DNA from: Bugulina stolonifera
Lineage: Eukaryota > Bryozoa > Gymnolaemata > Cheilostomatida > Bugulidae
DNA length: 64,000 nucleotides
NCBI GenBank assembly: GCA_935421135.1
Contig: OW285189.1
Location: 14,715,072 to 14,779,071 of the forward strand
Direction: 5' to 3'
The notes under the pieces are model-generated. The model worked only from the letters and a program-made list of their open reading frames with translations. It was not told where the DNA came from and ran no database searches. Positions 1 through 64,000 of the stretch are shown piece after piece; the stretch's first letter is position 1; each line of letters starts with the position of its first letter. Position numbers and translations under genes: made by a program.

Positions 1-34
1 TAGGGGTACATGTACCCCAGGTTGGGAACCCCTG
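1..34 (-). mobile_element. Terminal end of a hAT-like DNA transposon cut by the window edge
   Basis: Read on the minus strand, bases 34 to 1 begin CAGGGGTTCCCAACCTGGGG. This is the usual form of a hAT (Charlie-type) terminal inverted repeat. The eight bases after it (35-42, ATCTAGAC) would be one target-site copy, but the partner lies outside the window. The inference rests on the end motif only. Confidence 0.5.
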
Positions 35-42
35 ATCTAGAC

Positions 43-2059
43 TGTGGACTGTTGTAGTAGGTAGATACACATGTTCACCTGAAGTTACGTACATGTATAT
101 TATGGAGGACTAGGAGAGAATGAAGTGGCAGATATGCCATGCTCTCTGGGGTTCATACATGTATGCCAATTGTAGTTGATATGTGAGCATAGGATATAGA
201 CACTGCATTATGATATCCCTTAGTTGCCGAGTTACTGAATTTAGCCTGTAGTACTACAGCCATGTATAGACAATTCATTGGGGGGAGGGGGGGGGTACAA
301 AAGGTGCGCAATCTCAACTCTGCGTAATATACACATGTACATTTAGTACTGCATAACATCTAATCCATGCTCGGCCTTAGATACCTGCAAGCAGTACCTC
401 AACAAAGCTCTAGCCTAGTTTGTATAGTTTCATGATGTCCTTTATGTTCTAACCTGAAAGAATTTTTGCCCTAAATGGCAGTTACAGTGAAACAGTGTAT
501 TTACCCATGTAGTATTGCAGTACATGCATGCATAAAAAAACTTGGTGAGTCATATAGTATAAACTACATTTTTTGATGCCTATGTCTGCTATTAATTTGG
601 GAGTTGTTCTCTCTTTATTCCATCCTGCTTTGTCAAACCTCAAGTAAAGCCAGTGAAACTGGATTAACAGGTACACCAGAATAAGTATTAGTATGGCTGT
701 GCATGTTATGTAGTTTATGGCCCAGTGTACGAAGTGGAACAACTGAGGTGGGTACATGGTGCATGCAGATAATATTTAAAAAATTTTAATTTGTCTCTCC
801 TGATTTTCGGTCAATATCTAAAATTTTATATATTTGTGGGTAAAAGGTAGTACTTAGTCATGGCTGTAACTATCTAGGCAGCTGAGGCGGCTGAAATTTG
901 GTTAAAAGATAAAAGCTTAAGCAAATATCGGAAGGCATAGCTAACCTGCCCGGCATGATATAAAAATACTCTAATGAAAATGATGCTACATTGTATTATG
1001 TGTATAATTATATTGATAGCTAGTTTTTGCGTGAACCTATGGCAGATCTGATAGTGTAATGAGAAGAGTACACGGTCTTCATGCTTAGGGACACGAGTTT
1101 GAATCCCACTGAGCGACAATTTTCGTTTGGGAATTCACTCAATTTGCTAGCTACCATAAGATTAATCTCATCTGTAAGATAGGATCACTGCTTGTGTAAT
1201 TTTATATTAAACTATAGCTAATGCTCTAAGATTGCATGCACAGTGTGCCAACCCAACTCATTTGTTCCACTTCGAACACTGTTCTTTAGGGTTTTGGGAA
1301 ACCTAGAATACCAGCCTTTCGATCTCTATCCACCAACTAGTTTTGCACTATTTCCCCTCTTGTTATTGTGTGTACATTTGTAGGTCTACGACATGTAAGG
1401 GACTACAATGGTACGTCATGGCCAAGCCAAACAGAGAAGCACTATTTTGTAGTATACTAATTTGAACTTTGCTATTTGCAGATTGCTATACAACGTTTTG
1501 TACTTTTGTACCATCACATATTGCTCAAATATACAGGTCAAATGCATCAAAATGACTATTTTTGTGCGAATTTTTAAAAAATTTCTTGGGGAGGTGTCTC
1601 ACCCTCCTTCTGACTCCCTCCCGCACGCACCCTCCCTGTGCCGCTACTGTTAGTCAGTCCAGTTTTGACCGCCTCAACTTTTTCAGGAAAGCTACCCCCT
1701 GCTTAGGATTTGGTAATATAAAACTGTTTGCCACACCTATTCCTCAGGTAATAGTTTTAGTATTGGCACCTACAGTCATGTACTATACAGCCTACTTATA
1801 TAAACAATATCTTTTTACAGGGAAAGCAGTAACTAGGCCGTCAAACTGCAAGACCACTCTATCCGCTATCTTAAAGACGAACACAAATATGGCGGGAAAG
1901 TGGATCGCGGAACGGCATCTTTGGTGAGACGGGGTTTTATTATTGAGTGTTCGATCTTTCCTTCCATTATCTTCCATTATCTATAAATTGAGTTTCTGTA
2001 TTGGTCCCATTTCCATATCAGAATAATATATTGACATGGTTGCGATAATTATGTAATAT
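43..2059. other. AT-rich intergenic DNA with no supported gene
   Basis: Open frames here are short and lack splice or family signals. The stretch holds scattered TACATGTA words, a G-run near 280-294 and one tRNA-like SINE head near 1038-1118. I see no coding exon. Confidence 0.5.
1038..1118 (+). repeat. tRNA-like SINE head
   Basis: A polymerase III B-box-like block (GAGTTTGAATCCC, 1095-1107) is followed by a CACTGAGCG acceptor-like stem. A loose A-box region lies about 50 bases upstream. Spacing suits a tRNA-derived SINE head, but no clean cloverleaf forms, so it is not called as a functional tRNA. Confidence 0.35.
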
Positions 2060-2376
2060 TGCAATGTTTTGGGGGGTTGTGTGTGTATGTCGTCCTAAGA
2101 TGGCGTCCGGATGCCCGAGGCCGACCCAAAACATGTCTGGTACAACAAAAGATCCAAATCCAAATCATGTACAAAATGAATATCAAGTAATTCTTAGAGG
2201 TCGGCCCTCCTTACATAGGTATAAAAAGGACATAATTGCTCAGTAATGCACATTATAAGTATATAAGTATATGGGTACTACATAGACAAGTCAGGGTACA
2301 CAATATGAGTGCAGATAATAATAATAAATGCGATGTAGTATGGGAAGCTGCGTATAGAGTGTCATTTACCATTACA
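2060..2376 (-). mobile_element. Internally deleted solo LTR, family A (copy A4)
   Basis: The element starts TGCAATG and ends CATTACA, and both ends are flanked by ATAT (2056-2059 and 2377-2380). Its interior matches the other family-A LTRs in the GGTCGGCC blocks and in the GGTATAAAAAGG stretch near 2219. The middle is missing. The outer part jumps from the GTCGTCC block to the ATGGCG block, apparently joined at a short AAGATGG word present at both positions in full-length copies. It is about 317 bp, against about 806 bp for the full copy at 55931. Confidence 0.7.
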
Positions 2377-2414
2377 ATATGTTATAGTTCCTTGCTAAAA
2401 ATACAATATATATA

Positions 2415-2670
2415 TAGAAAATGGCCAAACCCCCTGACATTCAGTAAGGCGCAAGGTGGCCACAATAAGAGGGTGCCCTCGTGTGCAGTTCGCTCAGAGC
2501 ATGACTACTGCCCATCCTTGAAGCTTCCTTTTTTAAGGTTGCTTAGCTGGTGTAGTGGTAGCATGTTCTGTTCACTGTGCTAGGCGAGTAGGTGCCGTAG
2601 AGGCCCTGGGTTCAAACCCCAGTCAGGGACTGGTATTTTCATGGATGTGAAACAAGTCTCTGACTGCTCA
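2415..2670 (+). repeat. tRNA-derived SINE, family 1
   Basis: The body begins AATGGCCAAACCCCCTGA. It contains an A-box-like block (TTAGCTGGTGTAGTGG, near 2539) and a B box (GGTTCAAACCCC, near 2609-2620). The same unit recurs inverted at 4170-4560 and direct at 4575-4890. The TGCTAAAAATACAATATAT words around it also flank the other copies, so they belong to the repeat and are not a target-site duplication. Confidence 0.65.
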
Positions 2671-2737
2671 CAAACAAATTCCATGCTAAAAATACAATAT
2701 ATTATAATATGTTTTATTATTGTATTTCCTTTTTAAA

Positions 2738-2880
2738 ACGGAGAGTAGCCATGGCCTAGTGGTTCGAGCTCTGGACTTTTGTGTGGGACATCTTCGTTAG
2801 ATTCCTGTAAAGGTTGTTAGCGGTGCTAGGAATAACATTCATTCTTAAAATTCTCCTGCGTCACATTTTCATATTGCTGC
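2738..2880 (+). repeat. tRNA-derived SINE, family 2, degraded
   Basis: An A-box-like block TGGCCTAGTGGTTCGAG (2752-2768) is followed about 45 bases later by a decayed B box. The tail, with TAGGAATAACATTC and TTCTCCTGCG words, resembles the tail of the SINE at 31409, which marks both as one family. Confidence 0.45.
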
Positions 2881-3289
2881 GCTGAGAACGCTGCTATAGC
2901 TCGGTACCTTGTAATACTGATTGAATATTGCCAACTTTTCATACTGTAACTTACTACTTACATTGTGCATGATGTAGCAGTATCATGTAGTCTGGTATGT
3001 ACATTTTATGGGTAAATTTTCATGAGCTTCTGCCATAATTATACAATATAAATTGCTATAGCCAAATTTGTTGTCGTATATTATGTGCATGACTTGTATA
3101 TGATGACTAGATCAACTTCTGCTTATGTGCCGACTTGTAGGTCCGAGTGTTCCACTTGCAATTATTGAGATATCATGAGTTTTATCCTACCTAGCATTTT
3201 GACTGTCAGTCCCCGATGGAACCTAGGCTAAGAATATACCAGTTAGAATGAATAATTCCGATCTTGTATAAGTATAAAGTATAACATAT

Positions 3290-3665
3290 TTGACTTTATA
3301 GAGATCCAAGGAACAACTGAACTGGTAAACAGCAAAACAACGCTCTTTTTATACAAAACATGCTTCCGGTCACTTTCAGTAACAGTAGGGATGACCAGGG
3401 GTCGGTCTTAACTGTAGTACAAAATAACACAATATATAGGTATTGAGAAGGTCTACTAGGACCTACATGTGATATCAAGTGTCCGAGGATCGACATGAAC
3501 AAGGTCGGCTCACCCTAGGTTGGGTATAGAACAAAATAATATAAAAGTTATAGGTTTGCATCAAAAGGAACGATACATTAACTCTGCCCTCAGCCTTATA
3601 CAAGTTATACAACATGATATAGTTTATACAGTTACATATTTCATTACCATATACATGTAGTTTCA
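3290..3665 (-). mobile_element. Remnant of an LTR-like repeat (family C)
   Basis: The stretch has the layout of the family-A and family-B LTRs: a TTTATAGAGATCCAAGG block, a TTTTTATACAAAACATGCTTCCGG block about 45 bases on, then GGTCGG words and CTCACCC. I cannot place its ends or find a target duplication. Calling it an LTR relies on resemblance to the better copies at 61137 and 60496. Confidence 0.35.
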
Positions 3666-4169
3666 TGCTTTACGTAGATGCATATGTAACACACTCCTCA
3701 GAAAAAATAAAATGTTCATGTATATTATTAGTCAGTTTTATTGCATATTATTCTATTTTACTGTATTTTATATCAACAGCACAATAAAAAATTTATTTTC
3801 GCTGAACTTCTGCATTCAATACACCTGTTTTACACTTACCTAAAACCGGGAGTAATTAGTGGAGTAATGATGGAGTGGGGAGAGATGATCCTCAGCTTGA
3901 TTTTGCTTTAAAATAATATTATTATAATATTATTAATTCCGGATCTCTTTAACGTTTCATATTTTTAGCAACTATGTTTTTTTATTGATGCTCACGATGG
4001 ACAATCCAAATTCTTTTACCGGAAACTCAATAGTATCTAAAGCATGTGCTTTTGTATTGTACTGTCAATTGATGCTTGGATTTCAATAATGACACATCTA
4101 TACTAGTTATACAGAGTCTGTTTTTGTAGCCAAGATTAGTTCCAGCTCTTGATTCCATTGAACCTTGAG

Positions 4170-4560
4170 GCCCGAACTATCGAGCCAGCACTCTCGTGCC
4201 CAGCAGAAACATTACAATATATGTTAAGAGGCTTGGCAATTTTTTATGTAATGATGCCTTTTTCAGCAAGGAAATTATTATTGAGCTGTCAGAGATCTGT
4301 TTCAAATTCATGAAAATACCAGTCCCTGACTGGGGTTTGAACTCGGGGGCCTCAACGGCACCTATTCGCCTAGCAGAGAGAACAGAACATGCTACCACTA
4401 CACCAGCTCAGCAACCTTATAAAAGGTAGCTTCACTGGTGAGCAGGTAGACATACGTTGAGGGAACAGTACACGACGCACCTCTCTTAATGTGGCCACCT
4501 TGCGCCATATAGGATGCTAGGGGGTTTGGCCATTTTTTATATAAAGATGTGTTTTTCAGC
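4170..4560 (-). repeat. tRNA-derived SINE family 1, inverted copy
   Basis: On the minus strand this copy reads ATGGCCAAACCCCCTAGCAT at its head, then the A-box and B-box blocks (B box near 4331-4343 as GGGGTTTGAACTC on the plus strand). It faces the copy at 4575-4890, and together they form an inverted pair. Confidence 0.6.
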
Positions 4561-4574
4561 AAGTAAATTATTTT

Positions 4575-4890
4575 TGAGCAATTTCCTTGCTAAAAAATGC
4601 ATCATTATATAAAAAAATGGCCAAACCCCCTAACATTCTATAAGGCGCAAGGTGGCCATAATAAGAGGGGTGCCTCGTGTGCAGTTCGCTCAGAGCATGT
4701 CTACTGCTCACTGGTGAAGCTTCCTTTTATAAGGTTGCTTAGCTGGTGTGGTGGTAGCATGTTCTGTTCTCTGTGCTAGGCGAATAGGTGCCGTAGAGGC
4801 CCCCGGGTTCAAACCCCAGTCAGGGACTGATATTTTCATGGATTTGAAACAAGTCTCTGACAGCTCAATAATTATTTCCTTGCTGAAAAA
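4575..4890 (+). repeat. tRNA-derived SINE family 1, direct copy
   Basis: It has the same unit as at 2415, with the B box GGTTCAAACCCC near 4806-4817. Its head and tail both carry a CTTGCTxAAAAAT word, so copies appear able to abut head to tail. Confidence 0.6.
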
Positions 4891-5144
4891 TACATCATTA
4901 CAATATATATATGATTTATTTGCGCACAAGATTGTTTGTTCTATGACTAAAATAAATTTTTATACATTGAGCTGAATTAACATATTACATACATGTACAT
5001 ACTGCTAGGATATGAGCACTTCAACCGTAACATCAAATAAATGGGGCATCTCAGATGGTTAACTAGCACACCATCCACACACATAGCACATTTTTATGGT
5101 GAACTTGATACTTGCATTTCTACACCGCTCTGCTGGAACCTAAA

Positions 5145-8100
5145 ATGGCATCAGAAAATTATCAACTTATTGACAAAGGTAGTAGCAGCAGACATGAAGG
5201 TGGGACGATTGCATATGACAGTACTCGAGCTGTTAACGAATCGGTTGACTATTCAACCGCTTGGAAAGAAGACGACAAAAAAACTGGATCCTTCTCTAGA
5301 AAGCAGAAAGTCACTCTTCTCTCTGCTTGTATTGGACAGTTCCTCTGCCATGCTTGTGCATCTCTACCGGCACCATTCTTACCAAAGTTGGTGAGTTTAT
5401 GTTTATGTTGATCAATCCTAACTGATAAGTCTCACAGACAGTGCAACTGAGCAAATTGGATGAAAAGAGAATTCTGAACTAATTTGGTAAATGGTAGCAT
5501 TGCTTAGTGATCAGTGATAACAAACACAATGTACAGTCAAGCAAACATAGATTTAGAAAGTATTATAAGTGGATGTGAGTGTTAAGAGCCAAGCATTTAA
5601 AATGAGATAATATGTTGGCGAACATCTGTAAAACTATATTTTAGAATCAATGATAATTATAATACTTGTAGATACTTTATATTACAGTAGCTTACCTTTG
5701 TATATCTCATACAACATTGTGACATGACATGAATTACTCATCAAAGTTATTTCCTTCTAGAATGAGAAGCACAATATAGACTCCGATTTGACTGGTTGGA
5801 TACTTGGGCTATTTTCATTGATCCAGTTAGTACTATGTCCAGTATTCGGAAAATTGGTAAGTATTGGAATCAGCTGCCACGAAACTATTTTGATTATTTG
5901 GTGTGGCCTACGTGTGGCTTATGCGAGCCGGGTAAACAGGAGAATCATGTGAAATAAACTTCATAGCAGCCAATCTTCTGTGAAATGGTTATTAAACTGA
6001 AGCTGACTTAAATGTAAACCACAAGGCCTCCGGCAAATGTTGATCATGCACCCGATTCCTATAGGCATGCACATCATAATCAGTTTGTCTCTCTACTTGA
6101 TAAGAGAAACTCAAAATAATACATTGTACAGCAATAAATATTATTCTTATCTTTTACTACTACATGACTCTACACTGTTATGTACATATAACCATGGCCC
6201 ACCTATTCTTGAAATATTTAATTGGAAACCTTTAAAAGGGGGAAGAAATATAGCAACTGTTGCCAAGTATTAGTAGTACAGGTTGGCTTTGTTTACAGTT
6301 TATGCATGCGTTTTGTACATAGTGACTTTCTAGTGTGCAAAGCATGGGCTTGTATTTGAAACTTGCTAGCTTTGCTCAGAAGTAATAACACAAGGTGCAA
6401 GATGTTGTAATAGTATTGTCTCAAATTAGAAAGTGGAGGTAACTCCCTTCCTCCCTCATATTCCAATCTAAACAGACGGGTGGGTTTGCAAGTTTTTACA
6501 CCTACACCTGTATGAGATGCACATCTGAATGTAAATGTAAATAGGGCAGTGTTGATGTGGGTTACCAACATTGTGAGGTTTGATATCGACGTCAGATCTG
6601 AAGCTACTGCAACTGCTACTTTTGCAGATACACCATGCTGGTCTTCACACAATTTTTGTATTTGGACTGTTTTTCTGTGGTGGAGTAACAGTAATATTTG
6701 GTGCACTGGAATATGTTCCAATACCAGAGAGAGAAGATAACTCTATAAACGCTACTTACCTTTCCTTGGTATTGATTCTACGCATAGGACAAGCTGCCGG
6801 TACTGCTGCTTTCTTCCTAGCTGTCATGTCTCTACTTCCTGTCACATTTCCTGACAACACCATTACTGTGCTGGTATGAGTAAAGTCTATCTACCGCATG
6901 TGCATCAGACCTATCAAGCTTCCAAATGAAGAAAGAGGGGTGATGTAGCATGGCGGTGGGTGTGCAATTCAGATTAATAATTTGGGCTGATACATAGAAG
7001 TGGGGGAGGGGGGGGGCAAATCCCCAGCTTATTGAGGGAGACTTAATAGGTAATGATGTACATGCACATGTATGTTGTAGAGTGATTTGTGTGTGTTGTG
7101 GAGATGTAGATGCATGTTACATGTGTTCACCCACAGTGTATATACATATGTACATGTATTGTAGCCATATCATGGCAAGCTGACATCTGGAAGGTCATCT
7201 GTGTATAATATGATTGTACGTTTGCTAGATCCTGACGTAAACATGGAAATATCTCATACGATATATTAGCATTGGTGTCTTCGCATATTTTTCACTAATT
7301 TTAATAGAAACTTGTTTATACAGGGTTACTCGAAGACAGCTGTTGGGTTAGGTATAATGAGTGGTCTTGCAATGGGAAGTGGATTGTACAAGGTACTACA
7401 CTAGCTACTAGCTAATGACTAAAATTTCTAGTTCCTATTATTTGATTTGGCGCAGTATAATTATTTAGCATCACATGGTGAGTGATGAATTGGCATTATT
7501 TTCAGATGTATACCTTTACTGGACTATTCGTAGCAGTGTGCTTTGTGTATATTGTGTGCTATCAGGTCTACTGGAGGCTACACACTGTGTAGTCTCCAGT
7601 AGACCTGATACCCTCTTTGAACTTTTAAATTATTCCTATATGTGGGCTGATGGTCATATTCATTGTAAACATTGCCTCTTGCCCCCCCTCCCCCCCCCCC
7701 CCCCCCCCCGTTCCTCTCATGTCCCAGAAAGTAGGTTCTACCTTTAGCCCTGAACCTTGAACTCTAACTAACAAAAACTCTGGCTACACCAAAAATATAC
7801 AATTTATTGAGTATGGCCCAAGAGTAACTAGACCAGGCATTAGAACATGGGCACTCACAAGCTATTGATAATGATTAGAAATTGTCCTCTCTCTATTTCA
7901 TTTCCTCCTCTTTTGAAACTGAGAGAAGATAACTTTGCGTTATTATCACTAGCTTATGAGTTCCCATGTTGTGTTCAACTCAGTTCTAATACCTGGTATA
8001 GTTACACAACATATATTCTGGGTGCATATATACCTGTACATGTATATGATCCTCCGAGTGTATATTTATATATGATCTACCGCCCTATATCTTATCTCAT

Positions 8101-11100
8101 AGCTCTGCCATTTTACCAACAAATAGAACAATGTACATTCTAAGGAAAGTGTTTAATCAAATATAGATAGAGAATATTGTAAAATAATACTTTTTTATGA
8201 TTTGATTTAAGCTTGGAGGTTTCCCGCTGGTGTTTTTTGGTGTTGGAGGAATGATAGTTGTATCTTCTATAATCATGTACTTCTTGCTACCCTTTGATCG
8301 TAAGTAAAGATAACTCCCATCATCTATTTCCATACTATCATTGCGTAGAATTATCTGGATAAGTGGGAATATTTTCTTATTATGGAATGAGTTACATGTA
8401 TTTTTCTTACACTGTTTGAAACTGCTACACACCACCATGTTCCATTAGTAACTCTTTGATTTGTTGTTTTCTAAACCAACATAAAGTATCCCACTTACAT
8501 GTATTATTATTAGCAACTGTGATGTATATTTCACAGTTCAACATCAAAGTGAACAAGATGAAGAACTTCCATTGGCTAAGATACTAACCAATCGAAACAT
8601 AATACTATCTCTAGTACTTGCTTTAAGTACAGGCAGGTGCAATATGGGCCAGCATTGATCCCATCCTGGAGCCTGAACTACGAAACAAGGTACGCGGCTC
8701 ATATGATTGTATCAGCAGGCTATCTATATCATGTCATTTCAAGTTTTGATAGGAAACCAACTCTCTGCTAAGATGAGAGTTGTCTAAAAAATTATTAAAG
8801 ATTATATTACATGCTTTTGGTTATTCATTCAAAGGTGATGAATTCTTCAAATTGCCAACAAAAAGGTGATGCCTGATATCATATTGTGGAAGACTTGTAG
8901 CTTAGGCCTTGGTCAACACTGAATCAGAATTCTACATGAGGGCTAAAAGCTATTTTTCCGACCAGCCATCAATATTATAATACATACATTGCCTACACAT
9001 ACACTCTTGTAAACTTATTGTTCTATATCTGCAGACGTCTCAACTCAGCACAAATGTTATTGAATGTTAATTTTCTGCATTTTACTTTAATTTTCCACAA
9101 CTAAAAAGCGTGAGGAAAAACCAGTGATTGGCCTTATGTATAAACACAAACAGCTAACTGGGCCACAACATTCACATCAGATTCAGAATTATTTATAACA
9201 TTCTGACATTAGTATTACTGTGCATTTGAAACACATGTGATTATTGGATGCTCATGTGTTTTAGTATGGACTATCGGAAGAACTCTGTTCCTTAGCGTTC
9301 CTTTTACTGTCTGTATCTTACACTATTGCCTCACCATTAATTAGTAAAGCCTTAGAGAAATATGTAAGTTTAGACATGTAGTATACTTGTATATATGAAT
9401 AGCTGTATGGAATTGTTTAAAATAGAATGATTTAGCTCCCATAGTTCTTTTAAAAGAAGTAGTAAATTTGAAATACATGTGATTTGTAATCATTAACTCA
9501 TAACAGCAGCTCATGATTATGTTTTGTTAGCCTACATGTACAATAATGAGATCTTATAAGCCAATCATAGTAAGATTAATTGATTAATATATGATTAATA
9601 GTTTATGGATGTCTATTTGTTCAAGAGCCGATGTATTTTCAGAAATGGCTAACATCTGTGCATGTCGCTGTAGCTGGGTTCTTGCTATGTGGAGTAAACT
9701 ATGTGTTCATGGGGCCGTCCCCCATATTCTCAGGGCTACACAGGTATTACAAAGACTATTACATAAACCTTTGAAAGATAAATTAGAGGAGGACAACTGC
9801 TAATTATGATCAATAGCTTATTAGTGCCCATGCTAGTGTACACGTCTATAATATATGAGAAATTACTTGCCAAAGTTCCTAATTACCTGTCATTCCTTGC
9901 TTGTGTATTCTGTATGTAGACATTAGATATACTACTTGACTACTTCACTGTGAGTGTGTGCATGTCTACATGCCTATGTACGAATCATGTTGTGGTTGAG
10001 ACAAAATAAAGAGAGGACAACTCCCTTGTAGTACGAAATGACTACGCTACAACATATATTACATGTCTTGTTACGTATTTAGTGCAGCAAAGTGCCCATA
10101 CACTACCATACTTTTATATTGTGAATGAGCTCTAACAACTACCACATATTCTGTATTTATATTGGTGGTCTCTCGATTAAACATTGTTTTTTCTGACAAC
10201 ATAACTTGTGTCTCAGGTTCAGCCAATGTAACAGTTTATTAATATTACAGACCACTCTGGTTACTGCTGGTCAATCTGGGTGTCATGGGAGTAACCCTAG
10301 CGTTGATGATAATTCCTTCTCTGAATCTATCATTTGGTAAAGAAGAGGCGTAAGTATTGATAGCATTGTCTCGAACCTTGATCTATGAAGCTACTGATAG
10401 CATTGTCTCTAACCTTGATCTATGAAGCTACTGATAGCAATGTCTCTAACCTTGATCTATGAAGCTACTGATAGCAATGTCTGTAACCTTGATCTATGAA
10501 GCTACTGATAGCAATGTCTCTAACCTTAGTCTATGAAGCCACTGATAGCAATGTCTCTAACCTTGATCTATGAAGCTACTGATAGCAATGTCTCTAACCT
10601 TGATCTATGAAGCTACTGATAGCAATGTCTCTAACCTTGATCTATGAAGCTACTGGTAGCAATGTCTCTAACCTTGATCTATGAAGCTACTGGTAGCAAT
10701 GTCTCTAACCTTGATCTATGAAGCTATTGATAGTAATGTCTCTAACCTTGATCTATGAAGCTACTGATAGTAATGTCTCTAACCTTGATCTATGAAGCTA
10801 CTGATAGCAATGTCTCTAACCTTGATCTATGAAGCTACTGATAGCAATGTCTCTAACCTTGATCTATGAAGCTACTGATAGCAATGTCTCTAACCTTGAT
10901 CTATGAAGCTACTGGTAGCAATGTCTCTAACCTTGATCTATGAAGCTACTGATAGCAATGTCTCTAACCTTGATCTATGAAGCTATTGATAGCAATGTCT
11001 CTAACCTTGATCTATGAAGCTACTGATAGCAATGTCTCTAACCTTGATCTATGAAGCTATTGATAGCAATGTCTCTAACCTTGATCTATGAAGCTACTGG

Positions 11101-12503
11101 TAGCAATGTCTCTAACCTTGATCTATGAAGCTACTGGTAGCAATGTCTCTAACCTTGATCTATGAAGCTACTGGTAGCAATGTCTCTAACCTTGATCTAT
11201 GAAGCTACTGATAGCAATGTCTCTAACCTTGATCTATGAAGCTATTGATAGCAATGTCTCTAACCTTGATCTATGAAGCTACTGATAGCAATGTCTCTAA
11301 CCTTGATCTATGAAGCTATTGATAGCAATGTCTCTAACCTTGATCTATGAAGCTACTGATAGCAATGTCTCTAACCTTGATCTATGAAGCTACTGATAGC
11401 AATGTCTCTAACCTTGATCTATGAAGCTACTGATAGCAATGTCTCTAACCTTGATCTATGAAGCTACTGATAGCAATGTCTCTAACCTTGATCTATGAAG
11501 CTACTGATAGCAATGTCTCTAACCTTGATCTATGAAGCTACTGATAGCAATATCTCTAACCTTAATCTATGAAGCTACTGATAGCAATGTCTCTAACCTT
11601 GGCCTACTGTTGGAGCATTCATTTAGTTCATAATGGCTCTACAGCTAAATGTTTGTCAGCATGGTACTGTATATGCTCACCATCCAGGTCATTTGACTGT
11701 GAGTCATAAACGCCTACTTTGGCAAACCAATAGAATAGAGATATTAATGTATGCAAGAACCAGAATGCTAGTGCAACCGTTGGGGTTTGGAGTCTAATAA
11801 ATACATTATACTACATACATGTACATGGATTAAAGTGTATAGTAACATAATCTACTATATGGAAAAGCACCCTTACACAATACTCAACAGCTTGAATTCA
11901 TTCTATGCATTATGGCTATTTGATAGTGATATGAGTTGAAGTTGTCTTCTCTTCTCTGTTATTTCTATTTTATTACTAATAGAAGATAAGAACTTCCCAA
12001 TTCCAATGACAGGCACTTTACAGGTGCTTCATGCTCATGAGTTTGTGTTACAGCGCTGATGAGACTGGTAACTCCACAAACACTTCAAATACAGTCACGA
12101 TATCTGGTCTATGGTCCAGTGCAAATGCTCTTGGGTATGTGATACTTGTACTCACTGTAAACAGCCTTTACAAGTACATACACAATTATGGTATATGTAC
12201 TTATTCATGTACACTCTACAAGTATATGTACACTCTGCATGTTGTATAACAGAGCTACCTGATATATAGACACACACTTTAGTCTAATTGCTAATGGTAA
12301 TGCAAGCTCAGCCATTGTAATTATTATCCATATTTTATATGATGAATGTAATATGTTACAGTGACTTTGTTGGACCCAGTATATCAGGAGTGATAACAGA
12401 GCATGCTAGTTTTGGTTGGACAATGACCAGCTATGCCTTTATCTGTCTGTTGTGTATACTACTAATACTAGCTGTAAGACTGGTAGATGTTATAAAGAAA
12501 TAG
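5145..12503 (+). CDS. SLC18B1-like: SLC18B1-like MFS transporter, gene 1 of the array, with an exon-6 frameshift
   Basis: Predicted membrane transporter of the major facilitator superfamily, closest in recalled sequence to SLC18B1 (vesicular polyamine/amine transporter). Exons: 5145-5390, 5761-5856, 6628-6873, 7324-7392, 8212-8299, 8537-8689, 9265-9363, 9643-9743, 10251-10349, 12054-12134, 12362-12503. All introns are GT-AG and exon phases match genes 2 and 3. Family marks are the SLPAPFLPKL end of exon 1, DLTGW and VFGK in exon 2, FFCGGVTVIFG in exon 3, IWASIDPILEPEL in exon 6 and FVGPSISGVITEH in exon 11. The start is the ATG at 5145. Exon 6 has CAGG duplicated at 8630-8637, which brings a TGA about 20 bases later. 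With the duplication ignored, the protein would be 471 residues. It could be a pseudogene, or the duplication could be an assembly error. The cytosolic tail is much shorter than in genes 2 and 3. Confidence 0.8.
7561..7609. repeat. 49-bp near-perfect hairpin in intron 4 of gene 1
   Basis: ATCAGGTCTACTGGAG and its reverse complement enclose CTACACA and TGTGTAG, with one mismatch in the stem and a single central base. It sits 169 bases after exon 4. It could be a recent templated inversion or a small hairpin RNA source, and nothing here decides between them. Confidence 0.6.
7680..7710. repeat. C-rich homopolymer run
   Basis: The intron carries almost uninterrupted C for about 30 bases, in intron 4 of gene 1. 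It is probably length-variable and error-prone. Confidence 0.7.
10355..11600. repeat. 37-bp minisatellite, about 34 units, in intron 9 of gene 1
   Basis: The unit reads about GATAGCAATGTCTCTAACCT followed by TGATCTATGAAGCTACT. The array starts within six bases of the exon 9 donor at 10350. Units differ by single bases (ACTGATAG, ACTGGTAG, ATTGATAG), and several variants recur in blocks, which suggests higher-order duplication. Genes 2 and 3 lack it. Confidence 0.9.
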
Positions 12504-13200
12504 CAAGATTTCTGTCCGTAGACAAAACAACAAGGCGTTTAGAATTTCTGTGTCTGATTCTGTATGAGAGGTAATACAATTCTACAGATAACAATGCTAT
12601 TTTTCTAAATTTTCACCTAAAACCGTTCATTTCATTAATCTCAATCTGTTAACCTGTCTTTTTTATTACATGTATTTGGCATTATGCTACGTACATGTAC
12701 AATGAGTACAGCTTTTCTATATTAATACACTACATTACATGATATACATGTACGTACAATGTAATGGTGTATATATAACTTTTCTCTATCACTACATGTA
12801 CATTGTCTCTTATCAATTTCTCTCACACATAACTTGTGGTAATCTATACAGCCATGTACATGTATAGAAAACTAGGGGTAAGTTTAATAGTAAGTACCTT
12901 TCATAACCCTTAGCCAGGCTATGTCATACTCTTTAATGTTATTATACTATTATACTGTTCAAATCAGTAACTATTTAATACTAACTATTTGTAATAATAA
13001 TATAAGTATATAAGTATATAAGCAAGTAAAACTGAGTACAACTGCAACAAATCATTACTTGGTGACAACTATGTTTGCACCAACATCTGAATAGAGGATG
13101 ACATTGAATTTTAAAGATTGAAAGAGGGCAGAGGTACAATATGCATGCACACATACGCGAAATCACCCATTACTGGAAATAGACACACTAAAGGAATATA
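12504..13200. other. 3' flank of gene 1
   Basis: AT-rich DNA with many TACATGTA words. No exon, LTR end or tRNA-like box was recognised. It separates gene 1 from the 5' flank shared by genes 2 to 4. Confidence 0.45.
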
Positions 13201-13229
13201 TGCAAACTGAATATAACTGAGTCTAATCG

Positions 13230-14179
13230 AATAGGAACTGCCGCATTCAGTTTCCGTATCCATTTGGAAATTTCACTGTATATGATACCAAAACATTGTG
13301 CAGCACTAAAGGTTATAACTTATTCACTCCACCAGTCAATATTGTGCGATAATCAATATTATCATTATTCAAACAACTACCTTTGATATAGGCTAGAAAA
13401 TAAACGTAATCAGACATTGCACTCACAGATAAATTCTGCTATCTTCTCTACTAACTCTTATCTTTTATGTAGTGTAGATGATATACTCAGTATATTATTG
13501 CTAAAGGAGTTCAACCATCCTAAACATATATAAATGTTTATTTCATTTATGTTTCACCAAGTCAACCACCAGCTATATACAGCTCTACTGTTAGCACATG
13601 TCAAGCTGCATGTTGCTGCCGAACTGGTAGAGCAGTGATAGTAATGCAGCTTGCATGAATTATAAAGCTATTGGTAAGTAGTATGCCTAGCCCTATTTGA
13701 ATTGTAATAATATTATTTTTTATGTATATATTAGTCGTATGTATTAGTAAAATTTAAAAGTATAAGTCCCTATTGATGACAAATGTATAGCTTACTTGAA
13801 GTAAAATGATTAGTTTAGCTAATTGCTCATGAATGAAACACATAAAATCAAAAATTCAATCTCACAGCATCTGTAAACCTGAGTTCATAACCACGAAACC
13901 TAGTGGCAAATATGAAATTCTATCATAATAGTATAATATTAGTAGCTAAGTTAAATGTACATGTGCATGTAAGAGGAAATATCACCATCATTCGATTAAA
14001 GGACTGGATGTATGGTAGTTTAACATGAGTTTTAAGCACTCGGTTAGAACATGAGTCTCTAACAGCAGCTTTGCAGATGTGACCAAGAATTGGATGCTTA
14101 TCAATCACATAATAATTATAGCCTGTAGCCTTCTGCTTATTTAGTAGATCGGAGGTTGGAGAAAAATTCAAAGCAGTAG
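13230..14179 (+). promoter_or_regulatory. Conserved 5' flank of gene 2
   Basis: This block is repeated before gene 3 (about 29370-30624) and gene 4 (about 59470-60478). Shared landmarks are the CATTTGGAAATTT word, the ACCAGCTATATACAGCTCTA block, and a GCCTGTAGCCTTCTGCTTAT segment just before the ATG. Position and conservation suggest promoter and 5' UTR. No convincing TATA box or start site could be fixed, so its regulatory role is inferred. Confidence 0.4.
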
Positions 14180-17100
14180 ATGTCAACAATGAGTACTGCC
14201 GACAGCGGAAGTGACCCAACAAGTTTGGAAAATAAATGGGAGGACAGTGATAAGCCAGACAGTAGTCGAAGGGATCAAGATTGTTCACATGTGATTGGTA
14301 GCCTCAGTACCACCACTGGTAACGATGATCCAGAGCAGGATAGTATAACAATCTCATATACACGGAATCAGAAGATTATATTAGCCCTAGTACTGACTGG
14401 ACAGTTCCTCTGTAACTCATGTGTTTCTTTACCTGCCCCTTTCCTGCCTAAACTGGTGAGTGCCCTGTTTACTGTGCATGCTGTATGTTACATATACTTA
14501 TCAATTATAAGTTACGGAACTGATAACTGTACCGCCACTGTAGATGTGAGCGTGGCCTGAGAGTGTGGAGGCAGCCCCCAACTAACATTAGATTACCTAT
14601 ACTTGGGAGGAGCTAGACAGAAATAAAGCTTTTTATTGCGGGTCACGGTTTGGGGTAAACAAGGGTTTGATTTCTAACGTTAGTAATGATAGCTGGAGTT
14701 ATCTTCTTTTTCTCTCACCCCATTTCATTCTCACGTCAAGTTCATGTCTTTCGCTACTACAGTTTGGTTCTGCATTTTTCTACATTGCTAGCACTGCAGA
14801 GTAGTTTTCTCCCTGTCATAACTGTTGGTACTCCAGGTGCTTGAATCAATCTTATGAATAATCAGGAAATTATTGCATATGGTATTCCTAATGTTGGCAG
14901 ATTTTCACTTGAAATCAGTATAAACCTGGGATACTATTTTCTTCAGAAGGTTTACAGCCCAGATCTCGGCGTGCAGTTACAGTACTAAGCTAAAGTATTT
15001 ATCTATTGGATGTGATAAGGATGCTGATTTGTGAAATCTTTAGTTGAGAGTAGTGGTTGAAGGTGTAGCTAAGGCTATTCAATATATTTATTAGATATCA
15101 TTGTTATTTCAGGACGAAACCCACAACATTAACTCAGATTTGACTGGTTGGTTACTTGGCTTATTTGCGTTGGTGCAATTAGTTATGTGTTCTGTGTTTG
15201 GAAAAGCTGTGAGTACTCCTAGTAATTGTATACATGTATAAGCGTATGCGCATATGACGTGTATACGTGTATATGTGTATGCGCGTATGCGTGTATAGGT
15301 GTATACGTGTAAATACCTGTACGTATACGTACACGTGTAGGTGTACGTGTATGTGTCTGCGTATGCGTAAGCGAATGCGTAAGTGTATGCTCAAATATAT
15401 GCGTACGTGTGGGCATACATGTACATGTGGCATACATGTACATGTGCATGTACACATACATGTATGTACAATGTATACATGTATGTGTAAATGTACATGT
15501 ATGGAAACGTGTAGACTATAAAAGTTTGCATCGAGTCTCAACTTTCACATAGATCAATAGTATTAATATATTTGGATACACCCAAAGCTTTGCCTGCAAA
15601 TTGCACTTATGCTTTTAAAATAATACAAAAATATCACATTGGATATGTTATAGTTTTTTGCAACGAAATTTATTTGCATTTTACCATTTCAATTACTACT
15701 ACTTTACACGTACTTCAATAAAGCAGATGTGGTCTTTTATGACTGCAAGAACAAACCTAAAACAACCAACCTACTATTATCATGATTTCTTTACTTCAAT
15801 AGATGAGTCACATTGGCTTACGCACAACATTTATAAGTGGACTGTTCTTCTGTGGTGGTTCTACAGCTATATTTGGATTGCTGGAATGTGTGACTTTACC
15901 AGATGATACAGATAAATCCGTGGATGTCACGTATTTAGTGCTAGTGACAGTATTACGTGTGGCACAAGGCGTCGGTTCTGCTGCATTCATAACCGCTGCG
16001 ATGACCCTACTAGTGACTACATTCCCTCACAATGCTACCAAAATACTGGTAAGTTTTAGTGCCAATAAAATGTTCACTTTAAAGTTTACTACAGCACTGT
16101 TCTCTAACATTATGCGCATTTTAACTCGACTGTTTTAATAAAATTAACTGTGCTATGACAATTAGTAATACAAAATTTGGGCCTACAACAGAATTTTTTG
16201 GGTAGTGAAGTGGAGTAGCCTATTGTTATATGGCTGACAATGTGTGATGTAGGCCTACATGTGCTGCCTAGCATTGCCTAGTATTGCCTAGTATTGCCTA
16301 GTATTGCTTAGCATTGCCTAGCATTGCCTAGTATTGCCTAGTATTGCCTAGTATTGCCTAGTATTGCCTAGTATTGCCTAGTATTGCCTAGTATTGCCTA
16401 GTATTGCCTAGTATTGCCTAGTATTGCCTAGTATTGCCTAGTATTGCCTAGTATTGCCTAGTATTGCCTAGTATTGCCTAGTATTGCCTAGTATTGCCTA
16501 GTATTGCCTAGTATTGTATTTTGTGGGGCTGCGTGGCACAAATTATTTCATGTTATCATTTTGACTATTTAAAATTTATGATAATAGCAACTAAACATTC
16601 CTTATACAATGCAATAGGCTATTTGTATCACTGTAAAATTACAAACTAAATAATACTTGCGTTCAAGTTTAAAGGTAATACAGGCTACAATAGTTTATCA
16701 TCAAAAGCCATACTGTGAGATAGGATGGTCCTATGGTCCTACCATTATGACTAAGTGTCATTATTTATGCCCTAGAGTTACTCGGAAACTGTGATAGGAT
16801 GCGGCATAATGGCTGGTCCAGCAATGGGTAGCGGTTTGTATAAGGTAAGGATAACTGATGGACGTTTAATTACTTATTAGTAGTGCTGAACTAATGATAG
16901 AGATTATATAGTATTATATATATGTATATACACTATATATACATGTACATGTTACATAACATATGTAAGCTAGATCCTGTGCACCTATTCTACTGTTTAT
17001 TACCATCAGTTCTATTTCTCTCTTCCATTAGCTCGGAGGGTTCCTTGTGACGTTTAGTGCTGTTGGTGGTTTAATGGTATTGGTTTCTCTCATCATGCTT

Positions 17101-19829
17101 TGCATCCTTCCTCACAACCGTAAGTTAACTACAAGCAACAGCTCATGTTCACATTAACAAAGTGGAAAAATTGATAAAACATTTATTTTTAAATCGTGTG
17201 TTCTTAGGAAAAAGTTGATGCTTCCTTAATATGCACCAGGTCACAATAGTATTTTGGTTTTTCCTTAACCTGTAAAGTTGTCTTCTCTTTTCAAGAATTT
17301 TTATCTTCTGATGATGATGCTCGAATAAGCATCGAAATATGAGGATTAAATCAAAATATAAAGATGTGTCTTGTTTTATTATTCATCATAAAAATATTAG
17401 CTCAACATTTTTTAAGAATAACATTATATCCCATGTTTAACATTTTTATGTAGACACTAGTTATATAAATATAAATATTTCTTATAATAATAATTATCAT
17501 TGGTAGAATCGTAAGCCTTTCAGGTGCGGTCAAAATATAGGTCGAGTAGTTATGGCTGGATCAGCCAGACTGGCAGTTTTTACACAGTATATCGCATACT
17601 CATACTTTGGAACTAATGCTAAGTATATTTACATGAATCATACAGTACAGGAGGCAGAAGAAGATGGGAAGTGTTCCTTAGTAGACTTACTCTCCAACAT
17701 AAACATAACGCTTTCACTTATTCTTGCAATAAACACTGGAATAATATGGGCTAGTATTGATCCTGTGTTGGAACCCGAGCTAAGAAAAACGGTATGGATA
17801 TCTACACACATTTTAAATTTTTAAATGGTTACCATAATTTACCTACTATTTAATATACATGACTTGTGCATGCTCATGAGTTGTAACACATGACTAATAA
17901 TAATGCAGATTCTAATGTTATCTGGTAGTCAATCATTTTGTAGCTACAATAATAATTGCTACTGCATTCTCTGTCAACTTGAAGAACAGTGTGGCTATTC
18001 CTCCATCTAGGTGCTCATTATATGTTTGCAATATTTCATTTTGAACTAGTCAAGCGGACTCCAGTCCTCTAAATTTAGCATTGCAATCATGTACATCATC
18101 CACATTATACACAATGATGTCTTTTCCCATGATGAGACCTTCACTAGCTTTACTACCTTACAGTTTGGGTTGACCCAAGAGATCAGTGCTCTTACGTTTC
18201 TACTACTGTCTGTATCCTACAGCATAGTAGCACCAATGGTTGGTAAAGCACTAGATAGATTGGTAAGTGTATACTTGTTTATTATGTACATGCAAACGAA
18301 ACGACCTCGGTATGCCATACAAAACAAGGTAGTAGGTTCTACTAATGGGAATTTTTATATAACCTATGTATTACATGCATGTAGTACATGCATAATGTAC
18401 GAACATAACTATATTTGAGGCATGACATTATGCAAGCTACACACATTGTGTACTAACATGTGTACCCACATAATGTGAAAGATGGTATCACTATTCACAA
18501 TGTTTATTATTCTGTTGCTCATTGAGCTCCAGAATTCTGCGTAATTATTTAAAGAGAAAGTAGGTCATGCTTAAACATGTTACACATGTCTTTTACGGTT
18601 ACAGAGATGGTTGGATGCATTGAACGTTATTGTATTTGGATTTACCCTGTGTGGCGTTAACTTCATTTTCATGGGGCCTTCTCCACTATTTCCTGGATTG
18701 GAAAGGTACTATTCCTCTTACAATTGCAGTTGATATTGAAGCTCCTTAGCACCTTCGAATAAACTTTTGTTCAGAAAAAAATCTATATTGGTGCAACTTT
18801 TCAACGTATAGTACTCATTGCATGACAACATTGTTGCATCTAACTTACATTGTACACACAACTTACTCATGGTATGGTTTTAGACCGTTATGGCTTCTGC
18901 TGGTCACCGTAGCAATTCTGGGAGTTTCGCTGGCATTTATCCTAATACCAGGTCTAGAACTATCTTTTAGTAAAGCTAATACGTAAGTAATATTGTATCC
19001 TGTTTTGAAAGCTAAAGTTCCGAAAGACCGTTTCATTGAGTGTTATCTGCAACATGAGTTTCCCTGATAGTGTGGTTCAATTCATAGAATAAATTTAATA
19101 TATTCTAATAAGTGAGATTTGGTGTACAAAGGTAGAACAATGGGAGAGGTTAATTTCACACTGTAACTTGCGGTGACTCATTGAATGTCCACCAACTAAC
19201 GTGTACAATCTAAATCTTTATTTGATGCAGGAAAAAGGATGGTACGGCACTTGGTGCATCTGCTACAGCAGTTGTTTCTGGATTATGGAACGGTGCTTAT
19301 GCAATCGGGTACGCTCATTTAGGATGACAGTTGATACCTGCATGAAGATGTTACTTGGTTTATGTTATTTGAAATGATAGTGAATGGTTAGTTTTCAGCA
19401 TTGATGGAAAATCGTGAACAAATGGTAATCCTTACATGTACAATCGATTTTTTCTCAAAATAAGTCTCAATGACAATCCAAAACTGAATATCTAGTGAAA
19501 GATTTATTAGTTGGAATACGGACTTTTCGAGACTGCAAGTATCAAAGTGAACTATTTACAATCGAATATCAGATGCAGTGAAGTTTCTTGTTCTTTGCCT
19601 TGTATTGACTAAATTGTTGATATATTTTAGAGATTTTGTTGGACCAACCGTCTCAGGAGTGATAACAGAACATGCTAGCTTTGGTTGGACGATGACAACT
19701 TACACATTCACCTGTTTAGCCTGTGTCTTGTTAATAGCATCTGTAAAGATGTACCAGTGTAATAAAAAAACATCCACTAAAACTCAAAATGTAACAGTTG
19801 TTAACACTGGTTTAGATGATCAATGTTGA
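14180..19829 (+). CDS. SLC18B1-like: SLC18B1-like MFS transporter, gene 2 (intact)
   Basis: Predicted polytopic transporter of vesicle or plasma membranes. Exons: 14180-14455, 15113-15208, 15803-16048, 16776-16844, 17032-17119, 17646-17791, 18164-18262, 18605-18705, 18884-18982, 19231-19308, 19631-19829. This gives 1497 coding bases and 498 residues, near the family size of about 450-460 plus an acidic N-terminal tail. The tail (residues 1-55) is rich in S, D and E. Hydrophobic helices follow: residues about 58-85, exon 2 (93-124), exon 3 (125-206), and so on to exon 11. The loop motif VFGKA in exon 2 is echoed by VGKALDRL in exon 7, the expected pseudo-repeat of the two MFS halves. The ATG at 14180 has a second ATG three codons on. 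Every donor and acceptor is GT-AG, and exon 6 joins in phase at a TACAG acceptor. Substrate is inferred only from family. Confidence 0.88.
14560..14770. repeat. Dispersed repeat fragment in intron 1 of gene 2
   Basis: The segment from AGGAGCTA to CATGTCTTTCGCTACTAC is recognisably the same as 35283-35450 (AGGAGCTA to CGTCTTTTACCACTACC), including TCACCCCATTT. It is absent from intron 1 of gene 3, so it is probably an insertion of an unnamed short element. Confidence 0.45.
15220..15515. repeat. Cryptic TG/TA/CG-rich simple repeat in intron 2 of gene 2
   Basis: Imperfect alternating purine-pyrimidine runs (GTATGCGTGTA-type words) extend for about 300 bases. A shorter relative lies at 31995-32100 in gene 3. 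Long open frames here are artefacts of the simple sequence. Confidence 0.75.
16266..16516. repeat. 10-bp minisatellite (GCCTAGTATT), about 25 units, intron 3 of gene 2
   Basis: The units are nearly perfect apart from GCAT/GCTT variants at the left end. Gene 3 has only two or three units at the same place, and the family-A LTR landed in them with the duplication GTAT. Confidence 0.92.
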
Positions 19830-20377
19830 AAATAATTTTTTGGAACAACCAGCTGTAACCAATTTGTCTCAAATTCAGCATAATAATATTGCATCTAGTG
19901 TATGTGTCTGTACATTTGAGTATTTTATAATTATACAATATAAATTACTGCCTACCATAAGCTAGCCAATTAAAGTTAAACTATGCCATCTACGCTTATG
20001 TCTCACTTAATCTTCATTACTGAGGCTTTTCCTCGATTCATGAATTCACACTATTTGCCATTGTTGTTTATGTTGCAACGACTGGTCAAGGCCGACTGTT
20101 TCATTTTAGGCCCTTGAGTGCCTTTTAATTATGTCCTAGTCATCCTTCCCAATGGTGTACCTTAATGACTCCAGGGTGATTTGATCAGATGAATTAATTT
20201 CATGGACTTTGTCACCAGTTTTTCGATAGTTGTAGGCCTATATGGGTAGCAACTGAGAGTTGCACTGTAACATGTTGGACTAATGCCAATGTCACTACCA
20301 GCAGTAACTTATACAAGTAGCAGATAAAAAGCTGCGACATTGGCAGCAAATTAAGCAATTTCATCATGAGATGATAT
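19830..20377. other. 3' flank of gene 2, shared with gene 3
   Basis: It matches 55202-55382 and 57997-58367 around gene 3. A TTAA at 20007-20010 is the empty site of the 2.6-kb insertion found in gene 3's flank. A possible ATTAAA polyadenylation signal lies at 19969-19974. No further gene is seen. Confidence 0.5.
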
Positions 20378-21015
20378 TGTAGTATAATATTGTCTTGCTT
20401 GAATCACAAGGGTACCAATGGTGTGAGAAGAGTCTAGAAGTGGTCGACTAGACTTAATCTTCCTGCATTACATAAAGAGTGAAGAGTATGTGTAGCTTAT
20501 TCACATGTAAAGGCGGAGGCCCTGTGCTACGCTCAGAAAGAGTTGAGAGAGTATGTTCTGTATAGCCTAAAAGTCAGCTCGGGCTAGTAGTCCAATGGGA
20601 CCAAGAGCTGGAACTGCTTTGCTAAGAGAGAAGACTCTGTATAGCTTAAGTTGGGAGATATGACTTTATTGCAGTCTGATCATCAACTGATTCGTACAGT
20701 AAAATAATCCTAATTATATACTAAAAGTAGTTCCGGTAGCAGTTCCAGTGAAAAGCCCTATAGATTATCGGGAGGAAGAATATAGTATCGGCTCCGGAAA
20801 TTGCATAACAACATGGCGGCAAAAAGGTCGAGGGCCGACCTTAAAAGTGTTGACCATTATGAAAAGTGCTAATAATTTCGAGGAACAGATAATAATATGT
20901 ATAGACTGGTACATTCTGAAACATCGGCCTCCTTTACAGAGTAGTTAGACATTGTAGTTAAACATAAAAAATGTTACACGAGGTTGCGCATTAGTTATTA
21001 GTAGTTACTACTTCA
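20378..21015 (-). mobile_element. Solo LTR, family B
   Basis: The element runs TGTAGTATAA to ACTACTTCA with ATAT on both sides (20374-20377 and 21016-21019). On the minus strand a TATATAATTA box is followed by AATAAA (plus-strand TTTATTGC near 20663), the order expected for U3-R-U5. The copy at 58368-59015 sits at the same place after gene 3, so insertion predates that duplication. Confidence 0.75.
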
Positions 21016-21397
21016 ATATGTTTCTACTCCAACTACGCTGGGAAAACCCACTAATTGCTTTACTGTTCCTTAGCTAAATGCGTTTTTATACTGTTGTCCT
21101 GTGCATGTGATGCACTCGTTATATAAAATGAAGGGACCGCATAATTCAAACTTGACCTAATTCAAACCAATTATGATGGTTCCATGGAGTTTGAACTAAA
21201 CAAGCTCCACTGTACCAGCATAACTGAATACATACAGGTGATATGAAGAAATGGTTATTGGTTGGCGTGTAAGTGTGTTATGAGGAAGTGTCATAGGTAT
21301 TATCTCTAAATATTAAATGAAGACTTTACAGGTGAGTCCTTTAAAATTTATTCAAAAAGTTGTTCGACTGCACAGGACAAATATATGGGCACCCTGT
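21016..21397. other. Spacer with the Polinton target site
   Basis: It matches 59016-59243 except for an extra segment of about 140 bp (21056-21200), absent downstream of gene 3. The six bases CCCTGT at 21392-21397 are the left target-site copy. Confidence 0.55.
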
Positions 21398-21419
21398 AGT
21401 AGTATAGTCAGTGCAGATC

Positions 21420-21905
21420 TACACAGACACCCGGCCCTTTCCGCGTCGTATTAGCCCTAGATCCAAAAACTCCCCGGGCGGACGACCACCCCACCCGTCC
21501 TCTCGCCCCTCCTCTCCCCTAAACCTCACTCTATGTGCAAAGCCCTAGAACCTACTCCCCCCCATCGCGGGTGGGGTTTCAAAAACCTCATCGGCTGTTC
21601 CGTAGAACCCAGTCTAAAGAGCAAACCCCTCGCCCGGTCCCACGGCTCGGGCGAGGGGGCGCGCGTACGCGCGCGCCCCCCGCCCCGCGAACCCCACCCG
21701 TCCTCCCTCCACCCGTCCCCGCCCCTCCCCACCCCTCCCCACCCCAAACCCCTCCGCCTCGCCCTCCGCCTCGCGGCGGTTCTCGTTCGCGAGTCCAGCC
21801 GTGGCCCCACGCCGCCGTCCCCCCGCCCATCCCCCGCCCCTCCCCCGCTCTCCCGCCCCAACGACCCGTCGCGGCCCTCGCGGGCGGACCGTCGGCTGGA
21901 GTAGG
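21420..21905. repeat. GC-rich outer block of the left palindrome arm
   Basis: A strongly C-rich stretch (CCCCACCC-type words and the GCGCGTACGCGCGC palindrome near 21659) is mirrored at 28625-29115. Open frames in several phases here are proline- or glycine-rich and reflect composition, not coding. Confidence 0.7.
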
Positions 21906-22570
21906 GTGAAGCGAAGGAAAATACGGGTTAGAGTAATGATATCCGGCTATGAAAAACGTGAGCGAGGGTAATGGTACACGAATTTGTTTTAAATTTCAAT
22001 ACGTTTGAGAGTAATAGTACGGTGAAGCGAAGAAAAATACGGGTTGGAGTAATGATAGGGTGCGCCCGTGCGGAGTGCCCGTGCAGAGTTTACGACGCTG
22101 ACTATACTACTATAAGAAACTTACCGAGTGGTGGTGGTGGTGCTTCCGGATGATTTCTTCGCCGGGGACTGTTGAGACTGAACTGGTCGGGGTGACACCG
22201 CACTCGCGCGCTCCTCCGTTCGAGCGCCCCCGGACCTCCGATGAAAGACTCGCGCCTTAACCCTCGTTTCCCTGGTTTGGCGAGGTAAATGGTTTTTAAT
22301 GTATTAGCTAGTGTTTTATTGCTCGGTTTTAAGGTTACAACCGGTAAACCCTCCGTTTTGAGGACGGAGACCCCTTACAATAGAGAGTGAATGTGAAGAA
22401 AAATATACGGGTATATGTACAAGGGTTATGTTGCACTGTTCGTTTACTCTCCAATTTATCGAATGAAGTAGTCTCATCTCCGAGAAATCAGTACTAGCAT
22501 TCTATAGGACTCGTACTCACCCCGTCTTCTGCAACCTTCCGCTTACCATAGAGGTAGGTGAGTCCGGTCT

Positions 22571-22720
22571 TTAGCTGGGTGTAGCTATACGTTTGGTTTC
22601 CTCTTCTGATAAATCTTTATCTTTTCGGATGAGCGCATCTATACTACGAGCACTCAGGGCCATGTAAGCGCTATCCGTGTCCATTTCTACGTACTCAAAC
22701 TCCTCTCTGCTGACGAATCT
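22571..22720 (-). pseudogene. Fragment of protein-primed B-family DNA polymerase, left arm
   Basis: The minus strand encodes about 49 residues containing YVEMDTDSAYMAL, the palm-domain metal-binding motif (DTDS) of B-family polymerases in the form typical of Polintons. The frame ends at TAA (plus-strand 22571-22573). Nothing of the exonuclease domain or the rest of the palm remains nearby, so it is a relic. It mirrors 27386-27535. Confidence 0.65.
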
Positions 22721-22799
22721 GTGAAAATAAAATGGACGGGTTGGAGGGTGCTGACACCGAAGAATAAATAGAGAAGGATTTGATAAAATCTTTGTGTAG

Positions 22800-24450
22800 T
22801 CTAGTTCTACTCATCTATCCATATGTGTACACATGTTAAAATACCTTTATATAATAGTTCAAACACAATTGAATGAATAAAAGACACATATCTAAAGGAG
22901 TATGTCATAGCTATTATTAGCAAGAAAAGACTGTGTGCATGTGTTAAGTCAGCATACATAATACATTAAATAAGCTTTTCACAATAGTAGCGATAGAATA
23001 AATAAAAGGTTGTATGCATGTGTTAAGTCAGCATTATGTAATTCATTAAATAAACTTTTCACAATAGTAGCAATAGAATATATAAAAGGTTGTATGCATG
23101 TGTTAAGTCAGCATTATGTAATACATTAAATAAACTTTTTACAATACTAGCAATAGAATGAATAAATGTGTACACATGGTAAAATACCATTATATAATAA
23201 TTTAAACACAATTGAATGAATAAAACGCACATATATGTAAAGGAGTATGGCATACCTATTATTAGCAAGAAAAGGCTGTGTGCATGTGTTAAGTCAGCAT
23301 ATATAATACATTAAATAAACTTTTCACAAAGTCAGCATAATATATAATACATTAAATAAACTTTTCACAATAGTAGCAATAGAATAAATAAAAGGTTGTG
23401 TGCATGTGTTAAGTCAGCATTATGTAATTCATTAAATAAACTTTTCACAATGGTAGCAATAGAATAAATAAAAGATTGTGTACACATGTTAAAATACCAT
23501 TATATAATAATTTAAACACAATTGAATGAATAAAAGGCACATATGTAAAGGAGTATGACATACCTATTATTAGCAAGAAAAGGCTGTGTGCATGTGTTAA
23601 GTCAGCATATATAATACATTAAATAAACTTTTCACAAAGTCAGCATAAGATATAATACATTAAATAAACTTTTCACAATAGTAGCAATAGAATAAATAAA
23701 GGGTTGTGTGCATGTGTTAAGTCAGCATTATGTAATTCATTAAATAAACTTTTCACAATAGTAGCTATAGAATAAATAAAAGAGTGTGTACACATGTTAA
23801 AATACCTTTATATAATAATTTAAACACAATTGAAAGAATAGGCTGTGTGCATGTGTTAAGTCAGCATATATAATAGATTAAATAAGCTTTTCACATAAAA
23901 TACCTTTATATAATAATTTAAACACAGTTGAAAGAATAGGCTGTGTGCATGTGTTAAGTCAGCATATATAATAGATTAAATAAGCTTTTCACAATAGTAG
24001 CAATTGAATAAATAAAAGGTTGTGTGCATGTGTTAAGTCAGCATTATGTAATTCATTAAATAAACTTTTCACAATAGTAGCAATAGAATAAATAAAAGAT
24101 TGTGTACACATGTTGAAATACCTTTATATAATAGATTAAATAAGCTTTTCACATACCTATTATTAGCAAGAAAAGGCTGTGTGCATGTGTTAAGTCAGCA
24201 TATATAATAGATTAAATAAGCTTTTCACAATAGTAGCAATAGAATAAATAAAAGGTTGTGTGCATGTGTTAAGTCAGCATTATGTAATTCATTAAATAAA
24301 CTTTTCACAATAGTAGCAATAGAATAAATAAAAGATTGTGTACACATGTTAAAATACCTTTATATAATAATTTAAACACAATTGAAAGAATAGGCTGTGT
24401 GCATGTGTTAAGTCAGCATATATAATAGATTAAATAAGCTTTTCAATAGT
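22800..24450. repeat. AT-rich tandem/mosaic repeat array, left arm
   Basis: Units of about 80 bases contain TGTGCATGTGTTAAGTCAGC, then a TTAAATAAACTTTTCACAAT block and AATAGAATAAATAAAAG. They are interleaved with ACACATGTTAAAATACC units. Some units have lost internal blocks. The mirrored array is 25670-27290. Confidence 0.8.
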
Positions 24451-24759
24451 AGGTAGGTGTCACTGTTTTAGTCTCCCTATAATAAATATAAAGTAGCAGG
24501 GTGTAAGTAATTTTTTAGCTTGATAGCATTATATACAATAAACACTTCACAATTGCTGCCAATTACCCTATTTAGCACTAACCTTATGTTCTACTTGTTG
24601 AAATCTCTGATCAGGTGCTGACTAGTAGGTAGCTGTCTCTGTTTTAGTCTCACTCTGTTGACTAGAGGCTGATTGTACATACTGCTAGAGTGAGAAACTC
24701 ATACCTTAAATAGTAGTATTCAGTAGGCGGAGTCTAACCATTTCCCCACCCTTTGCAAT

Positions 24760-25350
24760 ACCACCCCGATGCGTCCCGATGTGAATCCGAAGCCTCCCGA
24801 TGCACCCCGATGCGAATCCGAAGCCTCCCGATGCACCCCGATGCGAATCCGAAGCCTCCCGATGCACCCCGATGTGAATCCGAAGCCTCCCGATGCACCC
24901 CGATGCGAATCCGAAGCCTCCCGATGCACCCCGGTGTGAATCCGAAGCATCCCGATGCACCCCGATGTGAATCCGAAGCCTCCCGATGCACCCCGATGCG
25001 AATCCGAAGCCTCCCGATGCACCCCGATGTGAATCCGAAGCTTCCCGATGCATCCCGATGTGAATCCGAAGCTTCCCGATGCATCCCGAGGTAACCCGAT
25101 GCACCCCGATGTGATTTGACACATCGGGGCACATCGGGATGCATCGGGAGGCTTCGGATTCGCATCGGGGTGCATCGGGAAGCTTCGGATTCGCATCGGG
25201 GTGCATCGGGAGGCTTCGGATTCGCATCGGGGTGCATCGGGAGGCTTCGGATTCACATCGGGACGCATCGGGAGGCTTCGGATTCGCATCGGGAGGCTTC
25301 GGATTCGCATCGGGAGGCTTCGGATTCACATCGGGACGCATCGGGGTGGT
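24760..25350. repeat. GC-rich 31-bp repeat array spanning the palindrome centre
   Basis: Units read GAATCCGAAG, CCTCCCGATG, CACCCCGATG, C on the left and the reverse complement on the right. The centre, near 25116, is a stem of CCCCGATGTG and CACATCGGGG around a short loop. Units vary at a CG/TG position (GATGCG versus GATGTG). The array has CpG in every unit inside otherwise AT-rich DNA. Confidence 0.88.
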
Positions 25351-25669
25351 ATTGCAAAGGGTGGGGAAATGGTTAGACTCCGCCTACTGAATACTACTAT
25401 TTAAGGTATGAGTTTCTCACTCTAGCAGTATGTACAATCAGCCTCTAGTCAACAGAGTGAGACTAAAACAGAGACAGCTACCTACTAGTCAGCACCTGAT
25501 CAGAGATTTCAACAAGTAGAACATAAGGTTAGTGCTAAATAGGGTAATTGGCAGCAATTGTGAAGTGTTTATTGTATATAATGCTATCAAGCTAAAAAAT
25601 TACTTACACCCTGCTACTTTATATTTATTATAGGGAGACTAAAACAGTGACACCTACCTACTATTGAAA

Positions 25670-27290
25670 AGCTTATTTAATCTATTATATATGCTGACTT
25701 AACACATGCACACAGCCTATTCTTTCAATTGTGTTTAAATTATTATATAAAGGTATTTTAACATGTGTACACAATCTTTTATTTATTCTATTGCTACTAT
25801 TGTGAAAAGTTTATTTAATGAATTACATAATGCTGACTTAACACATGCACACAACCTTTTATTTATTCTATTGCTACTATTGTGAAAAGCTTATTTAATC
25901 TATTATATATGCTGACTTAACACATGCACACAGCCTTTTCTTGCTAATAATAGGTATGTGAAAAGCTTATTTAATCTATTATATAAAGGTATTTCAACAT
26001 GTGTACACAATCTTTTATTTATTCTATTGCTACTATTGTGAAAAGTTTATTTAATGAATTACATAATGCTGACTTAACACATGCACACAACCTTTTATTT
26101 ATTCTATTGCTACTATTGTGAAAAGCTTATTTAATCTATTATATATGCTGACTTAACACATGCACACTGCCTTTTCTTGCTAATAATAGGTATGTGAAAA
26201 GCTTATTTAATCTATTATATATGCTGACTTAACACATGCACACAGCCTATTCTTTCAACTGTGTTTAAATTATTATATAAAGGTATTTTATGTGAAAAGC
26301 TTATTTAATCCATTATATATGCTGACTTAACACATGCACACAGCCTATTCTTTCAATTGTGTTTAAATTATTATATAAAGGTATTTTAACATGTGTACAC
26401 ACTCTTTTATTTATTCTATAGCTACTATTGTGAAAAGTTTATTTAATGAATTACATAATGCTGACTTAACACATGCACACAACCCTTTATTTATTCTATT
26501 GCTACTATTGTGAAAAGTTTATTTAATGTATTATATCTTATGCTGACTTTGTGAAAAGTTTATTTAATGTATTATATATGCTGACTTAACACATGCACAC
26601 AGCCTTTTCTTGCTAATAATAGGTATGTCATACTCCTTTACATATGTGCCTTTTATTCATTCAATTGTGTTTAAATTATTATATAATGGTATTTTAACAT
26701 GTGTACACAATCTTTTATTTATTCTATTGCTACTATTGTGAAAAGTTTATTTAATGAATTACATAATGCTGACTTAACACATGCACACAACCTTTTATTT
26801 GTTCTATTGCTACTATTGTGAAAAGTTTATTTAATGTATTATATATTATGCTGACTTTGTGAAAAGTTTATTTAATGTATTATATATGCTGACTTAACAC
26901 ATGCACACAGCCTTTTCTTGCTAATAATAGGTATGCCATACTCCTTTACATATATGTGCGTTTTATTCATTCAATTGTGTTTAAATTATTATATAATGGT
27001 ATTTTACCATGTGTACACATTTATTCATTCTATTGCTAGTATTGTAAAAAGTTTATTTAATGTATTACATAATGCTGACTTAACACATGCATACAACCTT
27101 TTATTTATTCTATCGCTACTATTGTGAAAAGCTTATTTAATGTATTATGTATGCTGACTTAACACATGCACACAGTCTTTTCTTGCTAATAATAGCTATG
27201 ACATACTCCTTTAGATATGTGTCTTTTATTCATTCAATTGTGTTTGAACTATTATATAAAGGTATTTTAACATGTGTACACATATGGATA
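25670..27290. repeat. AT-rich tandem/mosaic repeat array, right arm
   Basis: This is the inverted counterpart of 22800-24450 with the same unit order. Small differences exist, for example one extra TATGTGAAAAGCTTATTTAA block near 26190, so the arms are not absolutely identical. Confidence 0.75.
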
Positions 27291-27385
27291 GATGAGTAGA
27301 ACTAGACTACACAAAGATTTTATCAAATCCTTCTCTATTTATTCTTCGGTGTCAGCACCCTCCAACCCGTCCATTTTATTTTCAC

Positions 27386-27535
27386 AGATTCGTCAGCAGA
27401 GAGGAGTTTGAGTACGTAGAAATGGACACGGATAGCGCTTACATGGCCCTGAGTGCTCGTAGTATAGATGCGCTCATCCGAAAAGATAAAAATTTATCAG
27501 AAGAGGAAACCAAACGTATAGCTACACCCAGCTAA
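27386..27535 (+). pseudogene. Fragment of protein-primed B-family DNA polymerase, right arm
   Basis: It carries the same DTDS-containing fragment as the left arm, with at least one base difference (AAAAATTTA against AAAGATTTA), and ends at TAA 27533-27535. A TTTTCACAG just upstream resembles a splice acceptor, but no partner exon was found. Confidence 0.65.
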
Positions 27536-27833
27536 AGACCGGACTCACCTACCTCTATGGTAAGCGGAAGGTTGCAGAAGACGGGGTGAGTACGAGTCCT
27601 ATAGAATGCTAGTACTGATTTCTCGGAGATGAGACTACTTCATTCGATAAATTGGAGAGTAAACGAACAGTGCAACATAACCCTTGTACATATACCCGTA
27701 TATTTTTCTTCACATTCACTCTCTATTGTAAGGGGTCTCCGTCCTCAAAACGGAGGGTTTACCGGTTGTAACCTTAAAACCGAGCAATAAAACACTAGCT
27801 AATACATTAAAAACCATTTACCTCGCCAAACCA

Positions 27834-28261
27834 AAGGGGTAGACGGTACTAGCGCAACTTCCACTCATACTCACCCCTTATCAGTTCACATTTCTTCTAT
27901 CGTCTTCATTCGTAGGTGGGGGGTGACATCGCACGCGCACGATGCGCTCTCTCCCTATCGGAGTTTGCTACCCGGGGGAAAGTGGACGCGGTGGTCGAAG
28001 AAATTGGTGGGGAGTCAACGACATCATCGTGGAGGCGGGTCTATTTGTAGGATGATGATGATGTTGATGATGATGATGATGATGATGATGAGAAGACAGC
28101 CATCCATTTATTCCATTTATCTATTTCTACCCCTCCGAGCGAGGATGTCGCCGGCGAACCACCTCGCGAGGTCTACGGTTTGAAGCGCGAAAGAGCCACC
28201 GCCTTCACTTTCCCTCGCCGCTCGTCACGGGGACGGGCGATTTCCCTAGGGGAGGGTCCGG
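27834..28261. other. 428-bp segment present only in the right palindrome arm
   Basis: The left arm joins GGTTTGGCGAGG directly to the CCCTCGTTTCCC side, while the right arm has this extra piece between them. It includes a GAT-type microsatellite (about 28050-28091) and CG-rich flanks. It is either a deletion in the left arm or an insertion in the right. Confidence 0.75.
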
Positions 28262-28624
28262 GGGAAACGAGGGTTAAGGCGCGAGTCTTTCATCGGAGGT
28301 CCGGGGGCGCTCGAACGGAGGAGCGCGCGAGTGCGGTGTCACCCCGACCAGTTCAGTCTCAACAGTCCCCGGCGAAGAAATCATCCGGAAGCACCACCAC
28401 CACCACTCGGTAAGTTTCTTATAGTAGTATAGTCAGCGTCGTAAACTCTGCACGGGCACTCCGCACGGGCGTACCCTATCATTACTCCAACCCGTATTTT
28501 TCTTCGCTTCACCGTACTATTACTCTCAAACGTATTGAAATTTAAAACAAATTCGTGTACCATTACCCTCGCTCACGTTTTTCATAGCCGGATATCATTA
28601 CTCTAACCCGTATTTTCCTTCGCT

Positions 28625-29115
28625 TCACCCTACTCCAGCCGACGGTCCGCCCGCGAGGGCCGCGACGGGTCGTTGGGGCGGGAGAGCGGGGGAGGGGCGG
28701 GGGATGGGCGGGGGGACGGCGGCGTGGGGCCACGGCTGGACTCGCGAACGAGAACCGCCGCGAGGCGGAGGGCGAGGCGGAGGGGTTTGGGGTGGGGAGG
28801 GGTGGGGAGGGGCGGGGACGGGTGGAGGGAGGACGGGTGGGGTTCGCGGGGCGGGGGGCGCGCGCGTACGCGCGCCCCCTCGCCCGAGCCGTGGGACCGG
28901 GCGAGGGGTTTGCTCTTTAGACTGGGTTCTACGGAACAGCCGATGAGGTTTTTGAAACCCCACCCGCGATGGGGGGGAGTAGGTTCTAGGGCTTTGCACA
29001 TAGAGTGAGGTTTAGGGGAGAGGAGGGGCGAGAGGACGGGTGGGGTGGTCGTCCGCCCGGGGAGTTTTTGGATCTAGGGCTAATACGACGCGGAAAGGGC
29101 CGGGTGTCTGTGTAG
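28625..29115. repeat. GC-rich outer block of the right palindrome arm
   Basis: This is the reverse complement of 21420-21905, including the CGCGCGTACGCGCGC word. I noticed no coding signal. Confidence 0.7.
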
Positions 29116-29142
29116 ATCTGCACTGACTATACTACTCCCTGT

Positions 29143-30624
29143 GTCTTACATTAATTGCTACTGCTCTATGCTAAATAAAGCATGTGTCAGCAGTTTAGTG
29201 GGATTCAAAGTCCTAACCATGTCAAGTGGGGAGCCCTCCCAATTTTTGTTGTAAAAGTGGTACTGGATTAGTATCCTATGTTAGTCCAATACTATGTGTA
29301 TTGTAATGCATTTTGTGTAATAAGTAGCTAATGAATACGCTTGTTAGACTCTTACAGTTTGCAGGACGCAACACACTATGCCCTCGGTTTCCATTTGGAA
29401 ATTTTACAGTTTTTTGAACTGAGAAAACATGAAAACTGAAAACTGATATTAGATATAAATGAAACACCGTGCAGCACTAAAATTTCTAATTTACTCACTC
29501 CACCAGTCAATATTGTGCAAGATTATTGTTTAAACTATAACTTTTGATAATTCACGCAAGCTGCATTACTATCACTGCTCTACCAGTTAGGCAGCAACAT
29601 GCAGCTTGACATGTGCTAACAGTAGAGCTGTATATAGCTGGTGGTTGACTTGGTGAAACATTAGATATAAATGAAATAAACAATTATAAATGTTTAGGAT
29701 GGTTAAACTTCCTTAGCAATAATATACTGACTATATTATGTATGCTACATAAAAGATAAGAGTTATTCTAGAAGATAGCAGAATTTATCTGTGCCATGGT
29801 CATGTGGCTGCAATGTCTGACCATGTTTATTTTTTAGCTAAAAAACAAACATAATCAGACATTGCAGCCACATGACCATGGCACAGATAAATTCTGCTAT
29901 CTTCTCTAATAACTCTTATCTTTTATGTAGCGTAGGAAGTTTAACCATCCTAAACATTTATAAATGTTTATTTCATTTATATCTAATGTTTCACCAAGTC
30001 AACCACCAGCTATATACAGCTCTACTGTTAGCACATGTCAAGCTGCATGTTGCTGCCTAACTGGTAAGGCAGTGATAGTAATGCAGCTTGCGTGAATTAT
30101 AAAGCTATTGGTAAGTAGTATGCCTAGCCCTATTTGAATTGTAATAATATTATGTTATATGTATATATTAGTCATCTGCATTAGTAAAATTTGATGATAC
30201 ATGTATACTTTACTTGAAGTAGACTGATTGGTTTAGCTAATCGTTCGTGACTGAATGTTCTGCAACTGACATGGCCTTTGGGGCACTTGGGTTTAGCATC
30301 ATCAAATAATTGTTTTCCAAGTGAAATCTGCATCAAGTCAAAAATTCTTTAAGCCTGAGTTCATGACCACCAAACTTTGTGATGGATATGAAATTCCATC
30401 ATGTTATTTGTAACTAGGTTAAATGTAAGAGGAAATATCATCATAATTCGGTTAAAGGCCTGGATGTAGTCTAATATGAGTTTTAAGCATTCGGTTAGAA
30501 CATGAGTCTCTAACAGCAGCTTTGCGGATGTGACCAAGAATCAACCACATAATAATTATAGCCTGTAGCCTTCTGCTTATTTACTGTAGTCGATGAGAGG
30601 TTGGAGAAAAATTCAAAGTGGTAG
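29143..30624 (+). promoter_or_regulatory. 5' flank of gene 3 with a large inverted duplication
   Basis: It matches the flank of gene 4 (59244-60478) base for base over long stretches, and gene 2's flank less fully. The part 29548-30099 is an inverted duplication unique to gene 3. The last 500 bases before the ATG are common to genes 2-4 and are the best promoter candidates. No core element was certain. Confidence 0.4.
29548..30099. repeat. About 550-bp palindrome upstream of gene 3
   Basis: The arms are about 289 and 261 bases, centred near 29838 on TTTTTTAGCTAAAAAA. The left arm from AATTCACGCAAGCTG mirrors the right arm ending CAGCTTGCGTGAATT. A short AATATACTGACTATATT block is present only on the left. 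Genes 2 and 4 have the right arm alone. Confidence 0.85.
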
Positions 30625-33600
30625 ATGTCAACAATGAGTCCTACTGACCGCGGAAGTGACCCCACCAGTTTGGAAAATAAATGGGAGGACAGTAATGAAC
30701 CGGACAGTAGTCGAAGAGATAAAGATTGCTCACATGTGACTGGTAGCCTCAGTGCCACCACTGATACCGATGATCTAGAGCAGGATAGTATAACAATCTC
30801 ATATACACGGAACCAGGAGATTATATTAGCTTTAGTACTTATTGGACAGTTCCTCTGTAACTCATGTGTTTCTTTACCTGCCCCTTTCCTGCCTAAACTG
30901 GTAAGTGCTTAGTTTACTGTATACACTGTATGTTACTTGTGCTTATACTTACTCACGGAAATGATAACTGTACCGCCATCATAATTTTATCTGTTATATG
31001 ATGCAGACATTATACTTATGTTATTGCTAGTTCAGTCATACTGTGCATCAAAAATTGTGAAAACAAGAACAGTCATTATTTATTCCTAGTGTTATAATGC
31101 ATGTTTGGTTCACATATTTCTACTACTTATGAATGATCAGGAAATTATTGCATATGGGACTCCGAGTTGGCAGATTTTCTCTTGAAATTAATATAGACTT
31201 GCGATAACTTCTATATTCAGAGAGTTTATAGCCCAGACCTTAGCACACAGCTACTACTATACATGTAGTACTGCATTAAAGTATCTATCTGTTGGATATG
31301 ATAAAGATGCCGATTTGAGACTCTTAGTTAAGAGTTTAAACTGATTGCATGTACTGTTCCGAGTAGTGGTTAAACGTGTAGCTAAGGAGGCTACTCAATA
31401 TATTTATTGAGTAGCTTAGGGGTTAGAATGCTGAGCTTTCATGCTGAAGGTTCCAGGTTCGAATCCCGGTCACGATGGTGTTAGGAAAAGCATCCAGCCA
31501 CAATTTCTCCTGTGCCTTATATAAAAGTGCTTGGGGTCATGCAAGCCAGCATGGCTTCAAAGCAACTCCCCTACCCCTGCCAAAAAAGAGGCCATGTCAT
31601 CTGGGGCTTTCACTGCCAACACTGGTACTTGGCAGTGCAAGCTGCAAGGGGCTGGTCACGCCCGAAGAGTATAATCCGGTAAGTTGCTATATATATTTAT
31701 TAGATATCATTGTTATTTCAGGACGAAACCCACAATATTAATTCAGATTTGACTGGTTGGCTACTTGGCTTATTTGCTTTGGTGCAATTAGTTATGTGTT
31801 CCGTGTTTGGAAAGGCGGTGAGTACTCCTAGTAATCATAATTGTTATCGCGCCCTATATCAAAGTATTAGAAGACATGCCAAAACAATTAACCTCTATTT
31901 CATTTCAATGTCCTAAAACATGAACCCTACTAGTAAATATTGAATAACATCCTTATAAACATGCTACTCTGAGATCAAATAGAGAAATAAGTTTTATATG
32001 TATGTATACGCGTACGTGTATGTGTAGGTGTACGCTTATGTGTAGGTGCACGTGTATGTTTACGCGACATGTGTACATATAAGTGTACATGTATGTTTTA
32101 AACTATAAATCAGGTAACCCTTGACTGTAAATTGCAGTTTTATACAAAAATATCACATTTGACAATTTCACAAGTTTTTGCATGGAATGTTTTTGCACTT
32201 TACCATTTCAATTGCGCTGCTGCTTTACTTCAATATCAATGATTCCATCTATACATGTAATTGTAAACAGTTGTGGTACATAACAAGCGTTTTATGACTG
32301 CAAAAACAAACCTGAAACAAGTAACCTACTCCTATAATTTATTTACTTCATTAGATGAATCACATTGGCTTACGCACAACATTTATAAGTGGACTGTTCT
32401 TCTGTGGTGGTTCTACAGCTATATTTGGATTGTTGGACTGTGTGACTTTACCAGATGATACAGATAAATTCGTGGATGTCACGTATTTAGTGCTAGTGAT
32501 AGTATTACGTGTGGCACAAGGCGTCGGTTCTGCTGCATTCATAACCGCTGCCATGACCCTACTAGTGACTGCATTCCCTCACAATACTACCAAAATACTG
32601 GTAAGTTTTAGTGCCAATAAAATGCTCACTTTAAAGTTTACTACAGCGCTGTTCTCTAACATTATTCGCATTTAAACTCGACTGTTTCAAGAAAATTAAC
32701 TGTGCTATGATAATTAGTAATACAAAATTCGGGCCTACGCCAGAATTTTTGGTGTAGTGAAGTGGAGTAGCCTATTGTTATATGGCTGACAATGTGTAAT
32801 GTAGGCTTACATGTGCTGCCTAGCATTGCTTAGTATTGTAATGGTTTCTGGTTTTCGAGCGGTCGTCCTTGGACGACTGCCGACCCAAGAAATGAAGTGC
32901 CTATGAGTGGTGCTAGGCCTTCTCATTACATGAAAGATCGAGCGGTCTCAGTAGTCGAAGTACTACCAGAGACGACCCATCTGGTCCCGAGTCTAGCCTG
33001 GAGACTATACTGTGAAAGAGAGTGATCCGACCTAGTAGGCGGTTCGCTAAGCGAATGACCTGGCAACTCATCGATGTTAAGGAAACGCGTTTTGAAAAAA
33101 TTTTTCGGAGTTTTCTTCTATTTTAGCCCGTGATTCGCACGATGAACCTGCGGGCCGTCATCTCCGGGGTTGGCGCGGGTACTGGGTCTAACTACCTACT
33201 ATTTGAAAGTTGTGTTCCCTCCTTCAATATTATAGTGGCTCGGCCATTAATTACTTGGCTCGGCTTGTGGATTTAATTAGGGGCAACACCGCTTCTGTGC
33301 TTCCGTTTATCAATCACTCCGATCTAGTTGATCCTTCTTCAGCAGCTTTGTTAAATGTAAGTGTTAGTATATAAATGCATTTAATACTTGAATAGCTCTT
33401 CTACGCTTTTTATTATTATTTCTCATGTATATAATTAATAATAATATTCATAATAATATAATTGTTGTTTTCATAAATAAAATAATATAAAAATATTAAT
33501 ATAACAATATAAATTTCATACACTTACAGCGTAGATAATTAATAATATAATTTGAATTTTCAATTATTATTGTGTCTACTCAAACATGTGGTGCTGCTGT

Positions 33601-36600
33601 TAAATGATAATTTTATGCCTGATTTATATTTACATTTTGTTAGCAGCTTGTTCTACAACTTGAAATTTACTTTGCCCTAAGTGACTGATACCGACCCGGT
33701 GACTGCATGAAAAAAGAGGAGTTGTCTACACCAGTTACCCACTTAAATTGTTGTCAGTCACCATTTTTTTGTAGTGTGATGAACAACAAACTTGGCACTA
33801 TTGAAGGTCAAAGTAAAGAGGGGCTATTAGAGAGAGTCTGTGCTACCTTGAGAGATCTTTTTGTGGAAGTTGGTTGCAGTAGAGGTCAGATTATTACTTG
33901 ATATACTCCAGCTCTCCAAGGAACCGGAATCTCCTTACTCCGACAAAACATATAGATATACATGAGAAATAGTGAGTCAACTTCATTTGTTGTCTAAAAC
34001 TTCTTCTAAAGCTTGGAAAAATTAAATGATTAGATTTGCAGTGATTTTTGCTGCTCGTTAAATTGCTTATAACTCTTTTAAAATGATCACAATATCCCAC
34101 ATCAATGATGTCACTTATCCTAAATATGCTTGGATCCAGTCTACTAGGAACTACCACCAGCACCCTACATTCAATTTGACTTGGCATATTTTACTTAACT
34201 CCTTTTTGTAAATGGTTATGTTAGCATTTCAGCTTTGCAATGTAGGCCTAATATGTGCTGTGATTCACAGTGATATATGAACATGTAAAATAGCTTTGAT
34301 TCTGCCTTGGATTAGATTCATTTGAGAGTGTTTCCTGTCCATTGAAGAGATTGCTGGTTTATAGGAAAGAAGTATATTATGGAGGTACATATTGAGACTG
34401 GTCTTGTGGAATTCGCTGGAGGTCTTTCCTACAACATAAACAGTGAGTGTTTTCATATTTGCATGGAGCCATGTTATACAGACATGTGGGCTAATGGGGA
34501 ACATGGAATCTGTAGTTGTCCTGAAATAGTTTTAAATTATTTATTTAAATTCTGAGATTTGTGCAAACTCACCAAATAAATGCTGTAGGTTGCAAAAAGT
34601 TAGCCACCATGTTTAAAATGTCTACAATTGTTTTACAAGTGGGAGTCACCCACCCTTATTCTAATGCCAATTTTTGTCACTTTTTGCCCATTAGCTCAAC
34701 TCGGTCACACAAAAAGAGTAATATTAAGTAGTCACAACTGCTTTCATTGCAAATATTAAATATGTAGGCTATGTGAAGTGTTCCTTTAGTAAACTAGATA
34801 TTGGCCACATGCAACAGGCTCAATGCGCCAGGAACTGAGTAGGCATGTTCTACATTTGCCACACAAGCAGCCTACATGTATATTCACCAATCAATTGGAA
34901 AACTGTTAGGTACAGTAGTTGAAAAGTTAGATGGCTGTAGTAGGGATCACAGTGGTAGTGAATAAAACCGAAGATAACATATCTGCTCAAGTTTTAGAGA
35001 AGAACGGAGGCCATCTCCAATTTTTCTACTTCTTACTCAGCACTATTTGGAAGCTTTGTATAAGTTTAAACAATCTTATTTTCAAAGTAAAACTTTTGAT
35101 GCTGCGAAATTTTAAATTAGCACCTTAACCTCATGTGAGATAGTTCATGATTGGAACCTGCGTTGTACCTGCCTATCTGGTTAATTAAAATGTGGTAGTA
35201 GTAAAAGGTGTGACGTTAGAAATAAATGTCGTGAGAGCGTGAAGACAACTGCAACTGATGTTAGAATGTCTGTTTTTACTAGGAGGAGCTAAAGATTGAA
35301 ACTTAGCTTTTGGTTAGGGAGATTGGGGTTACATGTTCTCTCCGCCCTACTCTAAGCATTCCAACGGCAGTCACTTTGGTTGGAGTTGTCTTCTTCTACT
35401 TTCACCCCATTTAATCCTCACATCACACCCACGTCTTTTACCACTACCAATTAAAATAATCATCACCATTATGTTATTTGATGTACCTTATTGTTGTTAC
35501 CTTTGTAGACTGGCTTTTAACTCCTGTTGACAGGCATAATTCTACCACTCAGTTATGGTGAAAGAAGTTCTCTCAACACTGCTACAATGTGAGGTAAAAT
35601 TAATAGAAATAGTATATATACGTTATACATATGTACAAAATGCATGAGAAAATATTCATAGCCAATGATCCTAAATAATTTGCTGTAATTTGCATGCAGA
35701 ATAACACCCATTGCTTCTGACATGCAAGTTTGCAAGTTTACTAGCTATGGGACTAATACATGTACAGACTTAACATATTGTCAGCTTGTTTTTCAACAGA
35801 ATGTTGGGATACCATTTGAATATAATTTTACATAACCATGTGATATTTTCAGGCATACAATGACCCTGAAACAGACGTTACCTTTCCTGTCCAAGCTACA
35901 CTATGCTCTTCTCTACATGTGCACCCCAGCACACTTCCTTAAATCTGTTTGCTCTTCTTGGCAGGTAAGATAGTGCAAAGTTAAATGATCAGTGCCTCCC
36001 AAATGTTCAACTTTACACACGTAACTGAATAAAGTAAATGAATTGTGGTGGACAAATATCTTGCTAATTGCTTTCTCTAATATAGCTTCTGTAGCTACCC
36101 ACTAGCTAGCTCAGATACACCAAGTCTAAGGCTGTTGCAGATGCTGCAGTATCCCTTCCATTCTTTTTGATACAAATTGATTATTGAACCTCCACAGATT
36201 CAATATGTACAAGTACATTCTTTCCTTTGTAAACTACTACATTAAATTTCAAATTTTTCATTGTACACATCGATTTATTGCCATCGATATGGGTCGTTTC
36301 AAGCATCAAGAGAAGACAGAGAGAGAGCATAACTCCTTCAACTTTGGCCAAGGTTGTGTACTCACACCCAAGAGTTACATGTACATGTATGTAATCACAA
36401 CTTGAAAGACACATTGCAGTATATTGGAGTTGTCCCATGGAACTTGCTTGCAGTCTGCAGGTGCATCTAGAAGCTATGCTCTCTTCTACAAATATATTTG
36501 TAGTCATAGTGAGTACTCATAGTGAATATCTAACTGACTTCTGCAGATCGAATATTTTATGTTTACAGTTTTCCAACTAAATGGCTACGATCGCTGTCAA

Positions 36601-39600
36601 CTCTGGGAGTCACATCTCTTGTCAATGATCTTACTCTATCTACACACATTGTTATTCTATGTTCAAGTACAATGTCATTACCAGCAATACCCAACAAGAG
36701 AAAGTTAGTGAACGGTGTTAATGATAAACTTGACCTATTTACATTGAATTGTAATTCTAAATTACAAAAGTTGCTATTTTGTCATTCATCATGTTGTAAT
36801 GTGTATACATGTAGATTTACCTTGACCCGGCCTGGGATTTGATTCACTGAAGAGCGGTTCTACATTACATGTATGTCGATGCTGATGCAATTTATTCAGC
36901 TTATTGAATATATTAGGAGTTGTCCTGTGGAACTTGGTGGCAGTCTTTTGGTGCATATTGAGAGTAATGGAAGACAATTGAGTCCACTCTACAAACAGAA
37001 CAATATAGTGAGTTGATAGCGATTATAGTGTGCTGTAAAATTTTAACTGACTTGTCATGATCAAATATTTAATTTCTAGCATGTTAATTTTCACTGACAG
37101 ATCTTTGAACTATTTCAAAACCGGCAACATCCTCAAAGTTACTGTTCTCGTACATCTAACCTGAACATGTGTAATTTTGCTTGACTTCCTAAGATATCGA
37201 GGTATTTACTGACTGTGACTGGGAAGATTCTTCAATACTAACTGTAACTTACATGTGCTTTCTACAGCTGCAATAAGAAACCTCCATAACTTCAACGAGT
37301 TTCCTTTCCTCTGTCTGGTGGCATTGTTGACCAACGACCAGCTCATATTCAAGGTGAATCAACTTTTTTGTAAACTAGGTGTGCACCTACTATGTTCGTA
37401 CCCTACAATGTTCATATACCTAGTATCTACCCGAGGCCAGTAATAATAACTGAGCAAATTAAATAAATATTGATGTCCATACAGTTAGTGTAGCTACCTA
37501 TAGACACATCATGGGTTTTTGTATTAGATGGAGTGATGAAAGTACTAGATTTTTTCCAACTATTTCTGTATGTTAACAGGTTAATTCATCGCTAGGTTTT
37601 TCCTTCCATTTTTCTTGAGTCACAATGCTGGTTCTATGCTGACATGTTCATGTACATGTAACAATTATGCATTATGCTATGTACATGACTATGTGTAATT
37701 ATAGAAAGTTCGTATGTATGTCGTTTGGGTACATTGCATGTCATTATTTTTTACCAATGCTACATGCTGATGCAATGGCATATCTTTCTTGCTGAAGGTG
37801 CAAATCAATACGGAAGCCAATGTATCATATCTGAGGAACAAATGGAGCCTACCCATGGACCTCGAACTTGGACCCACAGCCTTGGCTTTGGACCCACCGC
37901 CGCTACGCTTACCTACATGCTGCTTGCAGGTAATGGGCAATGTTGCAAAACTGGAAGTCTACACTAACTGGAAGTCGTGTGCATCAATTCAGGTAATTGC
38001 TCTGCTTGGTTTACTCAGTGGTCTTTGACGTGTAGCCCCCAAGAATATACCCTGAAGATAAATGCTTTTAAACCAATGCTAGATGAGGACTGTTGCTGTG
38101 TCTTTAGACCGGTACTTTTTGTGTAGCAGCACTAGTGCTTTTTATAATATGCAGTGCAGTAACATTTACAATAATATTTCAGCAGTTTGCTGCCTGAAGC
38201 ATTTAAAAGATTCAATTTAGTAGATTGTATAGCCTAAGTATATGGCTTGTATCTGTGCATGTATGGGTTTGGTACAAAAGGCTTGTTATATGATTATATA
38301 TTGCATACATGTACATGTGTGCTTCACGGGAAAATAGTTTTTATCCTAATTCAATAAAATCCAGTTTTGGCTGTCTCATTGCTTTCCTGGAATATACAAT
38401 CTGCCAGCCAGCTCTTGAGAAATTATATTTTTCTATATTTAACATGCTTTCCCTACTTTCTTTGATTTTGATTAAAATGTCATTTCAGATATTCTGTCCG
38501 ATGTATGTATTTACCTCCATTTCTTTTGCCAGTCAAGGTTGAAAACATTAACAAATCATAATTTTTCATGCACACATTTACAGAGTCCAGCTTCAATGGC
38601 AGGCAGCCTCACACACGTGTGGGTAAAGTAAGAATGAACTGGTGACTGGTGGACTGGCCAACTGAATTCGCTCACACTAAAATCCTCAGTGTATTCTACT
38701 CCCCTCTCTCAATGAAAAGACCTAGAGTAAGAAACTAGTATTGTAATTTTCCATGTGAATGTCTATGGTATACTGTTGTACTACTTTGTATTCTTATGTG
38801 GCAATAAATCATACAGTCTAATAACACTCTTTGAACTGTCTACCAATTTACTGCAATAGTACCTCATATGCAGATCCCTTTCTGCCAGCCAGCAGCAATC
38901 TGTCAAACTGGGCCAAGTCTGCACATAGACTTAATTGTTCTGGGCTTCCAAGTAAAAACAATGGTTATGATGTTCTTCTCTCTATCACTGGAAAGTAGAC
39001 AGTGTACTTACTGAGAACCGAATAGCAATAGCAAGAGTGACACATTTGTTACTTTGCAATATAGGTTTACTTTTGTTACATGTATATCAGAAAACTTTTT
39101 ATATGGATTGTGTATGATGCAGGTGCCAAGTACCATGGCATAAACTAATATATACACATGTAGATATAGATAGATATAAAAGAAGATTAAAGCACAGCAC
39201 AGAATTATTAACCACTTATACGAGCATGTATCACCATTTTACAGTCTGCATTGTTAGGTTATTGCCATGGCTCATAAGGTTTGTGGATGTACATGCAAGC
39301 ATGGGTGATCTTGTAACAATCAATACATAGCCACAGACCATTGATTATAGCCATCAGAGGGCAACACTTGTTCTGCACTAAACTATGCAGCTACATGTAA
39401 TAAGGCAACAATAACATAGAGCTCTACTTCCAGCCCAGCACCAAATATTATATGAAGTAGTACAGTACTACATGTACAGTGCCAGTGCACTACACGTACA
39501 GTGCCAGTGTACTACATGTACAGTGCTGGTGTCAGTAGGCTATACATTGTACATTCTGCATTGCATTTACAGCTATGTGTGTGCGTACGTGTGCGTGTGT

Positions 39601-41258
39601 GAAATCATGACTGCCCTTCATTCTGCTTGTGGCTTTTACAGTGGCTTGCAGCTTCAGTTTTCGGCTATGTTATCAATGTGTAATTATCAACAGGTGCAGA
39701 ATTTTGTGCTCTACAAAATTATGCCTAATATATTTTTTATAGGTAATAATGTGCTAAGCTAACCCAGCTAGATGTTATAGTTAGAAGATTAGTGCCATTC
39801 TACTACTGGAGTACCATTGTGAGGTTATAATACTAAACTATAATATTTTTATGAAGCATGAGCATTGGATATTAATCTTATCAAGGGTGTCTATACAATG
39901 CTTATACCATATCCTGATATCCATATTATCATTTATCATTATTCTGCAGATTTACATTGCCAGAACACTGCAGTAACTCTGGTTGAAATTTTTGGTTGGA
40001 AGTGCATTGGATCTACAATAAATGTTTCTTATACAATGTATAACATACACAGGCTAATGGTTAACTTCATTCATTCATTCATTCATTCATTCATTCATTC
40101 ATTCATTCATTCATTCATTCATTCATTCATTCATTCATTCATTCATTCATTCATTCATTCATTCATTCATTCATTCATTCATTCATTCATTCATTCATTC
40201 ATTCATTCATTCATTCATTCATTCATTCATTCATTCATTCATTCATTCATTCATTCATTCATTCATTCATTCATTCATTCATTTATTCATTCATTCATTC
40301 ATTCATTCATTCATTCATTCATTCATTCATTCATTCATTCATTCATTCATTCATTCATTCATTCATTCATTGAAGCTTCGCGCCAATGGAAGTAACTGGG
40401 ACAACTAGCCAATCACAGTAGGTTATTATGTTGGCTGAATGCCACAAATAATAGGCTACGCCTGTAATATGAACGTGATATTGAATGCAAGCCAGAGTTG
40501 ATGTTTCAACAGTCAATACAAAGCCTGGCCATTGTTCACAAGATCAACCTGCTCTGCACCAAATTATACTGTTTCCACAAAACACCAGTGATCTTTAGAG
40601 CTTGTCTTGCTGTATCGGTGTATGTGTTTTTGAGGCTTATTATTTTAGTGTATCTCAAGTTTGGGTGAAGTGTAGTTAAAAATATTTACCAGGGCAGAAA
40701 TAATAAGTACAGCAATAATAAGTACGGATTCTATAGGTTTCACACTTTAAACTGTAGAACTGAAGATCTCTACAGGTTGTAGTCATATGGACTGAAAATT
40801 TTCAAAATCTATGAAGTTGCGCCTAACTGTTACATGGTGGAGCAGAGCATGCACACTGCATGCCTCATTAATTATTGAGCTGTGCCATACAAATTAGCAC
40901 CTACATGTATGTAAAAGGTCATCAACCATAGCTGTCAAGCTTGAGCGATTAGGTTGGGATGTACTGTATACTAGTTCTCAGCTTGCTTGTAATCAGTGAT
41001 ATTCCATGCTTCGAAATTTGCTTCGTATAATAATGATGAATTAGTACTTCCACACAACTACTCTCTTATGTACTTGTAAATAAAATTGTATAAAATGCCT
41101 TGCTTTGCTAAATAGTAAATACCAACTGAATGTTTCGAACAATGTGTTTTCTAGTGTCGTCTAGTCTAGTGTAGCTCATCCCCAGACAACCAGTTGCACA
41201 TTCTGTAGTAGTAGCAGTAGCGGTAGTAGTAGTGGTAGTAGTAGTGGTAGTGGTAGTG

Positions 41259-41328
<70 letters not shown>

Positions 41329-44300
41329 GAGGCCTACTCTGGTAGCTCTAGGTATCAGATATGTGGGTGTGCAATTGCCCAATAGTAAGTTTTTATTATT
41401 CAGCAAGATGTCTGGAAAACAATGTTACTCAGAGGCCATGCATTGGGCACTTTGTACAATCATACACTCTTCCAATAAGTCATGTTTCATTTGCAGAGGT
41501 GAAAGCCAAGTACAAGTAGTAGTACTCTGAGATCTGGTGTGCTATGCATCTAATGTGCCAATCAACTAATAATTACAGTAATACAGTAATTGATGATACA
41601 CTGATAAAATGAACAGAGCAGTGCTAAAATGTGATCAGTGGGGCGCATACACCTTTGTGCGCTATTAGTCATACTAATTATTTATAGTACTAATAACCAT
41701 CAGTTGAGCAGCCACAGCTCAGTTAGTATCAATATAGGATTGCACTGCATGTTGTTTACTTGATTGTGCTCTGTCGATTGAATATGAGCATAGCAACCAT
41801 GCAGCATGGGTCATTATTTATGGCCAGGTGAAAAAACCTCTTCTGTTACACATAGGCAAGCAGACTGCTGGTAAAGAGTAGCCTGGATGAAACTTTTTAA
41901 CATTATTGTAACACAGGCTCACTATTTGTGGGAGAAGCCTGGGTTCCAGGAAGACCTGATAATGTGAGGCCTTACATGTATAATGCAGTGTAGGTGCACA
42001 GTTTATAAAGATGCTGTTACAATTGGACATTTAGTCAATTTTCGAGCTGACCACATACACCTACAAGGAATATGCTTGTGTATAATAGCTTGACCCAATA
42101 GTAGAGAATATTATTTGTAGCAACTCATCCTGATCACATCCAGTGCATAATGTAGGCTATTTCTACCCAATGGATTGTGAAAACTACAGTTTGGATTATT
42201 TAAAACAATATTGTTAATATAAGTGTTTTCAGTTCCACATTTGTGTTAAAGTAGTTCAGTGCTGCACTAATGCTTAATGCATAGAAAATATTGTAGGTTT
42301 AATACTTTAGTTCATCTGATGGTCTAGGCTACAGGCAGCATAATACATGTATCCAATACATGTACGTATTGGATGAGTACATTGTACATGGTAACTGAGG
42401 TCAGCCCTATGCTCACAACTCAAGTTCACGCTTGACTTCATGTCTTACCCAATGAGGACATTGTGAACGATGTCTGTAGTACTACACTATGCTATTGTCA
42501 TAGAATCTCAAGATTTCAATAGACAACTACTTGTATTCTAAAAATTAAAATGCGTGTTATTTACCATGTGTACTGCAGAGTGCAGGAGCATAGCAGTCAT
42601 GCAGGTGATTGTCTATGCCTATGGGCAAGTGAATAAACTAATACATATAATATAGACAAGGGGGCAAAGTATTTAGTCCCACAATCCATTACCATAAAGA
42701 TTTAAGAATGTGAGGCCTGGAGTCCAGGTTACATGTAGGCCTAAGGGCCCTATAAGGCACCAGTGATATCAATCATCTGTTGTCATAAATGTAACGTAGA
42801 CACCATCTCTAATGTGTGTGTCATAAATGTGTGATTTGCCCACTTTTTATAATATTACTGTTCTCAGACAACAAAGTTGTTTTGTAATTAGTGGTGGTCA
42901 CTTTGCTATGTTATGATACTGCACGCCTACATAGCAAGCTTTGATTTGTTTACATTGTTTTACATTTTGAGGCTGCTGTTTTGCTATCATAGCTTTATCA
43001 ACTATATAATCTGATGCATAGTGTTTTCTAACCAGTTTATTATAATTGTCTTACAACCTGAGTAGTACAAATAAAATTCAGGATATGTGTCTCTTAAAAT
43101 ATTGCCATAGAACAAATTCATGACATGGCGCTGCGAGTAGGGTGGCAATAATAAGAGAATATATTCATGACAGTGTGAGTTGACAATTTTGTCCGAGAGT
43201 TTTACTCCAGCTTCCCACATAAACAAATTTAACTTGAAAACAGTTTTGATAATGCCAGAAAGTTTATTCAAACACCATTATATGTACATTATATTATGCA
43301 CTATGTACTTTGGCGGTAAAAATATCATTGTCTGCCAATATGGATCAGCATTGAATCCTATTGATGTTATTTTGTTCTTTGGACTGCCTTTAAAATAGAA
43401 CATTTTACTTCATATGAACTATCTATATTGCAATTGTTGACTAGACATTTCCATGCTTGTGGGCTTATCAATTTTGTTATTATCATACCCATAGCAATGA
43501 TAATAATTATCATTGCCCATAGTAGTATCTAGCTAGTGGAATTACAGATCATGTTGTCTCTTTGTAAATCTGCCATTGGTCAAAATAGTATACAATGTAC
43601 CAGGCACCTTTATAAATGTTATTGTTGGCTGCAAGCCATTTGGATATAATTTCAACCCTGCTGCAACACTAGTGTACCTCAGAATAATGCCTGCTGTTTC
43701 ATTCTCTCTTGAATTTCCAACATTGGAATAAACAATATTATTAATAGCATGCATATTTATCCTTCAATTGAAGGAATTGATTTTGTTATCATCACTAAAA
43801 TAATTAAATTGCTGCTGAAAAGACCTAGAAATTAGCCAAAAAATAAAAATACAGGCCTGTAGGTGGACTTGATCCACTAAGCTTTTTAGTATGATCAAAG
43901 TTTATAGAAATAATAAGTTGTCTCACGGGTTTCTGCACCATTAAACGGCGTAGTCCAAAGTAGTTGGGCGACAACGAAAAATTACCAATAAAACAATGGA
44001 GTTTTCTCAAGATTGGCGAAAACATTATCCTCAGATTGGCTAGAAGTACCTGTGATGCTAGCCCATTATTATCAGGATACATGATGCTTATACCGGTAGC
44101 ATCAATAGAAGAGGCAAGCATTTAGAGGAACTTAAATAGGGGTAAAATGCCCATAAAGTTTGAGCCATCCTACTGAGCACGTTGTCTGGACTATTTATGC
44201 CTCATGTAGACCAAAGATGGTAAAAGTATGCTCTCTGTGTAGACTGTCAACTACTTCTGGCTGTTACGTCCACCTACATTTTTATAGCCTGAATGTATGT

Positions 44301-47300
44301 TTGCAAATAATCTATTTTATGTATGCATTAATGATTACAATGCACATTGTTTACTATATACACTGGGCATGTATAATTTGCCATGAGCATAGCCATCATG
44401 ACGTTATTATTGTTTTTTGGCCAAGTGAGTAAGCTGATACATAATATAGGTAAACAGGCAAAATAATAGCCCCATAGCCCATTACTATTTCTAGGACCAG
44501 TCTGGGTTCCAGGAAGTTTTGAGAATATGAGTCCAGGTTACAGTGTAGGTCTAAACTAAGACCCTATTTAATGCACCGAGATACCATTACCAACTCTCTA
44601 TAAACTGTTACAGGGGTACAATTTTTACTACATGTGAAAGTCTGCAATGCTACCACTATATTATAGGTCAATGCTGCAGATGCCCATGCATCAACCACAT
44701 TCAGTCACCAATGAGGTTGCTGCCTCCTACTTAAATTGTAGTGTTGGTGATTGTGAAAGTTGGCACCTTATTTGGCTTGGAACTTACACTCATATTACTC
44801 TTGGGTACAATGATAATTTACCCCTCATTAATTTATTTGCCAAACGGTGGAATCCAACTAATTTTAAATTTCAACTCACAATGATGCTCTATATTTATTT
44901 AGTTGGCAATGAGGCACTGTAAAATATCAATTGTACTACAATGTATTTATTAGATTTAAAACTAGTTTAATGTTTCCTAAAGACACCTTGCATAATGTAA
45001 CAAAATTATTTCTGAAATCATAACGTTGATATAAATTTTGTCTAAAGAAATTTAAAGATGTACGCCTATATTGTATCCATAAAATTATCCAGGTAAGTAA
45101 AAGGAAAAGGCTCCCCAGTTTGGAGTAGCCTAAATACATGTACATGTTAACAGTCAATAGAAACAAAGGTTTCAACTTTCATGTGAAATCCATGTAATGT
45201 AAGATGAGAAGTTATATTTGAATTTATTGGCACAATCATGGAGATAAATTGGAGAAGATATGGACAGTTTATTAACACACAGCATTTCCATGTACATGTA
45301 CATTTGTATATTGAAACTGTGATAACATTCTTTCATAGATGCCTTATGTTCCCTGTAGGCATGACTTGTATAGGTTATTAGCCTATCACATGTAACATTT
45401 AGAGATACTTTGCAAAGACAATGCTGACACTACATTGAAATATTATGCAGATTTGTTTATGATTCTTGGTCAGAACAATGTACCCATAAATAGGAACACA
45501 TTGGTAGAAAAGCTATGCTTTGGTATATTGTTCATTCTCATAGCATCATTGCCACTAAAGTAAATTCTTATTAGGCTGGGCCAGGAAAAGTTGACCATTT
45601 TAGCTGCTAATATGAAGCACCATAATTTAACTGAATCTTCTAACACATATGTGTGGAGTATAAACATGTTTGACCCTAGAACACTACAAAATTGATGACT
45701 GGTAATAGCACCATTACCTATCTCCAGCCTGCAGGCTAGTCCCTCCTATATTCTTCAGAAATTTTATGCCCAAGTATGAGAAATCATTCAGTCTCACCCT
45801 CAATGTTTTTCAGCTTACCATTTCATGTTGTCAAACATTGCCAACTTGTTGAAAATATTGCATTGGCCTACCTACATATACTACATGGTCTGTGTTCTTG
45901 GCCCAGTTCTAAAGTTGGTAGGCATGACAACAGAATTAGAACAGTATTAGAAGTGAAAAATATGATAGTGATATATCATGTACGCTACACTTTCAATTTT
46001 AGGGTGATGTCTCTTTCACCATGCATAGAGCTCCTTTGTGCACCATCACTTCTACACTTGAGTGGAACAGTCCAAAAGTACAGTGTAATATGTGCACTTT
46101 TTTGTTAGTTGCACAGCTACCAACATTTTTTGCATTGAAAGTGGTTGAATTACTATTTACATGTACCATTGCAAAAAGTATTATGTAGTATGCACATTAG
46201 TCCAGCCTATCTACACTACCGGTATATGCGGCCTGTAGGGAAACAGAGTCCCACACACAAGCAATCCACCAATTAATTCAGAAGGTGCAAATAGTAGAAG
46301 CCAAATTTGGAAACAATTAATTTAATTAATATGGTGACTCTCATAAAATTATGCTGGTTCCATTTTTTAATAGGAAAAGCAGTATAAGCCAATAGACCTG
46401 TAAAAAAAAGACCTTTCATCAATTGCAATGATAGTGCACTGTAGCAGTGCAGATATGAGTACAGGATTTTTAAGCTAATATGTCATGGGAACATTTAGGG
46501 TCCATTATACATGTACAAGGATTGAAGCATTTTAGGGACTGTGACAATGTTGAGAAGTTGTCCTCCCAATATTTCATAGGTTGCCTGCATTTATTATCTA
46601 CACCACAAATGTACACTGTACTTTCTGTGCACCTTGTGGGTCCTTTTCAGATAACATAAACATGTTGAACAAATTTCTGACAGAAGTGTTTCACCATGCC
46701 TAAAGTTCCTTGTGCACCATCACTTCTACACTTGAGTGGAACAGTCCAAAAGTACAGTGTAATATGTGCACTTTTTTGTTAGTTGCACAGCTACCAACAT
46801 TTTTTGCATTGAAAGTGGTTGAATTACTATTTACATGTGTACCATTGCAAAAAGTATTATGTAGCATACACATTAGTCCAGTCTATCTACACTACCGGTA
46901 TATGCGGCCTGTAGGGATCGAAACAGAGTCCCACACACAAGCAATCCACAAACTAATCCAGAAGGTGTAAATAATAGAAACCAAATTTGGAAACAATTAA
47001 TATGGTGACTCTCATAAAATTATGCTGGTTCCATTTTTTTAATAGGAAAAGCAGTATAAGCCAATAGACCTGTAAAAAAAGACCTTTCATCAATTGCAAT
47101 GATAGTGTACTGTAGCAGTGCAGATATGAGTACAGGATTTTTAAGCTAATATGTCATGGGAACATTTAGGGTCCATTATACATGTACAAGGATTGAAGCA
47201 TTTTAGGGACTGTGACAATGTTGAGAAGTTGTCCTCCCAATATTTCATAGGTTGCCTGCATTTATTATCTACACAACGAATGTACACTGTACTTTCTGTG

Positions 47301-50300
47301 CGCCTTGTGGGTTCTTTTTAGATAACATAAACATGTTGAACAAATTTCTGACAGAAGTGTTTATTAACTGTCCATAATAGAAAAATCAGACAAAATTGTT
47401 TAGTTACTACTTAGAGAAAACATAACTCTTCTTAAATCCTCATAAATATAGTTGAAATTAATTCAAAACTGTACATTAACGTTTGAACTTAGCATCGTAA
47501 CTAAAAGGCAAATATTATTTCTAAACAGCTGTTATCATCGATGCTAAACGATTTATTTGTTGTTCAACCTTGCTAGAGCAACATTGAGACATAGACTAGA
47601 AAATATAAGAAATATAGTTCCATTGGTGTTGGTACCAATGAATGTGTACTAAGTTGATTTTCATTCTGCAGTATACACTGCAGTGTACACTGCAGTGTAC
47701 ACTGCAGTGTACACTGCAGTGTACACTGCAGTGTACACTGCAGTGTACACTGCAGTATACACTGCAGTATACACTGCAGTATACACTGCAGTATACACTG
47801 CAGTATACACTGCAGTATACACTGCAGGATGAAAATCAAACTAGAACACAATCATTGGCTGAAGTTATTTTCACGGTTTTTTGTGCTACTAAATATTCAA
47901 GCTATTGAAAATGTAGAATAGATATAACACTATAGATTTAGATATAACACCTTCTAATTCAAAAAGAAAAACAAACCGTTTTGACAAAACATGACATGCA
48001 AAAATTTTTTGTGACCATGGTACAAAACTGCACATACACACATACAAAAGTTTATCACACAATAGGCATTCAGACATACAGCTGCTGTTTAAGCTAGTTG
48101 GTGGATAGGTACTTGCAAAAGCCTACTGCTATACAGCTATGGACAAGCAGATAAACATGTTCATTTTGTTTTTAGCAGAACTCGTTACCAGTGTTCCAGA
48201 TCCACTGGCTGCTGCAAGTTAATCTTTTTCAATTTACATGATACTGTATCATAGTCTCTCTGACTGTTGCCTACCCGTGAGAAAACCTCTGCACGTACTT
48301 CTGGTCTGTAGAATATCTTGAACCACGCTAGAAGCTCAAGACAATCTAAAAGAAAACAGGTAAAACTTTCTAATTTGGAAATTTTAAAATTCATTTCCTT
48401 GATACACATTCTTGAATACAAACGAGTCTAAGACAAATAGACAATCAAACAGGTATCTACATGCCTAGATAGGGATAGGCTGTCAACAAACAAGTCATAC
48501 AGCCTAGACACACATAATCTCTGTTCTATCAAAAAGGACTAATATGAGATATTACTCTCCAAGTTCATAATATTGACATCCTACTCTAGTCTTCTCCTCT
48601 TGTTGGATGTTGTGAACCGTGTGGTAATATATTTTCGACACACACTACTCTGCACACTATTTTTTGTAAAACCTATCCTACATGTACATCATACCTCTCC
48701 TCATCCTATACAAGTACGACATCTGACATTTCTATGTACATTATAAACTCTATTGCAGTGCATGTATATGCATACAATGTACATGTACATGTATTATTGC
48801 TCATGTACATAATAGACCTACTTACTTGTAAGTTTACCCTCTGCATCTCTGCTTGGAGGCTGGTCGTTTTGAAATTCCATAGAATGCAAGTGATGATAAA
48901 ATTATCTTCTTCTACAGTACATGTACATTTTATTTCATTCAAATCAGCTCTGTTCTATGCTTCGGGAGTACATGCTCATCTGCCAGAACTTTTGCACTGG
49001 CATGGCTAAAATAATTAAATATATATTTATAAATATTCGCATTTTCTTGTTCCGCAATTCTTACTTTCATTCAAGAAACACCATTACCAAGCTTCATAAG
49101 TTTGAAGGTTATAAATTGCAAATTGAGTTACTATTTTTAACGCTGATTTAATAATAACCGTGGAAATCTACATATACATCATGCATTGGTTCAGTGTCAC
49201 TGTGCCTAATCAAACATGTACTGACTAACAAGTAAATACTAGCATATGGCAGACATTCATGTACATCTATATAACTATATACAGGGTCTGTACAATACAT
49301 GTAGATTTTTAATAGGAAATTGACTCATTGATGGAGTTGTCACACCCTACCCTAAGGTGCGACAACTCCACAGAAATAGTTTATAATATACACTGTACGT
49401 GTACTACATTACATAATAATTATACATGAAACAGACATTTGATGTATTTCTCTAGCGATTCAGTTGAAAGCATCTTTGATAAATGCTGTGTAGTTTATGA
49501 TAAGCTTTCATATTATTTGACTGTCCTTCAAAATGATGCCATGACTAAATATTGCCGTGTATGCCACAACACACAGTTATACAAAAATATAATGGTAGAC
49601 AATTATACTTGCAGAATGGATGGGTCTGAGAGCCATATTCTTTTTGGAACCATTAAAAGTCAAGATTCTCAATGGCTGGAATCTTTCTCTAGCTATTCTG
49701 CTTTCATCCCTGAACTGGTTTCACTGCTTCTAATAGAAGAAAAAACAAATATTAGTGTTCATAGTTTGTGCATGCCACATAGCATATAACATTTTCTTGC
49801 TTCTGTTTAACTGACTGCTACCTGTTGCTAATTAACAAATTTATATTTGACAAACTCTCTGATCTCTTAAGAATCATGTCCTTACAAATCACAATCTTCT
49901 AATATTGGTTCTAAATAAGTTATAGTTCTGTTCATTGTTGAGACTTTTCTTTCCTTCCACTGTATATACAGACAACATATTTGAACAACACTGAATGTTT
50001 ACAAATTATTAATAAAAGTGTACCTACAGCATATAGGCCTAGTTGTAGGCCTACTTTGAAACACAAATTTATGATGAACAAAAATTTTCCAGTAGTGTCT
50101 TTGTTATCTGGATGCTTAAGTTTTTAGGACCAAAAACCTTAATGTAATAATCTTACTGAAAATGGTTATAGTTAACATATTCATTAAAGTACGAGTTTGA
50201 ACAAAGAAAAAATAAAAGAAATAAAGAAAATAAATACCACTGTTTTTAATCGTGCAATAATAATATCATTAATATTGATATTACTAGACACGCAATAATT

Positions 50301-53300
50301 TTGTAACAAGTATAGATAATAGCATAGTTAATAGGCCTAACCACATTATGATAAGATATAATATTAATGTAGGCCCTATAAATATTTATAACAATATACT
50401 ATACTGAATACAAATATTTTATTACATATGATATTACCTATTATTCGTTACATTTTTAATATACATGTAAATATTAAAATATATTTATATTAAAACCAAA
50501 ATAATAATATAATAGAAATACCAAACATTATTATTATATTAATATAAATAAATAATTATTATATTAATATAAATAAATAATTATTATATTATAATAATTA
50601 TAATAATAATAATTATTGTTAATTTTTTCTAAAACTGAAAATTTCAATTCCGTGGTATGTGTATAATAATGGATATTTACCAGTCATTGCTCCAAATACA
50701 ATAAAAAACTTTTGAAGAATGAAGCTTTAGGTGGTCAAGCTACAAGCAGGTGGACCTTAGATAAAAATTGGAAACCGGCTGTGACTGAACAACAGCTTGA
50801 GCTTTCTAAATATGGAGGAAACTAATACCAAGTAAGTATAACACTCGTCAAGGATGGCCACTGGCAGGCCCGGTCCTGAATAATTCGACACCTACTTGAC
50901 GCCACTTGCCGATGGCAGAGGTGTTGATCAAGGATGTCACAACTCCCAACGTTTTAGTGCGGTCAGGGGTGATCACTCCCAAAATTGAGCTATATGGCGT
51001 GGAGATAAATCCATATCCGGTTAAGTTTCCGTGTTTCCTTAACATCGTTGAGAAGAGGAAGTGAAAGTCTCTGTATCAAGTATAGATGTATCTTTATTGA
51101 AAGCCAAGCAAAGACTGAGACAACGGATGATAAAACATGGTCCTTTATATAGTATAAGAACTTCCGCCCGACGTAGTGTCGGGAAAAGAAGACGTAGGGT
51201 CGTTCGAAAGTTGCGCAACAACATGACGGCCGAAAGCCCGACGGCCGACCCAAAATAGGTCGGGTTATACAAAAGTTGCTTATAATCATCCAATTCATGT
51301 ACAAAATGAATATCAAGGGATTCTGAGAGGTCGGGCCTCTTTACATGGGTATAAAAGGTACCAAAAGACTCAGTAATTGCCATACATGAATGTACAATGG
51401 TATATAGTTAAGTAGAATGGATATAAACACATAGATACACGTATGTAGACATTAAATGAATGGTTTAGACATGCAATACAGTTGAGTATGAGTACACGAG
51501 CAGCTAGGTATGAGAGTACGAATGTTAGCTGAGTAGTGCTGTGGCAACTACTAGGCACTTAAGGTGCTATGAGGTTTATCCGGGTAGCTGGAGTCGTATA
51601 CAAATGTCTGTACCATCACAGTATTACCTAGTATTGTATTTCGTGAGGCTGTGTGGCCCAAATTATTTCATGTTATTCTTTTGAATATTTAAAATTTATG
51701 ATGATAGCAACCAAACATTTTTTATACAATGCAATAGGCTATTATTTTGTATCACTGTAAAATTACAAATTGAATAATACTTGCGTTCAAGTTTGAGGGT
51801 AATACAGACTACAGTTGTTTATCATCAAAAGCCATACTGTGAGATAGGATGGTCCTATGGTCCTACTTTTATAACTAAGTATTATTATTTATGCCCTAGA
51901 GTTACTCAGAAACTGTGATAGGATGCGGCATAATGGCTGGTCCAGCAATGGGTAGCGGTTTGTATAAGGTAAGGATATCTGATGGACGTTTAATTACTTA
52001 TTAGTAGTGCTGATGATAGAGATTATATAGTATTATATATATACACTATTATATACATGTACATGTTACATAACATATGTAAGCTAGATCCTGTGCACCT
52101 ATTCTACTGTTTATTACCATCAGTTCTATTTTCTCTCTTCTATTAGCTCGGAGGGTTCCTTCTGACGTTTAGTGCTGTTGGTGGTTTAATGGTATTGGTT
52201 TCTCTCATCATGCTTTGCATCCTTCCACACAACCGTAAGTTAACTACAAGCAACAGCTCATGTTCACATTAACAAAGTGGAAAAATTGATAAAACGTTTA
52301 TTTCTAAATCGTGTGTTCTTAGAAAAAAGTTGATGCTTCCTTAATATGCACCAGGTCACAATAGTATTTTGGCTTTTCCTTAACCTGTAATTTTGTCTTC
52401 TCTTTTCAAGAATTTTTATCCTCTGATGATGATGCTCGGATAAGCATCGAATTATGAGGAATAAATCAAAATAAAAAGATGTGTCTTGTTTTATTATTCA
52501 TCATAAAAATATTAGCTCAACGTTTTCCAAGAATAATATTATATCCCATGTTTAACATTTTTATGTAGACACTGGTTATATAAATAGAAATATTTCTTAT
52601 AATATTAATTATCATTGGTAGAATCGTAAGCCTTTCAGGTGCGGTCAAAATATAGTTATGGCTGGATCAGCCAGACTGGCAGTTTTTACACAGTATATCG
52701 TATACTCATACTTTGGAACTAATGCTAAGTATATTTACATGAATCATACAGTACAGGAGGCAGAAGAAGATGGGAAGTGTTCCTTAGTAGACTTACTCTC
52801 CAACATAAACATAACCCTCTCACTTATTCTTGCAATAAACACTGGAATAATATGGGCTAGTATTGATCCTGTGTTGGAACCCGAGCTAAGAAAAACGGTA
52901 TGGATATCTACACATATTATTTTTAATTTTTGAATAGTTACCATTAATTTACCTACTATTTAATATACATATACATACATACTCGTGAGTTGTAACACAT
53001 GACTAATAAGAATGCGGATTCTGATGTTATCTGGTAGTCAATCATTTTGTAGCTACAATAATAATTGCTACTACATTCTCTGTTAACTTGAAGAGCAGTG
53101 TGGCTATTCCTCCATCTAAATGCTCATTATATTGTTTGCAATATTTCATTTTGAATTAGTCAAGCGGATTCCAGTCCTCTATATTTAGTATTATAATCAT
53201 GTACATCATCCACATATATACAGTGATGTCTTTTCTCTTGATGAGATCTTCACTTGATTTACTACCTTACAGTTTGGGTTGACCCAAGAGATCAGTGCTC

Positions 53301-55201
53301 TTACATTTCTGCTACTCTCTGTATCCTACAGTATAGTAGCACCAATGGTTGGTAAAGCACTAGATAGATTTGTAAGTACATTTGTATATACAATGTATCT
53401 GTATATTATGTACATGCAAACGAAATGACCTCGGTATGCCATACAAAACAAGGTAGTAGAGTTCACTAATGGGAATTTTCATGTAGCCTATGTATTACAT
53501 GCATGTAGTACATGTACAATGTACAATGCACGTACAGAAGTATATTCGAGAAATGACATTATGCAAGCTACACACATTGTGTACTAACATGTGTACCCAC
53601 ATAATGTGAAAGATGGTATCACTATTTACAATGTTTATTATTATGTTGTTCATTGAGCTCCAGATTTCTGAGTAATTATTTAAAGAGAAAGTAGGTCATG
53701 CTTGAACATGTTACACAGATGTTTTGTACGATTATAGAGATGTTTGGATGCATTTCACGTTATTGTATTTGGATTCACTCTGTGTGGCGTTAACTTCATC
53801 TTCATGGGGCCTTCTCCACTATTTCCTGGATTGGAAAGGTACTATTCCCCTTACAATTGCAGTTGATATTGAACTTCTTTTTGTATTTTTAAATAAACTT
53901 CTGTTCAGAACAAAACATCTATTTTGGTACATGCAGCTTTTAAACTTGCAGTACTCATTACATGACAGACATTGTCACATTGAATTTACTTGTACATAAA
54001 GCTTAATCATGGTATGTTTTTAGACCGTTATGGCTTCTGCTGGTCACCATAGCTATTCTGGGAGTTTCGCTGGCATTTATCCTAATACCAGGTCTAGAAC
54101 TATCTTTTAGTAAAGCTAATACGTGAGTAATATTATATCCTCTTATGAAAGCTAAAGTTATGAAAGACCGTTTCATTGAGTGTTATCTGCAACATGTTGG
54201 GTGTCACATGTTTATATACATGTAATATTTAATTTGATATAATAGGCTACATACATGTATAAAATTATATAAAAGCTGATGGTTGTAGCTCGGAGTTGTC
54301 CTCTCTCTCTATTATCTATTTTCTCTTGTCCTCTAAGAGTGTGACTCAGTTTTTGTCCTCTCTTTGCTTTGTTGATCACAGGACAATAGAGGACGACTTC
54401 ATTCTATGGTTTATGAGTTCTCTTGATAGTGTGGCTCAATTCATAACATAAATTTAATATCTAGTAAGTGAGACTTGGTGTACTGAGGAAGAACAATGAG
54501 AGAGAGGGAGGATGATATAAATTTGTAACTTGCAGTGACTCAGTGAATGTCCACCAACTAACATGCACAATCAGAAACTTTATTTGATGCAGGAAAAAGG
54601 ATGGTACGGCACTCGGTACATCTGCTACAGCAGTTATTTCTGGATTATGGAACGGTGCTTACGCAATCGGGTACGTTAATTATTTAGGATGACAGTTAAT
54701 ACCTGCATAATTACGTTACTTGGTTTTGTTTTATTTGAAATAATGGTTGGGTGGTTTTCAGCATTGATGGAGAATTGTGAACAAATTGTAATCTTTATAA
54801 TGGATCTTTCCTCAAGCCTTGAACAAAATAAGTTTATAAATGACATTTCAAAACGGAATATCTAGTGAAAGATTTTGTCAGTTGGAATATCGATTTTCCG
54901 AAACCGTTGGTGTCAAAGTGAACTATTTTCTAATCTAATATCAGATGCAGTGAAGTTTCTTGTTCTTTGCCTTGTATTGACTAAATTGTTGATATATTTT
55001 AGAGATTTTGTTGGACCAACCGTTTCAGGAGTGATAACAGAACATTCTAGCTTTGGTTGGACGATGACAACTTACACATTCACCTGTTTAGCCTGTGTCT
55101 TGTTAATAGCATCTGTAAAGATGTACCAGTGTAATAAAAAAACATCCACTAAAACTCAAAATGTAACAGTTGTTAACACTGGTTTAGATGATGAATGTTG
55201 A
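30625..55201 (+). CDS. SLC18B1-like: SLC18B1-like MFS transporter, gene 3 (intact exons, 19-kb intron 3)
   Basis: Near-twin of gene 2. Exons: 30625-30900, 31722-31817, 32355-32600, 51900-51968, 52147-52234, 52752-52897, 53273-53371, 53738-53838, 54024-54122, 54593-54670, 55003-55201. Exon lengths equal those of gene 2 throughout, giving 498 residues with no stop seen. Notable differences are RCLDAFH for RWLDALN at the start of exon 8 and a two-residue change near the N-terminus (MSTMSPTDR). Intron 3 is 19.3 kb because of nested insertions, against 0.73 kb in gene 2. Whether splicing across it still works is unknown. Predicted role as for gene 2. Confidence 0.85.
31409..31690 (+). repeat. tRNA-derived SINE family 2 in intron 1 of gene 3
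   Basis: The head GTAGCTTAGGGGTTAGAAT (A box) and GGTTCGAATCCC (B box) are well formed. The insertion is flanked by an 11-base duplication, ATATATTTATT, at 31398-31408 and 31691-31701. Gene 2 has the empty site near 15083-15093, so this SINE moved after genes 2 and 3 separated. Confidence 0.8.
32837..33066 (-). mobile_element. Left piece of a split solo LTR, family A (copy A1)
   Basis: It starts TGTAATGG after the target copy GTAT (32833-32836) and matches the first 230 bases of the full LTR at 55931, including GTCGTCCTTGGACGAC and GAATGACCTG. Homology stops at 33066. The rest of the LTR resumes at 51053. The LTR lies antisense to gene 3. Confidence 0.8.
33400..33600. repeat. AT-rich tract
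   Basis: It is nearly all A and T, with AATAATAT words. A similar tract (50220-50640) lies near the opposite end of the same segment. Confidence 0.5.
35283..35450. repeat. Dispersed repeat related to 14560-14770
   Basis: It shares AGGAGCTA, TGGAGTT-TCTTCTT, TCACCCCATTT and CACGTCTTTTACCACTACC with the copy in intron 1 of gene 2. The element type is unknown. Confidence 0.4.
38000..40065. other. Non-coding part of the 18-kb segment
   Basis: I find no exon with both splice sites and a sustained frame here. A short triplet of CAGTGCCAGTG-CACTACATGTA units lies near 39465-39535. The rest is unremarkable AT-rich sequence. Confidence 0.4.
40066..40371. repeat. (TTCA)n microsatellite, about 76 units
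   Basis: It is uninterrupted apart from one TTTA unit near 40282. It gives an artefactual FIHS/SFIH open frame in all three phases. Confidence 0.97.
41203..41334. repeat. (GTA)n trinucleotide repeat
   Basis: About 44 units, with GGT and GCA variants at the left and a pure run at the right. On the minus strand it reads as poly-leucine, which is not coding evidence. Confidence 0.95.
41780..44600. repeat. Three diverged copies of a roughly 220-bp dispersed repeat
   Basis: Copies lie near 41780-42000, 42580-42780 and 44370-44600. Each begins with GAGCATAGC-CATCATG, passes through a GGCCA-GTGA-TAA region, then has GGGTTCCAGGAAG or GAGTCCAGGTTACA and ends near GTAGGYCTAA or GTGTAGGTGCA. Spacing is uneven, so they are dispersed or relics of an old local duplication. 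Confidence 0.5.
46014..47361. repeat. Direct tandem duplication, 674-bp unit, two copies
   Basis: TTTCACCATGC begins both units (46014 and 46688), and each ends at TTTCTGACAGAAGTG. Divergence is small (single substitutions and 2-6 bp indels). Neither unit holds a conserved open frame. Confidence 0.88.
47635..47858. repeat. Fold-back element with a 12-bp palindromic minisatellite core
   Basis: The core 47668-47826 repeats CAGTGTACACTG and CAGTATACACTG, each nearly self-complementary. Outside, CCAATGAATGTGTACTAAG-TTGATTTTCAT on the left mirrors ATGAAAATCAA-CTAGAACACAATCATTGG on the right. The whole would fold into a cruciform of more than 200 bases. Confidence 0.8.
48185..48345 (-). CDS. Unrecognised minus-strand terminal exon candidate
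   Basis: The minus strand has an open frame ending TAA (48185-48187), preceded by about 50 residues of mixed, non-repetitive composition (LELLAWFKIFYRPEVRAEVF and beyond). A CTTTTAG at 48352-48346, read on the minus strand, is a possible acceptor. I recognise no family and cannot link upstream exons, so it may be chance. Confidence 0.2.
49439..49789 (+). CDS. Unrecognised 116-codon open frame
   Basis: An uninterrupted ATG-to-stop frame of 116 codons in AT-rich DNA, with cysteines in a CRVCHN setting and a hydrophobic stretch near its end. No family was recognised. Its length is unusual for this composition but not conclusive. It may be a decayed transposon gene of the 18-kb segment. Confidence 0.2.
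   Translation: MMYFSSDSVESIFDKCCVVYDKLSYYLTVLQNDAMTKYCRVCHNTQLYKNIMVDNYTCRMDGSESHILFGTIKSQDSQWLESFSSYSAFIPELVSLLLIEEKTNISVHSLCMPHSI
50220..50640. repeat. AT-rich tract
   Basis: Runs of TAATATAAATAAATAATTAT, including a local direct duplication near 50535-50580. Not coding. Confidence 0.6.
51053..51620 (-). mobile_element. Right piece of the split family-A LTR (copy A1)
   Basis: It continues the LTR from GAGGAAGTGAAAG to CCATCACA, then the second target copy GTAT (51621-51624). On the minus strand it carries TATATAAAGG (near 51152), then AATAAA (near 51098), the U3-R order of an LTR. The U3 part has CCGGAAGT-like, TTGCGCAA and ATGACGGCC blocks. Confidence 0.8.
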
Positions 55202-55382
55202 AAATAATTTTTTGGAATAACCAGCTGTAACCAATTTGTCTCAAATTCAGCATAATAATATTGCATCTAGTGTATGTGTCTGTACGTTTGAGTATTTTAT
55301 AATTATACAATACAAATTACTGCCTACCATAAGCTAGCCAATTAAAGTTAAACTATGCCATCTACGCTTATGTCTCACTTAA
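55202..55382. other. 3' flank of gene 3, proximal
   Basis: It equals the first 180 bases after gene 2 and ends at TTAA 55379-55382, where the 2.6-kb insertion begins. Confidence 0.6.
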
Positions 55383-57996
55383 AGGGCTACAGAAATGATA
55401 ATATATTGTTTGGTATAATCTAAACTTTAAGCCCTGAGGCTGCTATATTCACTTTATCAAAACTCTGAAAATAATTTGGGCTGGGATATGCCAGCATATA
55501 AAATTATCATGAAAAGTAGGTTCTGGAAAAGGAAGTCCCAAGTTACAGGGGTGTTGTCCACATCCTGTATGACAAATGAAGGCCCATAGTTTGGCTCTCT
55601 AATTATAGTCCTGTGTAGGGGAGTTACCAGGTGCCCCATACTTACACTACAATCTTACAGCTATGAGCCTTCTGTAATTATTTGGCTTGTGTAATCCTAT
55701 GGTTTTCTCAATAATATGACCAGCCATTGAGTAATACAGTTCAATCAGGGCAAGCAAAGGAAGCTATGAGTGAGGATATTGAGAGGAAAAATCCTTTAGT
55801 TGCTGACCAAAGCTTGTTGAGGGCTATCGCTATGTTGTAGTAATATAATACTTCTGCAGATATTGTTAGTATAATACAATTGTATACATGCAAAATAATT
55901 TTAATATTTAAATTACAAGTGGCAATATAATGTAATGGTTTCTGTGATTTGGTGCGGTCGTCCTTGGACGACTATCGACCCAGAAATGAAGTGCCTATGA
56001 GTGGTAATAGGACTTCGCATTACATGAAAGATCGAGCGGTCTCAGTAGCCCAATAACTACCAAAGACGACCCATCTGGTCCCAAGTCTGACCTTCAGACT
56101 ATACAATGAAAGAGAGTGATCCGACCTAGTAAGCGGCTCGCTAAGCGAATGACCTGACAAAAGGAAGTGAAAGTCTCTGTATCAAGTATAGATGTGTCTT
56201 TATTGAAAGCCAAGTGTAGACTGAGACAATGAACAGTAAAACAGTGCCCTTTATATAGTATAAGGACTTCCGGCCGACGTGACGTCGGGAAAAGACGACG
56301 TGTGGTCGTCCGGAAGTTGCGCAACAAGATGGCCGCTGGAAGCCCGACGGCCGACCCAAAATAGGTCGGGTTCTACAAAAGTTGCTTATAATGGTCCAAT
56401 TCATGTACAAAATGAATATCAATGGATTCTGAGAGGTCGGGCCTCTGTACATGGGTATAAAAGGCATTAAAAAGACTTAGTAACATTCATGCAGTTATAT
56501 ACAGTTATATAGTGGAACAATACATGAATAAGTAGTGAGTATGAGCACATGGAGACACGTATATAGACAGTAATTAATGGTTTGGACATGCAATGCAGTT
56601 AAAGGTAAGTACACGAACACTAATTATGAGAATGTGAGTGTCAGATGAGTAGCGCTATAACAACTACTGAGCACTTAGGTGCGATGGAGCTTCGTCCGGG
56701 AGTTGGAGTCGTATACAAATGTCCTGTACCATCACAATAACATGCATGTAATAATTGTTATATAGACCTACATGTACATCCAAGACTTGTTTGAGATTAT
56801 AAATATGTTCAACCACGAAAATCCATGTTACTTATTAATACAAATTATGTACATGTAGGTACTTGCATGAAAATATAGAGTAGATACTATACAGTATATA
56901 CATTTTGTGGTATATACTAGATAGACTATAACATGTTATATTACATTGAATTATAAACACAGTATATACATATAGTATAACTACATGTATATAATAACAT
57001 TATACTGCGTTATGGTCTAATACAGTATCAGTATGTACATGTATTACAACGTGCATGCATTGTATTACTGTACATTGAAATGTACAGCACTCTAATACAA
57101 ACAAATATTTCATTGGAGGGATAGGAAGTAATGCAACAGTTATTCAAGCCAATTGAGAGTGGTGTAAGTGTGGCATACATCATTTGGGGCCACATGCTGC
57201 AGTAAGCAAACGCACATTAAACAAGAAAACATGGCAGAACTGAGGTACTCTGTTGCAACAAGCAAAATTTTACCAAAGACAGCGATTAACTAGATCCAAG
57301 TTTCTGTTTGAAGCCTAGACTTGGAATAGCATATTAGATGAGGGTATTGGGTACTGCTGGCATTAATTCCCACCCATTACCTATGCTGGAATTTCAGCTA
57401 AATTAACCACACTAATTTAATTGGCTAGGCTTTGTTATGTAACAACTTCCATTCAGTGGTCAAAGTCTAAGAAAAGAGGTGGGGGGTCTCTAGGGTAGCA
57501 GACATAATCACTTGAGGGCACAAAGCACCCGAACAGCGCGTGCTGGCGGGGAGGGGCGCCTGAGCACCCTCCCGGAAACTGGAAACTTTATCAAAATTAG
57601 ACACCGAAATAGTGCAAAATGCAAGAACTTCAGGTTAAAATATGGTCCAAGATCTTAAGATAAAATATGGTCCAATTTGTATTATTATTATTATAGTAGC
57701 AATCTGTAGGGGGTCTATCAGTCTGAGGGACCCCCTGAAATTTATGGTGGGGGGACTGAGACCCCCAAAGACCCCCCCAACTTTGACCACTGCTTCCATT
57801 TTGTTTCCACAGCTACAGAGTAAACAAAGTTGACATCCTTTGTAATTCAATATGGCAGAATGAGAGATTGCAGTGTTTTCCATTTGCAGGAAACAGACAA
57901 ACTGATTATGTTATATGAATTTTGTTGCTTATATGGAAAAATAATAACCTATATAACATAATTGCTACATGAAAAGGCATGATTTCAGTTAGTACT
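55383..57996. mobile_element. 2.6-kb insertion bounded by TTAA duplications
   Basis: TTAA at 55379-55382 and 57997-58000 frames it, while gene 2 has one TTAA at 20007-20010. The ends AGGGCTACAGAAAT and, reversed, AGTACTAACTGAAAT are loosely similar. TTAA duplications suit piggyBac-like or Kolobok elements, but the usual piggyBac CCC terminus is absent. Apart from the nested LTR at 55931 no gene was recognised. A hairpin of GGGGGTC and GACCCCC words lies near 57708-57780. Confidence 0.5.
55931..56736 (-). mobile_element. Complete solo LTR, family A (copy A2)
   Basis: It runs TGTAATGG to CCATCACA, 806 bp, with ATAA on both sides (55927-55930 and 56737-56740). Minus-strand TATATAAAGGG (near 56255) and AATAAA (near 56199) mark U3, R and U5. 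The U3 holds CCGGAAGT, TTGCGCAA, AAGATGGCCGC and TGACGTCGG words. No internal region or second LTR is present, so it is a solo LTR left by recombination. Confidence 0.85.
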
Positions 57997-58367
57997 TTAA
58001 TCTTCATTACCGAGGCTTTTCCTAGATTCATGAATTCACACTATTTGCCATTGTTGTTTATGTTGCCACGATTGGTAAAGGCCGACTGTTTCATGTCAGG
58101 CCCTTGAGTGCCTTTTAATTATGTCCTAGTCATCCTTCCCAATGGTGTACCTTAGTGACTCCAGGGTGATTTGATCAGGTGAATTAGTTTCAGGGAATTT
58201 GGCATTAGTTTTTCGATAGTTGTAGGCCTATATGGGTAGCAACTAAGTGTTGCACTGTAACATGTTGAACTAATGCCAATGTCACTACCAGCAGTAACTA
58301 ATGCAAATAGCAGAGAAAAAGCTATGACTTTGGCAGCTAATTAAGCAATTTCATCATGAGATGATAT
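57997..58367. other. 3' flank of gene 3, distal
   Basis: It is colinear with 20007-20377 downstream of gene 2. No gene is seen. Confidence 0.5.
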
Positions 58368-59015
58368 TGTAGTGTAATATTTTCTTGCTTGAATCACAAG
58401 GGTACCAATGGTGTGAGAAGAGTCTAGGAGTAGTCTACTAGACTTAACCTTCCTGCATTACATAAAGAGTGAAGAGTATGTGTAGCTTATTCACATGTAA
58501 AGGTTGGAGGCCCTATGCTACACTCAGAAAGAGTTGAGAGAGTATGTTCTGTATAGCCTAAAAGTCAGTTCGGGCTAGTAGTCCAATGGGACCAAGAGCT
58601 GGAACTGCTTTGCTAAGAGAGAAGACTCTGTATAGCTTGAGTTAGGAGATATGACTTTATTGCAGTCTGATCATCAACTGATTCGTACAGCAAAATAATC
58701 CTAATTATATACTAAAAGTAGTTCCGGTAGCAGTTCCGGTGAAAAGCCCTATAGAGTATTGGGAGGGACAATATACATGTACATGTAGTATCGGCCCCGG
58801 AAATTGCATAACAACATGGTGGCAAAAAGGCCGAGGGCCGACCTTAAAAGTGTTGACCATTAAGAAAAGTGCTTATAATATCGAGGAACAGATAATAATA
58901 TGTAGAGACTGGTGCATTCTGAAACATCGGCCTCCTTTACAGAGTAGTTAGACATTGTAGCTAGACATACATGTTACACGTGATTGCGCATTAGTTATTA
59001 GTAGTTACTACTTCA
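58368..59015 (-). mobile_element. Solo LTR, family B (copy after gene 3)
   Basis: It has the same insertion site and ATAT flanks (58364-58367 and 59016-59019) as the copy after gene 2. The two LTR copies were therefore made by the gene duplication and not by separate insertions. Confidence 0.75.
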
Positions 59016-59243
59016 ATATGTTTCTACTCCAACTACGCTGGGAAAATAAGTTCTACTGTACCAGTATAACTGAACACATGCAGGTAGTATGAAGAAATGG
59101 TTATTGGTTGGAGTATAAGTGTGTTATGAGGAAGTGTCATAGGTATTGTCTCTAAATATTAAATGATGACTCTACAGGTGAGTCCTTTATAGTTTATTCA
59201 AAAAGTTGTTCCACTGAACAGGAAAAATATATGGGCACCCTGT

Positions 59244-60478
59244 GTCTTACGCTAATTGCTACTGCTCTATGCTAAATAAAGCACGTGTCAGCAGTTTAGT
59301 GGGATTCAAAGTCCTAACCATGTCAAGTGGGGAGCCCTCCCAATTTTTGTTGTAAAAGTGGTACTGGATTAGTATCCTATGTTAGTCCAATACTATGTGT
59401 ATTGTAATGCATTTTGTGTAATAAGTAGCTAATGAATACGCTTGTTAGACTCTTACAGTTTGCAGGACGCAACACACTATGCCCTCGGTTTCCATTTGGA
59501 AATTTTACAGTTTTTTGAACTGAGAAAACATGAAAACTGAAAGATACCGAAACACCGTGCAGCACTAAAATTTCTAACTTACTCACTCCACCAGTCAATA
59601 TTGCGCAATATTATGGTTTAAACTATAACTTTTTATATAGGCTAAGAAATAAACATGGTCAATCATTGCAGCCACATGACCATGGCACAGATAAATTCTG
59701 CTATCTTCTCTAATAACTCTCATCTTTTATGTAGCATAGATAATATACGATCAGTATATTATTGCTAAGGAAGTTTAACCATCCTAAACATTTATAATTG
59801 TTTATTTCATTTATATCTAATGTTTCACCAAGTCAACCACCAGCTATATACAGCTCTACTGTTAGCACATGTCAAGCTGCATGTTGCTGCCTAACTGGTA
59901 GAGCAGCGATAGTAATGCAGCTTGCATGAATTATAAAGCTATTGGTAAGTAGTATGCCTAGCCCTATTTGAATCGTAATAATATTATTTTATATGTATAT
60001 ATTAGTCGTATGTATTAGTAAAATTTAATGATACAGGTATACTTTACTTGAAATAGACTGATTGGTTTAGCTAATCGTTCGTGACTGAATGTTCTGCAAC
60101 TAACATGGCCTTTGGGGCACTTGGGTTTAGCATCATCAAATAATTGTTTTCCAAGTGAAATTTGCATCAAGTCGAAAATTCTAGCTCACAGCATCTTTAA
60201 GCATGAGTTCATGACCACCAAACTTTGTGATGGACATGAAATTCCATCATATTATTTGTAACTAGGTTAAATGTAAGAGGAAATATCATCATCATTTGAT
60301 TAAAGGCTTGGATGTACCTGTAGTCTAACATGAGTTTTAAGCACTCGGTTAGAACATGAGTCTCTAACAGCAGCTTTGCAGATGTGACCAAGAATCAACC
60401 ACATAATAATTATAGCCTGTAGCCTTCTGCTTATTTACTGTAGTAGATGAGGAGTTGGAGAAAAGTTCAATGCAGTAG
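59244..60478 (+). promoter_or_regulatory. 5' flank of gene 4
   Basis: It matches 29143-30624 but lacks the inverted duplication, so it shows the ancestral layout. It is a candidate promoter by position and conservation. Confidence 0.4.
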
Positions 60479-61231
60479 ATGTCAACAATGAGTACTGTAA
60501 TGTTTTTAGTGTACGAGTGCCGATGTAGGCACGGGTACTGGAAGCGCTTGGGGTTGGTAGTGGACTGCCAAAGTAACTTCCACACATTACATAAAGAGTG
60601 AACAGTCAGTTAAGCTCTATGATTATTAATAAAGACGTAGGCTGAGGCTGAGACTCATTAAAGAGTCCAGGGTCGACGTAGGTCTGGTGGTTTATACTTC
60701 AAAGGAGTGTAGAAAGAAGTAGTACTGATCTAAGGGCTTAGACCCGACGCTAGATTCATGAAGAATCCGGGATCGGCTAAAGTCCGATGATGTAGAACTC
60801 ACAAGGAGTGTAGAAAGAGTACTTACACGAGTGTGAGGACGAGCCCGGCCGCTTAGGTCTACTGTAAGAAGACCTGTGGGTGGAGCTGCCTACCTGCAAG
60901 AGTAAGACTCTAGGTTGAGTTAAGAGATGTTGCTTTATTAGAGCGCAATCAACAACTGATTTGTACAGCGAAATGCATGAGCTTTTATACATAAAATACT
61001 TCCGGAAAAAGGTACGATAAGGTATCGGGCTGGTGCGATAAGATGTTGGGCCGGAATTTGCGTAACAACATGGCGGAGTTCTGCCCGACGTCGGCCACCA
61101 AAAGGGTCGGCCTTGCACAAAAAGTGCTTACAATATTGTAATGGTTTTTGGGTTTTGGTACTGTCGTCCCAAGATGACTCCCGAGTCCAAAATTAAGTGC
61201 CTATGAGTGGAGCTAGGCCTTCTCACTACAT

Positions 61232-62468
61232 CAGGGATGCCCAAATGTGTCCCTAAGGGACACAGTGTCCCTTTGCATGGATTTCAGTGTCCCTTCATCA
61301 CTTTTCAAATTTCACATGCAAACATGTCTTTTTTGTGGCTGGGCTGCGAAAGCAATTGCACTGCTCAAATTACACTCGAAAACACATCACAATGTTAAAA
61401 AATCCCCACATTCGAAAATCTCAAAATATTTATAGCTGATACAGATGTAGATTTCTGTCAACGACTTAAAACCTACAAAAATCGATGGCCTGATTGACCT
61501 AATCACAGTGCCAAGAGCTGAAGGCAGAGTAAGGTGGAAAGCACAGCTACCCCAAATTATCTTAAATTTCTGTCAAACTGATGACACTCTATAGTAGCAC
61601 ATTCTTGTGTGAGAGTTTGTTCAGTCACCTGAACTATATCAAAAGCGAAAATCAAACAAGACTGGCAGACAAACATACCAGGCAGCTACTAAAGGAGACA
61701 TCGAGTTTGAGGATGATACAAGAGAAAGGACAATTCCATGTCACCCACTAATGATTGTATTCACAAGTGAGTCTTGTAGCATGCATAGAATATTCATTGT
61801 ATATTTCATATAATTTGCATAAGGCCGAAACAGATTAACGAATACTTTCGCCGCGTTCAATCACAATTTGCCAGCGTGATGACTTTTTTCCGCTGAACAA
61901 CACACTAGCAATGTTTTCTCTATGAAAGCAATTTCTAGTCTTCACATGTGTGCCAAGGGAGGCAATTATTGTTATACCTGTCCGCTACGCTCACATCATA
62001 TTATAACAACGACTCAACTTGGAATTTTTGTTTATAGACTAAAGTGTAGAATGGCGCCAGTAAAATTTTTTCTGCCCAATCAGAAGTCAGTAATATCGCG
62101 AGCTAAATGTAAAATTTTAAACACGCTTGATATTTGGCGAACAGGGCGTTTTGTGCTCAGTTTTGTGACGCCCTTTCGCTTCACCGTCATTTTGCGGCTA
62201 ATGATGGCGCGAAATCTGCTAGTCTGTTTCTGTTTCTATCTTTATTCTGTTTTTGTGCACTTCAAAAGTAGATGATTATTGCTGTTATACTTTGGTTGAA
62301 ACCAAATCAATAAATACGCGAGTTATAACTATAAAATAACTCATTTTGTATCATAATCAAATTGCCCATTAATAATCGCAATAAATTCAGCGTGAAAAAC
62401 TAAGTGTCCCTCGCTCTGATGCGCTTTAAGAATTTGTCCCTTTCCACCAAAAAGTTTGGGCATCCCTG
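61232..62468 (+). mobile_element. Decayed hAT transposon nested in LTR copy A3
   Basis: Terminal inverted repeats are CAGGGATGCCCAAA (61232-61245) and TTTGGGCATCCCTG (62455-62468). The 8-bp target duplication is CACTACAT (61224-61231 and 62469-62476). At 1237 bp it is shorter than an autonomous hAT, and only a C-terminal transposase scrap remains. Confidence 0.9.
61581..61751 (+). pseudogene. hAT transposase C-terminal dimerisation fragment
   Basis: Fifty-six residues ending at TAA 61749-61751 contain CESLFSHLNYIKSENQTRL, the conserved dimerisation motif of hAT transposases of the ZBED/GTF2IRD2 type. The catalytic RNase H-like part and BED finger are not present in frame, so this is a relic and cannot be active. 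Confidence 0.75.
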
Positions 62469-63675
62469 CACTACATGAAAGACTAACAGGTACTAGTAGT
62501 CAAATAACTACCAAAGACGACCCATATGATACCGAGTCGATGCTTGTGTGCTATACTGAGAAAGAGAGTGATCCGACCTAGTAGAAAGTTCAGGTTGCAA
62601 GGTCGAAGACCTTAACAACTAGAATGACCTAGCTACGAAATGAAAGTCTCTGTAAATAAGTATAGATGTGTCTTTATTGAGATCCAAGCATGAATTGAGA
62701 CAACAATTGGAGAAACAATGCCCTTTATATAGTAATAGAACTTCCGGAGGAAGCTCCGGTAAAAAGGCCGACGTAGTGTCGTGAAAAGGCCGACGTAGTG
62801 TCGCAAAAAGACGACATAGGGCCGTCCGGAAATTGTGCAACAATATGGCGGCCGGAAGCTCGATGGCCGACCCAAAATAGGTCGGGTTTGACAAAAGATG
62901 TTTAAAATCATCTAGATCATATGCGAAACCAATATCAAGTATTTCTGAGAGGTCGGGCCTCTTTACATGGGTATAAAAAGGGTATAATGGCTCAGTAATG
63001 CATATAAGAAGTGTACAGGTAACATTCAACTACATAGACAATGGGTACAAGCAGATACAATGCAAGGGTAAGTATATAAAGAGTGTCATGTAGTCGGGAG
63101 GCTGTGCGTGACTATTACAATATACCAGAATGAATTATTTATAAGTATGGCCGTGCTCTGAGACATCGGCCCCAAAAGTATACAGGTAAAAATAATTCGA
63201 GTGAGAATCAGGACAATATGTAATTGCACACACTGTATAATTAAACAATGAATGCTTAGTCCTGATTGGCTAATAATATAACACACATCATGCATGCAGT
63301 AGTTGATTTTAATAGTAGATCATAGTGTAATGTCAATGCATGTAGAAGGTATAAGATAATGTCAATGTGTAGTGTCAGGAGAGACTACTACTCAGGAAGC
63401 TGGTTCACTACAGTACTACCGACAGCGGAAGTGACCCCACCAGTTTGGAAAATAAATGGGAGGACAGTAATGAACCGGACAGTAGTCGAAGAGATAAAGA
63501 TTGCTCACATGTGACTGGTAGCCTCAGTGCCACCACTGGTAACGATGATCTAGAGCAGGATAGTATAACAATCTCATATACACGGAACCAGAAAATTATA
63601 TTAGCTTTAGTACTTATTGGACAGTTCCTCTGTAACTCATGTGTTTCTTTACCTGCCCCTTTCCTGCCTAAACTG

Positions 63676-64000
63676 GTAAGTGCTCGGTTTACTGTATACA
63701 CTGTATGTTACTTGTGCTTATACTTACTCACGGAAATGCTAACTGTACCGCCATCATAATGTTATCTGTTATATGATGCAGACATTATACTTATGTTATT
63801 GCTAGTTCAGTCATGCTGTGCATCAAAAATTGTGAAAACAAGAACAGTCATTATTTATTCCTAGTATTATAATGCATGTTTGGTTCGCATATTTCTACTA
63901 ATTATGGATAATCAGGAAATTATTGCATATAAGACTCCTAGTTGGCAGATTTTCACTTGGAATCAATATAAACTTGCAATAACTTTTATATTCAGAGAGT
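63676..64000 (+). other. Start of intron 1 of gene 4
   Basis: It begins GTAAGT and follows intron 1 of gene 3 (30901 onwards) closely to the window end. No other feature is seen. Confidence 0.7.

Follow-up and report, generated by a model that had tools for sequence, protein, structure and literature searches.

Palindromic elements with Maverick-type ends are copied as whole units in the genome of Bugulina stolonifera

Palindromes of several kilobases are generally unstable in chromosomes. We describe here a family of such palindromes that forms a successful transposon lineage despite this usual instability. One member lies within a 64,000-nucleotide stretch of the Bugulina stolonifera genome (contig OW285189.1; hereafter the window), and 40 closely similar palindromic loci were counted genome-wide. 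Complete palindromes, unequal arms included, are copied as units, and outside its AT-rich repeat block the arm has a 9.65-kb polymerase-encoding element as its parent. With a probability of roughly two in three, we attribute these observations to a three-layer system made of Polintons, a 9.65-kb replicon integrated in trans, and a palindrome that spread as a unit from a fold-back or recombinant founder.

Results

Comparison of the window with itself showed that inverted repeats span positions 21398 to 29136 completely, forming a 7,739-bp palindrome with the termini AGTAGTATAGTC...GACTATACTACT, that is (AGT)2...(ACT)2, and with CCCTGT on either side (21392..21397 and 29137..29142), so that the giant palindrome with terminal AGT and a 6-bp target duplication in the original prediction is confirmed. 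Measured between terminus and centre, the left arm (21398..25116, forward strand) is 3,719 bp long and represents the deletion or D form, and the right arm (25117..29136, reverse strand) is 4,020 bp long and represents the insertion or I form. In the 9.65-kb parent, the terminal inverted repeat is 544 bp long, and its equivalent makes up the outermost part of each arm (21398..21941, forward, 98.4% over 547 columns; 28593..29136, reverse). A remnant of the second exon of the parent polymerase, DTDS motif included, lies in the left arm (22614..22823, reverse), and its copy in the right arm (27283..27492, forward) reads outward and holds YVEMDTDSAYMAL. AT-rich tandem repeats follow inward (22824..24451, forward, with periods of about 80, 156, 236 and 308 bp; 25663..27282, reverse), and then a 31-bp minisatellite homologous to the central inverted minisatellite of the parent (24765..25111, forward, and, inverted, 25132..25345, reverse). 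The asymmetric centre, TGATTTGACA (25112..25121, forward), is the counterpart of the parent loop TGAATTGACA, and the flanking words are similar.

Alignment of the two arms revealed 6 substitutions outside the central minisatellite and indels of 428, 80 and 76 bp, the last two being repeat-unit differences. The 428-bp block is confined to the right arm (27834..28261, reverse); because the parent has it too, we interpret the shorter left arm as having lost it by deletion. We recognised no gene in the 7.7-kb palindrome, where the polymerase is present merely as an exon remnant; the 79-aa remnant had no match in Pfam, PDB or PHROGs, and a 52-aa part of it had two PHROGs matches at E 0.2. The precise empty site that had been proposed was also found, as a paralogous site at 59238..59243 with CCCTGT once; the joined flanks of the palindrome align with 59044-59630 across 600 columns, 93.3% of them matching, and the alignment crosses this single CCCTGT.

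With up to 2 mismatches allowed, 789 + 800 copies of the terminal 22-mer are present genome-wide, as against 0 for a reversed-pattern control, so that chance does not account for them. As the original prediction had envisaged, searching for these termini brought up both symmetric copies and relatives with a unique core, the latter being a more abundant element of about 9.65 kb that encodes a polymerase and has the same ends. The 40 palindromic loci were counted by a palindrome-specific junction word, and all have one 343-bp-deletion junction in common; this census detects the descendants of a single founder alone, so that palindromes of independent origin lacking the shared junction are uncounted. 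Every palindrome tested (27/27) has 6-bp target duplications and varied flanks, one of them when an extra terminal AGT is counted. Terminal triplet expansion was considered as a general priming footprint and rejected: (AGT)3 was matched exactly at 16 ends, out of 1,589 termini counted with up to 2 mismatches allowed, and duplications ending in AGT by coincidence would produce about as many; C8:14845952, where counting the extra AGT restores the duplication TATGTG, was therefore the only case retained.

Among the first 100 termini we found 44 end pairs (12 termini were unpaired): 35 with an exact polymerase word, 5 palindromes, and 4 with neither, these last having been read in part. The shared junction is borne by 5/5 of the recognised palindromes. 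Polymerase words number 276 genome-wide at up to 2 mismatches. A 39-kb end pair on C11, initially a candidate autonomous element, proved to be a palindrome interrupted by a 31-kb insert, and a 16-kb end pair is a palindrome nested within a second one, with the duplication ATTACA. Furthermore, 40-bp palindromes were detected at 29 sites when up to 3 mismatches were allowed (0 in the control), and could be tiny fold-back products or larger copies deleted between AGATCT words.

Two copies of the parent were read, L049 and L052, 9,649 and 9,320 bp long, with 544-bp terminal inverted repeats and 6-bp duplications at both, TCCATA and GTCATG. Their long open frames are of 1,238 aa and, in L052, 1,252 aa, the latter matching that of L049. 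The L049 product matches PF03175 at 27.6 bits, barely above the cut-off of 25.8, which points to a type-B polymerase, presumably protein-primed. Named relatives of this polymerase are found in amphioxus, echinoderms, a sea anemone and a coral; a scan of viral contigs with six peptide words from the parent polymerase gave one word match, at most a candidate relative. Pfam recognised no rve integrase in 15 of the 32 L049 frames of at least 100 aa, the other 17 lying within the terminal repeats or the minisatellite; the scan covers one parent copy and could miss an intron-split frame, and the identical scan picks up rve in a piece of a resident Polinton (L107). The same 15 frames gave no recognised packaging ATPase, nor did Pfam recognise a transposase in L049, whose ends equal those of the palindrome. 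Major and minor capsid proteins and protease had no Pfam match in the parent; Pfam is a poor test for them here, since it named none in the resident Polinton pieces either. The proposed Polinton-like nature thus holds for the Maverick-type ends and the 6-bp duplication; the direct relative is not an ordinary Polinton, as genes for integrase, packaging ATPase and capsid all went unrecognised in it.

The parent is also predicted to carry a tandem-OB single-stranded DNA-binding protein. The best 17 PDB matches to the predicted fold of this frame are titled RPA, POT1 or Teb1, all tandem-OB binders of single-stranded DNA; the model, built on an alignment of two sequences, reaches a pLDDT of 72.8, and the TM-scores are about 0.2. 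In the viral library, a single uncharacterised phage protein was matched at E 0.001. Besides frames of 191 and 256 aa, further unassigned sense frames are few and small. An OTU-like motif was noticed by eye alone.

Outside its AT-rich repeat block, the arm derives mostly from one half of this element, and the centre of the palindrome corresponds to the loop of the parent's own central inverted minisatellite, a hairpin, so that the founder probably formed there, by fold-back copying or by inverted recombination. The 1.6-kb AT-rich block is missing from both parents read, which places the immediate parent outside our sample, and arm-to-parent homology drops to 88% inward, which indicates that the founder is not recent.

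The unequal arms allowed us to follow inheritance. The D junction, marking the 428-bp deletion, was found in 10 elements, in exactly one arm of each, and no D/D element was found. Between the palindromes of the window, L039 and L040, D arms are 1-2 substitutions apart and I arms 0-2, both without gaps, as against 5-6 substitutions and the same three indels between the D and I arms of any one of them; each arm is thus closer to the equivalent arm elsewhere than to its own partner. The recurrence of the 428-, 80- and 76-bp indels in three independent insertions, together with a one-armed deletion in 10 elements, shows that palindromes are inherited as units, and overturns the proposal that this insertion was a one-off snap-back product. 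A snap-back origin keeps its support for the lineage, since arms derived from the parent and a centre at a hairpin loop are what fold-back would give, and loses it for this insertion. Arm-by-arm descent does not account for everything: over the outer 872 bp, 6/8 arm pairs differ by 0-2 within the element, against a between-element mean of 5.9, so that this region has been homogenised between arms, and the mixed outer-arm haplotypes of D and I arms show that exchange between arms does occur.

The same genome harbours six near-identical Polintons, each encoding a polymerase and a packaging ATPase, the two lying 3.6-3.7 kb apart in 6/6. In a search of the genome for the packaging ATPase (PF04665; 150/192 candidates scored), the six best matches adjoin the other polymerase family, not that of the parent. 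One resident Polinton has an rve integrase (37.9 bits); a genome-wide rve search was overwhelmed by retroelements (150/986 candidates scored). Both ends were found for four copies of about 15 kb, one with the duplication GCATTC. The Polinton ends found terminate in AGTAGTATA and agree with those of the 9.65-kb element and the palindrome over the terminal nine bases, from which we infer integration in trans.

Discussion

These results suggest the following model. The 9.65-kb element would replicate itself as protein-primed linear DNA, and a Polinton-type integrase, acting in trans on the AGTAGTATA ends common to both, would integrate it. The palindrome would be the gene-less derivative of the 9.65-kb element, founded when the strand being synthesised turned back on itself at the central inverted minisatellite, with one half serving as its template, or, alternatively, when two 9.65-kb copies recombined at the minisatellite in inverse orientation. 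It would then have multiplied to 40 loci as a whole unit, both unequal arms being copied, with polymerase, single-stranded DNA-binding protein and integrase all provided in trans, presumably through a linear replicating intermediate. More tentatively, and rather less probably than the model itself, the three layers may form a chain of parasites, in which a few Polintons supply integrase to hundreds of integrase-less replicons with polymerase and single-stranded DNA-binding protein, and a gene-less palindrome exploits both, perhaps as a hairpin or a linear protein-capped form.

Had every palindrome arisen independently, by snap-back of a protein-primed element followed by immediate integration, the palindromic form, the Maverick-type ends and the centre at the parent's hairpin would all be expected, and our census word is blind to palindromes without the shared junction. 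However, 40/40 counted palindromes share that junction, as do all five recognised in the 44-pair sample (where the pairs in neither class were partly read), the three arm differences recur in the three most alike elements, and ten D/I elements stand against no D/D. This explanation is therefore contradicted for the D/I elements and improbable overall. The founder itself could have arisen by recombination of two inverse copies or by arm conversion of the sort proposed for recombinant Galileo terminal repeats, with the same later spread; such an event yields the same centre and arms as fold-back, expansion of Galileo terminal repeats by conversion is described in PMC3573991, and the mixed outer-arm haplotypes attest to exchange. 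This route has no specific mark in its favour, and strand-displacing polymerases would offer a simpler one-molecule path, so that we regard it as possible though the less likely of the two.

A classical foldback or 2-TIR cut-and-paste transposon, unrelated to polymerase-based replication, would also show tandem repeats and extended inverted arms rich in repeats, as Foldback and Galileo do. This is hard to reconcile with arms that derive largely from a polymerase element and retain its exon remnant, with Maverick-type ends and a 6-bp duplication, and with the lack of any transposase recognised by Pfam in L049, and we consider it improbable as well. Long palindromes are difficult to assemble; nevertheless, 40 loci, target duplications with varied flanks in 27/27 tested, and reproducible arm differences leave almost no room for an assembly artefact or a collapsed allelic inversion.

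Arm-specific indels offer here a built-in record of how replication proceeds, separating palindromes copied as such from those remade by fold-back each time. The parent and its polymerase relatives furthermore provide a way into the question of how viral Polintons degenerate into simple replicons, or originate from them.

Among the papers listed for Polintons or Mavericks together with palindromes, no title or abstract opening deals with a palindromic Polinton, and a term search of PMC6431247 gave no occurrence of 'palindrom'. Ginger2 was rejected as a class, since its hallmarks, TGTNR ends and RTATAY targets according to PMC2836005, differ from the AGTAGT ends and variable targets of the palindrome. 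With Polintons or Mavericks the family shares (AGT)2//(ACT)2 ends (the commonest vertebrate Maverick end in section 7 of PMC8097293), 6-bp duplications, terminal inverted repeats and a type-B polymerase in the parent; unlike them, the parent measures 9.65 kb and shows none of the integrase, packaging ATPase and capsid genes in recognisable form, and the palindrome has no recognised gene. The family resembles Galileo/Foldback 2-TIR elements, whose non-autonomous copies likewise consist of a pair of long inverted arms with internal repeats, and differs from Galileo, with its P-superfamily transposase and 7-bp duplications (PMC3573991), in its polymerase-encoding parent and 6-bp duplications. In adenoviruses, symmetric defective genomes arise when one end of the protein-primed genome is copied by fold-back, whereas here the palindrome is inherited as a unit and its arms are unequal. 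As in protein-primed linear plasmids, which are reported to yield hairpin and duplex deletion derivatives (for kalilo, in a paper cited by PMC11071308), a polymerase-based linear replicon would have given rise to a reduced form; the derivative described here, in contrast, is integrated into the chromosomes at 40 loci with target duplications.

Structure of the palindrome

Inverted repeats occupy all of positions 21398-29136 (7,739 bp), with element ends AGTAGTATAGTC...GACTATACTACT and one CCCTGT word outside each end, so that both the palindrome and its target duplication lie where the original prediction placed them. The predicted empty site is also present: a single CCCTGT at 59238-59243, inside a paralogous stretch (59044-59630) that aligns to the joined flanks at 93.3% identity over 600 columns running through the lone CCCTGT. 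It was supplied by a duplication within the window, where several blocks of 0.6-2.6 kb are repeated between 16.5-36 kb and 51.6-64 kb at 89-96% identity. The arms had been called almost identical; they are unequal, separated by 6 substitutions outside the minisatellite and by three indels: a 428-bp block (27834-28261) found in the right arm only, and repeat-unit indels of 80 bp and 76 bp. No intact gene was recognised in the palindrome, the longest frames falling in the GC-rich TIR and the minisatellite. Each arm has one 79-aa frame containing YVEMDTDSAYMAL, a polymerase-like DTDS motif; this frame, too short, gave no score against Pfam and a PDB set. Clean long tandem arrays lie elsewhere in the window, at 10358-11601 (37-bp units), 16265-16516 (10-bp) and 40066-40371 (4-bp).

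Copies in the genome

A search of the genome (235 Mb, 27 contigs) for the shared termini recovered both relatives with unique cores and other symmetric copies. With up to 2 mismatches allowed, the terminal 22-mer has 789 forward and 800 reverse occurrences (control 0), and the outer arm (875 bp) has at least 40 full-length matches at 98-100% and 21 short ones, with 40 of 680 candidates scored. The first 100 terminus places gave 44 end pairs and 12 unpaired ends. An exact polymerase word was carried by 30 pairs measuring 9.3-9.9 kb and by 5 shorter or longer ones, 5 pairs were palindromes, and 4 were neither, a class that also takes in copies with a mismatched word; across the whole genome, at up to 2 mismatches, a polymerase word was counted 132 + 144 times.

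A junction word that specifically marks palindrome arms was counted 78 times (39 + 39; control 0), and grouping these gave 40 palindromes, 38 with two arms and 2 with a single arm detected. The target duplication was present in all 27 tested, by direct match in 24. ATTACA lies on each side of a palindrome nested within another on contig C11 (L085 and a junction in L048), GACAGA flanks both ends of the L053 palindrome, and TATGTG matches at C8:14845952 if one further AGT at the terminus is assigned to the element. One C11 palindrome is interrupted by a 31-kb insert (L044/L046, about 3824022-3855138), with no frame above 111 aa among the 9 kb listed.

Forty-bp perfect or near-perfect palindromes consisting solely of both ends fused at AGATCT were seen at G000:C1:14505550 and 28 other places (L051, L062-L081). 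Among 21 copies with flanks checked, the 6-bp duplication was perfect in 10, had one mismatch in 7 and two or three in 4. The words flanking L064 and L071 are reverse complements rather than direct repeats, and L073 (C1:1077715-1077840) is a tandem pair with one copy of the CCTACT duplication between.

Inheritance of the two arms

The 428-bp block is present in the polymerase-encoding parent element, and its absence from the left (D) arm is therefore derived. Its deletion junction, searched at up to 1 mismatch, which overlooks more diverged deletion arms, was found ten times in the genome, in one arm each of ten different palindromes, all ten with matched target duplications. When the window element was compared with two others (L039, L040), D arms differed from D arms by 1-2 substitutions and arms keeping the block (I) from I arms by 0-2, in both cases with no gap, whereas within each element the D and I arms were set apart by 5-6 substitutions and, every time, the same three indels. 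The D/I arrangement is shared by L041 and L043, which have additional private indels. The palindrome thus multiplies as a unit, in either orientation.

Over the outer 872 bp, the eight arm pairs showed 1, 0, 2, 10, 10, 1, 2 and 0 differences within elements, against a mean of 5.9 between elements (112 comparisons), which indicates that exchange between arms does happen and counts against purely arm-by-arm inheritance. The I arms of the two elements with 10 differences are identical to each other.

The parent element

Two parents were read, of 9,649 bp (L049) and 9,320 bp (L052), with 544-bp TIRs 100% and 99.8% identical and duplications TCCATA and GTCATG, respectively. On the minus strand L049 has an open frame 1,238 aa long, after which comes another frame containing the DTDS motif; the L052 counterpart of the first is 1,252 aa long. 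Both parents also have frames of 191 aa and 256 aa on the plus strand. In Pfam the first L049 frame matched C2H2 fingers and DNA_pol_B_2 (27.6 bits; cut-off 25.8), with a Vsr-like stretch under cut-off (18.2 bits). Neither of these two plus-strand frames had a match in L049. No integrase, ATPase or capsid gene was recognised among the 15 L049 frames scanned, out of 32 of at least 100 aa, the remaining 17 being TIR or minisatellite sequence.

The polymerase region has at least 914 relatives at E ≤ 0.001 (7,990 candidates scored), those named among the 120 listed coming from amphioxus, echinoderms, sea anemone and coral. An LCFFRCL...HF pattern in its N-terminal part, conserved by eye in three relatives also, looks like the OTU protease domain that PMC11071308 places in protein-primed polymerases. 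The 256-aa frame is 100% identical, over 94% of its length, to database protein P0121, whose AlphaFold model has two strand-rich halves (pLDDT 72.8). The best 17 PDB matches of this model are titled RPA, POT1 or Teb1, which are tandem-OB ssDNA binders (E 1e-5 to 4e-3), with low TM-scores; in a viral library its single match at E ≤ 0.001 was an uncharacterised phage protein.

Origin of the palindromic form

The outer arm tracks the left end of the parent, has a 343-bp deletion within the polymerase exon, continues with 1.6 kb of AT-rich repeats missing from both parents read, and rejoins the parent immediately ahead of its central minisatellite; it is 98% identical to L049 at the terminus and 88% further in. 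The parent minisatellite (6455-7199) is itself inverted. At the middle of the palindromes lies an asymmetric sequence, GTGATTTGACAC, whose counterpart in a similar context is the parent loop GTGAATTGACAC; this centre word is present in 7/7 palindromes available whole (window, L039-L043, L053). The palindromic form is explained by one of two events at this hairpin: a strand would have folded back and been copied, or, alternatively, inverted recombination through the minisatellite hairpin would have joined the arms.

Resident Polintons and integration

The same genome holds a second polymerase family, which accounts for 5 of the 11 PF03175 matches (95-100 bits); a sixth copy is broken up into two (45-51 bits). 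Along one aligned stretch this family shares about 26% identity with the parent polymerase. The top six PF04665 matches, to packaging ATPase, are 3.6-3.7 kb away from these six polymerases. In one copy, a piece between polymerase and ATPase encodes an rve integrase, which scored 37.9 bits against a cut-off of 32.6; Pfam recognised no capsid gene in the Polinton pieces. By polymerase and ATPase these copies look like true Polintons. Nine termini were found, giving four pairs of 14.8-15.1 kb; the C4 copy has a single end, and none was found for the copy at C1:4.28 Mb. The C10 Polinton has GCATTC on both sides and the terminus AGTAGTATA. The PF04665 search also gave at least 144 more weak matches, mostly a near-uniform 225-aa frame of another abundant family. 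At G000:C1:34611747-34634784 a palindrome stops 98 bp ahead of a 14.8-kb Polinton.

The last nine bases are the same in the resident Polintons and the palindrome family, from which the simplest inference is that the palindromes were integrated in trans.

Comparison with known systems

According to PMC8097293, the commonest vertebrate Maverick end is (AGT)2//(ACT)2, with 6-bp duplications. Unlike the Polintons, the parent (one copy, L049, scanned) has no recognised integrase or packaging ATPase and so cannot be classed with them by genes; judged by its ends, it appears to work like one. Anatomy and inheritance apart, most steps proposed here are inferred. In mechanism, the nearest parallels are the kalilo-type protein-primed plasmids, which reportedly give hairpin deletion derivatives, and adenoviruses, which yield symmetric defective genomes. 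In form, the closest likeness is to the 2-TIR copies of Galileo, as PMC3573991 describes them.
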